From Defluviitaleaceae bacterium (GTDB lineage: Bacteria > Bacillota > Clostridia > Lachnospirales > WQUN01): 64,000 nt of DNA. Of the stretch, positions 1 through 64,000 are shown piece after piece; positions within the stretch are counted from its first letter, which is position 1, and each line of letters opens with the position of its first letter. Location of the stretch: NCBI GenBank assembly GCA_009777845.1, contig WRLD01000003.1, positions 1 to 64,000 of the forward strand. Reading direction: 5' to 3'. The translations under genes and the position numbers were made by a program. The notes below the pieces were generated by a model. That model saw only the letters and a program-made list of their open reading frames with translations. It ran no database searches and was not told where the DNA came from.

Positions 1-46
1 GATTGTTGATTGTTAATCGTTGATTGTTAATTGTTAATCGTTACCT
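1..46. repeat. Short tandem repeat, gattgttaatcgtt-like
   Basis: The first 46 bases are imperfect tandem copies of a 7-14 base unit (gattgtt / aatcgtt). No gene is visible. It directly abuts a family B palindromic element. The whole stretch 1-606 holds only repeats (this one, B, C and A elements) and the ribosome binding site of the next gene. Confidence 0.7.
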
Positions 47-157
47 GTAGGGGACGGATTTATCCGTCCCGAGGTTGCCTCGCTCTGCGTTAATGGACGT
101 TACCCACCCCGAATTGACGAACGTGCGTACCTCGGGACGGATAAATCCGTCCCCTAC
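47..157. repeat. Family B palindromic element (GGGACGGATAAATCCGTCCC ends)
   Basis: About 111 bases whose two ends are inverted copies: gtaggggacggatt at the left, and ggataaatccgtcccctac at the right. Internal blocks (cgaggttgcctcg, cgtccattaacgcag, acgtgcgtacctcggg) recur in copies near 20.8, 33.9, 45.4-45.9 and 48.9-49.1 kb. Non-coding, mobile-looking repeat (MITE- or REP-like by inference). Confidence 0.85.
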
Positions 158-189
158 AAAAACCATGCAAATCCACACGACAACGCAAT

Positions 190-393
190 ATTTAAATCCG
201 CGTAATACTGTCTGCTATGCCACGCTCCCTCTGTGCCTCTGTGCCTCTGTGTGAAAAAATCTTTTTGACAAATAAAAAACGTAGGTAGAGTGTAGAACGT
301 GTTTTTTGAATTTAAAAGATTTTTTCACACAGAGGCACAGAGGCACAGAGGGAGCGAGGCACAGCAGGCAGTATTACGTGGATTTTAAAAGAA
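190..393. repeat. Family C long inverted repeat (cacagaggcacagagg)
   Basis: Two arms of roughly 75 bases, at about 190-265 and 318-393, are nearly perfect reverse complements. Each carries the block cacagaggcacagaggcac or its complement, with a spacer of about 50 bases. The outer part of the arms (aatactgtctgct / agcaggcagtatt) pairs too. A transcript would fold into a very long hairpin. Related elements lie at 6674-6825 and 46958-47102. Confidence 0.85.
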
Positions 394-560
394 TGGAACG
401 CAGATTTAGCGGATTCCCCCACGAGCCAATCCGCGTAATCCGTGAAAATCCGTTGAATCCGTGTCCTATCGCCGTTTATTCACACATGAACGTAAGTTTT
501 AATCCGAAAAAATCCGCGAAAATCCGCCAAATCCGTGAAAATCCGCGTTCCATGCCCTTG
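391..560. repeat. Family A array (aatccgc/ccaaatccgtg units)
   Basis: A run of 8-10 base units of the form aatccg(c/t)(g/c)aa, bounded by inverted ends: atggaacgcagattt at the left and aaatccgcgttccatgcc at the right. It has no constant-length spacers. A weak 99-codon open frame across it is an artefact of the repeat. Confidence 0.8.
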
Positions 561-606
561 AATCCCCCAAAAATCCACATACAACAACAAACCAAAGGAG
601 AATAAA

Positions 607-1281
607 ATGACCCCCCCAAAACCCATAAAAATCCACCCGAGCGTGCTTTGTGCCGACCATGGAAATTTGTCGCAGGCGATTAGACATCTTTCGCAGGAAG
701 CCGATTATTTCCATATGGACGTAATGGACGGCAGCTTTGTACCAAATTTTGCCATAGGCGCGGAGATTTTCAAAATCGTGCGGCAAAATTCCGCCGTGCC
801 GCTAGACGTGCATTTGATGATTCGCGAGCCGTCACGCCATGTGGCGTTTTTCCGCGAGCTTGGCGCGGAAATTATTACCATACACCCCGAGGCAGACACA
901 CAGCTTGCCGCCACACTCGCACAAATCCGCAAGCTAGGCGCGACGGCAGGTATCGCGCTCAACCCAGGCACGTCCGTGGAAACGGTAAAGGAGGTACTTC
1001 CGCTCTGCGGCCATGTACTCGCCATGACCGTAAACCCAGGCTTCGCAGGGCAGGATTTTTTGGAATTTACCGTAGAAAAAATCAAGGAATTGGGAAAGCT
1101 ATCAGAAAAACACGGCTTCGCGCTTTGCGTAGACGGAAATATAAACGCCGAGCGAGTACGACAGCTACACCCGCTAGGCGTGACAAATTTCGTCATCGGC
1201 ACGGCGTTGTTTAAGGACGAGCCAGTGGAAATGATGCGAGCCATCAAGGGGCATTGCCCCTTTTCTCCGACTGACCTTTAG
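607..1281 (+). CDS. rpe: Ribulose-phosphate 3-epimerase
   Basis: 224-residue TIM-barrel enzyme of the pentose phosphate pathway, interconverting ribulose 5-phosphate and xylulose 5-phosphate in the cytosol. Seen: HPSVLCADHGNL near the N terminus, the metal/catalytic motif YFHMDVMDGSFVPN (His, Asp), DVHLMI, ALNPGTSVE, MTVNPGFAGQ, and CVDGNIN near the C terminus. Length is normal for the family. The start ATG follows AAAGGAG at 594-600. The last residues (GHCPFSPTDL) and stop codon are encoded by a family D repeat, so the native C terminus seems to have been replaced or extended. A related hexulose-phosphate epimerase is possible but less likely. Confidence 0.93.
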   Translation: MTPPKPIKIHPSVLCADHGNLSQAIRHLSQEADYFHMDVMDGSFVPNFAIGAEIFKIVRQNSAVPLDVHLMIREPSRHVAFFRELGAEIITIHPEADTQLAATLAQIRKLGATAGIALNPGTSVETVKEVLPLCGHVLAMTVNPGFAGQDFLEFTVEKIKELGKLSEKHGFALCVDGNINAERVRQLHPLGVTNFVIGTALFKDEPVEMMRAIKGHCPFSPTDL

Positions 1282-1310
1282 TGGGAATGTCGCCTCGAAG
1301 CCTTAACAGC
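1248..1310 (+). repeat. Family D element at the 3' end of rpe
   Basis: It starts with the small hairpin ggggcattgcccc, followed by ttttctccgactg, gtgggaatgtcgcc and tcgaagccttaac. The same order of blocks recurs at 2819, 7643, 21806, 46693 and, in reverse, at 22248. It contributes the final codons and stop of rpe. Confidence 0.85.
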
Positions 1311-1339
1311 TTACTAACACACAAAAAAGGAGAATAAAC

Positions 1340-1540
1340 ATGCAGAAAATTGAAAAAGAAATGCTAATCATGGACGCGCTAGGCATAGACAGCGGACTAA
1401 TCCCCATTATGCAGGAGCATGGGCTGCAATGCTTCGGCTGTCCGTCCGCAAGGGGCAAATCGCTAGAAATGGCGGCGTTGCACCACAATGTGGACATTGA
1501 CGAGCTAATTAACGACATGAACGCGTTCCTCGAAAAGTAA
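1340..1540 (+). CDS. DUF1858-type redox disulfide small protein
   Basis: 66 residues. It matches the DUF1858 family (small domain often found with hybrid cluster proteins and predicted to be redox active): a conserved IxDALGID start, and CFGCPSA with the CxxC cysteine pair at residues 34-37, then a helical C terminus with DELINDMN. Predicted cytosolic. The start follows AAAAAGGAG at 1324-1332. It sits 58 bases after rpe on the same strand, with a family D repeat between. The partner that would use the disulfide is not visible. The function is family-level inference only. Confidence 0.8.
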   Translation: MQKIEKEMLIMDALGIDSGLIPIMQEHGLQCFGCPSARGKSLEMAALHHNVDIDELINDMNAFLEK

Positions 1541-1616
1541 GCAGGGTAATGCTTATTTGGAAAAATAGCGTTAGCACGCACGCATAATTTACCATAATTT
1601 AAAAAATAATAACGCC

Positions 1617-3518
1617 ATGATAATATTTAACTTAGGAAATTTTAGGAAAAAATCCGTCATGCTCGGCGTGCGGTGTTGTCCTAGACAACGCCTTACTGCT
1701 TGCTTGGTGTTATTTGTGTTGTTTTTATCCAGTGTAATTGTTACCGCACAAGGGCTTTCCCAAGAAGTGGAATCCGCACAAGGGGCGGAAAATTCCCATA
1801 AGGTGGAAACCTCACAAAGGGCGGAAAATTCCCACAAAGTGGAAACTTCGCAGGGGGCAGGAAATTCTCAAAAAACGGAAACCACCCAAGGGGCGGAAAA
1901 TTCCCAAAAAACGGAAACCCCACCCCCCATCTTCCCCCTCCACACAGACGGCAAATACCTTATCCGCACAGCACACGACCTAGCCAAAATCCAATCGCAA
2001 GCCGACCTATACGTGGCTTCTAGCGGGCGCGAGGGTAGCTTGGATTACCTTTCGGCGGACTATTTGCTCGCCGCAGACATTTTTTTGCCCAAGGATTTTA
2101 CGCCTATAGGAAACGCCGCCGCCAATCCGCGCTTCGTTTTTAGCGGCAGCCTTGACGGCGCGGGCTTTTGCGTGCGCGAAATGGAAATTATTTCCAGCAG
2201 AGGCGTAACGCACGGCTTGTTCGGCAAAACGCACAACGCGCATATCAAAAACCTCACAATCACGGGTGCGGAAGTCCACGCGGTCGGCGATTACGGCAAT
2301 AGCGAGTTTGCCGTGGGCTTGCTCGTGGGCGAGGCACTCGGGGGCAGGCTCGAAAATATAACAATCGCGCACGCGGAAATTTCCGCCGCCGCGCCAGACG
2401 AGGGCAACGGCGCGGTCGGTGCGTTGGCAGGCAAGGCGATTGGCACGAGCCTTAAAAACATCAACGTCAGCGACATACAAATCACCGCCGACGGCGGACT
2501 TCGCGCGGTGGGCGGCGCGGCAGGCTATCTGGAAGCCTGCACGGCGGAGAGCGTGACCGTGCTAAACGGAAAAATCGCCGCAAACGCCCTAGCCACTGGC
2601 GGCTTCGCAGGCAAAATCAACGGCGGAGCGTTCACGGCTTCTGGCGCGGAATTGCTCAACATAGCCGCAAACGGCAATATCGGCGGCTTTGTGGGGCTTG
2701 TGACGGAAAACGCCTTTTTTAGGCTTTGTAATGCGCAAGCGAAAATAAGCGGCACGCAGAACGGCGTGGCAGGCGGCTTCGCAGGGCGTATAAACGGCGC
2801 GGAAGCAACTAGCGATAAGGGGGCGTTGCCCCTTTCCTCCGACTGGGACGTGGTGGGAATATCGCCCCGAAGCCTTGATAGCTTACTAGCAAGTAAGCCA
2901 ATCGGCACGGAGATACTAGACTGCCGCGCTATATGCGAAATCGGGGCGTTGCCGCTTTCCTTCGACTTGACAGGAATAAAATCGGGCGAAATCGCACTAG
3001 CAGGCGGCTTTGTGGGGCGGCTGGCAGGTCGTAGCCGAATAGCCAGCTCCCACGCAAGCGGCTATGTAATCGCCGACTGCTCGGGCGGCTTCGTAAGCGA
3101 AATAACAAACTCGTCACGTATAGAATATTCGTCCACAACCGCCGCCGTTTTCGGACGTGAAATCGGCGCAGGCTTTGCGGCCATTATCAGCGACATAGGC
3201 GTGCCTAACACCATCACAAACAGCCTAGCCGCAGGAAAAATCGCGGCTTCCGACAAAAACGCGCGTAGGTTTGCAGGTGTGGCGCGCCATGACGGAATAA
3301 ACGGCTGTTACGCCTACCTCGGCATGGTCACACTCGTCAACGGCACATACTCACACGCTATCCCCAACCCCTTCAGCAACGACGGGGGCGACATAGTCGC
3401 TTTTCACCGCTGTAATGTGGTGGGAATGTCGTCACGAGCCTCTGGGGCGTACAAAATAAAAAACAATGGAACGCGGATTTGCGCGGATTTAACGGATTCA
3501 CGCGGATTTTATCCGTGA
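1617..3518 (+). CDS. Secreted repeat-rich protein with GLUG-like repeats
   Basis: 633 residues. A hydrophobic export segment (LTACLVLFVLFLSSVIV, about residues 25-42) is followed by five copies of a 9-12 residue unit of the type GAENSHKVETSQ (residues 50-100). Glycine-rich modules then resemble the GLUG motif of surface adhesins (GLFGKTHNAHIKNLTITGA; GGFAGKINGG; GGFVGLV). No catalytic motif is seen. Large parts come from mobile repeats: a family E palindrome in the N-terminal region, family D copies near residues 401-426 and 595-610, and a family A array forming the last 20 residues. No good ribosome site precedes 1617; ATG 1659 is an alternative. A surface adhesin or matrix protein is likely; export is the firmest inference. 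Confidence 0.65.
   Translation: MIIFNLGNFRKKSVMLGVRCCPRQRLTACLVLFVLFLSSVIVTAQGLSQEVESAQGAENSHKVETSQRAENSHKVETSQGAGNSQKTETTQGAENSQKTETPPPIFPLHTDGKYLIRTAHDLAKIQSQADLYVASSGREGSLDYLSADYLLAADIFLPKDFTPIGNAAANPRFVFSGSLDGAGFCVREMEIISSRGVTHGLFGKTHNAHIKNLTITGAEVHAVGDYGNSEFAVGLLVGEALGGRLENITIAHAEISAAAPDEGNGAVGALAGKAIGTSLKNINVSDIQITADGGLRAVGGAAGYLEACTAESVTVLNGKIAANALATGGFAGKINGGAFTASGAELLNIAANGNIGGFVGLVTENAFFRLCNAQAKISGTQNGVAGGFAGRINGAEATSDKGALPLSSDWDVVGISPRSLDSLLASKPIGTEILDCRAICEIGALPLSFDLTGIKSGEIALAGGFVGRLAGRSRIASSHASGYVIADCSGGFVSEITNSSRIEYSSTTAAVFGREIGAGFAAIISDIGVPNTITNSLAAGKIAASDKNARRFAGVARHDGINGCYAYLGMVTLVNGTYSHAIPNPFSNDGGDIVAFHRCNVVGMSSRASGAYKIKNNGTRICADLTDSRGFYP
1661..1703 (+). repeat. Family E palindrome inside the secreted protein gene
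   Basis: ctcggcgtgcggtgttgtc and its near complement gacaacgccttactgcttgc flank a 2-base centre. It matches the elements at 22275-22317, 38581-38623 and 48918-48972. Here it is read in frame as LGVRCCPRQRLTACL, just before the hydrophobic export segment. Confidence 0.8.
2819..2895 (+). repeat. Family D element in frame in the secreted protein gene
   Basis: ggggcgttgcccctttcctccgac, then gtgggaatatcgcc and gaagccttgatagcttacta. It is read in frame (GALPLSSDWDVVGISPRSL). A partial second copy lies at 2942-2975 (ggggcgttgccgctttcc). Confidence 0.85.
3400..3445 (+). repeat. Family D variant at the 3' end of the secreted protein gene
   Basis: ttttcaccgctgtaatgtgg followed by tgggaatgtcgtcacgagcc, matching the reverse-oriented copies at 45917-45967 and 47161-47213. 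It is read in frame as FHRCNVVGMSSRAS. Confidence 0.8.
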
Positions 3519-3740
3519 AATATGTGCAATCCGTGTAATCCATATTATATGTTTGTAAATTTACACGGATTCCCCACGAACGAATCCGCCAAATCCGTGA
3601 AAATCCGCATAAATCCGTGTCCCATGCCCTTAAAATCCGCCAAATCCACATTACATGCCCCCAAATCCACACAAATTCCCCACGAACGAATCCGCGTAAA
3701 TCCGCCAAATCCGTGAAAATCCGCGTTCCATGCCCTTAAA
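3463..3740. repeat. Family A array between the secreted protein gene and mutS
   Basis: It opens with atggaacgcggatttgcgcg and closes with aaaatccgcgttccatgccc, giving inverted ends around a long run of aatccg units. The first 56 bases form the last codons of the upstream gene. The 3519-3883 gap holds this array, a C-rich stretch and the mutS promoter. Confidence 0.85.
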
Positions 3741-3823
3741 CTCCCCCAAATCCCCCAACCCCACAAAAACCCACGCCCCCCCATTGAAAACCCCCCCCCA
3801 CCAACAAAATCACCACATCAACA

Positions 3824-3852
3824 TTGCCTACAAAAGCATAATAACGTATAAT
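3824..3852 (+). promoter_or_regulatory. Sigma-A-type promoter for mutS
   Basis: TTGCCT at 3824-3829 and TATAAT at 3847-3852, separated by 17 bases. This places a start site near 3859, about 25 bases before the mutS ATG. Confidence 0.65.
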
Positions 3853-3883
3853 ACCCACACAACCCACCCAAAGGAGCCAACCC

Positions 3884-6607
3884 ATGCCCAACCCAAACCC
3901 AAGCCCCAACCCAAGCCCCAACCCAAGCCCCACCCCCAAACCCAAGCTAACCCCCATGATGCAACAATACTTTGAAATAAAAGCAAACCACAAGGATTCC
4001 ATTCTTATGTTCCGCCTAGGGGACTTTTTTGAGATATTTTTTGAGGATGCAAAAATTGCGGCAAAGGAGCTTGACATAGCATTAACAGGGCGTGACTGCG
4101 GACAGGAGGAACGCGCGCCTATGTGCGGCGTACCTGCGCACGCGGTGGACGGATACATAGCCAAGCTCGTGGAAAAGGGCTACCGTGTCGCGCTTTGCGA
4201 CCAGGTGGAGGACGCGAAGCAGGCAAAGGGCATAGTAAAGCGTGATGTCGTGCGGATAATCACGCCTGGCACAGTGACCGACACAGGCTCGCTTGACGAG
4301 GGGCGGCACAACTATATTGCGGCGTTGCATAGCGACAAGGCCTTTTTTTCTGTGGCGTTTGCGGATATTACCACGGGGCTTTTTATGGCGACCGCCATTA
4401 GCAGAAAGCACGAGCAAAGGCTACTGGACGAGCTGTCCAAGATTTCGCCTGCGGAAATTATTCTGCCTGAGAATTTCTCCGCCACGCGCTTGGTAGAAAA
4501 TTCCACTGGCTTGCGCGCCGTTTTCGCGCCTGCGTGGAGCTTTCACGCCGACAACGCGCTAAAACTGCTTTCCGCGCATTTTGGCACAATGCACATGGGC
4601 GGCTTTGGGCTACAGGACGGCGCGGCAGAAATACCCGCCGCAGGCGCGTTGTTGCAGTATTTGTCAGAAACGCAACGAGGCTCACTGGCACAAATTACAC
4701 AGCTGAGGACGTATTCGCTAAAGCAATCCATGGTGTTGGACGCTTCAAGCCGCAGAAATTTGGAGCTTACCCTTTCGGCGCATAGCCGCGAAAAAAAAGG
4801 CTCGCTGCTGTGGGTTCTCGACCGCACGAAAACAGCCGCAGGGGCAAGACTTTTGCGGAGCTGGGTGGACATGCCGCTTATTGAAACAGGCAAAATAAAT
4901 TTGCGGCTAGAGGCCGTTGCGGAATGGAAGCAAATGCCAATAGAACGCGCCGAGCTACGCGAATATTTGCATGGAATATACGACCTAGAGCGAATAATGG
5001 CGCGGCTTTCCACGCGCTACGGCACGGCGCGTGACATGGCGGTTTTGCGTGCAAGCGCGGAGCTTCTGCCGCCCATCGAGCGGCTTCTCGCAAACACAAA
5101 AAGCGAGGTAAACAGCGACATTCGCCGTACCTTCGACACGCTTTCCGATATTTACCAAAAGCTCAACGCCACGATTACCGACAGTCCGCCTGCCACCGTT
5201 CGCGAGGGCGGAATGGTTCGCAAGGGCGTAAACGCGGAGCTGGACAGGCTAAACGACATCAAGCAAAACGCGCAGAGCTATTTGGAAGAAATGGAAGCGC
5301 GGGAAAAGCAGGAAACAGGAATTTCTAGCCTAAAAATACGTTATAACCGCGTTTTTGGCTATTATATCGAAATAACCGCGGCGAATTTGTCCAAAGCACC
5401 GCAAAGCTATATTCGCAAGCAAACCCTAGCAAACTGCGAACGCTTTATTACGGAAGAGCTAAAAAACCTAGAGGAAACGCTGCTTAACGCGGACGAGAAG
5501 ATAATCGCGTTGGAGTACGAAATTTTCGAGTCGCTGCGAAGCGAGCTTGTACTGGAAATGGCGCGAGTGCAGTTTATCGCCTCTGTTTTGGCGACAATTG
5601 ACGTGTTGCAAGCCTTGGCAGAAACGGCAGAACAGCACAATTATGTAAAGCCCAAGGTGACAAATAGTGCAGATATAAATATAACAAACGGTAGACACCC
5701 AGTAGTGGAAAAGCTAGCCCAGCAAGCATTTGTGCCTAACGACACACAAATGAGCCACGAAAACCGCTTGTCCATAATAACAGGCCCGAACATGGCAGGA
5801 AAATCCACCTACATGCGGCAGGTCGCGCTGATTGTGCTAATGGCACAAATCGGCTCATTCGTACCTGCGGCTTCCGCCGAAATAGGCGTAGTTGACCGCA
5901 TTTTTACGCGGGTCGGCGCGTCTGACGACCTTGCCACAGGGCAGAGCACGTTCATGGTAGAAATGAGCGAGGTCGCCAATATTTTAAACAACGCCACGAG
6001 GGATTCCCTAGTATTGCTGGACGAAATCGGGCGCGGAACAAGCACCTATGACGGCCTGGCGATTGCGTGGGCGGTCTTGGAATACATCGCCGACATCACC
6101 AAAATCGGCGCGAAAACCCTATTTGCGACACATTATCACGAGCTTTCGCACCTAGAGGGCAAGCTAGACGGCATAAAAAATTACTGCTTCACCGCCCAAG
6201 AAATGGGCGAAGATATAGTATTTTTGCGTAAGCTAACCAGCGGCGAGGCAGGAAAAAGCTACGGAATACATGTCGCGCGGCTTGCAGGCTTGCCTAAGGA
6301 GGTTTTGGCACATGCCACGCGGTTGCTTGGCGGCTTCGCCGCTGGTAATGTCGAAGCAGTGTCGTGCCAAGCGGCACAACGTCACGATAGCCGACTTAGT
6401 GAAGCACAGCTTAACGAACGCCAACTTAGTGAAAAGCAACTTAACGAAAACCAACCTAGTGAAGCCTACCTTAACGAAACCCAGCTTAACGAAACCCACG
6501 AGCGAGATTTACTTGTCGCCGCCGCACTTAGAGATATTGAAATAGAAAAAATAACGCCGCTAGAAGCAATTGTTTTGCTAGGGCGGTTAAAAGAAATGGC
6601 GGAATAA
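3884..6607 (+). CDS. mutS: DNA mismatch repair ATPase MutS
   Basis: 907 residues. MutS recognises mismatches and small loops and recruits MutL. Seen: the mismatch-binding motif GDFFEIF (FFE in place of the usual FYE) near residue 45, Walker A GPNMAGKST near residue 634, Walker B/signature DEIGRGTSTYDG near residue 712, and FATHYHEL. The start has AAAGGAG at 3871-3877. Two odd segments lie outside the conserved core: an N-terminal PNPSPNPSPNPSP run (residues 2-20), and a C-terminal tract at about 834-868 made of five-residue units (LSEAQ LNERQ LSEKQ LNENQ ...). Both are repeat expansions at the DNA level. mutL is not next to it. Confidence 0.96.
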   Translation: MPNPNPSPNPSPNPSPTPKPKLTPMMQQYFEIKANHKDSILMFRLGDFFEIFFEDAKIAAKELDIALTGRDCGQEERAPMCGVPAHAVDGYIAKLVEKGYRVALCDQVEDAKQAKGIVKRDVVRIITPGTVTDTGSLDEGRHNYIAALHSDKAFFSVAFADITTGLFMATAISRKHEQRLLDELSKISPAEIILPENFSATRLVENSTGLRAVFAPAWSFHADNALKLLSAHFGTMHMGGFGLQDGAAEIPAAGALLQYLSETQRGSLAQITQLRTYSLKQSMVLDASSRRNLELTLSAHSREKKGSLLWVLDRTKTAAGARLLRSWVDMPLIETGKINLRLEAVAEWKQMPIERAELREYLHGIYDLERIMARLSTRYGTARDMAVLRASAELLPPIERLLANTKSEVNSDIRRTFDTLSDIYQKLNATITDSPPATVREGGMVRKGVNAELDRLNDIKQNAQSYLEEMEAREKQETGISSLKIRYNRVFGYYIEITAANLSKAPQSYIRKQTLANCERFITEELKNLEETLLNADEKIIALEYEIFESLRSELVLEMARVQFIASVLATIDVLQALAETAEQHNYVKPKVTNSADINITNGRHPVVEKLAQQAFVPNDTQMSHENRLSIITGPNMAGKSTYMRQVALIVLMAQIGSFVPAASAEIGVVDRIFTRVGASDDLATGQSTFMVEMSEVANILNNATRDSLVLLDEIGRGTSTYDGLAIAWAVLEYIADITKIGAKTLFATHYHELSHLEGKLDGIKNYCFTAQEMGEDIVFLRKLTSGEAGKSYGIHVARLAGLPKEVLAHATRLLGGFAAGNVEAVSCQAAQRHDSRLSEAQLNERQLSEKQLNENQPSEAYLNETQLNETHERDLLVAAALRDIEIEKITPLEAIVLLGRLKEMAE

Positions 6608-6673
6608 GCGGTTTTCCATGTGATAGGAAGCACTGCCAATAGGTTAAGTCTTGGGCTTGGTAGGTGCTTTTAG

Positions 6674-6825
6674 TTTAAAAGAATTTTCACACAGAGGCAC
6701 AGAGGCACAGAGGGCGAGAGGCATATCAGACAATCGGACGAAAATCTTAATTTTTGGTCGGTATGTCTGCTGTGCCACTCGCCCTCTGTGTCTCTGTGCC
6801 TCTGTGTGAAAATCTTTTAAAATTA
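6674..6825. repeat. Family C palindromic element, about 150 bases
   Basis: Starts ttttcacacagaggcacag and ends in its inverted copy, with a loop around 6740. Read backwards it matches the element at 46958-47102 almost base for base, so the same unit sits at two places in opposite orientation. It fills most of the 6608-6917 gap. Confidence 0.88.
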
Positions 6826-6917
6826 AATTCCCATACATAAAAATCTTTATCCACCGCTGTATATCCCCCCTCATTACTGGCTAAAATTACCATAACGGGA
6901 AAAGAGAGGAAAATACT

Positions 6918-7238
6918 ATGGGAAATACAGAGCGTGTAATTCTGATTAAGGGCGATTCCACAAAATGGTACAACCAAGCCATTTTTATAGTAAACAAAGA
7001 AACGCCTGCCACAAAAATGCCTGTAGATTTTGTGGCAGAGGCGGAAAAAATAATTTACAACCATGTGGTGGGCGAAAAAAATCTCACGTACAAGGCGGAA
7101 ATTGCCTCAAAATACGCCGCCGCCCCAAGACCCAAAAAAAAGCCAAAGGCGAGCGCATTTGATGTTACGCTAAACCTGATGATGTTTATGGCGTGTATCG
7201 CCATAGTCGCGGTGCTTGCGTTCGGAATTATGTCATAG
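6918..7238 (+). CDS. Small single-pass membrane protein, unknown
   Basis: 106 residues, family not recognised. Residues 1-80 are soluble and mixed charge (VILIKGDSTKWYNQAIFIV), followed by a basic segment PRPKKKPKAS and a C-terminal membrane helix (LMMFMACIAIVAVLAFGIM, about residues 86-104). This predicts a tail-anchored protein with its N-terminal domain in the cytoplasm. The start follows AGAGGAAAA at 6904-6912. It precedes a second small membrane protein gene on the same strand. Confidence 0.75.
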   Translation: MGNTERVILIKGDSTKWYNQAIFIVNKETPATKMPVDFVAEAEKIIYNHVVGEKNLTYKAEIASKYAAAPRPKKKPKASAFDVTLNLMMFMACIAIVAVLAFGIMS

Positions 7239-7275
7239 GACAATTAAGTGTGCGAATAGGTTAAATAATCGAAGG

Positions 7276-7320
7276 GCAGTGTAAAGTCGCACATGAAAAA
7301 TCGCCGAAGGCGAGCCAAAA
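7276..7320 (+). repeat. Family F element
   Basis: cagtgtaaagtcgcacatga followed by aaaatcgccgaaggcgagcc. Copies at 8868-8911 and 46197-46290. The block tcgccgaaggcga is a small hairpin. In each case it lies just upstream of a coding start. Confidence 0.75.
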
Positions 7321-7324
7321 AAGA

Positions 7325-7669
7325 ATGGGGAGCTTTTTTGTGATAGGAACAACTCTAACAATAGTGGGAATAGTAGGCTTGGCGGGCAAGGCGTGGGCGG
7401 TATACCAGGACGTACACGACCCCCCACAGGAGTTTTCGGCGCGGGTAGCAAAAACGCGCCTTGATACAAAAAGAGTAGGCGGAAAGGAAACATATACATA
7501 CATAGTTACGTTTTTTATACACGAAATCAACCGCTACATAAGTTTTGACGTAACACAAAGGCAATTTGACGAAATTGTCAACAACGACAACGGCGTGCTT
7601 GTGTTTAATTACAAACGCCGCAAATTTGTGGAATGGGCAACAGGGGCTTTGCCCCTTTCCGCCGACTGA
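7325..7669 (+). CDS. DUF2500-like small membrane-anchored protein
   Basis: 114 residues. An N-terminal membrane helix (FFVIGTTLTIVGIVGLAG) is followed by a domain that resembles DUF2500: FSARVAKTRLDTKR, YTYIVTFFIHEIN, FDVTQRQFDEIVNNDNGVLVFNYKRRKFVEW. The fold is probably a small beta domain; the function of the family is unknown. The last nine residues (TGALPLSAD) and the stop come from a family D repeat. The ribosome site is weak and the upstream 45 bases are a family F repeat, which may have disturbed the native start. Confidence 0.65.
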   Translation: MGSFFVIGTTLTIVGIVGLAGKAWAVYQDVHDPPQEFSARVAKTRLDTKRVGGKETYTYIVTFFIHEINRYISFDVTQRQFDEIVNNDNGVLVFNYKRRKFVEWATGALPLSAD

Positions 7670-7703
7670 ATATTGGTGGGAATATCGCCTCGAAGCCTTG
7701 ACA
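7643..7703 (+). repeat. Family D element at the 3' end of the DUF2500 gene
   Basis: ggggctttgcccctttccgc, then gtgggaatatcgcc and tcgaagccttgac. It supplies the last codons and stop of the upstream gene. Confidence 0.85.
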
Positions 7704-7795
7704 GAGGGAGAATTTTTTATACTCGGTTTTTATGTACTATCGACACGCAAATGTGGTATACTCTATAGAAAAATCATAAAGGAGGTTCAGTGCTT

Positions 7796-8116
7796 ATGAA
7801 TGCCTGCGGTTATAAATTTTATGAGTACCCAGCGGAAAATGAAGATGATGATGGGTACGGTTTTGTAAGATTATCGGAAGTATCGCTTTTGTGCAATGTT
7901 GAGGAATTGAAAAGACTTGCTGATTTCTTTAATGCGGAGGTTGAGAGTATAACCAACTATCTCAAAAGGAGAAACAGTACCGAACAGCTAAACAGCGGGA
8001 CTGAGAATCCTGCCAAGGAACCCGAGCATTGCCATACTCACCTTAGAGATTGGGATAAAAAATGGAAGGAAGGCTCATCTGACTTAATCATTATTACAGA
8101 GCTTCCCCCAGAATAA
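7796..8116 (+). CDS. Hypothetical small acidic protein
   Basis: 106 residues, family not recognised. Acidic N terminus (YPAENEDDDGYGFVRLSE), then EELKRLADFFNAEVESI, and a C-terminal block with HTHLRDWDKKWKEGSSDLI. No signal peptide or membrane helix, so cytosolic. GGAGG at 7781-7785 precedes both GTG 7790 and ATG 7796; the ATG gives the better spacing. A possible -10 TATACT lies at 7757-7762. The size and acidic composition are compatible with an immunity-type protein, but no partner is present, so this is speculation. Confidence 0.6.
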   Translation: MNACGYKFYEYPAENEDDDGYGFVRLSEVSLLCNVEELKRLADFFNAEVESITNYLKRRNSTEQLNSGTENPAKEPEHCHTHLRDWDKKWKEGSSDLIIITELPPE

Positions 8117-8175
8117 TCAAAATCATTGACCATAGCTATTTAACCCAAAAAACCCCACCCCCAAAGGAGCCACCC

Positions 8176-9906
8176 ATGCGCGATTTTTTCGGTCTTGACG
8201 GTACGTTCAACAAATATATGGGCTTTGTAGCCGACACGTTTATTTTGAGCCTTATGTGGATTTTTTTCAGCTTGCCGCTCTTTACTATTGGGGCGGCGAC
8301 TACCGCGCTTTTTTATGTGACTACGCGCAGGCTATCCAATCGCGAGGGCTATATTACGTCCGACTTTTGGGCGGCGTTTAAGGCGAATTTTGTACGCGCG
8401 ACCAAGCTGTGGCTGTTGGTTTCCGCGCTTGTTTTTTTGATTGTGTTCAATTTTTTGCTTGCGTGGCAAAATCCCGAGCTAATGGGCGATATGCGGCGGT
8501 TTGTTATGTCTGCCCAGATTGTGATTTTGGCGGAGGTTTTGTTTGTGGCTAACTATGTTTTCGCGGTAACGGCACGATTCGACATGGACTTTAAGCAAAC
8601 GCTGAAAACATGCTTTTTTATGGCAAACCGCCACCTGCTTTCCTCGGTTATTTGCGTGCTTACGCCCGTTGTGTTAATTTTGTTTTCGATATATTCTTTC
8701 CCACCTCTTGTTTTCTTCACGCCAGGCATTTCGGCAATGCTCGCTTCATATTTAATTATGAAAATTTTTAGGAAATACCGCCCGGAAATGGACAAGGAGC
8801 CGTTTCTGGAGCTGCAAGAATTGGAACAACAACGCGCCGAACAAAAACGGCTTGAATTATTAAACAACAGTGCAAATTCGCACACGGAAAATCGCCAAAG
8901 GCGAATCAAAAATAAGGAGGCACTAAGTATGTCAATTTCTATGTACACAATTAGCAACAAAAACGGAATGGAAATGACGGTAACGAACGTGGGCTGCGCG
9001 ATTATGTCGCTAGTCATTCCCGCCAAGGGCGGCAAAAAGGACGTTGTTCTCGGCTTGGACAAGCCCGAGGATTACAAGGGCAAGCACCCATTTTTCGGCG
9101 TGGCTGTGGGGCGTTTCGCCAATAGAATAGGCGGCGGAAAATTCACGCTAAATGGCAAGGAATACCAGTTGGAAACAAATGACGGCGTACACCATTTGCA
9201 CGGCGGAAGCAACGGCTTTGACAAAAAAGAGTGGAACGTCGATTTTTCTTCACAGGAAAAAATTATATTTTCGTTGCAAAGCCCCGACGGCGACAGCGGC
9301 TACCCAGGCGATTTAAGCGTTCGCGTAAGCTACACGCTCACCGACGACAATACCCTTCGCATAGAATACGAAGCGTCCACCGAAACAGAAACTATTTGTA
9401 ACCTAACAAACCACAGCTATTTTAATTTATCCAACGAAAACGACATACTAAACCACGAAGCGCAAATTTTCGCCGACAAAATAACCGAGGTAGACGAGGG
9501 GCTTATCCCCACAGGCGGCTTTGTGGCTATAGCGGGAACGCCCTTTGACTTCACCGCACCCAAGAAAATAGGAGCAGACCTACAGGCCGCAGGCGACATA
9601 AACAAAACAGGCGGCTACGACCACAACTACGTGCTGCGCGGCGAGGGCAGGGCGGCGAGCGTTTTCGCGCCCGATACCCAAATACGCATGAACGTCAACA
9701 CAAACAGCCCCGGTATGCAGCTATATACAGGCAATTTCATGGACGGCACGGTTATTGGAAAGGGCGTAGCGTACGCGAAATATAGCGGTTTTTGCCTAGA
9801 AACACAGCTATTCCCCGACACGCCAAACAAGCCGAGCTTCCCTACCTGCGTTGTGAAAAAAGGCGCGCCGCAGAAATTTTATACGGAATATGGCTTTGAG
9901 TGGTAA
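8176..9906 (+). CDS. Fusion: DUF624 (YesL-like) membrane domain + aldose 1-epimerase
   Basis: 576 residues in one open frame. Residues 1-215 are a DUF624/YesL-like membrane domain (FFGLDGTFNKYMGFVADTF; several hydrophobic helices), a family found near carbohydrate uptake genes. From residue 252 (ATG 8929) the frame is a complete aldose 1-epimerase (GalM): GRFANRIGGGKFTLNG, GVHHLHGG, NHSYFNL (catalytic His) and CLETQLFPDTPN (catalytic Glu). GalM interconverts alpha and beta aldoses. The two halves are joined by a family F repeat (8868-8911) that carries no stop. AAGGAGG lies just before ATG 8929, so GalM can also be made separately. The upstream start has AAAGGAG. Two former genes were probably joined by repeat insertion. 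Confidence 0.85.
   Translation: MRDFFGLDGTFNKYMGFVADTFILSLMWIFFSLPLFTIGAATTALFYVTTRRLSNREGYITSDFWAAFKANFVRATKLWLLVSALVFLIVFNFLLAWQNPELMGDMRRFVMSAQIVILAEVLFVANYVFAVTARFDMDFKQTLKTCFFMANRHLLSSVICVLTPVVLILFSIYSFPPLVFFTPGISAMLASYLIMKIFRKYRPEMDKEPFLELQELEQQRAEQKRLELLNNSANSHTENRQRRIKNKEALSMSISMYTISNKNGMEMTVTNVGCAIMSLVIPAKGGKKDVVLGLDKPEDYKGKHPFFGVAVGRFANRIGGGKFTLNGKEYQLETNDGVHHLHGGSNGFDKKEWNVDFSSQEKIIFSLQSPDGDSGYPGDLSVRVSYTLTDDNTLRIEYEASTETETICNLTNHSYFNLSNENDILNHEAQIFADKITEVDEGLIPTGGFVAIAGTPFDFTAPKKIGADLQAAGDINKTGGYDHNYVLRGEGRAASVFAPDTQIRMNVNTNSPGMQLYTGNFMDGTVIGKGVAYAKYSGFCLETQLFPDTPNKPSFPTCVVKKGAPQKFYTEYGFEW
8868..8911 (+). repeat. Family F element joining DUF624 and GalM frames
   Basis: acagtgcaaattcgcacacg then aaaatcgccaaaggcgaatc, matching 7276-7320 and 46197-46290. 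It is translated in frame as a linker (NSANSHTENRQRRIKN). Confidence 0.8.
8915..8931 (+). promoter_or_regulatory. Internal ribosome binding site and ATG for the GalM half
   Basis: AAGGAGG then CACTAAGT then ATG 8929-8931. This would allow independent translation of a 325-residue GalM from within the fused frame. Confidence 0.65.
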
Positions 9907-10765
9907 TTTTTTCAATGAACGGCTTAACGCGTTCGCCGAAAAGCACAATATTATCGCGGGAGTGTGCAACGCCGAGCCGTTGACGCTTCCCGACAAATTC
10001 GTGCCGTTTGTGAAAAATACAGAAAAACGCACAAATCCACAGCTTTCACTAAAAGGCGCGCAGAGCATTGTCGTAATCGGCGTAGCTAACTCGCCCTTGG
10101 TCGCGGACGATGATTACCATGTCCGCGTGAGGGGGCTGTCACGCCAGTTGGCGGCGGAGCTGGGCGTTGAGGAATATAAAATTTTAGTAGACAGTCCTGC
10201 GTTGGACGAGAGGGCGTTGGCGTATCGTGCAGGGCTTGGTTTTTATGGGCGGAATGGGCTTATTATTTCAAAGAGGTTTGGCTCAAGGTTTAATATTGGG
10301 TGCTTGCTTCTGCGTGAGAGATTAGTCTTTGTAAAAGAAGCTACTACACAAAAAGACGAGGGCGAGGGCGTAGCGTGTTCGCGGATAGCTCCTAGTTGCT
10401 TGACTAGTTGCTCTCCCAACTGCCCGCCTGACTGCAACCTATGTATAACCGCATGTCCGACTAAGGCGTTAAGCGAACACGGCGAATTTGATGTAACTAA
10501 ATGTGTTTCGTATCTTACACAAAAAGATACATTAACGCCACAAGAGGAAGCCCTAGTAGCCATAGGCGGACAGTTATACGGCTGTGAAATTTGCCAAGAT
10601 GTCTGCCCTTTTAATTCCAAAAAAAGCCAGTCCTGCGGACAAATAAACCCACAGGACTGGCTTTTAATGTCTGACGAGGATTTTAAAGAAAAATACGCCC
10701 ATACCGCTATTTTATGGCGCGGGGCGGATATTTTGCGGAGAAATGCAGGGATTTTGTCGGGGTGA
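9890..10765 (+). CDS. queG: Epoxyqueuosine reductase-like 4Fe-4S protein (QueG family)
   Basis: 291 residues. QueG reduces epoxyqueuosine to queuosine in tRNA anticodons using cobalamin and two 4Fe-4S clusters. Seen: a DUF1730-type N-terminal half (QSIVVIGVANSPL; VDSPALDERALAYRAGLG; GRNGLIISKRFGSRFNIG), then two ferredoxin-like motifs, CNLCITACPTKAL and CEICQDVCPFN, with the linking cysteine in KCVSYLTQ. It is shorter than typical QueG (about 310-380) and lacks the C-terminal HEAT-like part. It overlaps the end of the epimerase frame by 17 bases. A 14-base inverted repeat lies inside the gene at 10622-10665. Other QueG-like ferredoxin proteins cannot be excluded. Confidence 0.75.
   Translation: MALSGNFFNERLNAFAEKHNIIAGVCNAEPLTLPDKFVPFVKNTEKRTNPQLSLKGAQSIVVIGVANSPLVADDDYHVRVRGLSRQLAAELGVEEYKILVDSPALDERALAYRAGLGFYGRNGLIISKRFGSRFNIGCLLLRERLVFVKEATTQKDEGEGVACSRIAPSCLTSCSPNCPPDCNLCITACPTKALSEHGEFDVTKCVSYLTQKDTLTPQEEALVAIGGQLYGCEICQDVCPFNSKKSQSCGQINPQDWLLMSDEDFKEKYAHTAILWRGADILRRNAGILSG
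10622..10665. repeat. Intragenic inverted repeat in the queG-like gene
   Basis: aaaagccagtcctg (10622-10635) and caggactggctttt (10652-10665) are perfect complements, 16 bases apart. It looks like a bidirectional terminator hairpin but lies within the coding sequence, after the second cluster motif. Confidence 0.75.
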
Positions 10766-11311
10766 TTAGGTGAAATCCTCTTGGAATATATTCACTCTAT
10801 CAAGTGATAACTCAATGCGGATAATTTTATAGCTTTCACGTTCAACCTCATCTAAATCAAAGAGCTTGCCTATTGGTACATTTAGGTAAATGTCGCCCAG
10901 TGGTTCCGTTATGACACTAACTCTTTTTCCATGCCCTTGCGTATATGCAATTTGATAAAACATTTGGTCTTGAAAATCGAAAGCAAGCTCAATAGACGTT
11001 GCTTGATTTAGTTGTTCGTGGACTTTTGAATAAATAAAACGAATATCTCCCGACAATCCGAAATCTGCTGACCTTACAATGATTTTTACTAAATTGAGAT
11101 GTTCCGAATAGCTTCCTGCAATTTCATTAGCCGTGGGAATAATATCCGCCAGTGAATGGTTTTCGTTTGCAGAAAAGCTCTCTGCTAATTCTTCAATAAA
11201 GCTATCGTATGTGGCAAAATCATCGTCATTACAGCCTGTCATAATAAATAATGACGACAAGAGAATTAAAATTATTTTTAACGCACTGAATAATGCACCA
11301 TTTTTATTCAT
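10766..11311 (-). CDS. Small lipoprotein, unknown function
   Basis: 181 residues. A type II signal peptide with lipobox IMTGC (Cys near residue 27) predicts attachment to the outer face of the membrane. The mature part has no motif that I recognise; it is mixed alpha/beta and mildly acidic. GGGGAGCG precedes the ATG. Its stop codon lies directly against the stop of the convergent queG-like gene with no base between. It follows the GH9 gene on the same strand with a 65-base gap, so co-transcription is possible. Confidence 0.75.
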   Translation of the reverse strand: MNKNGALFSALKIILILLSSLFIMTGCNDDDFATYDSFIEELAESFSANENHSLADIIPTANEIAGSYSEHLNLVKIIVRSADFGLSGDIRFIYSKVHEQLNQATSIELAFDFQDQMFYQIAYTQGHGKRVSVITEPLGDIYLNVPIGKLFDLDEVERESYKIIRIELSLDRVNIFQEDFT

Positions 11312-11376
11312 TTTCTTAACGCTCCCCTAGCTAGAAGCATACTATTACAATTAACACAACAACACATCAAAACACC

Positions 11377-14304
11377 TCAAAACACCTCATACCCAACCAA
11401 CCACCGCAACAACGTACTAATATCTGCCGCGTCAATAACGCCGTCACGGTTTACATCGGCGGCGAGTCTACGCCGTATATCGTTCTCGCTTATTCCAAAG
11501 CCTGCATGTCCTGCCACATGGCGGGCGAGCCAGACTACCTCGGCGGAGGACAAATAGCCCTCGCCGCTAGTAGATACCGCCCCCGAGCGAATCCATTCGG
11601 CAGTAATCGTTCTGTCGCCCGTGATGTTCGTAAGGTCGCCGCTCCAGAGCAACGCAAAGCCAACCCGAGAAACCACTGGCGGATTCTGCACCGTACCGCC
11701 GTGCGGCACTTCTTGTACCAGCTCGCCGCCTGTATGCACGCCGTCAGAGAAAGCAAAGGTGACTGTATGCGTTTGCTGTGCTTGCGGCTGTGACACAAAC
11801 TTGGACAACAAGCGTATATAGCTTAGCTGATACGCGCCCATAGGCTCGGTAATTTCCCATGTGTTTATAGGCCACGAATGGTCGGAATCTACATACATTT
11901 TGGCAGGCGGGCCGCCCTGCATTGCGAGTATTTTATTGCCTACGTCTATAGCATCTTGGCGGTTGGGGCTGCTTCCGTAGCCGCCTAGATTTGACGGAAA
12001 TACGCTGTCTACATTAAAGCCGCCGTTCGGCCCGCCTGGCAAGTAGCCAGGGGGAGGCCCTTGGGTAGTTATATCTCTATACCACTGCGAAAACCAGCTA
12101 TGATAAATAACACTCGCGCTTTTTGTTGCGCCGTAGTCGTTCATGTTGGTTAAATATACCATGCTTAGCGGATTTACGCCGTGGATATAGTGCAGGTAAT
12201 TCTCGGCGGCGTTTAGGTGCGTGTCGGCGGTATGCGCTCCGCTTACGATATTGTTTTGGGAAAAATAATAAAACGTAGAGCCTATGTTGGAGGCGTGGCT
12301 GTTTGAACCCCATGGATAATGGTCCATATACGCCAAATATCCGCTAGACTGCGTTCGGGAAGCGTAGTTGCCGCTTGAAGAATGGAACGCCAAGCGCAGG
12401 TTGTTTATTATGCTGTTTCTTGCGGTCGAGCTTGTTCCCGAGAGCGTTAGATAGTGCAGGTACAGCCTATGGGTATCAAAGCGGTACATATCCATATTTT
12501 CCCACCATGCAAACAGCGGGTGGCGTTTATATGCTTCGTCTTGTTCAAATATTTGCAAATACTGGTTCTCGCCTGTTAGCTCGTACAGGTACAAGCCTGC
12601 CATCATACGTACCGCCAGCCGCGGCAAAATAGCGGAATTGTCCTCGCCGTCAGGGCTTGGCTCTTGGTCGCCTGCGCCTAAGCCCTCGGAGTTATTCGCG
12701 GAGCTATTATTATGAAAATACACCTCGGGGTTGTCACTAGCCCAGTTAAACGCACTTATCGCGGCGTTTTGCAGCCGTGCCGCATATGCAGGGTCAAATT
12801 CCGCGAAAACAATCGCGCCCAACGCAAACGCCTTGGCGGCGTGTAGCGTGCCTATGGTGTTTGGCGGGCCGTAGCGTGACGGCGCATTAGCCGCGTTGTC
12901 CGTAGACGGCGGCGAGCCGCCCGCCGCGCCGTAGCCTACGATACTAAGCACCGAGCCATCGAAATTGGTAATATTTGTCGGATACAACGGAATACCTAGG
13001 CTACTGTAATTCACGCTATTATCGTTCTGCATTTTCAAGAGCCAGTCCATTCCCCAGCGCGCCTCGTCCAAGATGTCGGGTACGCCGTTGCCAGACTCGG
13101 GGATATTGTAATCGTCCGTAAACACCTCGGGGCGTTCGCGGTAAACGCTCATAAGCCCCTCGATATAGTCGGCCGCCCAAGCGGTATATTTATTGTAATC
13201 GCCTGCATCAAACCAACCGCCGCGCAGGTCGCGCTGTAACGCGGTATTATCCGGCGCGAGATAAAAGCGCGAAAACTCGTCGTGCATATAGCTTGGCGCA
13301 TCTGTCCATCGCGGGTCGGCATAGGGCGTTTCCTTAGCCGTTCCCATACGCTGATAATAGAACATGCGTACAGCGTGCTTCAACACCTCGTTGTACACGT
13401 CCTCGCCGATAGTAAACGAGAACGAGCGAGCATCACGCTCTTGGTCGAATACGTAGTACCGCCCTGCCTGTGTTACGGCGGAAAAGTCGAACCACCATAT
13501 TTGGTCGCCCGAGCTTATATCGTCAGTAAATTTAAGCTCTGGCGTACCCGAATAAACCGCCGCGCCTGTGGCTTCGTTTATGATTTGGTACGTATAGCCA
13601 GGCGAAAACGAGGAGGCGGAATCTATTCCGCGCTTGGGGTTACGGATTACGGCTATTTTTTGCGCGCTTGGGCGATAGCCAAACTGGTCTATTGTTATAA
13701 AGTCCATAGGGTCACCTATAATGGGCAGCTCGTCCCAGCCTTCGTTATCGTTGGGCGTTTGGAAATATGCACGCGTTAGGCGTTCGCTGATTACGACATC
13801 TCCGTGCCATGTATAAAAAACAATGGCAAAATTGCCCGTAGCGTTCATCATGGTGTCGTAAAGAGGGTGTTCGTTAAGCGGCAGGCTAAAGGCGTTCACG
13901 CCTACTGCACTATCGACAATGTATCTATACCCGCCCGCATCCCAGTCCCAACCATTAAACTCGCCGTACAAAATAAGCCCATAGCTCCAATCCTGCGGAA
14001 TAAGCGGCGCGGACGACTCAAAATACAAATGCCCGTCCGACTGCAACAGCATTTGTCTAGTAAAGCCCGATATGTTCCCTGTCGCCCAGTTTATGGTTTG
14101 CACTGCTTCGCTATCCATAGGCAGCTCGACAAGCACGGTACTGTAGCCTGTGACGGCGGTGTCGGGTGTAGTTGTGTCGGTGGTAGCCACGCCTAGCGGT
14201 AGATTTTCGGGCGTGCCTGTGGGCGTGCTTACGGTAAGGCTAGGTGCAGAAAGAAACACTAATACCAATGCAAGTAATAGTGCGGTTGTGCGTTTTGTTC
14301 GCAT
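11377..14304 (-). CDS. Secreted GH9 family glycoside hydrolase with dockerin-like tail
   Basis: 975 residues. Signal peptide (TTALLLALVLVFLSAPSLTV), an unassigned region to about 200, a CelD-type N-terminal Ig-like domain (FITIDQFGYRPSAQKIAVI), then a GH9 catalytic domain: RGGWFDAGDYNKY near residue 365 (catalytic base region), NGVPDILDEARWGMDWLL, and near 820 a WEITEP motif carrying the likely acid Glu. GH9 enzymes are inverting endo- or exo-glucanases. The tail has an InlB-like beta repeat (HTVTFAFSDGVHTGGELVQE) and a dockerin-like module with one good calcium loop, DVNRDGVIDAAD, and one degenerate half (SSAEVVWLARHVAGHAGFGI). The same tail occurs in the surface protein at 52850-56224. AAAGGAGG precedes the ATG. 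Confidence 0.9.
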   Translation of the reverse strand: MRTKRTTALLLALVLVFLSAPSLTVSTPTGTPENLPLGVATTDTTTPDTAVTGYSTVLVELPMDSEAVQTINWATGNISGFTRQMLLQSDGHLYFESSAPLIPQDWSYGLILYGEFNGWDWDAGGYRYIVDSAVGVNAFSLPLNEHPLYDTMMNATGNFAIVFYTWHGDVVISERLTRAYFQTPNDNEGWDELPIIGDPMDFITIDQFGYRPSAQKIAVIRNPKRGIDSASSFSPGYTYQIINEATGAAVYSGTPELKFTDDISSGDQIWWFDFSAVTQAGRYYVFDQERDARSFSFTIGEDVYNEVLKHAVRMFYYQRMGTAKETPYADPRWTDAPSYMHDEFSRFYLAPDNTALQRDLRGGWFDAGDYNKYTAWAADYIEGLMSVYRERPEVFTDDYNIPESGNGVPDILDEARWGMDWLLKMQNDNSVNYSSLGIPLYPTNITNFDGSVLSIVGYGAAGGSPPSTDNAANAPSRYGPPNTIGTLHAAKAFALGAIVFAEFDPAYAARLQNAAISAFNWASDNPEVYFHNNSSANNSEGLGAGDQEPSPDGEDNSAILPRLAVRMMAGLYLYELTGENQYLQIFEQDEAYKRHPLFAWWENMDMYRFDTHRLYLHYLTLSGTSSTARNSIINNLRLAFHSSSGNYASRTQSSGYLAYMDHYPWGSNSHASNIGSTFYYFSQNNIVSGAHTADTHLNAAENYLHYIHGVNPLSMVYLTNMNDYGATKSASVIYHSWFSQWYRDITTQGPPPGYLPGGPNGGFNVDSVFPSNLGGYGSSPNRQDAIDVGNKILAMQGGPPAKMYVDSDHSWPINTWEITEPMGAYQLSYIRLLSKFVSQPQAQQTHTVTFAFSDGVHTGGELVQEVPHGGTVQNPPVVSRVGFALLWSGDLTNITGDRTITAEWIRSGAVSTSGEGYLSSAEVVWLARHVAGHAGFGISENDIRRRLAADVNRDGVIDAADISTLLRWLVGYEVF

Positions 14305-14330
14305 GGAAATTCCTCCTTTAGAGCTATTTT

Positions 14331-15185
14331 TTATACAGCCTTATGCGGTTGCCAATTAGTCAGTAGTGCTTCCGTCATTGCGTTCCTGTTATTTTCCCTC
14401 GCGCCCAAAAAATAGAAATGCTCATGTGTTATCTTTGCATACTCGCCCCATATCGAAGCAATATAGGGATTAGCGCGATAGCGATTACAATCCCAGGTAG
14501 ACAGCATAAAGTTTGCGTTGCTTGATGTTAGGCAGTTTTTTAGCCGTTTTTCGTCGTCCTCGTTCCAACTGTCAAAATAATCTACATGCCTGCCGATATA
14601 TGGCGGGTCGCAGTATACAAAGGCGTTTTCGTCTGCTAATGCGATTGTAGCTTCAAAGGGCTGGCACAAAAAGTCCCAGTCATTACAGCTTAGCATTTGC
14701 TCAAAATGCCTTATTTGGTTTACTATTTTTGTAACGTACGCTTTTGCGAAGCGTTGGGGCTTATGTCCATAAGGCACATTAAACTCGTTTTTTTTGTTAA
14801 ATCTAATCATGCCGTTAAAGCACGAACGATTAAGAAAAAGGAAGTCTAATGGGCTATGGCGCGCGTTAAATCTTTCCCTAACAAAATAATAATGCTCCGC
14901 GCCGCTCTCCGACAATAGCTTGCCCTGTTCCTCCAAAAATTCCCTTACTATATAGGAGGTTATATGCTTGCTTTTTAGCTGATTATAGAAATCCACAATA
15001 TAGGGGTTTATATCCGCAAAAATAGCCCTGCTAGGTGCGATATTTAACCCAACTACGCCAGAACCCATAAAAGGCTCAATCCATGTTGTTTTTTCGCTTA
15101 TGGAAACAGACGATTTTATCAAGGGAACGAGCTTTGATTTAATGCCCTGTATTTTAAAAGGAGGAATAAATACCCTTTCGTCCAT
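14331..15185 (-). CDS. EcoRV-like adenine-specific DNA methyltransferase (D12 class)
   Basis: 284 residues. N6-adenine methyltransferase that protects the host sites of the neighbouring endonuclease. Seen: SAM-binding FMGSGVVGLN (motif I), a conserved FLFLNRSCFNGMIRFN segment, and catalytic YCDPPYIGRHVDYF (DPPY, motif IV). From memory of the family, the match to M.EcoRV runs along the full length (KxQGIKxKLVP start, RERFNxxxxPLDFLFLNR, EHFYxxGAxExNR near the end), so the predicted target is GATATC. The start lies one base after the endonuclease stop, with AAGGAGG inside the upstream gene. Confidence 0.92.
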   Translation of the reverse strand: MDERVFIPPFKIQGIKSKLVPLIKSSVSISEKTTWIEPFMGSGVVGLNIAPSRAIFADINPYIVDFYNQLKSKHITSYIVREFLEEQGKLLSESGAEHYYFVRERFNARHSPLDFLFLNRSCFNGMIRFNKKNEFNVPYGHKPQRFAKAYVTKIVNQIRHFEQMLSCNDWDFLCQPFEATIALADENAFVYCDPPYIGRHVDYFDSWNEDDEKRLKNCLTSSNANFMLSTWDCNRYRANPYIASIWGEYAKITHEHFYFLGARENNRNAMTEALLTNWQPHKAV

Positions 15186-15186
15186 C

Positions 15187-16011
15187 TCAAGCCTCCTTTT
15201 CTATGACGTTTTTTAGAGAATCAGACAGCCCTCGATAGGATATGTACTCATCGAAAGATGTCATGGGCTTGCGTTTTCCGTCCTTGGTTTCCACTTGAAT
15301 TTTCCCGAAATTAGCCCAGTAGTCGTCAAAAATAGCTTCCCCTGCTTTTGCAAAAACACCGTTGCCGACAAGAATGTCGGCGATGTTTTTTATACTGCCT
15401 ATGTTGGCAGTATTTCCGCTGCCGCCCTTATCGCTTGCAATCCGCCATTTTTCAGTAGCAAAAAATGTAAAATGCTTTATAACGGACGGGATTTTTTCTA
15501 AATCGGCTATCGCGTATTTTTTAGCTTCAAGCTCCGCAGTGAGCTTGGTGCGCGAATAGATAATACCCAAGCAAAAATGACCGCTATAATTATTGTACGG
15601 ATATTGAATATTTTTAGAGCTGTCGCGATTTATAAAATACTCGCCGTGTGAGCCGAGCGTAAAACCATTGCAGAAATCGGGGCGTTTTTCATTTACATAG
15701 GTTGTTTTTAAATCTACCGCAAATTTAATGCCGCTGTTGGCATTGTTCACAAAGGTCAAATCGGGATACCAATTTTGGTGCAGTGGCAACTCAATTGTGT
15801 ACCCAATATCACGAGCAAAATTAAGAAAATGCGGAAACAGGTGAAGCTCTAGGATTTTTGATATGACCTTTGTGTCTGTCGAAATTGTATAAATATTTTT
15901 GAAAATATCTATAAAGCCCTTTACCGTCCAATCGCCGTTGATAGCAATCTGCTTTTCAAGCGTTTGGGCAAGCTCCGACAATGCGGCTTGAAACGATTCC
16001 TTTGCCTGCAT
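15187..16011 (-). CDS. EcoRV-like type II restriction endonuclease
   Basis: 274 residues. Seen: the PD-(D/E)xK site as WYPDLTF followed by FAVDLKTTYVNEK, aligning with the catalytic Asp, Asp and Lys of R.EcoRV. The DNA-recognition loop is GGSGNTANIGSIKN, nearly the same as the GSGNTTNIGS loop of R.EcoRV that reads the GAT half-site in the major groove. An IQYPYNNYSGHFCLGIIY segment also matches. The protein is about 30 residues longer than R.EcoRV, mostly at the termini. The expected cut is blunt, within GATATC. The start is three bases after the pgm stop and has no good ribosome site, so translation may be coupled to pgm. Confidence 0.9.
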   Translation of the reverse strand: MQAKESFQAALSELAQTLEKQIAINGDWTVKGFIDIFKNIYTISTDTKVISKILELHLFPHFLNFARDIGYTIELPLHQNWYPDLTFVNNANSGIKFAVDLKTTYVNEKRPDFCNGFTLGSHGEYFINRDSSKNIQYPYNNYSGHFCLGIIYSRTKLTAELEAKKYAIADLEKIPSVIKHFTFFATEKWRIASDKGGSGNTANIGSIKNIADILVGNGVFAKAGEAIFDDYWANFGKIQVETKDGKRKPMTSFDEYISYRGLSDSLKNVIEKEA

Positions 16012-16014
16012 AGC

Positions 16015-17748
16015 TCAAGCCCCAATAACCCTATCAACAATCCCCCTCAAATCCCCATTCATGTCCCTCAATTTGCCTTCCGCGTCCTCTTGGGTAGCGC
16101 CTACTGGCATTTTCACACCAAAATACAATTTAATTTTCGGCTCTGTACCCGATGGGCGTACGCACGCCCACGAATTTGCGGTAGCGTAATAAAGCACGTC
16201 AGACACTGGCAGTGTCGCAGGGGCTTCTGTGCCTGTTGTTAGGTCTTTGATTATGCGGTTTTGGTAGTCGCGCGCTTCTATGACCGCCTCGCCTGCAAGG
16301 GCTTTGGGCGGCTCTTGGCGTAGGGTCGTCATTATGCGTTTTATGTCGTTAAGCCCGTCTACGCCCTTTAGGGTAATTGACTCGATTGTTTCGCGGTAGA
16401 AGCCGTATTTGGCATAAATTTCCTGTAGTGCGTCATAGAGCGAAAGCCCTTTTTGGCGGTAATATGCCGCCGCCTCGCATACGAGCAGGCTCGCCACTAC
16501 AGCGTCCTTGTCTCTTGCGTACGTGCCTGCGAGATAGCCGTAGCTTTCCTCAAAGCCAAAGATATATTGCTGGCCTGTTTTTTCAAAGCCCTTTATTTTT
16601 TCGCCGATATACTTAAAGCCTGTTAGAACCTCCATGTATTGCATACCGTATGCGTTGGCTATGGCGCGGGTCATGTCGGTGGAAACAATGGTAGAAATAA
16701 TCACGCCGTTGGCTGGCAGCGCGCCCTTTTCTTTCATTTGGGAAAGCAGATACTCCGCCACCAACACGCCTGTCATATTGCCCGACAAAAACTCGTACTC
16801 GCCGTTTACCTTTACCGCAACGCCTACGCGGTCGCAGTCGGGGTCTGTGGCTACTATTAAATCCGCATCTTTTTTGCGCGCCAGTTTAAGCGCGTATTCA
16901 AACGCCGCTTTTTCCTCGGGGTTTGGATAGGAAACGGTAGGAAAATCGCCGTCGGGCTTTTCCTGCTCCTCTACGGTAAAAACATTTTTGAAGCCCATTT
17001 CGCGTAAAGCGCGCCTAACTGGCTCGTTGCCTGCGCCGTGCAATGGCGTAAACACGATTTTTATATCGGACATGGGAATAATGTCGGGGTTAAGGCTCTG
17101 CGCCTTTACATTTTGTATAAAGGCGGTGTCTACGTCTGGCGAGGCTATGTTAAACAAGCCTAAAGCCGCGGCCTCGGCTTTAGGCATGGTTTTTACCATT
17201 GTGCTTGTTACCTTTTGCACCTCGCTGATTATTTCCTCGTCGCGCGGATATGGGCATTGGCCGCCGTCCGCCCAGTACACCTTGTAGCCGTTATATTCGG
17301 GCGGATTGTGACTGGCAGTTATTACTATCCCTGCCACACAGCCCAAGTGCCGTACAGCAAAGGACAGCAACGGCGTGGAACGCAGGCTGTCAAAGGTGTA
17401 TGTTTTTATGCCGTTCGCGTTAAGCACAAGCGCGGCCTCTGCGGAAAACTCGGGCGACATGCGGCGGCTATCGTGCGCTATGGCTACCGCCATTCCCTGC
17501 TCGTACACGTCACTTTTCAAAATATAATTCGCAAGCCCTTGTGTAGCCTTACGAATGGTATAAATGTTTAGGCGGTTTGTTCCTGCGCCTAGCACGCCCC
17601 TAAGCCCGCCCGTACCAAATTCCAAGTCCTTGAAAAAACGGTCTTGTATTTCCTTTTCGTCGTCGGCAATCGCGCGAAGCTCCGCTTTTGTTGCCTCGTC
17701 AATAATGGGGTCGTTTAGCCATTGCTCGTAATTCGCCTTATAATCCAT
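16015..17748 (-). CDS. Phosphoglucomutase/phosphomannomutase (alpha-D-phosphohexomutase)
   Basis: 577 residues. Interconverts hexose 1- and 6-phosphates through a phosphoserine. Seen: active-site loop ITASHNPPEYNGYKV (phosphorylated Ser), metal-binding DPDCDRVGVAV, sugar-binding FEESYGYLAG, and the phosphate-binding RPSGTEPKIKLYF near the C terminus. The length and N terminus match the Firmicutes PgcA-type enzymes, which supply glucose 1-phosphate for glycolipid and polysaccharide synthesis. It lies three bases after a small membrane protein gene and just before the endonuclease gene, all on the minus strand. Confidence 0.92.
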   Translation of the reverse strand: MDYKANYEQWLNDPIIDEATKAELRAIADDEKEIQDRFFKDLEFGTGGLRGVLGAGTNRLNIYTIRKATQGLANYILKSDVYEQGMAVAIAHDSRRMSPEFSAEAALVLNANGIKTYTFDSLRSTPLLSFAVRHLGCVAGIVITASHNPPEYNGYKVYWADGGQCPYPRDEEIISEVQKVTSTMVKTMPKAEAAALGLFNIASPDVDTAFIQNVKAQSLNPDIIPMSDIKIVFTPLHGAGNEPVRRALREMGFKNVFTVEEQEKPDGDFPTVSYPNPEEKAAFEYALKLARKKDADLIVATDPDCDRVGVAVKVNGEYEFLSGNMTGVLVAEYLLSQMKEKGALPANGVIISTIVSTDMTRAIANAYGMQYMEVLTGFKYIGEKIKGFEKTGQQYIFGFEESYGYLAGTYARDKDAVVASLLVCEAAAYYRQKGLSLYDALQEIYAKYGFYRETIESITLKGVDGLNDIKRIMTTLRQEPPKALAGEAVIEARDYQNRIIKDLTTGTEAPATLPVSDVLYYATANSWACVRPSGTEPKIKLYFGVKMPVGATQEDAEGKLRDMNGDLRGIVDRVIGA

Positions 17749-17751
17749 ATC

Positions 17752-18249
17752 CTATTTCCTCCTAATTTTCGCGCTTAATTTTTCGTGCCATTTTACGGGA
17801 ACGGCTTCCTCGGTGCTTTTGCGGCGCGCCCTGCGTTGTTGGTCGAGCTGTACCTTTGTTTTCATGCCTTTCATGCTTACAATATATGCGCCCGCTATTT
17901 CCACCTGCACAGTTTTTTTCACGGGCAGTGCCTTAAAGGTTTCGGCTTCGCATACCATGGTCATAATCTGCGGGCCGACCTTTGCTTTCACGAGCGGTAC
18001 CTTCATCATTCGCCCTAGCCGCGGCACTTGCTCAATCATTGCGCGCGGCATGTTGGCGTTAGTCATTCTGTCTTTTTTCTTGTCGATTATATACATGGAT
18101 ACCGTCTGCTTGTGCTGCGCGACCATTTCGTTTTGCAGTGCGGACTTTTTGCTTGCCCACGAATTTAGGAAGTAGATAACGACACCTGCTACTAGTAAAA
18201 TGATGGCTATTATGAATGCTATTGTCCAGAATGTACCTGCTGTACCCAT
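17752..18249 (-). CDS. Bitopic membrane protein, unknown
   Basis: 165 residues; family not recognised. One N-terminal membrane helix (FWTIAFIIAIILLVAGVVIYFL), then a basic cytosolic domain rich in K and R with MIEQVPRLGRMMKVPLVKAKVGPQIM and a very basic tail (QQRRARRKS, KIRRK). The start at 18249 is chosen because AGGAGG lies just upstream (about 18257-18262); a longer frame to 18300 has no such site. The gene precedes pgm by three bases and is probably co-transcribed with it. Its charge suggests membrane-surface or nucleic acid contact, but this is only a guess. Confidence 0.75.
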   Translation of the reverse strand: MGTAGTFWTIAFIIAIILLVAGVVIYFLNSWASKKSALQNEMVAQHKQTVSMYIIDKKKDRMTNANMPRAMIEQVPRLGRMMKVPLVKAKVGPQIMTMVCEAETFKALPVKKTVQVEIAGAYIVSMKGMKTKVQLDQQRRARRKSTEEAVPVKWHEKLSAKIRRK

Positions 18250-18296
18250 TCTAATTTCCTCCTGTTTTCTGTTTTGGAATGTGGATTTTTTTAAGA

Positions 18297-18512
18297 GCAT
18301 GGAACGCGGATTTACGCGGATTTACGCGGATTTAACGGATTTTCGCGGATTTTTTCTTGCGTGCAGTAGAAGCTAACGGAACACAGCTTACGTGGATTTT
18401 TAATTATGTGGATTTTATGAATTTACGTCAGACAGAATCCGCGAAAATCCGCCAAATCCGCGAAAATCCGCGTTCCATGCCTTTTAAATCCGCCAAATCC
18501 GCAATCCCTTCT
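18297..18512. repeat. Family A array
   Basis: Begins atggaacgcggatttacgcg and ends aaatccgcgttccatgcc plus a short tail, so the ends are inverted. It separates the antiporter and bitopic protein genes, both on the minus strand, and reaches the end of the antiporter gene. Confidence 0.85.
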
Positions 18513-18513
18513 A

Positions 18514-19965
18514 TCACGCCCGCAACGCTTCAAAAAACTCGAAGCTCTCGCCTGTTACTACCAAGACATCGTCACGCTTCAGCTCTGTCGAGCCGCGCGG
18601 CACAATTATATTGTCGCCGCGGCTAATCATTAAAATTAAAACGTCCTCGGGGATTTCTAGCTCGTGAATTTGCTTGCCTAGAATTTTATCGTCTGGCAAA
18701 ATTTTAAATTCATATAGCTTGGTTTTGCCCTCGTCTATGAAGTCGGTAAAGGTTTCCATAACCGAGTTTTCTTCGCTTTCGTCCGCCACGCGCAGTTTTT
18801 TGGCAAAAAAGGGAATGAGCGTGCCTTGGAGCAAAATGGAAAATAATGCCACGTAGAATACTAAATGGAACAGGTCGTAGGGCAGCATATCGCCCACCGC
18901 CTTGACTGCCACAATAGCAAACACAATAGAAGCCGAGCCGCGAAGCCCCACCCACGACACAAACGCCTGTTGCCGTAGGGGCATTTTGAACCACCGCAAA
19001 ATCGCAAAGGTCGTCAATGGACGCGCCAAAACAATCATAAAAATAGAAATAAGCGTGCCTGGGATAATAAGCCCATGCAAATGTGACGGAAACGAGAGCA
19101 GACCGAGTACAAAGAACATAGAAATCTGCATAATCCACGATATTCCGTCAAAAAAGTTTACCATGCTTTTCCTGTTCGGGAATTTGCTATTGCCTATAGC
19201 TATGCCCATTATGTAGACACACAAAAGGCCGTTGCCTTTCACTAGTGTACAAATAGCGAAGCTAAAAAACACGCTCGCCAAAAGCATAATGGGGTAAAGC
19301 CCCTCTATTTGCAGGTGCAGCTTTCTCAAGAGGACAATGGTGAAATAATACATACCAATTGCAACAAGAACCGCCGCCACAATTTGTACAAAAAACATGC
19401 CGACAATGCCCGTCCACGAGGAACCCGCCTCCGCCCTGCTTGCTTGCAGTACGGCAATCAGTATAACCGTCATCATATAGGAAAACGGGTCGTTACTGCC
19501 GCTTTCTATCTCCAAAAGCGGCGCGAGATTGTTCTTTAGCCCCAGCTTTCGCGAGCGTAAAATAGAAAACACCGAGGCCGCGTCCGTGGAGCTTACCACC
19601 GCACCAAACAGCAGCCCATAAATAATAGGAATACGCAAAACAAACGCACAAAAAAGACCCGCAATAACGGCAGTCATAATCGTACCCAAGGACGACATCA
19701 GAGCCGCCTTGACGACAATAGGCCTGGCGGTGTCCCACTTGGTACTAAAGCCGCCGAAAAATATAATAATAACAATGGCTACATACGAAATGCCCTCCGC
19801 CACATCATAATTTTCAAAATCTATACCAAAAATGCCGTCCGTACCCACCAGCATACCAAGCAAAATAAAAAATATAAGCGACGGAACCCCAAAACGGTAC
19901 ATAGCCTTTATGGAAACAATACACAGCAGTACCAAAGCTGACGCAATCAATAAGGGTATAATCAA
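18514..19965 (-). CDS. Potassium/proton antiporter, NhaP2-like (CPA family)
   Basis: 483 residues. About twelve hydrophobic helices (residues 1-385) form a cation/proton antiporter; the ion-binding region includes IESGSNDPFSYMMTVILI, and VGLRGSASIVFA is typical of the family. A C-terminal RCK-C/TrkA-C domain follows (ILGKQIHELEIPEDVLILMI ... LKRDDVLVVTGE), which in related proteins binds regulatory nucleotides. This places it with the K+/H+ antiporters that lower cytosolic potassium. The start codon is TTG at 19963-19965, with AGGAG about ten bases before it. It stands alone between a family A repeat and tetR. Confidence 0.88.
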   Translation of the reverse strand: MIIPLLIASALVLLCIVSIKAMYRFGVPSLIFFILLGMLVGTDGIFGIDFENYDVAEGISYVAIVIIIFFGGFSTKWDTARPIVVKAALMSSLGTIMTAVIAGLFCAFVLRIPIIYGLLFGAVVSSTDAASVFSILRSRKLGLKNNLAPLLEIESGSNDPFSYMMTVILIAVLQASRAEAGSSWTGIVGMFFVQIVAAVLVAIGMYYFTIVLLRKLHLQIEGLYPIMLLASVFFSFAICTLVKGNGLLCVYIMGIAIGNSKFPNRKSMVNFFDGISWIMQISMFFVLGLLSFPSHLHGLIIPGTLISIFMIVLARPLTTFAILRWFKMPLRQQAFVSWVGLRGSASIVFAIVAVKAVGDMLPYDLFHLVFYVALFSILLQGTLIPFFAKKLRVADESEENSVMETFTDFIDEGKTKLYEFKILPDDKILGKQIHELEIPEDVLILMISRGDNIIVPRGSTELKRDDVLVVTGESFEFFEALRA

Positions 19966-20045
19966 AACTTCTCAGCTCCTTTGTATGGGGTATTATAAAC
20001 AATAACATAATCGCGGGGAATTTCAAAGATAATTTTTTATGATTT

Positions 20046-20702
20046 TTAACGATTGCCCTCGCGATAAAAAACTAACCGCAGCGCATTTAGCACCCTTTCA
20101 AATTCACCTAAATACGCATCATAGCCCTTTCTGACCCTTGCGCCATGATGCTCACTTGCTCCTGCCACAGCTTCTGCGGTCACGCTTTGTACGTACCCCT
20201 GCATTGTATACGAAATAATCTCGATTATTATTTTTGGCTCGATGTCCTCTCGAAACAGCGAAAAATCGGCGCGAGTGTAAATGCCCTCAAATACGGAATC
20301 GCGGATTTTGCCAAGGGCTTCCAGCTCGGGAGAAGGGGGCAACGCCCCATCAAGGTACGCGCTTGTGATAAAGTCAAAAATCGCGGGAAACCTAACGGAC
20401 AGCTCCTTTTTTACCAACGAAAGCTGCCAAATGCTTTGCAGAATGTCGGACTGTATTAAATCGTCCGCTAGGTCTAAAAATTCGCACTTTATTATGTCCA
20501 TGGAATAGTCGATTAAAAAGGCGTATAGCTGTTCCTTTGTGCCGAAATAATGAAATAACGCGCCCTTGGAAATTTTAGCCTCTCTGACAATATTGTCGGT
20601 GGAGGCTTTTTTGTAGCCTGCCAAAAATTCCTGCATGGAGGCGTTGATTATTCGTGTTTTTTTGTCGTCGTCAAGCGCGAGAAATTTTTCGTATTTTTGC
20701 AT
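20046..20702 (-). CDS. TetR-family transcriptional regulator
   Basis: 218 residues. N-terminal helix-turn-helix typical of TetR (RIINASMQEFLAGYKKAST DNIVREAKISKGALFHYFG, residues 16-53) and a ligand-binding helical C-terminal domain. The start ATG at 20702 has GGAGG seven bases upstream; a longer frame beginning at 20753 would run into the operator and is rejected. The gene is divergent from the ABC efflux operon at 21079. A 41-base perfect palindrome with promoters on both strands lies between them, so the protein is likely to repress both itself and the exporter. Confidence 0.92.
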   Translation of the reverse strand: MQKYEKFLALDDDKKTRIINASMQEFLAGYKKASTDNIVREAKISKGALFHYFGTKEQLYAFLIDYSMDIIKCEFLDLADDLIQSDILQSIWQLSLVKKELSVRFPAIFDFITSAYLDGALPPSPELEALGKIRDSVFEGIYTRADFSLFREDIEPKIIIEIISYTMQGYVQSVTAEAVAGASEHHGARVRKGYDAYLGEFERVLNALRLVFYREGNR

Positions 20703-20724
20703 GGGGAAGCCTCCAGACACTCCG

Positions 20725-20765
20725 AGTATAAACATATTGACTAATCTAGTCAATATGTTTATACT
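20725..20765. promoter_or_regulatory. 41-bp perfect palindrome: TetR operator with promoters on both strands
   Basis: Two exact 19-base inverted arms (20725-20743 and 20747-20765) flank the centre atc. Each strand carries TTGACT, a 17-base spacer and TATACT, all inside the palindrome, so the same sequence is a sigma-A promoter in both directions. A repressor dimer bound to it would block both. Confidence 0.85.
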
Positions 20766-20774
20766 AACTCATAT

Positions 20775-21029
20775 GAAATCAATATCAACAGGTTAATGCT
20801 TGGGCTTGGGGCGGATAACGTCCATTAACGCAGAGCGAGGTAATCTCGGGACGGATAAATCCGTCCCCTACAAAATCAATGTCAACAGGTTAATGCTTGG
20901 GCTTGGTGACGGCTAATCGTAGGGGCGAGGCTTGCCTCGCCCGAGGTATGTACGTTCTGCGATTCGGGGCGGATAACGTCCATTAACGCAGAGCGAGGTA
21001 ATCTCGGGACGGATAAATCCGTCCCCTAC
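20775..21029. repeat. Two family B elements in a tandem duplication
   Basis: The stretch aacaggttaatgcttggg occurs at about 20788 and again at about 20884, each followed by B sequence: a shortened copy ending near 20871 and a full one at 20919-21029 (gtaggggcgagg ... ggataaatccgtcccctac). This fills the space between the divergent promoter and the ABC ATPase, so the exporter mRNA would have a leader of about 300 bases. Confidence 0.8.
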
Positions 21030-21078
21030 AAAACCCTATAAAACCCTGCAAAACCATACAATGTCAGGAGTGATTGCC

Positions 21079-21786
21079 ATGCCCACCCCCATAATCCAAG
21101 CAAAAAACCTAACAAAGGAATACATCATGGGCGAGGTAACGGTACGCGCCTTGCGTGGTGTTAGCTTTGATTTGTATGCGGGGGAGTTTATTGTGGTGCT
21201 TGGGCCTAGCGGGTCGGGAAAAAGCACTCTGCTTAACATAGTTGGCGGTATCGACAAGCCCACATCGGGCGAGGTTATTTTTGAAACGCAGGACATAGCC
21301 CAAGCCAGCGACAAGGAATTGACCGCATATAGGCGGAACGCCGTGGGCTTTGTTTTCCAGTTTTACAATTTAATACCAAACCTCACCGCGCGCGAAAATA
21401 TCAAGCTCGCTTCGGAAATGTCTAAATCGCCCATTTGTCCGGACGAATTGCTCGCCTCCGTGGGGCTTTCGGCGCGCGCGCGGAACTTCCCGACACAGCT
21501 TTCGGGCGGCGAACAACAGCGCGTAGCCATTGCGCGAGCGGTAAGCAAAAACCCGTCCATATTGCTATGTGACGAGCCTACAGGCGCGTTGGACTTTGAA
21601 ACAGGCATACAGGTACTACGTATTTTAAAGGATTTTAACCAGCAATACGGCAAAACGGTAATAATAATCACGCATAACGCTTCTATCGGCGCGATGGGAA
21701 ACCGCGTATTCTATTTCAAGGACGGGCTAATCGACAAAATAGTAACCAACGAAAAGCCAGTAAACGCGGAAAGCGTTTCTTGGTGA
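21079..21786 (+). CDS. ABC transporter ATPase (MacB/LolD type)
   Basis: 235 residues. Energises the neighbouring FtsX-like permease. Seen: Walker A GPSGSGKST, Q-loop VFQFYNLIPN, signature LSGGEQQRV, Walker B LLCDEPTGALD, and H-loop IIITHN. ATG 21079 has AGGAG eight bases upstream and is preferred to ATG 21061. First gene of the efflux operon; its stop overlaps the start of the permease gene. Expected to be repressed by the divergent TetR protein. Confidence 0.94.
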   Translation: MPTPIIQAKNLTKEYIMGEVTVRALRGVSFDLYAGEFIVVLGPSGSGKSTLLNIVGGIDKPTSGEVIFETQDIAQASDKELTAYRRNAVGFVFQFYNLIPNLTARENIKLASEMSKSPICPDELLASVGLSARARNFPTQLSGGEQQRVAIARAVSKNPSILLCDEPTGALDFETGIQVLRILKDFNQQYGKTVIIITHNASIGAMGNRVFYFKDGLIDKIVTNEKPVNAESVSW

Positions 21787-24305
21787 ACGCCATGTTATAC
21801 AAAAAGGGGGCTTCGCCCCATTCCTCCGACTGCCATATGGTGGGAATATCGCCTCGAAGCCTTAACGGTTTCACGTTGTACAAGAAAGCATACCGCGCAA
21901 TGTGGGCGCATAAAAGGGCTTATCTCGCATGTATATTTTTGATAATGGTCGGCACAATGCTGCTCACCGCTATGGGGACGGCGTTAAGCGGCTTAAAAAA
22001 CGCCATGGACAGCTTTTACGAGCAATACAAGCTCGCTGACGTGTGGGCGAGTGTCGGCGCGCTGCCGCTTAGCGAAGCCCACCGCTTGCTTGCGATACAA
22101 GGGGTAGCCGACATCACCGCACGTACAAGGCTAGAGGTGCGCGCTTCTGTAAATGACAGTGACGAAATAATTATTTTGCGGTTGTTTTCTTATGTGCCGA
22201 ATGATACGGAACGGATAAACAATTTTTTAATTAGCCAAGACGATTTTAAGGCTTCGGGACGATATTCCCACCAAGAAGGCAGTAAGGTGTTGTCGCAGAC
22301 AACACCGCACGCCGACCAAGAAACAGTCGGCGAAATGGGGCTAAGCCCCATACTACTAAACGAAGCCTTCATCTCCGCCCACTCCCTAAACCCAAACGAC
22401 CAAATAACCCTATTCGCCCAAGGCCGCGAGCTACGCTACACAGTCGCAGGCTCTATTATGACACCCGAGTACGTATACATCGCGCGCGGCGGTACGGAAG
22501 TAATGCCGAACGCTTCGGGCTTTGGCATAGCCTATATCACGCAGGAATCTATGGACATTCTCACAGGGAACGCAGGCATCGCCAACGAGGTGGTCTTTAC
22601 ACTGCAAGACGGCGTAGAGCTAGAGGACATATACGGCCATTTGCAGGACGCGCTTAGCCCCTACGGCTTAATCTCGCTGTCAGACAGAATGGGGCTGATT
22701 AGCTACTCGTTCCTAGACATGGAAGTAAAATCCATCGAAGCTGTGTCCACCAGTATGCCTATGGTGTTTGTGTCCATGGCTATGGTGGTTTTGTACCTTA
22801 TGCTAAAGCGAATAATCGAGCAGGAACGCACACAAATAGGGGTACTTAAAGCCTTTGGGTACGCGAACAAGGACTTGCTGCTGCACTACATGGCGTACGG
22901 CGGAATAACTGGCATAATCGGCGGTTTGCTGGGCTTTTTGTACGGCGGTGCGTTGTCGGGCTTTTATCTGCGTATGTTCTTGGAATTTTTCGCTATGCCC
23001 GATATGAAGCAATCCGTAGAGCCTATATATCTTGCCGCTTCGTTGGGGCTTGCGGTGGGCGGCGGCTTGCTCGGTGCGTTTATGGGCGCGTTTAAGGCGT
23101 TGACCCTTGCGCCGTCGGAAGCTATGCGGCCGGAAAGCCCAAAGCCCATTAAATATGATATTATAGGAAAAATAAAGTTTTTGCCCTATATTTTAAGCTC
23201 GCGGGGGCAAATGGCGTTGCGCGGCATTGTGCGTAATCCGTTCCGCTCGGGCTTTGTTATTATTGGCGTGACGTTTTCCTTTGTCTTGCTTGTAGTCTTT
23301 GGCGATATGGAGGGCATGGTAGATACCTTGCTGTATTCCCAGTTTACAGATATGCAAAAGTACAGTGCGAAAGCGACCTTACGCCAGCCCATTCCGCTTA
23401 CCCAAGCCATAGAAGCCGCGTACGCCATTCCGCAAATTACACAAGCAGAGGCTCTGTGGGAGGTACCGGTTGTATTATCCAACAGGCATATAAAAAGCGG
23501 CGCGACAATCACGGGAATTGCCGCAGACAGCGGCTTGTTTGCGGTTTTTGACACAGATACACGAAGGGCGTATCCGCCGCCCACAGACGGCTTAATTATC
23601 ACCAACGGACTAGCAGACCAGCTACACGCGCAGGCAGGAACGCTTCTATATATCTCCAATTTGCAGGGCGAGGACATCGCCGTACCAGTAACGCGCGTAA
23701 TTACACAAAACGTAGGAAGCGGCGCGTATATGGAAATTTCCGCGCTTGCGGATTTGCTGGAACACCCAGCCGCCGCCAACGCGCTTATTTTCAACACAAG
23801 CGATTTACCCGCCGTGGCGGATTATCTGAAAGAAAGTACAATAGTAGGCACGGTGGATTCCGTAGAAGCTACCTTGCAGCAATATGTAGACATGCTCGCG
23901 CCGTTTTCGGCTATATATTCCGTGATGTTTTTTATGGGCGTGGCGATTGCGTTCGCGATTATTTACAACACGGCGGCTATCTCCCTTTCCGAACGGCAGC
24001 GCGAGTTTGCGACCCTGCGCGTGCTTGGCTTGAGCGTGGACGAGGTGTGCGAGATTATGCGGTTTGAATACTGGGTACTCGCCGCCGTGGGAATAGCGGT
24101 GGGACTGCCGCTTGCGCCTATGCTGTTGGTTTTGATAAACGCGGTAATGGACACGTCCATGATGAGTATGCCTACCAATATCAATACAAGCGCGTACATT
24201 ATGGCAGGGCTGGGCTGTATAGCGGCTATTATGCTTTCCAATTTTTCTACTAAGCGTAAGATTCGGAAATTTAATATGGTAGAGGTTTTGAAGGAGAGGG
24301 AGTAA
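21780..24305 (+). CDS. ABC transporter permease, FtsX/MacB type, with repeat-derived inserts
   Basis: 841 residues with two FtsX-type modules: a first helix near residue 45 (AYLACIFLIMVGTMLLTAMG), an extracytoplasmic domain, three helices near residues 320-440, then a second set near 485 and 715-830. It works with the ATPase and the HlyD-like protein to move a lipophilic or peptide substrate outward. Two segments are mobile repeats read in frame: residues about 10-30 (GASPHSSDCHMVGISPRSL, family D, between LYKK and a second LYKK) and residues about 157-190 (family D in reverse holding family E, reading GSKVLSQTTPHADQ). Possible starts are TTG 21780, GTG 21783 (overlapping the stop of the ATPase gene) and ATG 21792. 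Confidence 0.88.
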   Translation: MVNAMLYKKGASPHSSDCHMVGISPRSLNGFTLYKKAYRAMWAHKRAYLACIFLIMVGTMLLTAMGTALSGLKNAMDSFYEQYKLADVWASVGALPLSEAHRLLAIQGVADITARTRLEVRASVNDSDEIIILRLFSYVPNDTERINNFLISQDDFKASGRYSHQEGSKVLSQTTPHADQETVGEMGLSPILLNEAFISAHSLNPNDQITLFAQGRELRYTVAGSIMTPEYVYIARGGTEVMPNASGFGIAYITQESMDILTGNAGIANEVVFTLQDGVELEDIYGHLQDALSPYGLISLSDRMGLISYSFLDMEVKSIEAVSTSMPMVFVSMAMVVLYLMLKRIIEQERTQIGVLKAFGYANKDLLLHYMAYGGITGIIGGLLGFLYGGALSGFYLRMFLEFFAMPDMKQSVEPIYLAASLGLAVGGGLLGAFMGAFKALTLAPSEAMRPESPKPIKYDIIGKIKFLPYILSSRGQMALRGIVRNPFRSGFVIIGVTFSFVLLVVFGDMEGMVDTLLYSQFTDMQKYSAKATLRQPIPLTQAIEAAYAIPQITQAEALWEVPVVLSNRHIKSGATITGIAADSGLFAVFDTDTRRAYPPPTDGLIITNGLADQLHAQAGTLLYISNLQGEDIAVPVTRVITQNVGSGAYMEISALADLLEHPAAANALIFNTSDLPAVADYLKESTIVGTVDSVEATLQQYVDMLAPFSAIYSVMFFMGVAIAFAIIYNTAAISLSERQREFATLRVLGLSVDEVCEIMRFEYWVLAAVGIAVGLPLAPMLLVLINAVMDTSMMSMPTNINTSAYIMAGLGCIAAIMLSNFSTKRKIRKFNMVEVLKERE
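21806..21868 (+). repeat. Family D element in the 5' end of the permease gene
   Basis: gggggcttcgccccattcct, then gtgggaatatcgcc and tcgaagccttaacgg. Flanked by ttatacaaaaag and ttgtacaagaaag, an imperfect repeat of the target that could reflect duplication on insertion. Read in frame. Confidence 0.85.
22248..22349 (-). repeat. Family D element in reverse, interrupted by a family E element, inside the permease gene
   Basis: The left part (aaggcttcgggacgatattc) and right part (cagtcggcgaaatggggc, then taagcccc) are a complete D element in reverse. Between them, at about 22275-22317, sits E (ggcagtaaggtgttgtcgca, gacaacaccgcacgccgacc). The reading frame is kept throughout. Confidence 0.85.
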
Positions 24306-25766
24306 ATGAAAAAACACGTAAAATACATCTTGCTTGCGGTGATTATTATTTGTGCGGCGGTGGGCGGCGGTGTCTACTACACGCTACCCTTGTCTGTGCG
24401 AATGGTGGAAGTCGTTCCGCAAACCGCCGAGCTTAATTTTACGGAGCAAGGCACGGTAAGGACTGGGCGCGCAGTGCTTGTTTTCCCTGCGTTCCATGGC
24501 GAAATAAGCCAAATATTTGTCGCGGAGGGGCAAGCTGTTTCCGCTGGCGAGCCTTTGGTTAGCGTAAAGGCGGATTCGCTTATACTGCGGCTAGAGCAAG
24601 TAAACAATGGCATACGCGGACTGGAGGCGCAGCTAGAAAACGTAGAAATAGAAGCGGAAAACACACGCAGCAGATTAAATTCTACGCTACAGAGCTTGCG
24701 AGGGGAGCTAAGGGCGGTTGACGCGCAGGCGAATATGAGCGGCATGGCGTTTGCGAATCAACAAGAGGTCTACAACGAGCAAATTCGCCTACAGCAGGTG
24801 GTAATCGCCAGTCACGAAAACGAGCTAGCCCGCGTAAGCGAAACTTTGGAACGCACGGAAATTTTGTATGAGGGCGGCGTTGTTCCGCTTGTAGAATTAA
24901 CCTCGGCGCGTACGGCTGTTTCTGTTGCGCAGGCGAACCTCGAAGCCGCAAATACTCAGCTTGCGGTAATTGTCGCGGGCGCGGGCGTAAGCGATACCGA
25001 GCATTTTGAGGGCATACGCGCCTCGCTAACCGCACAAATAGAGGGCTTGAACGCACAGCTAAGCCAAGACAGCACCGCCGCGGCGAGGGCGTTAATTGAG
25101 TCGCAAATAGCTGTAGAGCAATTGACAGCGGAACAGCTACGGCAGGAAATCGCCAACGCCGTCATTACCGCGCCTGTAGACGGCATAATTACCACCCTGC
25201 ACGCCCAAAACACCAACATGCTAAGCGCGGCAACGCCTGTAGCGGAAATAACAACCTCGGGCGAAACGGAAATACACGTATATGTTTCTACACAAGATAT
25301 AAACAGCATAAAGGTGGGCGATAGCGTTAATCTAACGCTTCGTCAGAGGGCGGAGGACATACATTTTTCGGGCGTGGTGACAGAAATAGAGAATGCCGCT
25401 GTGGTACGGTTTACGGCATTAGGAGTAGAGGAGCGTAAGGTGGGCTTGCGTATTTTACCGCAAATTGCGGTAGACGAGGGCGGGCTTGGGCTTGTACTTG
25501 GTGACGGCTTTGCGGTGGACGTGACTTTTTCCTTGTTCCGCGAGGAAGGGCGGCTTATTGTGCCGCGTACCGCTGTTTTTAAGGCGGACGGTCGGGATAT
25601 GGTGTGGATAGTTGACGGCGGCAGGGCTAGGGCGGCGTATGTTGTTACTGGTATGGAGCTGCGTACAGATGTTATAATTGAGAGTGGGGTAGAGGTGGGG
25701 CAGGTTGTTGTGGTTAATGCTAATAATGAGGGGTTACGGGACGGGGTTAGGGTTGTGAGGGAATAG
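24306..25766 (+). CDS. HlyD-like membrane fusion/adaptor protein
   Basis: 486 residues. An N-terminal membrane anchor (YILLAVIIICAAVGGGVYY) is followed by a split lipoyl/biotinyl domain (VFPAFHGEISQIFVAEGQAV ... ITAPVDGIITTLHAQNTNML), a long coiled coil (about residues 95-270, many EQ-rich heptads) and a beta-barrel domain ending in VIVPRTAVFK-like and DGVRVV motifs. In Gram-positive bacteria such proteins serve MacB-type exporters, linking the permease to the wall or an extracellular partner. The start follows GAGAGGGAG and the stop of the permease at once. Third gene of the TetR-controlled operon. Confidence 0.9.
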   Translation: MKKHVKYILLAVIIICAAVGGGVYYTLPLSVRMVEVVPQTAELNFTEQGTVRTGRAVLVFPAFHGEISQIFVAEGQAVSAGEPLVSVKADSLILRLEQVNNGIRGLEAQLENVEIEAENTRSRLNSTLQSLRGELRAVDAQANMSGMAFANQQEVYNEQIRLQQVVIASHENELARVSETLERTEILYEGGVVPLVELTSARTAVSVAQANLEAANTQLAVIVAGAGVSDTEHFEGIRASLTAQIEGLNAQLSQDSTAAARALIESQIAVEQLTAEQLRQEIANAVITAPVDGIITTLHAQNTNMLSAATPVAEITTSGETEIHVYVSTQDINSIKVGDSVNLTLRQRAEDIHFSGVVTEIENAAVVRFTALGVEERKVGLRILPQIAVDEGGLGLVLGDGFAVDVTFSLFREEGRLIVPRTAVFKADGRDMVWIVDGGRARAAYVVTGMELRTDVIIESGVEVGQVVVVNANNEGLRDGVRVVRE

Positions 25767-25777
25767 GGGGGTCTAGC

Positions 25778-26308
25778 ATGTGGAAATCTCGCGGATTGCG
25801 GGGCAGTGCGTTTGAGGAGCTAATCGACCTCACAAACAGCCTTTATTGCCAAAAAGGCTTGGCGGTAATCCAAAAAATACCTACGCCGATTACGCCTGTA
25901 GAGGTGGACAACAAGGCGCGCACGATTACGTCGGCGTATTTTGAAAAAAAAAGCACCGTGGACTTTATCGGCGCGGCGCAGGGGCTTGCTATATGCTTTG
26001 ATGCAAAGGAAACGCGGCAGCTGAGCCTGCCCTTGCGGAATATTCATGCGCATCAAATTGAGTTTATGGAAAATTTCCACGCGCAAAAGGGACTTAGCTT
26101 TATTCTTGTGCATTTTCAAGTGAAAAACGAGGTTTTTTTGTTGCCTGGGGAGAATTTGGCGGAGTATTATCGGGCTTCGCTAAAGGGCGGCAGGAAGTCG
26201 ATTCCTTATTCGGCGTTTGAGCGTGATTATATTGTGCCTAATAGGAATGGTTTTCCTGTGCATTATTTGGTGGCGGTTAATGCGTGGCTGGGGAAGGGGG
26301 GCAAATAA
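25778..26308 (+). CDS. recU: Holliday junction resolvase RecU
   Basis: 176 residues. RecU cuts four-way DNA junctions in Firmicutes and works with RuvAB. Seen: the N-terminal RGSAFEELID motif, the catalytic core STVDFIGAAQGLAICFDAKE (Asp, Asp, Glu/Lys), and the domain end KSIPYSAFERDY. Length is typical. GGGGGG precedes the ATG by six bases. It lies 12 bases after the efflux operon and may be read from it. A usual Firmicutes partner gene (a class A penicillin-binding protein) is not next to it here. Confidence 0.92.
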   Translation: MWKSRGLRGSAFEELIDLTNSLYCQKGLAVIQKIPTPITPVEVDNKARTITSAYFEKKSTVDFIGAAQGLAICFDAKETRQLSLPLRNIHAHQIEFMENFHAQKGLSFILVHFQVKNEVFLLPGENLAEYYRASLKGGRKSIPYSAFERDYIVPNRNGFPVHYLVAVNAWLGKGGK

Positions 26309-26370
26309 AAAGTGGCTTCGCCACTTTTTACGCCGCTACGAAGTAGCGGCTTGCCGCTGCAGGCGGCATT
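26307..26370 (+). terminator. Terminator hairpin after recU plus two further small hairpins
   Basis: aaaaagtggcttcgccacttttt (arms of 9, loop TTCG-type) is a strong intrinsic terminator for the recU transcript. It is followed at once by ccgctacgaagtagcgg and ttgccgctgcaggcggca, two more perfect small hairpins. Confidence 0.75.
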
Positions 26371-26391
26371 TGCCCCCCCACGCTTCACCCC

Positions 26392-27033
26392 TCACCGCAC
26401 CCCAGCCCGCAACAACCGACTATACTCCAACCAAGAAATATACCGCCCGCCCATTTTTTCCAAATGCGGCGTATGAAACTGGCAGTCCACAAACAAAAAC
26501 TCATGCTCGTCCAAAACCTTACACAACGCTATTAACGCCAGCTTAGAGGCGTTTTTTACTTTAGAGAACATACTTTCGCCGAAAAAGCACTGCCCGATTG
26601 CCACACCGTACAAGCCGCCCACCAATACGCCGTCCTTGTACACGCCCACGCAAGCCGCGTACCCCTCGCCAAAAAGCGCGGCGTACGCCGTTTCTATTTC
26701 GTCGGAAATCCACGTTTCGCCCTCGCGCAGCTGTCGGCAGTTTTTTACTATTTCCGCAAAATCGGCGTTGAGCCTTGTTTCATATTCGTTTGCGCGTATT
26801 AGCCTTTTCATGCTACGCGAAACGTGTATTTCCTTGGGGAAAATAACAAAACGCTCGCGCGGACACCACCACAAAAGCTCGTCGCCAGGATTGTACCACG
26901 GGAAAATTCCGCTAGAATACGCCGACAACAAACGCCCGACCGACAAATCGCCGCCAAACGCCAAAAGCCCATCAGGGTCGGCAAGCGACGGCGGCGGGAA
27001 CAGGTATGATGTTTTTGTTAGCTTAAATGCCAT
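26392..27033 (-). CDS. aat: Leucyl/phenylalanyl-tRNA-protein transferase
   Basis: 213 residues. Transfers Leu or Phe from tRNA to proteins with N-terminal Arg or Lys, marking them for ClpAP/ClpS degradation. Seen: FPPPSLADPDGLLAFGGDLS near the N terminus, YSSGIFPWYNPGDELLWWCP, and GVYKDGVLVGGLYGVAIG with FFGESMF, followed by LVDCQF-type sequence near the end (FLFVDCQFHTPHLEKMGGR), all diagnostic. The start at 27033 fits the family N terminus; a longer frame to 27075 would cover the promoter of the divergent gene. It converges with recU. Confidence 0.94.
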   Translation of the reverse strand: MAFKLTKTSYLFPPPSLADPDGLLAFGGDLSVGRLLSAYSSGIFPWYNPGDELLWWCPRERFVIFPKEIHVSRSMKRLIRANEYETRLNADFAEIVKNCRQLREGETWISDEIETAYAALFGEGYAACVGVYKDGVLVGGLYGVAIGQCFFGESMFSKVKNASKLALIALCKVLDEHEFLFVDCQFHTPHLEKMGGRYISWLEYSRLLRAGVR

Positions 27034-27060
27034 TGCGAGCGCCCTTTTTTCTGTTATAAT
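27033..27060 (+). promoter_or_regulatory. Sigma-A-type promoter for the surface protein gene at 27103
   Basis: TTGCGA at 27033-27038 and TATAAT at 27055-27060, spacer 16. The -35 box overlaps the first codon of aat on the other strand. Confidence 0.55.
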
Positions 27061-27102
27061 ACCCCCATAATACAATAAACCTCCAAGAAAGGAAAATTTC
27101 TT

Positions 27103-27921
27103 ATGAAAAAACTTGTTTTAGCTGTACAAATTTTTATTCTAGTTGTTGCGCCGCTTAATGTCCTCGGCGCGTTTGATGTGCATAACGCCATGCTTACTGC
27201 CGAGCTGGCATACCGAGATGGCACACCGCTACCCAACACGAACATGCGCGAGGACGCGTCCGTCAGCTTTTCCATCGGGCAGGAAGCGATTATTTACATG
27301 ACCTTTGACGAGCCTGTCCGCTTCACAGGCTCGCGCGTAGCTATCGACACCGATATTCTCGTTTCGGGGCGTGCCGCCGCAAGGACATCTCACATGAAAA
27401 TTCTCAGCTTTATAGTAGACGGCCGCGACCTAGGCGGGCGCGACCAATGGCATTTTCACAGCGACGAACCCGATTACATGAAATTTGCCGTAACATGTCG
27501 ATGGGCGGAATGTGACTACGACACCTATGACGTGACCGCACTGCGGCCGTTTACCACACTGGAAATCACGTTTGTCGTGCCGGATATGCCAGTTGAGGAG
27601 GACGGGTATGTGTTTGATGAGGATATGGGAATGGGTGCGGACTGGGAAGTCGGGGGAGTGGGGGAAGTAGGTGAGGTGTTCGGGGAAGTAGGCGAAACAG
27701 GCGAAACGAGCGAATCGGGCGAAACAAGCGAAACGAGCGAAGCCGTAGGAGAAACCGCACAAGAAACAACACGCGGAACACCAACCGCGTCCACGCCAAC
27801 AGGCGGATATAACAACGCCGAGGGCGAGGATAGATTTTCCGCTTGGTTGACAGGAATCGCCATGATACTACTCGCCGCAGGGATAGTTGGCGCGGTGGCT
27901 TATTTTACTAGGAGGAAGTGA
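27103..27921 (+). CDS. Cell-surface protein with C-terminal membrane anchor
   Basis: 272 residues. A signal peptide (KLVLAVQIFILVVAPLNVLG) is followed by a beta-rich domain of about 150 residues that resembles cohesin-like or Ig-like extracellular domains (SVSFSIGQEAIIYMTF; TTLEITFVVPD), but I cannot assign it. Next comes a stalk-like low-complexity stretch of G, E, T, S and V (GETGETSESGETSETSE, residues about 180-225). A C-terminal helix (LTGIAMILLAAGIVGAVAYF) with TRRK tail anchors it in the membrane. Predicted topology: outside domain, stalk, anchor. AAGAAAGGAAA precedes the ATG. It may be a scaffold for dockerin-like tails, but no cohesin motif was proven. Confidence 0.75.
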   Translation: MKKLVLAVQIFILVVAPLNVLGAFDVHNAMLTAELAYRDGTPLPNTNMREDASVSFSIGQEAIIYMTFDEPVRFTGSRVAIDTDILVSGRAAARTSHMKILSFIVDGRDLGGRDQWHFHSDEPDYMKFAVTCRWAECDYDTYDVTALRPFTTLEITFVVPDMPVEEDGYVFDEDMGMGADWEVGGVGEVGEVFGEVGETGETSESGETSETSEAVGETAQETTRGTPTASTPTGGYNNAEGEDRFSAWLTGIAMILLAAGIVGAVAYFTRRK

Positions 27922-27927
27922 TAAAAC

Positions 27928-28074
27928 TTGCGTATTTATATGGACGTTTGCTGTTTTGGTTGTCTGTCTGACACAGGACATGGCGACTATACCGCCGAAC
28001 GTGACAAGCTACACGAGGGGCTTACCTTTGAAGAAATTATTACTAACGTCCGTGAAACAGATGCGGATAATTAA
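27928..28074 (+). pseudogene. Remnant resembling a PIN-like toxin start joined to an antitoxin-like tail
   Basis: 48 codons from TTG 27928. The start LRIYMDVCCF looks like the first strand of PIN-like toxins (RIYLDxCCFNRP). The end EGLTFEEIITNVRETDADN looks like the end of a HicB-type antitoxin. The join suggests a degraded toxin-antitoxin locus. GGAGGA at 27911-27916 is rather far upstream. It may be an untranslated relic. Confidence 0.35.
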
Positions 28075-28111
28075 AAATGGCTTTGCCACGACAAACGCGC
28101 AAAGCCGAAAT

Positions 28112-28250
28112 ACGTAAATCAAACACGGATTCAACGGATTTTCACGGATTACGCGGATTGGCTAGTGGGAAAATCTGCGAAAACCTGCCAAGCCCGAAAA
28201 AATCCGCGGAATCTGCGAAAATCCGCGTAAATCCGCGTTCCATGCCCTTA
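28112..28250. repeat. Family A array
   Basis: aaacacggattcaacggatt at the left and aaatccgcgttccatgccc at the right, with aatccg units between. No gene is seen from 28075 to 28330. Confidence 0.8.
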
Positions 28251-28330
28251 AAACCCACAAAATCCGCGCCCCATTCTTCACAAAAATAGTTGACGATAAA
28301 ATAAAGCAGTGGTACTATAACAACACACCA

Positions 28331-28885
28331 TCAAATCCTCAAAGCAAGATAAGCAGTATTCAAGTGGTCTTGCTGTATACCGAGGTAGCGTTCGGTTATT
28401 TTCATGCTACTATGATTGTATATGTTCATTACAATTATAGGGCAAACGCCGTTTTGCCACGAATGGTAGCCAAAGGTTTTGCGTAGCGAATGGCAAGAGA
28501 TTCGTTGCCCTATGTCCTTTGCCGCTAGGCTGATAATGCGGTAGGCTTGTACGCGGCTTATGGCGTTTCCTGTGTGGGCGTTTAGTATAAGCGGTGCGTT
28601 TGGCTTTGCTTGCGAACGGTACTTTTTCAGTGCGGAAATCACGTTTTTGTGCAACGCAATTGTCTTGTGCTTCTTGGTTTTGTTCTCGGTTAGGCTTATT
28701 TCCGTGCACGGCTTGCCTGTGCTAAAGTCGTAGACATCGTTTGTGCCAAGCCGTAAAATATCGGAAATCCGTAACGCCGTATGCAGACACAACGAAACAA
28801 GTACATAGTTGCGGGGGTGGTTTTGCAGGCTCTTTAATAACCTCCTCACGGCTATGGGGCTACGGATAGGCTCTGTAAGCGACAT
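28331..28885 (-). CDS. Tyrosine site-specific recombinase, catalytic domain only (FimB/RecV size)
   Basis: 184 residues. Tyrosine recombinase with the full catalytic set: Arg in HTALRISDILRL, Lys in KTKKHKTIALH, HSLRKTFGYHSW (His-x-x-Arg), and the nucleophile Tyr in ITERYLGI. It lacks the usual N-terminal core-binding domain of XerC or phage integrases, and so has the size and layout of the small invertases FimB, FimE and RecV. AAGGAGG precedes the ATG. It is divergent from the relBE-pilin-like cluster, whose leader contains a pair of inverted recombinase-type sites (29435-29604). Those sites are its probable substrate. Confidence 0.88.
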   Translation of the reverse strand: MSLTEPIRSPIAVRRLLKSLQNHPRNYVLVSLCLHTALRISDILRLGTNDVYDFSTGKPCTEISLTENKTKKHKTIALHKNVISALKKYRSQAKPNAPLILNAHTGNAISRVQAYRIISLAAKDIGQRISCHSLRKTFGYHSWQNGVCPIIVMNIYNHSSMKITERYLGIQQDHLNTAYLALRI

Positions 28886-29013
28886 GCTGTCGTCCTCCTT
28901 GGTTTGGCGTGATGTTCAAACACCTCCGCCTGTGGCATTTTTGTATAATGTATCATATATTTTTACTATAACAAACTATTTCTTACCGTTTCATTGTTAG
29001 GAGGTTGAAGCCC

Positions 29014-29148
29014 ATGGTTAGAACGAAATGGGAACAAGTAGAGCATGACGAAGATGTGCGAGATATTCAAGAATACGAAAGAGAAAAAGCAAACGGAACA
29101 CTGGAAACAACGCCTTGGGAGGAAATAAGGAAACGACTAAACCTATGA
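29014..29148 (+). CDS. Small antitoxin-like protein (RelB-type partner)
   Basis: 44 residues: short, acidic and helical (EQVEHDEDVRDIQEYEREKA), with the tail TPWEEIRKRLNL typical of short RelB-type antitoxins that wrap a RelE toxin. TAGGAGG lies eight bases before the ATG. Its stop overlaps the toxin start (ATGA at 29145-29148). It is too short to contain a separate DNA-binding domain, so autoregulation is uncertain. Confidence 0.75.
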   Translation: MVRTKWEQVEHDEDVRDIQEYEREKANGTLETTPWEEIRKRLNL

Positions 29149-29414
29149 TATATACTCTCGATTTTTCCAAAAAAGCCGAAAAGCAGTTTTGTAAACTTGA
29201 TAGGTCTGCACAAGAGAATATATCCGCATATATCAAAAAGTATTTTGGCGTTACTCCGCACGACCCACGCTCCCACGGCAAGCCCCTAACAGGCAAGCTA
29301 AAGGGCTACTGGCGGTACGAGGTGGGCAAATACCGCCTTATATGCGAAATCCAAGACAATATATGTAAGGTGATTGTTGTTAAGGCAGGACATAGGCGAG
29401 ATATTTACAAGTAG
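29145..29414 (+). CDS. RelE/ParE-family toxin
   Basis: 89 residues. MIYTLDFSKKAEKQF start, LTGKLKGYWRYEVGKYRLIC core and AGHRRDIYK end are diagnostic for RelE-type mRNA interferases or ParE-type gyrase toxins; the basic residues near the end favour the RelE type. Translation is coupled to the antitoxin by the four-base overlap; a longer frame from 29115 is rejected. It lies just before the candidate invertible segment, so its mRNA could extend into the pilin-like gene. Confidence 0.88.
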   Translation: MIYTLDFSKKAEKQFCKLDRSAQENISAYIKKYFGVTPHDPRSHGKPLTGKLKGYWRYEVGKYRLICEIQDNICKVIVVKAGHRRDIYK

Positions 29415-29434
29415 GGGCTGTCTTTTGGTTTACA

Positions 29435-29604
29435 ATGTAACATAATATCTATTCTGTTACATTCACAAAAAAAGCCAGTAAAAAAGCACATAAAAAAGAG
29501 CGGGTATTACCCCGCTCGCCCGAAATTTAAAAATATGTACCCGAAAAGCCCTTGATTTTACTAGGTAAAATACCGCATGTAACACAATAGATATTTTGTT
29601 ACAT
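29435..29604. repeat. Candidate invertible segment: 28-bp inverted recombinase-type sites around 114 bp
   Basis: The left site (29435-29462) and the right site (29577-29604) are reverse complements at 26 of 28 positions. Each is built like a tyrosine recombinase core site: inverted arms ATGTAACA and TGTTACAT around an asymmetric 12-base centre containing aatagatatt. The enclosed 29463-29576 holds a one-way terminator. A FimB-sized recombinase is encoded nearby and a pilin-like gene starts 39 bases downstream. Confidence 0.75.
29496..29520 (-). terminator. One-way terminator inside the invertible segment
   Basis: gagcgggtattaccccgctc forms a GC-rich hairpin (29499-29518). Only on the minus strand is it followed by a run of T (TTTTTT). 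In the present orientation plus-strand transcription should pass; after inversion it would stop transcription into the pilin-like gene. Confidence 0.7.
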
Positions 29605-29642
29605 ACGGCGAAAATAAAGCATAAAAAAAAGGAGTGTTCACT

Positions 29643-31538
29643 ATGAAAAAGCAACTAAGAAAGGCAAACGGCTTGGCACTGCCTACGGTGGTTTTGTTTA
29701 TTATTATGATGGCTACCGTGGGTACACTAATGGTGGTAGTGTCCAATCGTTCCATGAAAATGTCTAACGCAACACCTACCCTAGACGGACACTACTATGC
29801 CGCCGAATCTGCCATAAATAGGGCTATGGTGGGCTTAGTTAGTGATGTTAGCGATTTTTCGGTCAGTGCAGTACAAGAAGCCGCCAAGCAAGCGGCAGAA
29901 GATATAATGGTGGCGGTAAACGCTCGGCTTATGTCTTTTCCGCACTCGGGAGCTAACGCGCCTAATCGTACTGATTTGCAAGATTTTTTAGTAAATAGCT
30001 TTGATGCTAATGCAGAGAATTTTCAAGATAAAATAAGAAACGCGGTGCATGATTATATCAGCGGAGCTATTAGCCTACCTGCGCCACATTCTGCTACACC
30101 TAGCATGGGTACAAGTGAGGTTTATTTTTGGCTCGTAGGTGCGGACGAAACAGCTCCTATGGACGGTTTTAATACGCCCGGCTACGCTAACCTAGCGAGG
30201 GTAGGCACAGGCGCAGATGCGGATAAGCTACGAGTTGGGCTTGCAGGTGTGACAGTAACTACCCCTGCACAAGATAGCTCCCACCCTCTTAATGAAGCTG
30301 GCGAATATGAAGTATGGAAAACAAGTATAGGCATTAAGCCGTATATAACCTTTGAATCCTATGCGGGTACTGTTTCGGGTACGCAAGCTATTACACAAGA
30401 CATTATTATTCCGTTTGACGAATTTGATGTATATTTTGGGTTTGATGTGACTGGTGGAAACGGCGGTGCTAGTGCAGACGGAGCTTTTTGGGGAATTATA
30501 CCCTCAGCTCTAACTGTTGGTGGGGACAATAAAACAAAGGTTAATGGCGGCACAAATTACCCAACCCCTTTACCTTTGAACAGCTTAACTTCAGCTATAG
30601 ACAATCTAAGGAATGATATACGCAAGAAGGCGTATGGGTCTGACACTTATCACATGGCATCGAATGTTCCAGGTCCCGCACACACAGTCGAAGTTGTAAT
30701 GATAGATGGTGAACGTAGACTTAGAATAAACGGCAATGGTTCTGCTAACACAATGGCTAACACAATGGCTGTACCTCCTAATAATCGTTTGGTTATTGAT
30801 TCCCCTAGTAGTGGTGTAACGCTCATGGGTGATTTTTCGGGTATGAGTATAGTGGGGCAAAACATACCTGTCTTTCTAGGGTCGGCTGACTCTAACCCTA
30901 AGCCTAAGCCGTTTATATCAAGCAATTCCTCTAATAATGAAACATTTATTTTTACTCAAAGCAACATAACCGTAAATGTATCTGACGGAACAACACTGAA
31001 CAATGTAAGTGTAGGAACGACACAGAACATGTCGTTCCAAAGCCACGGAGTGCCTGGCACAGTGTTAATGAACGCGGTTTTTGCCGCAAATACAATGCCA
31101 GATGGTGAGATAAAGGCATCTGAATGGTCGACAAACCAATTGCCCCAGTTTTATGCACGCGGCACACTACAATTGCGTATGGAGGGTAAAGACAAGGACG
31201 GCAAGGGTATCGCCATGGGCGGATTATTCGCAAATGCGGATGGTGCACAAACACAAATTGAAATAGACAACGGCGGAGCTGATTTTAACGGACTATTTGC
31301 AGCACCTCCTTCTTCGGGCAGTTATGTACGAGGGGATACAAACTTTATTTCGCCACCCAAATTCGCCGACGAAGCCATGGACGTACTAGATGATTTGGCG
31401 GTACAAATTAACAGTAGCGGTGGTGGCGGTGGTGGCAGTGACGATCCACCAAGCTATAGCTTCGATTCGAGTTCGTGGGGCGTAAACACCGACACCGCCG
31501 ATGTACCCACTGCCCCACCGTCTTTCCACACCCCCTAA
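29643..31538 (+). CDS. PilX-like/prepilin-like surface protein
   Basis: 631 residues. A basic leader MKKQLRKANG is followed by LALPTVVLFIIMMATVGTLM, a class III signal in which cleavage after Gly10 by prepilin peptidase would leave a hydrophobic N-terminal helix. HYYAAESAINRAMVGL just after it is typical of PilX/PulK-type minor pilins. The remaining 560 residues are extracellular, beta-rich and rich in N, T, G and S. The C terminus has GGGGGGS and a P/S/T-rich tail. The ATG at 29643 has AAAGGAG eight bases upstream. Its leader carries the candidate switch, so expression may be phase-variable. Other pilus genes are not in the window. Confidence 0.75.
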   Translation: MKKQLRKANGLALPTVVLFIIMMATVGTLMVVVSNRSMKMSNATPTLDGHYYAAESAINRAMVGLVSDVSDFSVSAVQEAAKQAAEDIMVAVNARLMSFPHSGANAPNRTDLQDFLVNSFDANAENFQDKIRNAVHDYISGAISLPAPHSATPSMGTSEVYFWLVGADETAPMDGFNTPGYANLARVGTGADADKLRVGLAGVTVTTPAQDSSHPLNEAGEYEVWKTSIGIKPYITFESYAGTVSGTQAITQDIIIPFDEFDVYFGFDVTGGNGGASADGAFWGIIPSALTVGGDNKTKVNGGTNYPTPLPLNSLTSAIDNLRNDIRKKAYGSDTYHMASNVPGPAHTVEVVMIDGERRLRINGNGSANTMANTMAVPPNNRLVIDSPSSGVTLMGDFSGMSIVGQNIPVFLGSADSNPKPKPFISSNSSNNETFIFTQSNITVNVSDGTTLNNVSVGTTQNMSFQSHGVPGTVLMNAVFAANTMPDGEIKASEWSTNQLPQFYARGTLQLRMEGKDKDGKGIAMGGLFANADGAQTQIEIDNGGADFNGLFAAPPSSGSYVRGDTNFISPPKFADEAMDVLDDLAVQINSSGGGGGGSDDPPSYSFDSSSWGVNTDTADVPTAPPSFHTP

Positions 31539-31551
31539 CACAAACCACACA

Positions 31552-31602
31552 AAACAAGGCAATAACGCAGTCATTATCCGCGTTATTGCCTTGTTTATTT
31601 TT
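31552..31602. terminator. Bidirectional terminator
   Basis: aaggcaataacgc and gcgttattgcctt (13-base arms, 11-base loop) with A run to the left and ttgtttattttt to the right. It serves both the pilin-like gene and the convergent ABC-2 permease gene, whose stop lies in the T tract. Confidence 0.85.
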
Positions 31603-32443
31603 GTAGCCGCCACACACCCCCCAAACAAAACACCACCGTACTAACAACAAGCACCCCTGCGGAAAACCAAAACCCACTTGTAAACCCACCATAAGTCAAA
31701 ACCACGCCATACATTTCCCGAAAATCGTCAAGCGCATGGGACGGCGCGTTCGCGAACAGCTCCGCAAGCTGTTTGTCGGCTAACACCTGCCGAAACATGC
31801 TTGCGGCGTGGGTCATGGGGAAGCAGCGTATTACCCACTGCACCGCGTTGGGAAACGAGCCTATGGGGATATAAATTCCCATCAAAAAGCCGATTAGCGT
31901 GCCTATTACTGTGCTTAACGCTGTAAACGCGCCTTGGCTTTTGATAAAGGAACAAAAAAATGTGCCTATGGAATTTCCGCAAAGTACGCTTAAAATTACT
32001 GTAAAGACGAGCCGCGCGAGGTCTGCGGAGCTTGGCACGCCTGCGCCCTTGACGGCGAGGTACAGCAGGACAAGGGCAAGCGCGGCAAGGCTCATAATAA
32101 GCCCTGCCACGGCAGAGCCGAGCATATAACTAAGCGCGATTTTGCCGCGAGAAACAGGGCTTGTAAAAAAGTCCTTTGCGGCGGCTTGCTTGTCGGCTAT
32201 GCTTATGCCCATCGCGCCAAGACAGCTAGTAACGCTCGACACCGCGACCATTCCCCCTAGCGTTATGCTTGCGATTACTACGCCCGCCTGCGGCGCGTCA
32301 AAGCCTAGCTGTTGCCGCAAGCCGTCCTCCATTATTCCGCCTAGGAATAATACGTACAGCGCGATTATAATAAGTACCGCCAAAAGCGAGAAAAAGACGT
32401 TCGCCTTGTCGCGGAAGAATAATAGTATATTTCGTTTTAACAT
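31595..32443 (-). CDS. ABC-2 type exporter permease
   Basis: 282 residues with six hydrophobic helices (VFFSLLAVLIIIALYVLFL first; VLVVSTVVFCLGGVWRL last). The pattern of GMVAVSSVTSCLGAMGISIADKQ, SPVSRGKI and GNSIGTFFCSFIKS is typical of DrrB/NatB-like ABC-2 permeases that export drugs, lipids or peptides. TTAGGAGGGTG precedes the ATG. It follows the ATPase gene by 11 bases and is the last gene of the LytTR-DUF3021-ABC cluster. Confidence 0.88.
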   Translation of the reverse strand: MLKRNILLFFRDKANVFFSLLAVLIIIALYVLFLGGIMEDGLRQQLGFDAPQAGVVIASITLGGMVAVSSVTSCLGAMGISIADKQAAAKDFFTSPVSRGKIALSYMLGSAVAGLIMSLAALALVLLYLAVKGAGVPSSADLARLVFTVILSVLCGNSIGTFFCSFIKSQGAFTALSTVIGTLIGFLMGIYIPIGSFPNAVQWVIRCFPMTHAASMFRQVLADKQLAELFANAPSHALDDFREMYGVVLTYGGFTSGFWFSAGVLVVSTVVFCLGGVWRLQK

Positions 32444-32454
32444 TTAACACCCTC

Positions 32455-33357
32455 CTAATTCATGCCGCCTGCGGCGGCTGTGCTGTCGGTTGGTGGAAAA
32501 AATTCGCAAAGCGAATTTTTTCCACTTGTAAGGTTCAAAAAAACATCATCAAGCGTGCCATTGATAATTTCTACGTTTGCGATGTTTTCTTTGTGCCGTT
32601 CTATTATCGGCAGTGCTTCCAGTGTACTTCGTAGCTTATACTCATTGTACCTGCCGTCCGTGGTTGTTATTTTCAGCAGGTCGGTACAATAGGCGGCTTT
32701 AAGCTGTGTTGGCGTGCCGCGCGCTTTTATTTCCCCCTTGTGAATAATGACAATGTCGTCACTTTCGGCGGCTTCCTCCATGTAATGCGTGGTGAGAAAT
32801 ACCGTCATTCCGCGCGATTTTTGCAAATTGCGTATTAACCGCCAAATATCGCGCCTTGTTTTCGGGTCAAGCCCCGTGGTCGGCTCGTCAAGAAAAAGCA
32901 AGCGCGGCGTATTAACCAACGCGCGTGCTATGTCGGTACGCCTACGCTGGCCGCCCGACAGCCTGCCATACAGGCGCGTGTCAAGCTCGCCTAGCGCGGT
33001 AAGGCGAATGGCTTCGTTTACGCAGCTTTTTAACCTCGCGCCGCGTAAGCCGTACAGGCTACCTCGCACCATCAAATTTTCCCTCACGGTCAGCTTGTCG
33101 TCCAGCACAGACTCTTGAAACACAACGCCTATAAGCTCGCGCACCCTTTCGGGGTTTTTCGCTGCGTCTATGCCGCCGACAGTGACCGCTCCAGACGTTT
33201 TTGCGAGCAGGGTCGTGAGAATACCTATAGTCGTAGATTTTCCTGCACCATTTGTACCAAGCAGCGAGAACAAATCGCCCTCTTTTACGCTAAAGCTAAT
33301 GCCGTTTACGGCTTTTATATTGCCGTAGGCCTTGAACAAGCTCTCTATCTGTATCAA
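32455..33357 (-). CDS. ABC exporter ATPase (DrrA/NatA type)
   Basis: 300 residues. Seen: Walker A LGTNGAGKSTT, signature RLSGGQRRRTD, Walker B LLFLDEPTTGLDP, H-loop VFLTTHYMEEA, and a DrrA-like C-terminal domain (EIINGTLDDVFLNLT). The start is taken as TTG 33357, with GAGGTGA just upstream; GTG 33366 is the alternative. The last 25 residues (SLCEFFPPTDSTAAAGGMN) are encoded by two perfect hairpins at 32463-32526, suggesting replacement of the original C terminus by repeats. The partner is the permease at 31595. Confidence 0.9.
   Translation of the reverse strand: MIQIESLFKAYGNIKAVNGISFSVKEGDLFSLLGTNGAGKSTTIGILTTLLAKTSGAVTVGGIDAAKNPERVRELIGVVFQESVLDDKLTVRENLMVRGSLYGLRGARLKSCVNEAIRLTALGELDTRLYGRLSGGQRRRTDIARALVNTPRLLFLDEPTTGLDPKTRRDIWRLIRNLQKSRGMTVFLTTHYMEEAAESDDIVIIHKGEIKARGTPTQLKAAYCTDLLKITTTDGRYNEYKLRSTLEALPIIERHKENIANVEIINGTLDDVFLNLTSGKNSLCEFFPPTDSTAAAGGMN
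32463..32526. repeat. Two palindromes in the 3' end of the ABC ATPase gene
   Basis: gccgcctgcggcggc (32463-32477), and gtggaaaaaattcgc with its exact complement gcgaattttttccac (32494-32526, 3-base loop). Both are translated. Confidence 0.75.
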
Positions 33358-33395
33358 AAAAATCACCTCGGGGGCAGTTTACCAAGGTGATTTTT
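33353..33395 (-). terminator. Hairpin that terminates the DUF3021 transcript and covers the ATPase ribosome site
   Basis: On the minus strand AAAAATCACCT and AGGTGATTTTT are inverted around a 19-base loop, followed by T residues. The 3' arm contains GAGGTGA, the likely ribosome site of the ATPase gene. Partial termination or translational attenuation between DUF3021 and the exporter is possible. Confidence 0.6.
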
Positions 33396-33406
33396 CTATT
33401 TCAATA

Positions 33407-33850
33407 TTACTCGCTGTGAGTTTCGTTTTCCTCGTTGTGAAATGCGTTTAGGCGTTCGTTTATTTGTGCGGCGAGCCGTTTCGCGCGCAATGTCTGGTAC
33501 ACATACAGCGCGATATACAAAAACAGGAAAAAGACAACGGTAAACAGCGCGTTTTTTGTGTCGAGCCATTCGTAGTACAATAACAACGAAAAAACGACAG
33601 CGGCGGTCAAAATAAAATGCGCTACCTTACGCAAGACCAATTCCACGCGCGAAATAGTTTCCTTATGCACAAAGAGCAATATGGGCAACGAGCTAAAAAA
33701 GGCAATCACGACAAGGCTAAACAAGCCGCCCGCGTCCATGGAGATTTCATTGTCGCTCCAGAATACACTAGAGGAAATAAAAAGCAGTTGGAACGTGGCA
33801 ATCGAGCAAAAGCTGATGTATATGGATTTTAACGCTTCTTTTAGTTTCAT
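33407..33850 (-). CDS. DUF3021 family membrane protein
   Basis: 147 residues with four hydrophobic helices (ISFCSIATFQLLFISSSVFW; GGLFSLVVIAFFSSLPILLF; VAHFILTAAVVFSLLLYY; ALFTVVFFLFLYIALYV) and a charged cytosolic tail. DUF3021 proteins are encoded beside LytTR regulators and are thought to restrain them at the membrane. AAAAGGAGG precedes the ATG. Here the LytTR gene is 98 bases upstream, the gap filled by a family B repeat, and the ABC exporter follows, as in other such clusters. Confidence 0.88.
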   Translation of the reverse strand: MKLKEALKSIYISFCSIATFQLLFISSSVFWSDNEISMDAGGLFSLVVIAFFSSLPILLFVHKETISRVELVLRKVAHFILTAAVVFSLLLYYEWLDTKNALFTVVFFLFLYIALYVYQTLRAKRLAAQINERLNAFHNEENETHSE

Positions 33851-33864
33851 AACGACCTCCTTTT

Positions 33865-33935
33865 GTAGGGGACGGGTTTACCCGTCCCGAATTGACGAAC
33901 GTGCGTACCTCGGGCGAGGCAAGCCTCGCCCCTAC
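33865..33935. repeat. Shortened family B element between lytTR-like and DUF3021 genes
   Basis: gtaggggacgggtttacccg to cgaggcaagcctcgccccta, about 71 bases. It separates two genes that normally lie together. Confidence 0.8.
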
Positions 33936-33948
33936 GAGTAGCCGTCGG

Positions 33949-34383
33949 CTACAGCCCAAACCGCTGTTTAAGTATGGGCACATATTGCCTAGAAATAATT
34001 ACCCTTTCGCCGTTCACCAAAACCGCCTGAAAACGGCTATCCCCTGCGGGGGAAACGCTTTTTATTTTTTTCACGTTGACAATCACCTGCTTGCTTATTC
34101 TGATAAAATCGCCTGTGCTAAGGGCTTCCTCTATTTCGTAGAGCTTTAGCTTGCTTCGATAGACGGCCTTTTGTGCGTATACGAACGTCTTTAAGTCCAC
34201 GCTTTCCACATAAAAAATATCCGTCACGGACAGCATAAACGCCTCCTCGTTGATATAAACCGTAAGGCAATCGGGGCTTTTGATAAGGTTGATTGCCCGC
34301 GAGATATTGTCGCTTATACAGCGTACATTAAAAATTATGCTTTCTTCCTCGTTTTGCGGTGGTTCTTGTATTATTATTTTCAT
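33949..34383 (-). CDS. LytTR-type DNA-binding regulator
   Basis: 144 residues. The C-terminal 95 residues form a LytTR domain (INEEAFMLSVTDIFYVESVD; YEIEEALSTGDFIRISKQVIVNVKKI; FQAVLVNGERVIISRQYVP). There is no receiver domain, so it is not a standard two-component regulator. It belongs to the stand-alone LytTR proteins paired with DUF3021 membrane inhibitors. GAGGCGGTG precedes the ATG. The probable target is its own promoter and the ABC-2 exporter downstream. Confidence 0.92.
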   Translation of the reverse strand: MKIIIQEPPQNEEESIIFNVRCISDNISRAINLIKSPDCLTVYINEEAFMLSVTDIFYVESVDLKTFVYAQKAVYRSKLKLYEIEEALSTGDFIRISKQVIVNVKKIKSVSPAGDSRFQAVLVNGERVIISRQYVPILKQRFGL

Positions 34384-34400
34384 TTCAACACCGCCTCAAT

Positions 34401-35009
34401 TTATTGCATTTCATAAATTGCAGAAATAAATTTATAATAGAGGTATTCACCACTTTGTTGATGTCTCCATGGTTCAGGTGGCAAACTAATAACTATATGA
34501 GCGTGCCTAATTTTTTGCTCTCGGTAATAGAACGGGTCTGTAATAGACATTTTTTCATAGCTATGATTATTATATATAAAGGTTGCTTTAAATTTTTTAT
34601 ACTCGTCACGAGAAATGTAAAGGTCATATACATCGGCTAAAAATAAAGACTTATCTCCACACCGTAATTCATCTGTGTATAAAAAATGTCTTTTATTAAA
34701 AAATATAAAAGGGTCTGTATCTGTCTTTGGATATGCTATATCTCTATTTGAACTACGAATAAGCCTAAAATCATGTACCCAATAATTTTCAGGTTGGAAA
34801 TCAAGTGGGGCTTGGGTTAAAAATTGGTTCGGGATAGTAACTGTATCTTCTGTGTTAAAAGAACGACAGCTTGATTTGGGAACGGCATCGCCATATTTAT
34901 CTGACACAAGCCTTACCCATCGACCATCGCTTGTTACCCCTGCGACACAAAACCCTGCCGCCTCATTATTGCACTTTTTGTCTGATTTTGCCAAAACAAG
35001 CAGCTCCAT
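34401..35009 (-). CDS. Dual-OB-domain-like protein, third gene of the DUF488 operon
   Basis: 202 residues. The N terminus MELLVLAKSDKKCNNEAAGF with GVTSDGRWVRLVS, and HAHIVISLPPEPW near the end, resemble the 'dual OB-containing domain' proteins found beside DUF488 genes. OB folds often bind nucleic acid. No membrane or signal segment. AGGGGGG lies before the ATG, and the upstream DUF488 gene ends ten bases away. A nucleic acid sensor or adaptor role in genome conflict has been suggested for related gene sets; for this protein it is inference. Confidence 0.65.
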   Translation of the reverse strand: MELLVLAKSDKKCNNEAAGFCVAGVTSDGRWVRLVSDKYGDAVPKSSCRSFNTEDTVTIPNQFLTQAPLDFQPENYWVHDFRLIRSSNRDIAYPKTDTDPFIFFNKRHFLYTDELRCGDKSLFLADVYDLYISRDEYKKFKATFIYNNHSYEKMSITDPFYYREQKIRHAHIVISLPPEPWRHQQSGEYLYYKFISAIYEMQ

Positions 35010-35019
35010 AAAAATCCCC

Positions 35020-35460
35020 CTATATATGTTTTATTTCTATTGCATTATTGTTTTTTTTAAGAATTTCACTTAATAATCGACGATGACATTTATCTGCCGT
35101 AGGCTCACTACAGAGCAAGCATATTTTATTAAAGCTATCAAAGCGTATAAAAAAATCTTGATGTGCTTTACGATTTTCTATGAGAGAGGTGTACCGATTT
35201 TCGTAATATCCCCATGAAATTTTTTTACCCTTGTAATCGTCTAGTATGTCCTTCGTGGGTGCAAATTCTATACAATGCTTATAGTCACATTGACAAATTT
35301 CTCTTAGGAAGTATGCCATATCATTACCTTTTGCAAAGCCAGCTAACTGTGATTTATTATTAAGTCTAACGTCAAGCAGCAAATCAATTTTATTTTTTTT
35401 AATTAGTTCAAAAAAATCTTCGGCAGATTTTTGCGTAAATCCTATAGTATACAATTTCAT
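35020..35460 (-). CDS. DUF488 family protein (short paralogue)
   Basis: 146 residues. Starts MKLYTIGFTQKSAEDFFELI and has LLLDVRLNNKSQLAGFAKGN, with the family signature CLLCSEPTADKCHRRLL (conserved Cys, Glu, Cys-His-Arg). The catalytic activity of the family is not established; the conserved Cys/His/Arg set suggests an enzyme. The start overlaps the stop of the upstream DUF488 gene (35457-35460), so the two are made together. Confidence 0.88.
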   Translation of the reverse strand: MKLYTIGFTQKSAEDFFELIKKNKIDLLLDVRLNNKSQLAGFAKGNDMAYFLREICQCDYKHCIEFAPTKDILDDYKGKKISWGYYENRYTSLIENRKAHQDFFIRFDSFNKICLLCSEPTADKCHRRLLSEILKKNNNAIEIKHI

Positions 35461-36092
35461 CTTTTTCCCTCCTGTAGGCGATAACCTATCTCTGAATTTC
35501 TTTTGCGATATGCCTGTGTTAAAAAGTCTGTCGTTTCTTCGGGGGTACTTATATCTGAAACTGTTTCAAGTGACAACTGTGCTCTATTGGGAAAATATTT
35601 ATCCAATAATCTTTTTTCTATTTCTTCCTGTGTAATAGCGTAGCCGTTTTGCAATAAATGATTGACTTGATACCCCATTGTGTGAAAATTTCTTGATACC
35701 ATTATAGAGCGATGACATTCAAAAGGGTCTTTTTCGGAACACATCAATACAAAAGTATAATCCTTTTCCATGCTAGCTTTAAGTTTGTTAAATCCAGAAA
35801 TAAAGCTATCCGATAGAGAGAATTTTTCAAAGTCTAAAAAGCCTTCGCTTGAATAATAGCTCGTATCTTCCTGTCTAGCCCCAAATTCTTTTGCATAATT
35901 ACGATAATGGACACCGTACCTATACAAAAGTGTTTGTATGTTATCTTTATTATAATCGGCAAAGTGTTTCGAGTATGGAACACTGCGAACATCTACTACT
36001 ACTTGTATTCCATTATGCCTTAGCAATTCAACAAAATTTTGGATACTCAGACCTGAATAACCTATAGAATATATTTTATTGACCACAGACAC
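35457..36092 (-). CDS. DUF488 family protein (long paralogue)
   Basis: 211 residues. KIYSIGYSGLSIQNFVELL, VVVDVRSVPYSKHFADYNKD and FVLMCSEKDPFECHRSIMVS show the same family layout as the next gene, with a 65-residue C-terminal extension. The GTG start follows AGGTGAGGTG. First gene of a three-gene operon (DUF488, DUF488, dual-OB-like). The pair of unequal paralogues suggests a heterodimer, which would need testing. Confidence 0.88.
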   Translation of the reverse strand: MSVVNKIYSIGYSGLSIQNFVELLRHNGIQVVVDVRSVPYSKHFADYNKDNIQTLLYRYGVHYRNYAKEFGARQEDTSYYSSEGFLDFEKFSLSDSFISGFNKLKASMEKDYTFVLMCSEKDPFECHRSIMVSRNFHTMGYQVNHLLQNGYAITQEEIEKRLLDKYFPNRAQLSLETVSDISTPEETTDFLTQAYRKRNSEIGYRLQEGKR

Positions 36093-36166
36093 TCACCTCA
36101 CCTAAATTATATAACAATCTCTCAATTATATACTTTAACAAAAAATTTGACATTGTTCAAAAGAAT

Positions 36167-39100
36167 TTAAAAATAGACTTGAACTACCTCATCGCGTGCA
36201 AAGGAGTACAACAACACCTCTGATACCTCCATGCCTGTGGCTTTTTCTAGTGCTTGTTTGTATATTTTTAGCTGTACATAATGTTTTTTTGCCCAGTCCT
36301 TTGTTGTTACGGTGGGGGGAATATTGTCGCTTTTGAAGTCGATTAGTACGATTTTGCCGTTTTCCTCAAAATGGCAGTCGATAATACCATGTACTAGAAT
36401 GGTTTCGGTTTCGCTTGTTTCCTCGCTTCCGCCCTCGCTTGCTCCCTTGCCTTCGCTCTTGCTTGCTCTCTCACTCTTGCTCTCGCTTGCTTCCTCGCCC
36501 TTGCTCTCGCTTCCGCCCTCGCCTTCGCTTCCGCCCACACCCTCGCTAGGATACAGCTCCGCCGCAGGAAGCGCAAGCACAAACGGCGTTTCCCGAAACA
36601 GCCGCCGCCCTGCCGCCGCGTTGCGTATTCGCTGTGCTAGGGGCGAGCTTGTAAGCGTTTTTATTTTTTCGGGCTCTATTATTTGCGATTCTTCCGCCGT
36701 TATATGGTTTTTTTCTCGCAGGAACGCAATAAATTCCTTGATTTTTTCTATGCTTGTATGCTCGCTAAAGTCAATATGCTCCGTGATTTTGTGCAACGCC
36801 GAGCCTATTTTGGCGGCGGTAATGCCGCTAGTAGCCGCGATAAACTGCGGCGGCTCAAAGGTGGGTAGTTGTACCTCGTTGGCGTTGATAAAGCTACTGT
36901 CTGGCGTGATGTCGTATAGGCGTTTTATTTCCGATATGGACAGCTTTGAGGGCAACGCAGGGGCGGCTTTTTGGGGCGTTAGCTGTATTTTTTCTATTTT
37001 TTGGGAAATTTCAACGCCACGACCCACGCCCAATTCACTTGCTTCTTGAGAATCCCCACGCAAAGCCCCAAGCTCCGCTTCGCTTGCTCCTTGGAAATCC
37101 CCACGCTCCGTAACCGCTTCGCTTGCTCCTTGTGAATCCCCAAGCAAAGCCCCACGCCTTGCTTCGCTTGCTTCTTGGGAATCCCCAAACAAAGCCCCAA
37201 GCTCCGTAACCGCTTCCCTTGCTTCTTGTGAATCCCCACGTACTGCAACCGCTCCGATTGCTTCTTGTGAATTTTCAAGCAAAGCCCCAATCTCCGCAAC
37301 CGCTTCACTTGCTTCTCGGGAATCCCCACGCTCCGTAACCGCTTCACCTGCTCCTTGAAAATCCTCCCCCCAACCCCCATGCACCCTAATCTCAAAAATC
37401 CCCCTTGCCTCCCCCTCACGACAAATAACACAAGGCATCAACCAATCCAAATAACTCCCCGCGCTCTGACGTTCCGAACGCGGCAACGTCCTTTGTCCGT
37501 CAGTCGCCACGCTATCGCTCCATTTTTCCATCGCCTTGCCGTAGTCCTTCACCGTGCCAGTCAGTATCAGCCGCTCCTTGGCGCGGGTCAACGCCACGTA
37601 CAAGCAACGCATTTCTTCCGACATATTCTCGCGGTGGGTAAGCCGTTGCAAGCCAAACCGCGCCAGCGTATTGGCGCGAGTGCGTAGCCGCGTGTCCACG
37701 TAATACGCGCCCACGCCCTCGCGCGAATGTAAAATTACCGGCCGCCGCAAGTCCTCGGTATTAAATTTTTTGGCAAGAAACGCGCAAATTACAACGGGAA
37801 ATTCCAGCCCCTTTGACTTGTGAATGGACATCAGCCGCACCCTGTTACCGCCTGAGGTGTTCGGCTCCTCCGCGCTGGAAACAATGCCCGCCGCGCTTAG
37901 CCGCTCGATATAGCGGACAAAATGAAACAGCCCTTTCATGCTAGTGTTCTCAAATTCGATTGCGCGCTCGAACAATAGCCGCAGGTTGGCTTGCGCGACT
38001 GCGCCGTCGGCACGGCCGCCCACATGCGCAGGGTAGCGCGTGCTGTCGTACACCAAGCCCACCAAGCGGCTTATAGGCATGTACACACTTGCGGAACGCC
38101 ATTTTTCCAAATCGGCAAAAAATTTTTCCAGCTTGGCGCACAGGGCTTGCGGTATGTCCTGCGAAAGCGCGAGCATGGCGCGTTCGTAAAAATCGCTTTC
38201 CTGCATACGCGGCTTTTCTCGTTGCTCTGCTTGGCGTGACGGGTCACTAACACTGGCGATTTGAAACAGCTCGTCCGCAGTAATTTCATAAACAGGGCTG
38301 CAAAGCACGGTAATCAGCTCAATATCCTGCCGCGGATTGTCGATTATTCGCAAAAAAGCGGTCATTACCTTTATTTCCTGCCGTTCAAAAAAATCCTCGT
38401 TTTTGTCGGCTATTGCATCTATGCCGTGTTTTTTTAATTCGCGTATTACCTCGTTGGATATATTGGAAATACTGCGTGACAGAATCGCAATATCGCCGAA
38501 TTGGTACTCGTCTGATAGCTCTTTAATACATTTAGCGATTACGCGCGTTTCTGCGATTATTTTGCCTATAGGCTCGCTTTGGTCGGCGTGCGGTGTTGTC
38601 GCAGACAACACCTTACTGCCTGCTTCCTCGTCCTCGCTATCCTCAAAATACTCCGCCACCTCGATTTGCATTTTTGATGTCGGCTTAGCTTCGTAGCTCT
38701 CATGCCCTGCATGTAAGGCGGCGTTATCGTCATATTCTACATCGCCCACCGCGGTACACATCAGTTGCTCGAAAAAAAAGTTAATCGCGCGCAAAACCTC
38801 GGGGCGGCTTCTGAAATTATGCGAAAGATGTATGCAGTTCTTGCCCTCGCGGTACTTTTTCAAAAACAGCTCGGGGTTTGCACGGCGGAAGCGGTAAATG
38901 CTCTGCTTTACATCGCCCACAAGGAAACGCCGCTCCGCCACGGCAGACAGTATTAAATCCTGTATTTCATTGGAGTCCTGATACTCGTCAATTAGCACCT
39001 CATAATATTTGTGAATCCCCTCGGCAGGCGACATATCCTCGGGCGCGTTCGGGTAAAGAATTTGTATAGCAAAATGCTCCAAATCGGAAAAATCCATTAT

Positions 39101-40126
39101 ATTTTTCGCGCGTTTTTCCATGGCGTATTCGTCATAAAAACGCAGGGTAAGCCGAATAAGCGCGTTTATGCGTGGCGCGAGTGCTTGCAGGTCGCTTAAT
39201 ATTTTTTCCGGCGGCGCGAAAAAAACGCCCTTCACTAGCTTTTTTATGCGGTCTTTCGCCTTGTTGCGTATGCGTTGCACGCGCTCCTTGTCCTCGGGCG
39301 CGACCTCGTCCTTTGCGGTAATTCGCGGCAATGTCCCCCACGAAATTTGCGAAAACTCGGTATATAGCTCGCCAAATGTCAATTTACGGCAAAGCTGTAA
39401 CAAATCCGACAGCATTTTTTTTTCGTCCGACAGCTTGTCTATGTATTTTTCTGGGGCAAGCGTACTGGCACGGCAAATGGAATCATACGCCGATTCCACG
39501 CCAAAAATAAGCTCCTCGCGCGCGATTTTCGCCCAGCTAGTGCCGTCTATATCGCCCAAGCCCTCGAACGCCAAGGCATAACGCCTTGCCGCCTCCTTGG
39601 GAAAGGGGTCGCTTTGTATAAACTCATAAATGCCCAAAATAAGGCTTTCCAGTCTGCCGTCCGTGGTTTTTCCGCCGTAAACGTCCGCAAGGTCGATAAA
39701 ATCGGCGTTGCCCTCTTGGTATTCCGTTTCAAAAATCTGGTCGAGCGTTTGCGACTTTATAAGCGAAAGCTCGGCATCGTCCCCTATTTTAAAGGCAGGG
39801 TCAATGTCTATTTGCTGGAAATTTTCTCTAATTAGCTTGCGGCAAAAGGAGTGAATCGTGGAAATATCCGCCACGGGAAGCAATGCAGACTGCGTATACA
39901 GCCCATTCTCGTGCAGTCCCTTTTCTATACGCTCGCGCATTTCGGCAGATGCCGCTTCCGTAAATGTGACTATAAGTAGCCTGTCCAAGGACACGCCCTG
40001 TGTAATATGCCGTATGATTCGCTGTGTAAGCACGGCGGTTTTGCCCGAGCCTGCCGCGGCGGAAACTAGAATTTCCTCGGCGTTGGTGTTGATTGCTTCT
40101 AATTGTGCAGGGGTGAAGCTATCCAT
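36167..40126 (-). CDS. addA: ATP-dependent helicase/nuclease AddA, with repeat insertions
   Basis: 1319 residues. AddAB processes double-strand breaks in Firmicutes. Seen: UvrD-type Walker A SAAAGSGKTAVLTQR near residue 30, YEVLIDEYQDSN near 392 (motif II), LSHNFRSRPEVLRA, MSIHKSKGLEFPVV, LYVALTRAKERL, and a C-terminal nuclease motif (GIIDCHFEENGKIVLIDFKS). Three inserts lie between conserved blocks: a family E palindrome (residues about 502-515, GSKVLSATTPHADQ), a tract of 8-15 residue units such as GDSQEASEAVTE (about 919-1042), and a S/E/G/K-rich tract (about 1194-1239). The usual partner addB is not adjacent. The start overlaps the end of the YycJ-like gene by eight bases. Confidence 0.94.
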   Translation of the reverse strand: MDSFTPAQLEAINTNAEEILVSAAAGSGKTAVLTQRIIRHITQGVSLDRLLIVTFTEAASAEMRERIEKGLHENGLYTQSALLPVADISTIHSFCRKLIRENFQQIDIDPAFKIGDDAELSLIKSQTLDQIFETEYQEGNADFIDLADVYGGKTTDGRLESLILGIYEFIQSDPFPKEAARRYALAFEGLGDIDGTSWAKIAREELIFGVESAYDSICRASTLAPEKYIDKLSDEKKMLSDLLQLCRKLTFGELYTEFSQISWGTLPRITAKDEVAPEDKERVQRIRNKAKDRIKKLVKGVFFAPPEKILSDLQALAPRINALIRLTLRFYDEYAMEKRAKNIMDFSDLEHFAIQILYPNAPEDMSPAEGIHKYYEVLIDEYQDSNEIQDLILSAVAERRFLVGDVKQSIYRFRRANPELFLKKYREGKNCIHLSHNFRSRPEVLRAINFFFEQLMCTAVGDVEYDDNAALHAGHESYEAKPTSKMQIEVAEYFEDSEDEEAGSKVLSATTPHADQSEPIGKIIAETRVIAKCIKELSDEYQFGDIAILSRSISNISNEVIRELKKHGIDAIADKNEDFFERQEIKVMTAFLRIIDNPRQDIELITVLCSPVYEITADELFQIASVSDPSRQAEQREKPRMQESDFYERAMLALSQDIPQALCAKLEKFFADLEKWRSASVYMPISRLVGLVYDSTRYPAHVGGRADGAVAQANLRLLFERAIEFENTSMKGLFHFVRYIERLSAAGIVSSAEEPNTSGGNRVRLMSIHKSKGLEFPVVICAFLAKKFNTEDLRRPVILHSREGVGAYYVDTRLRTRANTLARFGLQRLTHRENMSEEMRCLYVALTRAKERLILTGTVKDYGKAMEKWSDSVATDGQRTLPRSERQSAGSYLDWLMPCVICREGEARGIFEIRVHGGWGEDFQGAGEAVTERGDSREASEAVAEIGALLENSQEAIGAVAVRGDSQEAREAVTELGALFGDSQEASEARRGALLGDSQGASEAVTERGDFQGASEAELGALRGDSQEASELGVGRGVEISQKIEKIQLTPQKAAPALPSKLSISEIKRLYDITPDSSFINANEVQLPTFEPPQFIAATSGITAAKIGSALHKITEHIDFSEHTSIEKIKEFIAFLREKNHITAEESQIIEPEKIKTLTSSPLAQRIRNAAAGRRLFRETPFVLALPAAELYPSEGVGGSEGEGGSESKGEEASESKSERASKSEGKGASEGGSEETSETETILVHGIIDCHFEENGKIVLIDFKSDNIPPTVTTKDWAKKHYVQLKIYKQALEKATGMEVSEVLLYSFARDEVVQVYF
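36408..36545 (-). repeat. Low-complexity in-frame tract in addA (Ser/Glu/Gly/Lys)
   Basis: Imperfect units of about 12 bases based on gcttgctcccttg/cttcgctc encode SEGEGGSESKGEEASESKSE-type sequence just before the nuclease motif. Confidence 0.7.
37020..37370 (-). repeat. In-frame tandem repeat tract in addA
   Basis: About nine units of roughly 30-45 bases containing gcttcgcttgctccttg and aatccccacg, encoding units like GDSQEASEA and RGALLGDSQ. It lies between the helicase and nuclease parts. Confidence 0.8.
38581..38623 (-). repeat. Family E palindrome in frame in addA
   Basis: ggtcggcgtgcggtgttgtc, gca, gacaacaccttactgcctgc: two 20-base halves, of which the inner nine bases pair exactly. 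Flanked by gctt on both sides. Translated on the minus strand as GSKVLSATTPHAD. Confidence 0.85.
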
Positions 40127-40910
40127 AGGTAAACATCGCCCCAGGTATATTACGCTCCGCTATTTTTAGGCCGCCGAGGGTGATATTATTGCCGTCCAGT
40201 ACGCGCTGTACCGTGTCGAACGCGAGCATGGGCGTATTGTTCTCGTCGCTTAAATGCGCGAGAAACACATGCGTTTTGCCTGGAATTACCACCTCGGCAA
40301 GCAACATTCCTGCCTGCGCGTTGGACAAATGGCCGTACTTGCTTGCTACACGCGTTTTAAGAAAGCGCGGATAACTGCCGCGTTCCAGCATTTCGGGGTC
40401 GTGGTTGCTTTCCAATAAAATTACTCGCGCGTTTTTTAGCTTCTCTTTAATGGAATCGGTGACGTGTCCTAGGTCGGTAGCGATTACTATTTTTTCCTTT
40501 TGGTTTGCCGTGGCATGAAAAGAATAGCCCACAGGCTGTGAAGCGTCGTGCGGAATATCAAAGGCGGTAATTTCCGCGCCGCCGATAATCAGCGGATTGT
40601 CAGGCTCTATTATGCGCGCTTGGTTTTCGCCTAGCTTGCCTAGACTACGATTGCGTGAAAAATACTGCCATGTAAGCGGCGTGGCGTATACGGCGGTATT
40701 AAAACGCCGCGCCGTCACGCCCGCCCCCTCTATATGGTCGCGGTGTTCGTGCGTTATAAAAATGGCATCTAAGTGCCTAATATTCATTTTGTGCAACGCG
40801 TGTTCTATTCTCTTTCCGCTTACGCCCGCGTCCACCAAAAAATGCTGCGAACCAAGCCCCACGTAGTATGCGTTACCGCTAGAACCGCTTGCTATTGTGA
40901 AAAACTTCAT
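40119..40910 (-). CDS. YycJ/WalJ-like metallo-beta-lactamase fold hydrolase
   Basis: 263 residues. Starts MKFFTIASGSSGNAYYVGLG, with metal ligands in FITHEHRDHIEGA (HxHxDH), VIATDLGHV and LESNHD, and SNAQAGMLLAEVV. These are typical of the YycJ/WalJ group, linked in B. subtilis to the WalKR cell-wall locus and possibly acting as a nuclease. Its end overlaps addA and its start overlaps the end of murA, forming a tight minus-strand operon murA-yycJ-addA. Confidence 0.9.
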   Translation of the reverse strand: MKFFTIASGSSGNAYYVGLGSQHFLVDAGVSGKRIEHALHKMNIRHLDAIFITHEHRDHIEGAGVTARRFNTAVYATPLTWQYFSRNRSLGKLGENQARIIEPDNPLIIGGAEITAFDIPHDASQPVGYSFHATANQKEKIVIATDLGHVTDSIKEKLKNARVILLESNHDPEMLERGSYPRFLKTRVASKYGHLSNAQAGMLLAEVVIPGKTHVFLAHLSDENNTPMLAFDTVQRVLDGNNITLGGLKIAERNIPGAMFTYG

Positions 40911-42181
40911 TGGCTTGCACTCGGCAGCTGACTACACCTCGTAATATCCGCGCCGAGGGAGCGCAGCCGCCCCTCTAAATCCTCGTAGCCGCGGTCGAGA
41001 TGCTCCACGTTGGTAATTACCGTCTGCCCCTTGGCGTTTAAGCCAGCGATTACCAGCGCCGCCCCTGCGCGTAAATCGGTAGCCGACACCTGCGCCCCAG
41101 TAAGCAAGCGCGGCCCTGTTATCACAGCCGTACGCCCTGCCATTTTGATATGCGCGCCTAGCCGTTTTAGCTCGCCCACATAGCGGAAGCGTTGCTCAAA
41201 CACATTTTCTGTAACATGGCTTATGCCGTTGGCTACGGACAACAGCGCGGCTATTTGCGGCTGTAAATCTGTAGGAAAGCCTGGGTAATATGCCGTTTTT
41301 ATTTCGCAGGGACGTAAGCTCTCGATTCCCTTTACGTTTAGCCAGTCCTCGCCTTCTTCTATAATACAGCCTGTTTCCCTTAGCTTGGCGGAAACTGTTT
41401 CCAGGTGCTTGGGAATAATATTCTCTACGGTTACATCGCCTGCGGTTATTGCCGCCGCTATCATATATGTACCCGCTTCTATAGGGTCTGGCAGGACGGT
41501 GTACTCGCCGCCGCCCAAGGCAGGAACGCCCGTAATCCTTATGGTAGCTGTACCTGCGCCGTGTATTTTCGCGCCGAGCTTGTTCAAAAAGCTGGCGGCA
41601 TCTACTACGTGCGGCTCTTTTGCGGCGTTTTCAATTAGCGTTTTGCCCTCGGCAAAAACAGCCGCCATCATTATATTGATGGTCGCGCCTACGCTCGGGC
41701 AGTCGAGATAAATATTCGCGCCCGTTAATTTTTCCGCGTGCAGCTTTACTGTGCCATGCTCGGTAGTGCATGTCGCGCCAAGGGCGGTAAAGCCCTTTAG
41801 ATGGTAATCAATAGGTCTTGCGCCCAAATCGCAGCCGCCTGGCAGGGGTACCTCGGCTCGCTTAAAACGCCCGAGCATTGCGCCCATAAAATAATACGAG
41901 GCGCGCAGATTTTGCGCGAGCCGTTCACTTAGCGTTTGGCTAGTCATATTTCGCGCGTCTATATATAATGTATGTTTAGTCATTTCTGCACAGATTACGC
42001 CCATGGATTCCATGGCCTCTACCATACAAGCAACATCTTCTATTTGCGGCACATTATCAATTATGCAAACATCGCCCGCCGCGATAGCAACAGGAAGAAT
42101 AGCAACAGCGGCATTTTTCGCGCCGTTTATGCTTATTTTGCCGCGTAAGGGGTTTTGCCCATTTATAACAATGCACTCCAT
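40907..42181 (-). CDS. murA: UDP-N-acetylglucosamine 1-carboxyvinyltransferase
   Basis: 424 residues. First committed step of peptidoglycan synthesis, adding enolpyruvate to UDP-GlcNAc. Seen: NGAKNAAVAILPVAIAAGDV near the N terminus (Lys-Asn substrate site), VPLPGGCDLGARPIDYHLKG with the reactive Cys near residue 115 (target of fosfomycin in the family), and GFPTDLQPQIAALLSVANG with RFRYVGELKRLGA near the end. Complete length. The ribosome site is weak. First gene of the murA-yycJ-addA operon. Confidence 0.96.
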   Translation of the reverse strand: MECIVINGQNPLRGKISINGAKNAAVAILPVAIAAGDVCIIDNVPQIEDVACMVEAMESMGVICAEMTKHTLYIDARNMTSQTLSERLAQNLRASYYFMGAMLGRFKRAEVPLPGGCDLGARPIDYHLKGFTALGATCTTEHGTVKLHAEKLTGANIYLDCPSVGATINIMMAAVFAEGKTLIENAAKEPHVVDAASFLNKLGAKIHGAGTATIRITGVPALGGGEYTVLPDPIEAGTYMIAAAITAGDVTVENIIPKHLETVSAKLRETGCIIEEGEDWLNVKGIESLRPCEIKTAYYPGFPTDLQPQIAALLSVANGISHVTENVFEQRFRYVGELKRLGAHIKMAGRTAVITGPRLLTGAQVSATDLRAGAALVIAGLNAKGQTVITNVEHLDRGYEDLEGRLRSLGADITRCSQLPSASQ

Positions 42182-42283
42182 TGCCTATGCACACCCTTAA
42201 TGAAAATCGAGATAGAGATAGTTATAGAAGAGTGTAAGGTAAGAGGGTATTGCCTGTCAATGGGAACATTTGTTCGGTACAAG

Positions 42284-42616
42284 TCAGGCACTCGGCATAA
42301 TAAGCAAATTAACTACCTTGTACACCTTTTGAAGTATATCTCGCGGCACAGCTTCTATTATACGGTAAGGGCGTGTCGTTAAATCAATCATGCGAACCTG
42401 CTCACACAGTATGTCCCCCTGTGTTTTTGTTCTGCTATCGAGAGGAACACGAACATCTATAGCCCTTGTTGTGCTTGTTATCGGGCAAGCCAACACAAAG
42501 CCGCTTTTTTTATTATATTTTGTGTTGCTGATTACAAGCGCGGGGCGTTCCCCCGACTGCTCTCGTCCCTTTGTTGGGGATAAATTGATTATGATTATAT
42601 CGCCTTGGCTTACCAT
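42284..42616 (-). CDS. mazF: MazF/PemK-family endoribonuclease toxin
   Basis: 110 residues. QGDIIIINLSPTKGREQSGERPALVISN and VLACPITSTTRAIDVRVPL are diagnostic of MazF; CEQVRMIDLTTR carries a conserved substrate-binding region. It cleaves mRNA at short sequences when free of its antitoxin. Overlaps mazE by seven bases. Ends about 100 bases from the start of murA; the 42182-42283 gap shows nothing recognisable. Confidence 0.93.
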   Translation of the reverse strand: MVSQGDIIIINLSPTKGREQSGERPALVISNTKYNKKSGFVLACPITSTTRAIDVRVPLDSRTKTQGDILCEQVRMIDLTTRPYRIIEAVPRDILQKVYKVVNLLIMPSA

Positions 42617-42834
42617 ACCTCACGCCCCACTGGTGCAATATCCTCCCACCCATCATCGGGTCGTTCATAGTTTTGCAGAAGCAAGTCAATATCCTGTGTA
42701 GGTGTTATGACTATTTCCTCGCCTTTTTTAGAAATCTCGACCGTATCGCCGATACGCAAGCCCAAATTTTGCAATAATATCTTATCCATGCGTATTCCTT
42801 GACTGTTGCCCCACTTTGCTACCTGTGTAATCAT
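42610..42834 (-). CDS. mazE: MazE-family antitoxin (AbrB-type)
   Basis: 74 residues. The N-terminal swapped-hairpin domain (VAKWGNSQGIRMDKILLQNL, GDTVEISKKGEEIVITP) binds DNA; the acidic C-terminal tail (NYERPDDGWEDIAPVG) binds MazF. GCGAGGTGA precedes the ATG. First gene of the pair, so it probably autoregulates. Confidence 0.92.
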   Translation of the reverse strand: MITQVAKWGNSQGIRMDKILLQNLGLRIGDTVEISKKGEEIVITPTQDIDLLLQNYERPDDGWEDIAPVGREVW

Positions 42835-42916
42835 AAAATCACCTCGCTATTATTTTAACACATTGTATTACGTTCTCGCACCAAAAAATTTTTTTTATAT
42901 TTTTTTAAATTTATAC

Positions 42917-42944
42917 TAAAGAAAAATAAAGTTTGTGCCGATAT
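42917..42944 (+). promoter_or_regulatory. SigD (sigma-28)-type promoter of the flagellin gene
   Basis: TAAA at 42917-42920, 16 bases, then GCCGATAT at 42937-42944, an exact match to the B. subtilis SigD -10 box. A start near 42951 gives a leader of about 100 bases before the flagellin ATG. Confidence 0.85.
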
Positions 42945-43053
42945 ATGAATTACGAGTGTGTTCTGCCACAAGAAATACAAGCAGTACAAGGGCAACAAAA
43001 CAACAGCAGACACGCCAAGGAGCAATTATTATTATGGACGATGGGGGTACACT

Positions 43054-45288
43054 ATGTCTAATATGGTAGTAAGAACAAATGTATTCGCGCTCAACGCGCA
43101 CAGGAATTTAACCAACACAGGCCTACAGCAAAGGCAATCCTCGCAAAGACTTAGCTCCGGCTACAGAATAAACAGCGCGGCGGACGATGCCGCAGGTCTT
43201 GCGATTTCCGAATCAATGCGCGCGCAAATAAGAGGGCTTGACCAAGCCTCTATCAACGCGCAGGACGGCGTAGGGCTTATTCAAACCGCCGAGGGCGCGA
43301 TGTCAACCATAAGCGATATGGTTATCCGCATACGCGAGCTTATTGTCCAAGCCGCCAACGATACCAATACGCCCGACAACCGCAATATGATTCAATTAGA
43401 AATCGACCAGCTTATGACGGAAATCAATGACGTTACTTTCCGTACACAGTTTAATACTCGTACATTACTCGACGGCGGCCTAACAGGCGGCGGCGGCCCA
43501 ACAAGCGCAGTTAGCTTGCAGTGGATGCTGTTCCAACAAGCCCGCGTTATTGGCTTGCCTCACCCAGGCGCGACAGTAGGCCCAGGCGGTTTACACCCAA
43601 ACCCCAACGACATGAACCACACCAGTATGCGCGAGCAAATGATTGGGCTGCAAAATGGGCTTAATGACCTTGCGCGCCGTATATCCGATAGATTAGTAGC
43701 GCTTCCCGACGGCGACCCCGACAAAATAAGCACTGCCGAAAGAGATGCTATTTTCCACCCCGACAGATTAGACTTTAGTAGCCTAAACGGCATACTTACA
43801 GATGCTGAAAAACAAGAGTTACGCAATATCCAAAACAGGGCAGACGGTCTTTTGCGTACTTCTCTAGCGGCGGCACAGGAGCTATTTACTACTACGTCCG
43901 ACCAAATTCGTGCATTGGGCGGTAAAGATGCCGTAAACAATGACGGCTCTCGCGTATTCCTAGAAAGCACGGTTGATGCTTGGTTTGACGATGCTACTGG
44001 CGGTCTTGCGGAAATAACAAGTCTACAAGAAATGATACTCGGCGTTGATGCTGACGGCAAAATCGGCACACTCGGCGCACCTGCCGCAGGTAGCCTGCTT
44101 GCAGACTTGGGAGCTATTGATAGTAACGATATTCAAGGCTTAAACGATTTTATACAAGAAAAATTAGTAGGTTGGACAAATGCGACAAATACAACCAATC
44201 CGCACACGGCTACAATACCTAATCCCGACTACGTTGATTGGGCTAATGACCCTCTTAACATGATTAACGACCCTAATTATACAGACTTTAGCCATCTAGG
44301 TGCAGGGTTTGGTTGGGTTGATAACGATGTAATTATAGCGGTAGCTGGTGGTGTACCTCAAATTCCCGACCCAGATGTTACGATTAACGCTCCTGGTACT
44401 TGGGTTTCTGTTGGCGGAGGTTTCTTTAACGAGGACGACTACGACTTAACAGATACTACCTTGTGGGATACTACGTCCGCAGCTGCTGATAGTCCTGGTG
44501 CTGACTGGGGCTGGATTGCTGATGCAAACGGCGGTGCAGGAGCGTGGACAAGGGAAAACTTAACTATACATGCGACTATCCCGCAAGTTCAAGACCCTGC
44601 CGCTCCTTTAGTTCCCGACCCCGATTTTGATATGACGGGCTATATACAGATAGGCACTACAGACTTTTGGGTACCTGGCACGTATGAGTTCCTTGATGAC
44701 CCACCGCAAATATTAGACCCCTCACTAACAAACCCATATGAACCAACTATACCTAACCCCGAGTATGCCGACTTTGTTGCGGGTGGTACATGGGACGGTC
44801 CCACACTTAACACCCTCGAAGGCTTGCTAAGCTCCGCAATGGCTGTACTCGCAGACGTAAACCTTGAGTCTAACGCCATGTGGTTCCAAATAGGCGCAAA
44901 CTCTATGCAGGGCATGATACTACAGCTTAAAGGTATGCACACTGGTATACTCGGCGGCGGACGCGGCGACCTCGCTATGCTTATAGACGTACGCCATAAC
45001 AGCGGTATTCCTATCTCCGAACAGCTCGACCTAATAAAGGTAGCAGAAAACGTAGTAAACGGACAACGCGCACAGCTAGGCGCAATCCAAAACCGCCTAG
45101 AATTTACACGCCAATCACTCGACATTTCTTCCGAAAACCTCTCCGCCGCAGAATCAAGAATACGCGACACCGACATGGCAAAAGAAATGATGCGCTTTAC
45201 CTCCGCACAAGTCCTACAACAAGCAGGCATATCAATGCTCGCACAAGCAAATCAGCTACCATCTTCTATCCTACAGCTCCTACAATAG
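43054..45288 (+). CDS. Flagellin with very large central domain
   Basis: 744 residues, against about 270-500 for common flagellins. The N-terminal D0/D1 region is canonical (VRTNVFALNAHRNL, LSSGYRINSAADDAAGLAIS, RAQIRGLDQASINAQDGVGL), as is the C terminus (GAIQNRLEFTRQSLDISSEN, AESRIRDTDMAKEMM, QAGISMLAQANQLP). Between them about 465 residues form a D2/D3 insert with repeated motifs of the type IPNPDYVDWA, IPNPEYADF, QIPDPDV and TWVPGTYEF, rich in Asp, Pro and Trp. Exported by the flagellar apparatus. ATG 43054 follows GGGGG; upstream in-frame codons are excluded by family homology. A SigD promoter and a strong terminator frame it as a single gene. Confidence 0.95.
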   Translation: MSNMVVRTNVFALNAHRNLTNTGLQQRQSSQRLSSGYRINSAADDAAGLAISESMRAQIRGLDQASINAQDGVGLIQTAEGAMSTISDMVIRIRELIVQAANDTNTPDNRNMIQLEIDQLMTEINDVTFRTQFNTRTLLDGGLTGGGGPTSAVSLQWMLFQQARVIGLPHPGATVGPGGLHPNPNDMNHTSMREQMIGLQNGLNDLARRISDRLVALPDGDPDKISTAERDAIFHPDRLDFSSLNGILTDAEKQELRNIQNRADGLLRTSLAAAQELFTTTSDQIRALGGKDAVNNDGSRVFLESTVDAWFDDATGGLAEITSLQEMILGVDADGKIGTLGAPAAGSLLADLGAIDSNDIQGLNDFIQEKLVGWTNATNTTNPHTATIPNPDYVDWANDPLNMINDPNYTDFSHLGAGFGWVDNDVIIAVAGGVPQIPDPDVTINAPGTWVSVGGGFFNEDDYDLTDTTLWDTTSAAADSPGADWGWIADANGGAGAWTRENLTIHATIPQVQDPAAPLVPDPDFDMTGYIQIGTTDFWVPGTYEFLDDPPQILDPSLTNPYEPTIPNPEYADFVAGGTWDGPTLNTLEGLLSSAMAVLADVNLESNAMWFQIGANSMQGMILQLKGMHTGILGGGRGDLAMLIDVRHNSGIPISEQLDLIKVAENVVNGQRAQLGAIQNRLEFTRQSLDISSENLSAAESRIRDTDMAKEMMRFTSAQVLQQAGISMLAQANQLPSSILQLLQ

Positions 45289-45320
45289 CCAATACCCCCT
45301 TTTATCCATCCCCATATTTA

Positions 45321-45353
45321 ATTACAAAAAAACGGCGTGTGCCGTTTTTTTGT
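45321..45353 (+). terminator. Intrinsic terminator of the flagellin gene
   Basis: aaaaaaacggcgtgtgccgttttttt: a CGGC stem extended by A:T pairs, loop GTGT, then a long T run. Confidence 0.9.
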
Positions 45354-45416
45354 TTTTTTTTGGGGGGGGGTATTTTTTTGTTTGGGGGTTTTGTATTTTT
45401 TTGTTTGGGGGGGTTT

Positions 45417-45967
45417 GTAGGGGACGAGTTTACTCGTCCCGAGGTTTGCACGTAGCAAATTGATGGGACGTTGCCTATCCCTCACAGTTGCGTGCGTACC
45501 TCGGGACGGATAAATCCGTCCCCTACAAGGAGCTTACACGCTTTTACCGTTCATGCGATTGTGCGTTTGCCGTTCATGCGGTTGTTGTTTGTCGTTCGTG
45601 CGTTTGTTGTTCGCACGTTTGCCGTTTGTGCATTTGTCGTTCATGCGTTTGTCGTGGGGTTTTTGTAGGGGACGAGTTTACTCGTCCCGAGGTTTGCACG
45701 TAGCAAATTGATGGGACGTTGCCTATCCCTCAGTTGCGTGCGTACCTCGGGACGGATAAATCCGTCCCCTACAAGGAACTTACACGCTTTTACCGTTCAT
45801 GCGTTTGCCGTTCGTGCGTTTGTCGTGGGGGTTTTGTAGGGGACGAGTTTACTCGTCCCGAGGTTTGCACGTACCAAATTGATGGGACGTTGCCTGTCCC
45901 TCAATTGCGTGCGTACCTCGTGACGACATTCCCACCACAGTACAGCGGTGAAAAGGGGCTATGCCCC
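45417..45967. repeat. Three tandem family B copies with variable spacers, ending in a family D variant
   Basis: B copies at 45417-45526, 45665-45772 and 45836-about 45922. Each begins gtaggggacgagtttactcg. The first two are followed by agcttacacgcttttaccg-type spacers made of gttcatgcgtttgtcgt units of different copy number. The third runs directly into a reverse family D variant at 45917-45967. This explains the whole 45354-45970 gap; open frames here are artefacts. Confidence 0.85.
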
Positions 45968-46024
45968 CCCTTGATATATGCGTATAAAAGGCGTATACTA
46001 ATATAATTGAAAGGTGGTTTATGT

Positions 46025-46199
46025 ATGAAAACAAAGGATTTAGTTGCCATGCTAAACCGCAACGGCTGGGAATTTAAAAGACATGGTTCAAACCACGACA
46101 TATACGTAAAAGGCAAAGAGCGTGAATCTATCGTACGGCACAGAGAAACGGACGAAAGCCTTAGCCAAAGCCATTATCAAGCGACGTAATTTAAAGTAG
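46025..46199 (+). pseudogene. hicA: hicA-like toxin gene with a frameshift near its end
   Basis: KTKDLVAMLNRNGWEFKRHG, then SNHDIYV and IVRHRETDE match HicA. The open frame then reads SLSQSHYQAT and stops at 46189. Dropping one A in gacgaaagcc restores the usual ending ALAKAIIKRRNLK up to TAG 46197-46199. AAAGGTGG precedes the ATG. HicA is a small RNase, and the catalytic His (GSNHD) is intact, so a product with an altered tail could still be made. Either a decayed toxin or a sequencing error. Confidence 0.7.
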
Positions 46200-46290
46200 T
46201 GCAAGCTCGCACATGAAAAACTGCCAAAGGCGAGCAAAAAGACAGTGTAAACTCGCACATGTAAAATCGCCAAAGGCGAGTCAAAAAAAC
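46197..46290 (+). repeat. Two tandem family F elements between hicA and hicB
   Basis: agtgcaagctcgcacatga / aactgccaaaggcgagc and cagtgtaaactcgcacatg / aaatcgccaaaggcgagtc. They separate hicA from hicB by over 100 bases, where the genes normally lie side by side. Confidence 0.8.
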
Positions 46291-46302
46291 AGGAGGGTTA
46301 GT

Positions 46303-46701
46303 ATGAAAGCCGCATACCCGATTTTATTAAGCAACGGCAACACCCATATTGTCGTATCAATACCCGATTTTGACATCAACACACAGGGCAAAACCGAAGT
46401 GGAAGCAATAGAAATGGCGCGTGATGCAATAGGAATAATGGGTATCGACATGGAGGACGAAAACGAAGCCTTGCCCACACCCACCGCATTATGCGACATT
46501 AAGAAAGAAAACGACACCGATATTGTTACCCTTGTTGATGTCGATTTTACGGAATATCGCCGCAAAAACGACCTGCGAGCCGTAAAAAAGAACTGCACAA
46601 TACCGTCTTGGCTAAATGCCGAAGCGGAAAGGGCAGGCGTTAATTTCTCTGCAATCCTGCAAACCGCATTAAAACACGAGCTTAAAATAAGAGGGGCATA
46701 G
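46303..46701 (+). CDS. hicB: HicB-family antitoxin
   Basis: 132 residues. The N-terminal HicB fold (AYPILLSNGNTHIVVSIPDF, AIEMARDAIGIMGIDMEDE) binds HicA; the C-terminal helix-turn-helix-like part (CTIPSWLNAEAERAGVNFSA, LQTALKHEL) binds DNA. AGGAGGG lies before the ATG. The last residues and stop (RGA, TAG) fall in the ggggcatagcccc hairpin of a family D element. Confidence 0.88.
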   Translation: MKAAYPILLSNGNTHIVVSIPDFDINTQGKTEVEAIEMARDAIGIMGIDMEDENEALPTPTALCDIKKENDTDIVTLVDVDFTEYRRKNDLRAVKKNCTIPSWLNAEAERAGVNFSAILQTALKHELKIRGA

Positions 46702-46790
46702 CCCCTTTTCTCAGACTGTAGCTTGGTGGGGGCATAGCCCCTTTTCTCCGACTGTAGCTTGGTGGGAATATCGCCTCGAAGCCTTAACAA
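46693..46790 (+). repeat. Family D element with internal partial duplication, at the hicB stop
   Basis: ggggcatagccccttttctc, agactgtagcttggtggg occurs twice in tandem; the second copy continues into aatatcgcctcgaagcctta. The hicB stop TAG is in the first hairpin. Confidence 0.85.
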
Positions 46791-46809
46791 CGTGTAAGCA
46801 TATAAAAAC

Positions 46810-46910
46810 AATAAAACACGAATTTTTACAGATTTACGCAGATTTTGATTTGGCACGAGCCAATCCGCAAAATCTGCGTAAATCCGTTAAATCCGTGTTC
46901 TATTATTTAT
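46810..46910. repeat. Family A array
   Basis: aaacacgaatttttacagat at the left, aaatccgttaaatccgtgtt at the right. Part of the 46702-47204 gap, which also holds C and D elements and no gene. Confidence 0.75.
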
Positions 46911-46957
46911 GATTATCAAGCTCGGGAATACATTTACACCGTACTCACTTTACTGTA

Positions 46958-47102
46958 AAAAATTTTCACACAGAGGCACAGAGGCACAGAGGGCGAGAAG
47001 CACAGCAGACATGCCGACAGAAATTAAAATTTCCGCTCGATTGTCTGATATGCCTCTCGCCCTCTGTGCCTCTGTGCCTCTGTGTGAAAATTCTTTTAAA
47101 CT
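46958..47102. repeat. Family C palindromic element
   Basis: Reverse complement of 6674-6825 over nearly its whole length, including the loop (gacatgccgac / ttgtctgatatgcc). Arms cacagaggcacagaggcac. Confidence 0.88.
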
Positions 47103-47160
47103 AAACAACGAAGTTATACATTTTGCCCACTCTTTCCCACACCACACAAAACAACCTAAA

Positions 47161-47213
47161 GGCTCGGGACGACATTCCCACCACAGTACAGCGGTGAAAT
47201 GGGGCTATGCCCC
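47161..47213 (-). repeat. Family D variant supplying the stop codon of the carboxypeptidase gene
   Basis: ctcgggacgacattcccacc, acagtacagcggtgaaatgg, ggctatgcccc. The carboxypeptidase gene ends inside its hairpin (Ala-Gly-Ala-stop). Confidence 0.8.
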
Positions 47214-48359
47214 TGCATACCACCGCTTAAACATTCTATCCATAATAATGCCAACCGACGCTTTCTCAATATCCTGCGGAATAATCAGCTCGCTACGCCC
47301 TACCTCGCTGCCCTCCCACGTATAAATCACCTCGCCAGCCGTTTGCCCCTGCAAAATCGGCGCATCTAGCGACTCGAGCAGCACCACCTCGCCGTCTAGC
47401 GACACATGCTTGCCCTTGGGCGCGACCATGTTTACCTGCTCTTTTATTACCACGGGCGAGGTTTCCACGCTGCCCTTGTAAATTTTCACCTCGCCCATGG
47501 GCGTGCCAGTTTCTTCCTTTGCAATCAGCGCGTAATTTGCGTAGCCGTAGTCGAACAGCTTCATCGCGCTGTCGAATCGTGTAACAGGGTCTGGCGCGCC
47601 CAGCACAACGCCAATCAGCTGCATACCCTCTTTTTCCGCCGTGGCAGAAATGCAGTACAACGCCTGCGCAGTCGAGCCGGTTTTTAGCCCGGTCGCGCCG
47701 GAATAGCTACGGATTAGGCGGTTTGTGTTGGTTAGCCCAAACTCCTCCTCGCCGCGCGCCGTTTTGTGAATAATCTTGTCGAGCCGAATTTTTGCGTACT
47801 CGAACACCTGCGGATACTTCAAAATCAACTCGCGCGACATAAGCGCGATGTCGTACGCAGTCGTTATATGCCCGTCCGCGTCCAGTCCGCACGCATTGAC
47901 GAAATTTGTATTTTCCATGCCAAGGCTTCGCGCCTTGTTGTTCATTTGCGTAATAAAGGCTTCCTCGCTACCCGCGACAAATTCCGCCATAGCGACCGCG
48001 GCATCATTCGCGGAAGCAATAACGACAGATTTCACCAAATCTCGCACTGTTTGCTTTTCCTCCGGTTCGAGAAAAATTTGCGAGCCGCCCATAGAAGCGG
48101 CGTGCGCGCTCACGGTGACGACATCGTCCCACTGTATTCGCTCCTGCTCGATTGCCTCGTAAATCAGAAGCATTGTCATAACCTTTGTTACGCTTGCGGG
48201 CGCGAGTTTTTCGTGTGCGTTATGTTCGTGCAAGATTTTGCCCGTTTCCGCTTCCATCAACAAGCTCGCCTTAGAATCCACCGAAACAGTGGCGTTTGCC
48301 GTTATGCTTAGAAAAAACACCGCCGCAAGCACGAGGGTCACTACTCTGTAAAATTTCAT
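47205..48359 (-). CDS. D-alanyl-D-alanine carboxypeptidase (PBP5/DacF type, S11)
   Basis: 384 residues. Secreted, membrane-bound enzyme that trims the terminal D-Ala from peptidoglycan stem peptides. Seen: signal peptide (VVTLVLAAVFFLSITANA), the catalytic SxxK as ASVTKVMT near residue 56, SAN in VIASANDAAVAMAEF, KTG in ATGLKTGSTAQAL, and a PBP5-C beta domain (EQVNMVAPKGKHVSLDGE) before an amphipathic tail (IIMDRMFKRWYAGA). The last two codons and stop come from a family D repeat. AGGAAGG precedes the ATG. A 100-base folded leader lies upstream (48370-48480). Confidence 0.93.
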   Translation of the reverse strand: MKFYRVVTLVLAAVFFLSITANATVSVDSKASLLMEAETGKILHEHNAHEKLAPASVTKVMTMLLIYEAIEQERIQWDDVVTVSAHAASMGGSQIFLEPEEKQTVRDLVKSVVIASANDAAVAMAEFVAGSEEAFITQMNNKARSLGMENTNFVNACGLDADGHITTAYDIALMSRELILKYPQVFEYAKIRLDKIIHKTARGEEEFGLTNTNRLIRSYSGATGLKTGSTAQALYCISATAEKEGMQLIGVVLGAPDPVTRFDSAMKLFDYGYANYALIAKEETGTPMGEVKIYKGSVETSPVVIKEQVNMVAPKGKHVSLDGEVVLLESLDAPILQGQTAGEVIYTWEGSEVGRSELIIPQDIEKASVGIIMDRMFKRWYAGA

Positions 48360-48369
48360 ACAAAAAAGT

Positions 48370-48480
48370 CCTTCCTAGTCTTGGAAGCTGTTTTCTGCTG
48401 TCTTGGCTCGGCGGTCAAATTTCCGCCGCTTCGACATTTGGCTATGAAAACAACTTCTTACTTTAATAAGTCTAGGTTGG
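48370..48480 (-). ncRNA. Structured RNA leader of the carboxypeptidase gene (candidate cis-regulatory RNA)
   Basis: On the minus strand three nested helices are visible: an outer helix (48468-48476 with 48374-48382, one mismatch), a 12-base helix (48446-48457 with 48384-48395, one G-U pair), and an inner hairpin (48423-48428 with 48409-48414, loop of eight) extended by a 4-base pairing (48433-48436 with 48399-48402). Conserved-looking single-stranded stretches lie between them. I do not recognise a known riboswitch. The 3' strand of the outer helix ends about 15 bases before the ATG, close to the ribosome site. Confidence 0.6.
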
Positions 48481-48545
48481 ACTATTTATAAATTTTTATG
48501 CAGAATTATTGTTGATGTTTTACGTTAAGTACAAAACACCAACGG

Positions 48546-48572
48546 ACAGTCGGAGAAAAGGGGCGAAGCCCC
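48546..48572 (-). repeat. Partial family D element
   Basis: cagtcggagaaaaggggcga and agcccc: the right-hand hairpin part of D in reverse, in the gene-free stretch 48481-49421. Confidence 0.7.
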
Positions 48573-48602
48573 TACGACAAACGCACAAAGCCAAAATGTA
48601 TA

Positions 48603-48815
48603 AATCAAACACGGATTCAACGGATTTTCGCGGATTACGCGGATTCGTTCGTGCAAAAATCCGCTTAAATCTGTGTAAATCCGCTAAATCCGTGTTTAAT
48701 CATTGAAACCAAAAAATCTACACGCTTTTGACATTCGTGCGTTTTTCTTTGACATTGCTTTTAAATCCGCATAAATCCGTGCAAATCCACTAAATCCGCA
48801 TATTCACACATTTAG
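48603..48815. repeat. Family A array plus a partial second array
   Basis: aaacacggattcaacggatt to aaatccgctaaatccgtgtt (48603-48705), then a shorter run (atccgcataaatccgtgc) at about 48760-48805. Confidence 0.75.
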
Positions 48816-48849
48816 GCTTCGTACGCTTGTCGCAGTATCATTGTTCTTT

Positions 48850-49017
48850 GTAGGGGACGAGTTTACTCGTCCCGAGGTACGCACGTTTATCAATTAGAAG
48901 CGGGCAACGTCCATTAAGCAGGCAGTAAGGTGTTGTCTAAGTGGTTTTCTTAGACAACACCGCACGCCGACCAACGCAGAACGAGGTAATCTCGGGACGG
49001 ATAAATCCGTCCCCTAC
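48850..49017. repeat. Family B element interrupted by a family E element
   Basis: B sequence (gtaggggacgagtttactcg ... gggcaacgtccattaa) is broken at 48918-48972 by E (gcaggcagtaaggtgttgtc, taagtggttttctta, gacaacaccgcacgccgacc) and resumes at aacgcagaacgaggtaatct, ending cgtcccctac. Intact B copies (e.g. 20820) read straight through this point. Confidence 0.85.
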
Positions 49018-49100
49018 AAGAACCTGCAATTTCCCCAGTGGTTTAACAAATGATTTCTGCAACACAAATTTGCACGACCGAATCCGCCAAATCTGCGAAA

Positions 49101-49147
49101 TTAACGCAGAACGAGGTAACCTCGGGACGGATAAATCCGTCCCCTAC
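49101..49147. repeat. Partial family B element
   Basis: ttaacgcagaacgaggtaac to ccgtcccctac. Together with the flanking aagaacctgcaatttcccc and caaatttgcacgaccgaatc blocks it duplicates 49000-49090, showing local tandem duplication. Confidence 0.75.
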
Positions 49148-49196
49148 AAGAACCTGCAATTTCCCCAGTGGTTTAACAAATTCAAATGGTTTAACA

Positions 49197-49358
49197 AACG
49201 AGTCCTTCAACACGAATTTGCACGAACGAATCCGCCAAATCTGCGAAAATCCGTTAAATCCGTGTTTCCAATGTTTTAATCCGCCAAATCTGCAAAAATC
49301 CGCATTCCAACATCGTATTCCCACAAGCCGTTAAGGCTTCAAGATAACATTCCCACAA
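49197..49358. repeat. Family A array and partial family D element
   Basis: gaacgaatccgccaaatctg to atctgcaaaaatccgcattc (49210-49308), then cgttaaggcttcaagataac and attcccac (49328-49352), a reverse D fragment. No gene lies between 48360 and 49421. Confidence 0.75.
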
Positions 49359-49421
49359 CAAATCAATGCTTTGCATAACCGCAAAACATCAATCTACCAG
49401 TCGGACAAAACGAACAACGCC

Positions 49422-50588
49422 CTAATTCCGCTCAGGCCGCTTCTTCCAATCACGCAAAAACTGCGGCGTTGATTCCTCGCCAATCAAGCGGAAAGTAGAC
49501 TCGCGTATAGGCGGCAATTCTTCACGCTCGGCGGTTTGGATATTAGGCGGCGTATCGTTGTAGCTGTTACGTTGCGGCTGATGGTATGGGTCGGCGGCTC
49601 TGGCACGCGAGGCTGTTTGCGGGGTCGCGCTTTCGTCCAAGCCAGTGGCAATAACCGTAACGCGCACCTCGTCCTTTAACGAATCGTCGATTCTCGCGCC
49701 GAACATAATAATTGCATCGGGGTCGATAAGCGTGTTTGCGTATTCCTGCGCACGAGCCACTTCCTTTAGCCCTAGGCTAGAATCACCCGCAAAGCAGACG
49801 ATTATGGCTTTCGCACCCTTTAGCGAGGTTTCGAGCAATGGGCTTTCGATAGCCGATTTTATGGCTGTTTCTACCTTATTTTTCCCAGAAGCAGTGCCAA
49901 CGCCCATGTGCGCGATGCCTTGGTCTTTCATTACCGTTTCGAGGTCGGCGAAGTCAACATTGATAAGCCCGCCCTCGCTGATTATGCCGCTTATTCCCAC
50001 TACGCCCTGGTGCAAAACCTCGTCGGCATAACGGAACGCGTCCACGAGGGAAACATCGTCGCCTATGGTGGAAAGCAGCTTCTCATTGGGAATAATTACC
50101 AGCGTGTCCACGTTTTTGCGGAACTCGGCAATGCCTTCGAGCGCGTTACGCATACGCGGCCCGCCCTCAAAAGCAAAGGGCTTGGTAACAACGCCGATAG
50201 TAAGCACGTTTTTTTCCTTTGCCACACTGGCAATAACTGGCGCGGCGCCCGTGCCTGTTCCGCCGCCCATGCCCGCAGTTATAAACAATAGCTCCGTATT
50301 GTCTATGGCGTTGGCGATTACGTCGCGTGTTTCCTCTGCGGCGCGGCGGCCTACCTCGGGCTTTCCGCCCGCCCCAAGACCGCGCGTGAGCTTTTCGCCA
50401 AGCTGTATACGAACAGAAGCCTTAGACTTCGTCAAGGCCTTATTGTCAGTATTCGCGGAAATAAATTCAATGTCCTGGACACCTGCGTCCACCATGCGGT
50501 CAACAGCGTTGTTTCCGCCGCCGCCTACGCCTATTACCTTAATTCTTGCGCTAAGCTCCCTAGAAGTATCTACATCAATATTCAACAC
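49422..50588 (-). CDS. ftsZ: Cell division protein FtsZ
   Basis: 388 residues. Tubulin-like GTPase that forms the division ring. Seen: IKVIGVGGGGNNAVDRM, the tubulin signature GGGTGTGAAPV, KPFAFEGGPRMRNALEGI, and the T7-loop region LINVDFADLETVM. After the core (about residue 320) comes a variable linker and the C-terminal peptide STPQFLRDWKKR, which binds FtsA/SepF in related species. The start is GTG 50586-50588, after GGGGGG. A promoter is visible at 50640-50668. Confidence 0.97.
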   Translation of the reverse strand: MLNIDVDTSRELSARIKVIGVGGGGNNAVDRMVDAGVQDIEFISANTDNKALTKSKASVRIQLGEKLTRGLGAGGKPEVGRRAAEETRDVIANAIDNTELLFITAGMGGGTGTGAAPVIASVAKEKNVLTIGVVTKPFAFEGGPRMRNALEGIAEFRKNVDTLVIIPNEKLLSTIGDDVSLVDAFRYADEVLHQGVVGISGIISEGGLINVDFADLETVMKDQGIAHMGVGTASGKNKVETAIKSAIESPLLETSLKGAKAIIVCFAGDSSLGLKEVARAQEYANTLIDPDAIIMFGARIDDSLKDEVRVTVIATGLDESATPQTASRARAADPYHQPQRNSYNDTPPNIQTAEREELPPIRESTFRLIGEESTPQFLRDWKKRPERN

Positions 50589-50639
50589 GGGACCCCCCGA
50601 CCAATTTTATTTTAGCTTGCCAGTATTCTAACATTCTCT

Positions 50640-50668
50640 ATAATACACAAAAAAGGGTCACTTGTCTA
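50640..50668 (-). promoter_or_regulatory. Sigma-A-type promoter for ftsZ
   Basis: On the minus strand TAGACA (50663-50668), 17 bases, TATTAT (50640-50645). Start expected near 50633, about 45 bases before the GTG. Confidence 0.55.
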
Positions 50669-50794
50669 CAACTCTCTTTCAGAAAAATTTTAGAAAAATT
50701 TTTTGCGTGGTTTTTTGAATGGTTGCGTTTTGCTAAAACAAACTATCCTTAAAGTTTTTCCACTTTTCCTCGCTGTTTTTGGCTAAATGCAACT

Positions 50795-51394
50795 TCACCG
50801 CAACCGCCCCCAATCCTCCCAGCTTCTATTACGGATAGTGCTGACAATCACAAAAATAACTAAGCCCATTTGAATAGAGAACGGTATAACGAAAACAGGA
50901 CGGCTATACCACGCACGAGTAGGGACGTAGCTATGCAAAACTCTAAGTGCTTCCCTTATCTCGGGAGTGCGTGGTGATGAGCTTGGTACGTTTAAGAGAA
51001 GTGTTGCGTTTAGTAGCCCTCGCTCGTCAAAGAAGAAAGCAATGCTACTATTACTCGTTAAAGATTTAAACTCCCCTATAGCATACTCAACCACATCACC
51101 ACTAATCCGCAACATAAAATCCTCTACAGATTTTACGCCCTCTATCTTGATTTCCAAACAAGGCCCTCTATCTCGTGTACTAGGGCGAAAATCTGTTACA
51201 AAAAGCCTTTCATATGGGGCTAATTCAAATTGAAATGCCGCTGCGATTGCTTCCTTGTGGTGTGCTTCCCTAAAATACTGTATTTCGATTGAATCGGGGG
51301 TATTCGGAAACCATGAAACAAACATGACCGCAAGAAATACAGGAAAGCCCATCAGTATTGCGAAGCAACCTGCCGTACGCTCTCCGCTTGTCAT
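50795..51394 (-). CDS. Bitopic membrane protein, paralogue 3 of a tandem set
   Basis: 199 residues; family not recognised. N-terminal helix (CFAILMGFPVFLAVMFVSWF) and C-terminal helix (PVFVIPFSIQMGLVIFVIV) enclose an extracytoplasmic domain that shares AAAFQFELAPYERLFV, IEGVKSVEDFMLRISGDV, VLHSYVPTRAW with its two upstream neighbours. The conserved order AFQF-LAPxE, xGVxSxEDF, NVPS and YxPS suggests one fold in all three. No ribosome site is obvious. Last gene of the four-gene operon starting at 56224. Confidence 0.75.
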   Translation of the reverse strand: MTSGERTAGCFAILMGFPVFLAVMFVSWFPNTPDSIEIQYFREAHHKEAIAAAFQFELAPYERLFVTDFRPSTRDRGPCLEIKIEGVKSVEDFMLRISGDVVEYAIGEFKSLTSNSSIAFFFDERGLLNATLLLNVPSSSPRTPEIREALRVLHSYVPTRAWYSRPVFVIPFSIQMGLVIFVIVSTIRNRSWEDWGRLR

Positions 51395-51466
51395 GGTAGT
51401 ATAAGGAAAGGCTCGTTGTTGTTTCCGTTTTGAATAGTCAAAAAAATCCCGCCCCTTTTATTGGCT

Positions 51467-52180
51467 TTAATATCCATATTTACGCCTGTGAATAATATAA
51501 ATAATCAAGAAAACAGTTGAAGCCACTAGAATAAGAAAGGGTACAATAAAAAACGGATTAAGCAAAATACTTGGAAAGTATTCATTTAAAATGTCTATTG
51601 CCGTTCCAAGCTCCCAAGGGAGCGGAGCGCCGCTAGGAACATTCAAAACAAACAACGAATATATTTCATCTCTATCCGAAAAAAACATGAGAGTGCTTTG
51701 AATAGAGCGTACACGCCCAAAGCTATCAGTAAAAGGGGCGAATCTATCTATAGCATACTCACTTAAAATGTCGTGGTAAGGAAAATAGGGATTATATTCG
51801 TTGGTACTGTCTATTTCGTGTATATTTCCACGCAGTCGAGATATAAAATCGTCTACGGACTGCACTCCCCCTATTCGGATATATAGACTTAATCCAGTAT
51901 CCTTACCGCCCTTATAGAATCTTTGCACTTCCAGTGTTTCATGCGGTGCAATTTCAAACTGTAACGCTGATGTTATTTCTTCGATATGCCGTTGCTTTTT
52001 AATTTTAACGTCCTCTATTAAAACACGGTTGTGAACAATTATACCAAAAAGCATAGCAAAAAACGTCACTACAAACAATGTCCCCACAAAGAAAATCCTC
52101 AACATAGAGTAATCTTCCTTAATGAACAGGTGCATTACTATCAATAAATAAAATGATGCAATCAAGATAAATATAATCAC
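51467..52180 (-). CDS. Membrane protein, paralogue 2 of a tandem set
   Basis: 237 residues. Two N-terminal helices (FILIASFYLLIVMHLFI; RIFFVGTLFVVTFFAMLFG) and a C-terminal one (FFIVPFLILVASTVFLII), with an extracytoplasmic domain carrying SALQFEIAPHETLEV, IGGVQSVDDFISRLRGNI, NVPSGAPLPWE and LNEYFPSILLNPFF. These match paralogues 1 and 3. GTG start with AGGGGAG upstream. Function unknown; it presumably acts with the surface protein at the head of the operon. Confidence 0.75.
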   Translation of the reverse strand: MIIFILIASFYLLIVMHLFIKEDYSMLRIFFVGTLFVVTFFAMLFGIIVHNRVLIEDVKIKKQRHIEEITSALQFEIAPHETLEVQRFYKGGKDTGLSLYIRIGGVQSVDDFISRLRGNIHEIDSTNEYNPYFPYHDILSEYAIDRFAPFTDSFGRVRSIQSTLMFFSDRDEIYSLFVLNVPSGAPLPWELGTAIDILNEYFPSILLNPFFIVPFLILVASTVFLIIYIIHRRKYGY

Positions 52181-52202
52181 GTTGCTACTCCCCTAATAAC
52201 TA

Positions 52203-52849
52203 CTACCACTCTTTCAATCTCCGACTGCAAACACTCCGCCTAACCACAAAAAGGATTAACGATACTTGAATGAGAACAGGCACGATAAAAAAAGGATGAA
52301 TCCATATGCTTGGAAGATATTTAAACAACATTCTAGTCATGGTTTCCCCAAGCTCCTGCGACTTTAAGCCGTGTATCTCAAATTTTGCACCCATAATACC
52401 ATTTTCGTCTTGAAAAAAGAGCAGTCTTTGCCACTTACTCCTGCTATATTGTGAGCGAGGAAAGAGATTTAAGTCGCAAAACCTAAACGTACCGGGATTA
52501 TACCACCATACAGTCGAATAGTTATGGTCGTTTGACATTTCAAGGTCAAACAGTATTTCCCCATTAAATCGAGAAAGAAAGTCCTCGGGTGATTTTATGC
52601 CCTCTACTACAATATGCAGCCGCATATCGTAGCGCATTTTTCTACGGCTATCCTGTGGGTCGCCTCGCTGAAAATGCTCTATATAAAGTGTTTCGTCTGG
52701 GGCTAGTGTAAACTGAAATGAGGAAGCAAGAAAGTCGCTATGCCATTCTTTCTTAAACTTATGCACCTCAATACTATAACGGTCTATGTCATAAAGTGCC
52801 AATAAATACCCTGCCCATATGACGAAAAACATAAATACAAATAACGCTT

Positions 52850-52853
<4 letters not shown>
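52203..52853 (-). CDS. Bitopic membrane protein, paralogue 1 of a tandem set
   Basis: 216 residues. N-terminal helix ([19 protein letters not shown]), extracytoplasmic domain with [34 protein letters not shown] and [14 protein letters not shown], and C-terminal helix ([16 protein letters not shown]). The start overlaps the stop of the large surface protein gene (ATGA, 52850-52853), so the two are translationally coupled. No catalytic motif is seen. Confidence 0.75.
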
Positions 52854-56224
<3,371 letters not shown>

Positions 56225-56287
56225 AAAATCCCTCCCAAATATTTAATTGACTTTATGCTACCATAACCAAGCAATCTTAACAAGTTT

Positions 56288-56350
56288 AACCAAAAAATTT
56301 TTTGACAACAAATCAACCTAACCAAAAACTTTTTGGCAACAAACCAACCC
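56288..56350. repeat. Tandem 32-bp direct repeat before the small gene at 56436
   Basis: aaccaaaaaattttttgaca and aaccaaaaactttttggcaa begin two copies of about 32 bases. Confidence 0.6.
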
Positions 56351-56358
56351 CCAAATGA

Positions 56359-56412
56359 ATAAGATATAGCCTAATATCTTATGCCATTATCCGCACAATG
56401 GGCGGATAGTGG
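56359..56412. promoter_or_regulatory. Two adjacent inverted repeats (operator-like) upstream of the small gene
   Basis: ataagatat / atatcttat (9-base perfect arms, 6-base loop, 56359-56382), then ccattatccgc / gcggatagtgg (10 of 11 pair, 56384-56412). They may be regulator sites or RNA hairpins in the leader. Confidence 0.5.
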
Positions 56413-56435
56413 TATAACAAAAAGGAGCGACCAAA

Positions 56436-56630
56436 ATGAGCCACCAAACCGCCCCACACGCCCTACTAGCACAAATAATGCAGTGCGTAAACGGCAAAAA
56501 CTGCTTCGAGGCAATACCCGAGTTTGAAAGCCACCTGCACCCATGGGACATTATCCGTGCAGTACGGCATATGCTACCCCCGCACGAGCAGAGAATTATT
56601 GATGCAGTAAGCGCGTTGCCAGTGCAATAA
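56436..56630 (+). CDS. Small hypothetical protein
   Basis: 64 residues, family not recognised: MSHQTAPHALLAQIMQCVNG, EAIPEFESHLHPWDIIRAVR, HEQRIIDAVSALPVQ. Helical and His-rich, no membrane segment, two cysteines (residues 17 and 23). AAAAAGGAG lies eight bases before the ATG, which supports real translation. It is surrounded by genes on the other strand and preceded by two inverted repeats that may control it. Confidence 0.65.
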   Translation: MSHQTAPHALLAQIMQCVNGKNCFEAIPEFESHLHPWDIIRAVRHMLPPHEQRIIDAVSALPVQ

Positions 56631-56689
56631 ATTTGCATTGAATACGCACGAACAGCAAAGCACGTAGCTTCCTCAGCTTTAAAAGGCAT

Positions 56690-56785
56690 TTAAACACGGA
56701 TTTAGCGGATTCACGCAGATTTACGCGGATTTTTGCACGAACGAATCCGCGTAAATCCGTGAAAATCCGCTAAATCCGTGTTTAA
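56690..56785. repeat. Family A array
   Basis: aaacacggatttagcggatt at the left, gaaaatccgctaaatccgtg at the right, between the small gene and the end of dnaE. Confidence 0.8.
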
Positions 56786-56827
56786 TACCAAGAAAAAATC
56801 CGCAAGTTAAAAATATCACCGCACGCT

Positions 56828-59800
56828 TCACCGCCCCCGCACCTTCACCATGCCCTCACCAAGCAACCCCTCCATAGCCGCGGTGAGGGCATGGCTAATC
56901 GTCACAAAGTACATACGCTTTGCCAAATACTTCTTATTTTGTGCTTCGTTAAAAATCATTACTTCCGTATCGCCGTGATACATAGCTAAAATGTCCGTTA
57001 TGCTTTTCAGCGGAATATCGCGGTCTTTCGGCACTTTTAGCCATAGCACCTCTCTGTTTTTGGTGCTCGGCGGCAGCTGCGGCATTTCCTCGTAGAACAA
57101 AAATTCCTGCGCCACTAGCTTTGTCGCTTCCTCCTCGCGCACGTTTACCCTACCTTGAATTACTAATACTTGCTCCTCTTGCAGTCGCGAGCCGATTTTT
57201 TCGTAGATTTTGGAAAACACGAGTACCTCTACCGTGCCGTGCATGTCCTCCACGGTGAGGAAGCAGAACGGCTTGTTCTCCGCCTTTGTGTATTTCACGC
57301 TTTTGGCGGTGATTATTCCGCCGTATTTTACGTTGTCGCCGTCCGCTAGGGTAGCCGTTTCTTCTGCGAAATCAAGGCTTGTGGCGGTTACATACGCGTT
57401 GATTGTTTCCTCGTACTCCGCCAGCGGGTGTCCGCTTACGTATATGCCAAGCAGGGTTTTTTCGTCATGCAGAAGCAACCTCTTGGGAAATTCGCCCACT
57501 GGCGGCAGCTCGTCCGTGTCCGAGGTGTCCACGGCGGGCGTGTCGTCCATATCAAAGAGGGAAAGCTGTCCCGACAAGGTATTTTTCTTTTGTTGTGCCA
57601 AGCCGCCCTGTATGCTTTGGAAAACTGCTATATACTGGGAACGCCTGCCGCCAAGCGAATCAAACGCGCCCGCACGTATTAGGCTCTCTAGGCAACGCTT
57701 GTTTACGTCATGGTCGGCAAGCCGCTTTATAAAGTCGGTAATGCCCTTGTATTTGCCGTTTTTTTCGCGTTCCTCGACAATAGCGTCTACGGCGGCATGG
57801 CCGACATTTTTTATGGAAGAAAGCCCAAAGCGTACCGCTTCCTGGTCGAACGCTACAGTAAACGCCGAAAAGCCCTCGTTTACGTCAGGCGGAAGTAGCT
57901 TAATGCCCATTTTTTTACATTCGTGGGTATAGCCGCCCGCCACGCTCATGGTAGCCGCCATAAATTCCAGCGGATAGTAGCATTTTATATACGCGGTCTG
58001 GTAGCCTATGACGGCATAGCACGCCGCGTGCGACTTATTAAACGCATACGCCGCAAACTTGTCCATAGCGTCAAAAATCGCGCTTGCTGTTTTTTCGGGA
58101 ATACCGTTTTTTACACAGCCGGGGACATTAGCTTCCTCCAAGCCGTGAATAAAATTACGCCGCTCCTTTTCCATTTCGTCCGCTTTTTTCTTAGACATAG
58201 CGCGGCGAATCAAATCGCTTCTTCCCAAGCTATAGCCCGCCAAATCGCGTACTATTTGCATAACCTGCTCCTGGTATACGATACAGCCGTAGGTGGCTTC
58301 GAGAATGGGCTTTAGCGAGGGGTGCATATATTTTACCTTGGCAGGCTCGCGTTTCCCCTTTACATAATCTGGTATAAAGTCCATCGGGCCGGGGCGGTAC
58401 AGGGCTATTCCTGCGGTTAAATCTTCCAAGCTCTGCGGCTGTAGCTCTCGCATAAACGAGGTCATTCCCGCACTTTCCAGCTGGAACACGCCGCCTGTTT
58501 TGCCCTGCGAAATCAGCTCGTACACCTTGGGGTCGTCATAGCCGTAAGGCCAGCTATGCACGTCTACGTCTATATTCTTGCCGCGTTTTATTTCCTCTGC
58601 GGCTATTCGCAAGACCGTAAGCGTACGCAAGCCAAGGAAGTCCATTTTTAGTAGCCCTAGCTCCTCGCATGTTCCCATAGGAAATTGCGTGGTAACAACG
58701 CCGTCATTTAGGTTAAGCGGCACATATTCGATTACTGGCTTGTCACAAATAACCACGCCAGCCGCGTGAGTACCTGCATGACGGGAAAGCCCCTCCAGCC
58801 GCAAGGACATGTCCAACAGCTTGCGTGTATTAGGTTCTTCGTAGGCCTCCTTTAGCTCGGGGCTTACCGCCAACGCCTTTGTCAGTGTCATGCCTAGGTC
58901 GGCAGGAATCATTTTCGCTACGCGGTCAACCTCCGCGTAGGGCATAGCCAACGCGCGACCAACGTCACGCGTAACCGCACGCGCTTTCATTGTACCAAAG
59001 GTAATAATCTGCGCCACATGGTCGGAGCCGTATTTTCGGTTTACGTATTCGATTACCTCCTGCCGCCGTTCGTAGCAGAAGTCTATATCAAAATCGGGCA
59101 TGGAAACGCGTTCGGGGTTCAAAAACCGCTCGAAAAGCAAGTTGTACGGAATGGGGTCAACGTCCGTAATACGCAAGGTGTACGCCACTATGCTTCCTGC
59201 GCCCGAGCCGCGCCCGGGGCCTACCATTATTGCGTTTTCCCGCGCATAACGAATGAAGTCCCACACGATTAAAAAATATTCTACAAAGCCCATGTTTTTT
59301 ATTACGTCTAGCTCAAAATCGAGCCGTTCCTCGTAGGGCTTTATGTCCTGCACATGTGGGTAACGCCTGGTTAGCCCGAGATAGCACTGCTCGCGTAGGT
59401 ATTCAAAGGCATCGCCGTTGTTCGGCACATCAAAAATAGGCAGCTTGTAGTCATTAAATTGTATTTCTATATGGCAGCGGTCGGCGATTTTTTGCGTATT
59501 TTCCAGCGCATGGGGCAAATGCGAAAAATGCTCGTTCATTATTTCGGGCGTTTTTAAGTAAAACTCGTTTGTTTCCATGCTCATTCGTTTTTCGTCCAGT
59601 ACGGTCTTTCCCGTTTGTATACACAACAAAACGTCCTGTGCTTCCGAGTCCGACTGGTTTATATAATGCACGTCGTTTGTCGCCACCAGCGGCAAATTAA
59701 GCTCGTCCGCCATGCGGATAAGCTGTTCGTTTACTTGCTTTTGTTCCGCCAAGCCGTTTTCCTGTAGCTCCAAGAAAAAATTGTTTTCGCCGAAAATTTC

Positions 59801-60301
59801 GCTGTAAAGCGCGGCACGTTCCTTGCCTGCTTCATAGCCGTGCGAAAGCAGAACATTCGCCACCACGCCGCCCAAACACGCGCTTAACGCGATTAGCCCC
59901 TTGGAATATTTCCGCAGAATTTCCACGTCTACACGCGGCTTGTAATAGAAGCCCTCGGTAAAGCCGAGCGACACCAGCTTGATTAAATTGTGGTAGCCCT
60001 CCATATTTTCCGCAAGCAAAACCAAGTGCTGATATGTGCCTTCCTCGCGCCGCTCCTTCACAAAGCGCGAGGTAGGCGCGACATACACCTCACAGCCGAT
60101 AATCGGCTTGATTCCCTCACGCCTCGCCGTCTTGTAAAAGTCGATTACGCCGTACATCACGCCATGGTCGGTAATCGCTAGGCTATCCATGCCCATTTCC
60201 TTGGTGCGGGCGATAAGCTCGCCGATTTTTGCCGAGCCGTCTAAAAGGCTGTATTCGGTGTGGACGTGTAGGTGGGTGAAGGGTTTCATTTTATTTGTCA
60301 T
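56828..60301 (-). CDS. dnaE: DNA polymerase III alpha subunit (DnaE type)
   Basis: 1157 residues from ATG 60301. Replicative polymerase of family C. Seen: N-terminal PHP domain (FTHLHVHTEYSLLDGSAKI; ITDHGVMYGVIDFY), the polymerase palm (GPGRGSGAGSIVAY; PDFDIDFCYERRQEVIEYV with catalytic Asp), EQVMQIVRDLAGYS, a helix-hairpin-helix region, and an OB fold near the C terminus (KYGGIITAKSVKYTKAENKP). The layout is DnaE, not PolC. AAAGGA lies seven bases before ATG 60301; other starts are 60304, 60322 and 60289. The start region overlaps the end of a RelB/DinJ-like antitoxin gene. Confidence 0.96.
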   Translation of the reverse strand: MTNKMKPFTHLHVHTEYSLLDGSAKIGELIARTKEMGMDSLAITDHGVMYGVIDFYKTARREGIKPIIGCEVYVAPTSRFVKERREEGTYQHLVLLAENMEGYHNLIKLVSLGFTEGFYYKPRVDVEILRKYSKGLIALSACLGGVVANVLLSHGYEAGKERAALYSEIFGENNFFLELQENGLAEQKQVNEQLIRMADELNLPLVATNDVHYINQSDSEAQDVLLCIQTGKTVLDEKRMSMETNEFYLKTPEIMNEHFSHLPHALENTQKIADRCHIEIQFNDYKLPIFDVPNNGDAFEYLREQCYLGLTRRYPHVQDIKPYEERLDFELDVIKNMGFVEYFLIVWDFIRYARENAIMVGPGRGSGAGSIVAYTLRITDVDPIPYNLLFERFLNPERVSMPDFDIDFCYERRQEVIEYVNRKYGSDHVAQIITFGTMKARAVTRDVGRALAMPYAEVDRVAKMIPADLGMTLTKALAVSPELKEAYEEPNTRKLLDMSLRLEGLSRHAGTHAAGVVICDKPVIEYVPLNLNDGVVTTQFPMGTCEELGLLKMDFLGLRTLTVLRIAAEEIKRGKNIDVDVHSWPYGYDDPKVYELISQGKTGGVFQLESAGMTSFMRELQPQSLEDLTAGIALYRPGPMDFIPDYVKGKREPAKVKYMHPSLKPILEATYGCIVYQEQVMQIVRDLAGYSLGRSDLIRRAMSKKKADEMEKERRNFIHGLEEANVPGCVKNGIPEKTASAIFDAMDKFAAYAFNKSHAACYAVIGYQTAYIKCYYPLEFMAATMSVAGGYTHECKKMGIKLLPPDVNEGFSAFTVAFDQEAVRFGLSSIKNVGHAAVDAIVEEREKNGKYKGITDFIKRLADHDVNKRCLESLIRAGAFDSLGGRRSQYIAVFQSIQGGLAQQKKNTLSGQLSLFDMDDTPAVDTSDTDELPPVGEFPKRLLLHDEKTLLGIYVSGHPLAEYEETINAYVTATSLDFAEETATLADGDNVKYGGIITAKSVKYTKAENKPFCFLTVEDMHGTVEVLVFSKIYEKIGSRLQEEQVLVIQGRVNVREEEATKLVAQEFLFYEEMPQLPPSTKNREVLWLKVPKDRDIPLKSITDILAMYHGDTEVMIFNEAQNKKYLAKRMYFVTISHALTAAMEGLLGEGMVKVRGR

Positions 60302-60479
60302 CATAATGTCCTTTACATTCACTGTGGTCTATGACAAGCTCAAAGGGTATTCCATTCTGCCTAACGGCGGCTTTAATGAACATGGTAAACGCCGTAGTCA
60401 TATTCATGCCTAGCTCGTCAAACAGCGTATCTGCCCTGTATTTCAGTTCGTCGTCAATACGGATATTTACTTGTGCCAT
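60291..60479 (-). CDS. RelB/DinJ-family antitoxin without adjacent cognate toxin
   Basis: 62 residues. AQVNIRIDDELKYRADTLFD then ELGMNMTTAFTMFIKAAVRQ is the ribbon-helix-helix domain of RelB/DinJ antitoxins; the tail GIPFELVIDHSECKG fits the family. AAGGAGGAG precedes ATG 60479; the longer frame to 60548 crosses the promoter. Downstream on the same strand is dnaE, which it overlaps by 11 bases. No RelE/YafQ gene is next to it on this strand; the toxin-like gene at 60898 belongs to another pair. Confidence 0.85.
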   Translation of the reverse strand: MAQVNIRIDDELKYRADTLFDELGMNMTTAFTMFIKAAVRQNGIPFELVIDHSECKGHYDDK

Positions 60480-60507
60480 AATTCTCCTCCTTGAGTGTTT
60501 GTATATC

Positions 60508-60536
60508 ATTGTATAGTAGATGCTATGCGGTGTCAA
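60508..60536 (-). promoter_or_regulatory. Sigma-A-type promoter for the antitoxin-dnaE transcript
   Basis: On the minus strand TTGACA (60531-60536), 17 bases, TACAAT (60508-60513). TATACA with a 15-base spacer is also possible. Confidence 0.65.
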
Positions 60537-60561
60537 TGCTTCAAGCATATAGATTCACATG

Positions 60562-60590
60562 TTGCGCCCCACAACACAAGCATATATAAT
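60562..60590 (+). promoter_or_regulatory. Sigma-A-type promoter for the AbrB/RelE-type pair
   Basis: TTGCGC (60562-60567), 17 bases, TATAAT (60585-60590). Confidence 0.55.
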
Positions 60591-60634
60591 AAGCGGTAAG
60601 AATATAAGACATTCCAACTATAGGAGGTATGCTA

Positions 60635-60898
60635 ATGCTTGCAGAATTACGCCAAAAATCACAAATAACCATTCCAAAGGAGCTTGTTGACAGACTAGGG
60701 CTTTCAGAGGGGGACAAATTAGATATTTATGAGCAGGAGGGCATAATTTGCATTATGCCTGTTGTTGTTTACCCAAAGGGCTATGTAGAAGGTCTTTTGG
60801 ACGATATAAAGGAAATAAAAAGAAAAATTGCTACAGGGGAACAGCCTGTGTTTAATGATATTGACGAGCTAATCTCGAGCTTGGAGAGTGAGGAGTGA
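60635..60898 (+). CDS. AbrB/MazE-fold antitoxin
   Basis: 87 residues. ELRQKSQITIPKELVDRLGL then SEGDKLDIYEQEGIICIMPV is a swapped-hairpin AbrB-type DNA-binding domain; the acidic C-terminal part (NDIDELISSLESEE) is the likely toxin-binding tail. GGAGG is seven bases before ATG 60635, which is preferred to ATG 60629. Its stop overlaps the start of the toxin gene, so the pair is coupled. Confidence 0.88.
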   Translation: MLAELRQKSQITIPKELVDRLGLSEGDKLDIYEQEGIICIMPVVVYPKGYVEGLLDDIKEIKRKIATGEQPVFNDIDELISSLESEE

Positions 60899-61164
60899 TG
60901 TCATATCAATTCACCTTTTCACAGAATTTCAAAAAGCACTTTAAAAAGATGAGTGTACATGAAAAAAAGCAGATAACCAACAAATTAAAGCTGTTGGCGG
61001 AAAATCCAGCCCACCCATCATTACGGACAAAGCGTATCAAGGGAGCAGACGGACTGTATGAAAGCAGTGCCAGCATGGATATACGGTTGATTTGGTACTA
61101 TGAGGGTACGCTGATGATTATCATAGTTGACGTTGGACATCACGATATTTTAAAGCAGTTCTAG
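60898..61164 (+). CDS. RelE/ParE/YafQ-like toxin
   Basis: 88 residues. SYQFTFSQNFKKHFKKMSVH start, LRTKRIKGADGLYESSASMD and IRLIWYYEGTLMIIIVDVGH core, ending HDILKQF. This fits the RelE superfamily, close to the YafQ/HigB-like members in which the C-terminal His residues act in mRNA cleavage. Paired with an AbrB-type antitoxin rather than RelB. GAGGAGTG lies in front of the ATG. Confidence 0.85.
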   Translation: MSYQFTFSQNFKKHFKKMSVHEKKQITNKLKLLAENPAHPSLRTKRIKGADGLYESSASMDIRLIWYYEGTLMIIIVDVGHHDILKQF

Positions 61165-61195
61165 GGCGTACCCGCCTTGACATAACCCCCCCAAA

Positions 61196-62053
61196 ATGCT
61201 AAATTTCTACACAACTTATAAATCTAGGAGCGTGTTACTAATTCAAAAATTCTCTGTCCTATTATGCACATATGCAAAGGAAAATCCGCTTTACCTTAAA
61301 CAGGCTCTGGACAGCCTGCTTAACCAAACGCTTTTGCCACACGAAATAGTCATAGTAAAGGACGGCGCGCTAACCGCGGAATTGGAAAGCGTGCTGGCGG
61401 ATTTTGATTTCCCTCGCACTACTGTGCTTGCGTTGCCCAAGCACGGCACGCTGGGTCTAGCCAGAGCGGCGGGCGTGAATGCCGCGGCCTGCGAATGGGT
61501 CGCGTTGATGGACAGCGACGATATTTGTGAGCCTGACCGCTTCGAGAGGCAAATGGCAATAATAGCCAGCGACAGCCCCGACATTGTCGGCGGACAAATA
61601 GCGGAATTTGACCAGTCGCCCGAGGAAAGCCTGCATATGCGAGCTGTGCCTGTAAAGCACGCCGACATTGTCGCGCGCGCGAAAAGGCATAATCCATTTA
61701 ACGCCATGAGCGTAATGTTTAGGCGCGATTTAGCCCTTTCGGCAGGCAATTTCCGATATTTTCCCGATTTTGAGGACTACGACCTATGGACAAGAATGAT
61801 TAAAAACGGCGCGAAATGTGCCAATTCCGCCGATATTCTCGTACGCGCGCGTATCGGCGGCGGTATGTACGCGCGGCGTAGGGGCATACGATATGTACGT
61901 TCGGAATGGCGTATGCAGAAGCAGCTGTTAAAAATTGGCATTGTCGGCAGGCTTGGCTTTGTGCGAAACGTGCTTTTGCGGATTCCTATACGCTTATTGC
62001 CTGCAAAAGCCTTGGAGATAATTTACAAGAAATTTACGAGAAAGCCGTGGTAA
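61196..62053 (+). CDS. Family 2 glycosyltransferase
   Basis: 285 residues. GT-A fold: FSVLLCTYAKENPLYLKQAL, EIVIVKDGAL, ALPKHGTLGLARAAGVNAA, ALMDSDDICEPDRFERQM (DxD-type metal site), and FEDYDLWTRMIKNGAKCANS. The pattern is that of AmsE-like enzymes of exopolysaccharide or glycan synthesis. No signal or clear membrane helix; it acts at the inner face. The start is uncertain: ATG 61196 lacks a ribosome site, and GTG 61232 is too close to AGGAG. First gene of a glycan cluster running past the window's end. Confidence 0.85.
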   Translation: MLNFYTTYKSRSVLLIQKFSVLLCTYAKENPLYLKQALDSLLNQTLLPHEIVIVKDGALTAELESVLADFDFPRTTVLALPKHGTLGLARAAGVNAAACEWVALMDSDDICEPDRFERQMAIIASDSPDIVGGQIAEFDQSPEESLHMRAVPVKHADIVARAKRHNPFNAMSVMFRRDLALSAGNFRYFPDFEDYDLWTRMIKNGAKCANSADILVRARIGGGMYARRRGIRYVRSEWRMQKQLLKIGIVGRLGFVRNVLLRIPIRLLPAKALEIIYKKFTRKPW

Positions 62054-63024
62054 TGTCTGTGGGTAAATTGCTGAGTGTCATTGTTCCGTTGTTTAATGTG
62101 CAGGACTACGTACAAAAAGCGGCGGAAAGCCTGTCCTCGCAGGCTTTTGATGGGCTGGAAATTGTCGCAGTAGACGACGGAAGCACAGACGATTCGCTCG
62201 CCGTTTTCCTCGAAAACCTATCGGGAATAAACGCCGCAATTATACGCCAAGAAAACGCAGGGCTAAGCGCGGCGCGCAACGCAGGAATAAACGCCGCCAC
62301 AGGGCAATACATTCTGTTTCTCGATTCTGACGACTATTTGCTGCCAAATGCAATTAAAAACATCTGCGGCTTGCTTACCTCGCAACAACCCGATATAATT
62401 TACGGACGGTTTTTGCGGTGGAATCCGCAAAAAGGCTTTTGGGGCTGCAAGCCCTACGAATGGCAACCGCCAAGCGACCGCAAGCGGCGTACGGAATATA
62501 TCCTAGACGGCTTGCCCGAGCATTCATGGAACGCGTTCCGTTATATATGCCGCCGCGATTTTATTCTCGAAAACAACCTATTTTTCGAGCATGGCTTGCT
62601 TTGTGAGGACGTGCCGTGGACGTTGGAATTGCTAGAGAAAGCCGAAGCAATAGCATTTCTGCCCGAGCCGTTTTACGCCTATTTTATACGGCGGCCAAAT
62701 TCTATTATGAACACAAAAAACCCAAAACGGCTATTGGATTTAAACGACATAGTATACAAGCTGTTACAAAAATACAGCGACCGACCGCCTATATGCCGAC
62801 AGCTAATCAATCTATCGTTTTTGCAAATTAACGAGTATTGCGAATTTGACAAAAAATACCAAAAGCTAATATACCAATCATACAAAAAGCTACTGCCCCT
62901 GTACCGACTTTCCGCCAAGAAAATACACAAAATATCGAGCATTTGCAACAACGCATTACTTTTTTATCTGCAATCGTTGGCATTGTATATAGTGAAGCTA
63001 GTGGTGAGGAAAATAAGAGAGTAG
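62053..63024 (+). CDS. Family 2 glycosyltransferase
   Basis: 323 residues from ATG 62053. KLLSVIVPLFNVQDYVQKAA, EIVAVDDGSTDDSL, NAGLSAARNAGINAATG and FLDSDDYLLPNAIKN are the canonical GT2 motifs; GLLCEDVPWTLELLEKAEAI follows. The ATG overlaps the stop of the previous gene (TAATG). The long in-frame extension upstream lies in the previous gene and is rejected. Probably adds a sugar to a wall or capsule polymer that is then decorated by the LicD-like enzyme. Confidence 0.92.
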   Translation: MSVGKLLSVIVPLFNVQDYVQKAAESLSSQAFDGLEIVAVDDGSTDDSLAVFLENLSGINAAIIRQENAGLSAARNAGINAATGQYILFLDSDDYLLPNAIKNICGLLTSQQPDIIYGRFLRWNPQKGFWGCKPYEWQPPSDRKRRTEYILDGLPEHSWNAFRYICRRDFILENNLFFEHGLLCEDVPWTLELLEKAEAIAFLPEPFYAYFIRRPNSIMNTKNPKRLLDLNDIVYKLLQKYSDRPPICRQLINLSFLQINEYCEFDKKYQKLIYQSYKKLLPLYRLSAKKIHKISSICNNALLFYLQSLALYIVKLVVRKIRE

Positions 63025-63032
63025 GTTTAGCC

Positions 63033-63818
63033 GTGGACGAAACAAAAAACGCGCAAGAGCGTTCCTATACCGCGCTACAAATAGTGGACAAGCTATGCAG
63101 AGAAAACGATATACGCTATTTCCTCCTAGCGGGCACAGTGCTTGGCGCAGTACGTCACGGCGGCTTTATTCCGTGGGACGACGATATTGACATAGGTATG
63201 CTTCCTGCCGACTACGACAAATTTACCACTATATGCCAAAAAGCCCTGCCCGAAAATTATTTTTGGAGTACCCCCGACACCAACTTGCTACACAGCCGTT
63301 TTTTTGGTAAAATCGTTTCCGACGGCAAGCATTGCCTGGACGTTTTTCCTGTGTTTAAAACGGCGGATAGTATGTTTTTGCGGAAGGTGCAGTGGTATCA
63401 AATAAAAATGCTGTATGTGGGGCTGTCCTATCGGCTAGGCGAGCTATCCGAGCATAAACGCACGTCACTAAAGCAGGTGTGTATTGCCATATGTGCATGG
63501 CTCGCAGGACGGCTAAGCCGCAACACCATTATCAAGCTAATGCACTGCGTTTCGCGGCGGTACGAGAACGCCGAAACAAGCACGTATATAAACCTATTCA
63601 GCCGCTACAAAATGCACACAGAGAGCATAAAAGCCGAGTGGTTGCAGGAGCTAGTCCCCATTAAATTTGAAAACGCAGATTTCCCTGCGTTCAAAAATAC
63701 GCATGACTATTTGGAGCATATGTACGGCAATTATATGAAGCTGCCGCCGAAATCAAAGCGCGTGGGCGACCATGCTAATGTTGATATTCGGGTGGAGAGG
63801 GTTGATGTTGGGGAATAG
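63033..63818 (+). CDS. LicD-family nucleotidyl/phosphocholine transferase-like protein
   Basis: 261 residues from GTG 63033. LLAGTVLGAVRHGGFIPWDD then DDIDIGMLPADYDKF is the LicD signature (metal-binding Asp cluster). Family members transfer phosphocholine or other phospho-groups to teichoic acids and glycans. The C-terminal part (THDYLEHMYGNYMKLPP) is also typical. A longer frame from 62943 overlaps the preceding gene and is less likely. Third gene of the glycan cluster. Confidence 0.85.
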   Translation: MDETKNAQERSYTALQIVDKLCRENDIRYFLLAGTVLGAVRHGGFIPWDDDIDIGMLPADYDKFTTICQKALPENYFWSTPDTNLLHSRFFGKIVSDGKHCLDVFPVFKTADSMFLRKVQWYQIKMLYVGLSYRLGELSEHKRTSLKQVCIAICAWLAGRLSRNTIIKLMHCVSRRYENAETSTYINLFSRYKMHTESIKAEWLQELVPIKFENADFPAFKNTHDYLEHMYGNYMKLPPKSKRVGDHANVDIRVERVDVGE

Positions 63819-63838
63819 GCGGATTTAAGGGATTTAAA

Positions 63839-63990
63839 GGCAATGGAACGCGGATTTACACGGATTTTGCGGATTCGTTCTTGCGTTCATTAAAAGCTAA
63901 CGTAATTCGTACTGCTTGTATTACACGGATTAGAAAGCACGTCCGAACGAATCCGCCAAATCCGTGAAAATCCGTCAAATCCGTGTCCTA
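63839..63990. repeat. Family A array at the window end
   Basis: caatggaacgcggatttaca at the left, aaatccgtcaaatccgtgtc at the right. It follows the LicD gene; no gene is seen from 63819 to 64000. Confidence 0.8.
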
Positions 63991-64000
63991 TACAGTCCAA

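Follow-up and report, generated by a model that had tools for sequence, protein, structure and literature searches.

The 64,000-nucleotide stretch of DNA analysed here, which we call the window, carries a 170-base segment just upstream of a gene for an envelope protein, and the question raised by this locus is whether the segment can invert and, if so, which part of it would act on the gene. We conclude, with a probability of roughly 0.86, that it is a site-specific DNA-inversion switch of the cwpV type, although inversion within one population and the termination itself remain unobserved.

Recombination sites, predicted terminator and neighbouring genes

The features of the locus are listed below with their coordinates in the window; C36, C54 and C8 denote contigs of the same genome that carry further copies.

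28331..28885, minus strand: tyrosine recombinase, 184 aa, catalytic domain only, of FimB/RecV size (Pfam PF00589, 5e-20)
28944..28949, plus strand: TATAAT, candidate -10 for read-through, without a good -35; the same element lies ~20 bp before the left site in C36
29014..29148, plus strand: 44-aa RelB/DUF6290-like antitoxin, in an insertion absent from the C36 copy
29145..29414, plus strand: RelE/ParE-type toxin, ending 20 bases before the left site
29435..29462, plus strand: left recombination site, ATGTAACATAATA-TC-TATTCTGTTACAT, centre TC; arms shared by all 8 genomic sites and by those of relatives
29463..29576, no strand: invertible interior, 114 bp, 94.7-94.8% identical, inverted, to the C36, C54 and C8 interiors
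29492..29517, minus strand only: predicted intrinsic terminator, hairpin GAGCGGGGTAATACCCGCTC then TTTTTT; points away from the gene (predicted state: ON)
29554..29571, minus strand: AAAATC element, conserved, in a small inverted repeat close to the right site
29577..29604, plus strand: right recombination site, ATGTAACACAATA-GA-TATTTTGTTACAT, centre GA; inverted relative to the left site
29643..31538, plus strand: target gene, for an envelope protein whose N-terminal hydrophobic segment is pilin-like; first ~75 residues shared by four paralogues

The earlier note on this DNA had described two 28-base inverted sites that match at 26 of 28 positions around an asymmetric centre, and a hairpin between them with a T run on one strand; our analysis confirmed both, including the coordinates of the sites. 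Chance would give, by our computation, ~7e-7 such pairs per 64 kb. Searching the 2.98-Mb genome with the site pattern, allowing up to 3 mismatches, returned 8 sites, exclusively as four inverted pairs, and a reversed control pattern had 0 matches in the same genome. The hairpin (29498-29517) has its T run on the minus strand only and a computed energy of -14.0 kcal/mol, and an Rfam search of 28900-29750 gave no match above the gathering threshold. Judged by sequence, the segment has two features that a switch of the cwpV kind calls for: it is bounded by inverted site-specific recombination sites, and the intrinsic terminator is predicted to face the gene in one orientation only.

The recombinase fits the FimB/FimE/RecV-like size class (~180-200 residues, catalytic domain only) and possesses the R, K, HxxR, H and Y residues, in register with K-12 FimB and FimE in an alignment at 26-28% identity; the NCBIfam invertase models PRK09870 and PRK09871 match it at 1.6e-9 and 1.2e-8, far below their curated cut-off. 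Its start at 28885 lies 549 bases from the left site, which bears out the earlier statement that a FimB/RecV-sized recombinase is encoded some 550 bases away. A second recombinase, 97% identical, sits directly beside the C36 switch, and both copies are intact. No recombinase was found near the C54 and C8 switches, so that action in trans would be expected there. That the enzyme acts on these sites is inferred from proximity and co-occurrence only, inversion being undemonstrated.

The target ATG (29643) lies 38 bases past the right site, and a Shine-Dalgarno-like AAGGAGTG precedes the gene at 29629. Its description as a PilX-like gene 39 bases downstream holds for the distance and for the hydrophobic N-terminus, but PilX homology is not confirmed, as the protein matched no Pfam or NCBIfam pilin or PilX model. 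The N-terminal hydrophobic segment is followed by YYAAESAINRAM, with nothing more that is pilin-like and, in the absence of a profile match, we use the term purely descriptively. The toxin on the entry side was confirmed by Pfam (RelE/ParE, 1.4e-9) and by an NCBIfam RelE_StbE match, and the antitoxin matched DUF6290 and RelB-like models weakly, both below cut-off. The C36 copy has ~80 bp with TATAAT, and nothing else, between the recombinase start and the left site, whereas the window flank follows C36 to ~28966 and then continues with ~470 bp that carry relBE (28966-29434). This insertion, not found elsewhere in the genome, is why the upstream flanks of the window and C36 cannot be aligned at the site. 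The relBE pair is therefore present where the earlier note placed it, but it is a window-only insertion and no part of the design.

Opposite orientations in paralogous copies

The segment is present four times in the genome, in the window (contig C3) and on contigs C36, C54 and C8, each time preceding a gene with the same N-terminus. With the gene placed at the right, the other interiors match that of the window when inverted, at 108/114 (C36), 109/115 (C54) and 109/115 (C8) positions, and compared directly they reach only 43.6-44.3%, shuffled sequence giving ~42%. The 60 bp past the right site, by contrast, match the window directly at 80-93% in all three copies. Despite the flipped interior, the outer half-sites of the window and C36 are identical in place, with T at left position 9 and at right position 20; that they stay put while the interior flips indicates that the breakpoints of the exchange lie within the sites. 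This comparison of paralogous loci, which rests on one assembly consensus per locus and on no reads or transcript data, establishes that both orientations exist across homologous loci of one genome and that the flip boundaries coincide with the sites; reversibility in living cells is inferred.

The four paralogous targets are 76-92% identical over their N-terminal ~75 residues and 22-57% identical over the remainder. A query with the N-terminal 72 residues against the 38 genomes of the family recovered six genes, four in this genome and two in another (G001), and all 6 of 6 lie ~37-39 bp behind such a segment. A fifth pilin-gene match, at the end of contig C3, was rejected: it is the C8 gene, which is completed by an overlap of ~84 bp between the contig ends.

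Transcription of cwpV starts from a promoter that precedes the left repeat, and the OFF transcript contains an intrinsic terminator (PMC2784873); by this logic the window copy would be ON and the other three OFF. In the mechanism we propose, the 184-residue recombinase, or the near-identical C36 copy in trans, would bind the palindromic arms ATGTAACA/TGTTACAT and exchange strands in the asymmetric centre, inverting the 114-bp interior; which recombinase acts is a matter of inference. Transcription would come in from the left, starting at a promoter that precedes the left site and in the window would be that of the relBE transcription unit. In the OFF state (C36, C54 and C8) the interior terminator would face the gene, and in the ON state, as assembled in the window, it would lie on the opposite strand, letting transcription continue into the pilin-like gene; the efficiency of termination is likewise inferred. 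The relE gene stops 20 bp short of the left site. In the ON orientation there is thus no terminator between relBE and the pilin-like gene, and we infer a joint transcript; in the OFF orientation relBE transcription would end at the terminator of the switch.

Recurrence across the family and rival explanations

Relatives of the recombinase were found in 20 of the 38 family genomes, weak matches counted, and around them we identified 22 further usable site pairs in 11 other genomes. Start-to-start spacing of the sites is 139-143 bp in 22 of 26 pairs, the exceptions being 134, 150, 151 and 173 bp, the last in the divergent pair L089. The recombinase gene is adjacent and divergent in most loci, and the complete design of a divergent recombinase of ~184 aa, a site pair and a one-sided terminator is repeated at ~20 further loci. 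The central 8 bp of the sites agree at 0.95 within a pair and at 0.69 between species (arms, 0.89); centres that are matched within the pair and vary between species, with the arms kept, are as strand exchange requires. Mismatches within pairs fall mostly in the outer halves (44 vs 11).

A strict scan found the terminator directed toward the target in 20 loci and away from it in two, the window and L085, of which the second is less certain. It detected none in four loci, two of which (L080 and L083) show a target-facing hairpin and T run by eye. These loci establish the polarity of the terminator, the linkage of the recombinase and the recurrence of the arrangement. The earlier note had proposed an invertible segment upstream of the gene, with the terminator as its moving part, and a comparison with related genomes as a check; the opposite interior orientation in three paralogues and the recurrence of the arrangement in relatives support the proposal.

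Targets in the relatives include an SLH/InlB-repeat surface protein (L077). At L089:3834-6501 (G022:C3) the related, more widely spaced site pair, with a terminator, separates the recombinase from csrA, after which comes flagellin; the locus may be a phase switch for flagellin. In most interiors the AAAATC element recurs 15-18 bp inward from one of the sites and often lies within a small stem, the arms of which vary from species to species. Stem pairing was stronger than with permuted arms (mean stem 4.4, against 3.0 after permutation; p = 0.0014, 10 loci), a result that is only suggestive because the stem in the window's genome (G000) overlaps the motif and the L077 anchor was placed on a neighbouring match; whether the element is an accessory binding site or an RNA element is open.

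What moves with the interior might instead be a promoter, as in the fim switch, with an outward promoter in the invertible part and the terminator as a mere insulator. This alternative survives best, and we consider it unlikely. TTGACA or TGGACA does occur at the interior end beside the right site in L063, L077, L081, L078 and L059, and the G000 interiors hold GTTACA-17-TAAAAT, but no conserved -10 follows the interior-end TTGACA, and the core-group interiors have no near-consensus promoter and score like shuffles (8.27 vs 8.03). Near-consensus promoters are found upstream of the left site in some relatives: TTGACA-18-TATAAT in L054, TTGACA-17-TATACT in L055 and TTGACA-17-TATAAT in L080, which score 12, 11 and 12 of 12, end ~10 bp before the site and have a -35 that overlies the recombinase start codon. 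Transcription that starts there must cross the segment. With promoters upstream in some relatives and none enriched inside, the flipped part is read as a terminator, as in C. difficile cwpV and as the earlier note had held against a fim-like promoter.

The promoter evidence favours an upstream over an internal promoter unevenly across loci. Averaged over all 26 loci, upstream flanks do not score above shuffles, 10 of 12 being reached by four only, and several relatives, including all loci of G008, have no recognisable promoter upstream of the site. The upstream promoter in the window's genome is weak by consensus (TATAAT, no good -35), and the entry promoter in this species is inferred. For position 9 in the left outer half, where T occurs in 17/25, we considered a role as part of a hidden -10 (CATAAT) and rejected it, there being no matching -35.

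Less probable again is a one-time historical inversion, after which recombination at the site pairs would have ceased or become rare, leaving the segment as a fixed insulator that separates divergent genes. This would agree with the 20 loci in one orientation, the other being seen only in the window and perhaps L085, and with C54 and C8 lacking an adjacent recombinase; however, cwpV is likewise mostly OFF in culture, with ~5% ON (PMC2784873), the sites remain almost perfect, and in every species the two centres of a pair match, and two near-identical intact recombinases are kept in this genome. Least credible is that the window orientation arose in assembly from mis-joined repeats: there are indeed four copies of the interior at 95%, and in relatives these loci are often where contigs end, but some differences (AAATTT; CCCGCTC stem) are private to the interior in the window, whose upstream flank is also unique, so that the assembler did not take its orientation from another copy, and the 28-bp site is the sole inverted repeat able to mislead an assembler. 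Contig breaks at switches were also considered as a sign of mixed orientation, a notion we rejected since repeats explain them.

Relation to known switches and wider occurrence

Terminator inversion of the cwpV type, as we read the window segment, has its closest counterpart in cwpV itself (Cdi1), which also has short inverted repeats around a segment (195 bp) in the 5' leader of a surface-protein gene, an intrinsic terminator in the OFF transcript and a site-specific recombinase, RecV, and whose promoter is upstream of the segment, as the near-consensus promoters of some relatives suggest for the present design (PMC2784873). The cwpV-like phase switching suggested in the earlier note is supported by the upstream promoters of some relatives, the one-sided terminator and the inverted copies. 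The cwpV repeats are, however, 21 bp long as opposed to the 28-bp palindromic sites here, its terminator is located at the left repeat/segment junction and not wholly inside the segment, and recV is unlinked, whereas the recombinase gene here is usually adjacent and divergent (PMC2784873). Also unlike cwpV, the unit occurs in 4 copies in the genome and is repeated across the family. The C. difficile flagellar switch (Cdi4, flgB operon) similarly involves an inversion, RecV-dependent in that case, upstream of a surface-structure operon, and its moving part affects elongation and not initiation, through Rho in Cdi4 and through an intrinsic terminator here (PMC5386303, PMC7446863). With the E. 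coli fim switch (fimS, FimB/FimE) the locus shares the size class of the recombinase, at the identity given above, its position beside the switch and a surface-fibre gene as target; fimS flips a promoter, and here a terminator flips.

Two things are new: a multi-copy cassette that combines a self-contained terminator with a linked recombinase, and the relBE insertion, which is confined to the window copy. Detailed knowledge of terminator inversion comes, as far as we are aware, from very few loci of a single species. At the loci described here it appears as a standard repeated module with tight geometry, a linked recombinase and many targets (pilin-like, SLH protein, csrA-flagellin), and can therefore be studied comparatively. 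The site consensus offers a simple search key for candidate inversion switches without reads and, because the terminator has polarity, the state of a switch can be read straight from an assembly.

The exact site pattern also occurs elsewhere in GTDB genomes, where Candidatus Gastranaerophilales dominate among the matches listed. These matches include at least 51 distinct close site pairs over all taxa, 51 of 51 inverted, at least 21 of which adjoin a gene with a type IV prepilin-like start. A wider reading, which we put forward tentatively and at slightly under even odds, is that a portable cassette of a divergent recombinase, two palindromic sites ~141 bp apart and a self-contained terminator has spread by copying within a family of gut Clostridia, giving independent on/off control of many surface genes; that in Gastranaerophilales, of an unrelated phylum, large sets of inversion switches at type IV pilin genes work with this same design of 28-bp site; and that in the window relBE is the entry transcription unit, the flip deciding whether the pilin-like gene joins the relBE transcript.

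Single sites near a recombinase of the same family were seen, among the matches listed, in Geomicrobium, Anaerosolibacter, Gracilibacter and others. Seven loci of unrelated Bacillota (L113, L121, L135, L154, L157, L165 and L167) have a single exact site ~100-320 bp from such a recombinase, with no obvious close partner site. In viral contigs, three stretches carried the site and none was the same locus; L210 (IMGVR_UViG_2820607737_000003, ~3518-3720) is a copy of a switch like that of G004 with its right site interrupted, possibly by a mobile element.

For Gastranaerophilales or Melainabacteria, neither DNA inversion nor phase variation is reported in the literature searched. Metagenome-assembled genomes of Candidatus Gastranaerophilales hold dozens of inverted 28-bp site pairs of the same type, with spacings of 168, 180, 283, 402 and others, among them L101, L104, L105, L126, L131-L133, L169, L189 and L192. 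At L104, L164 and L189, near-identical prepilin starts lie on both sides of the segment, which suggests that these loci alternate between two pilins.
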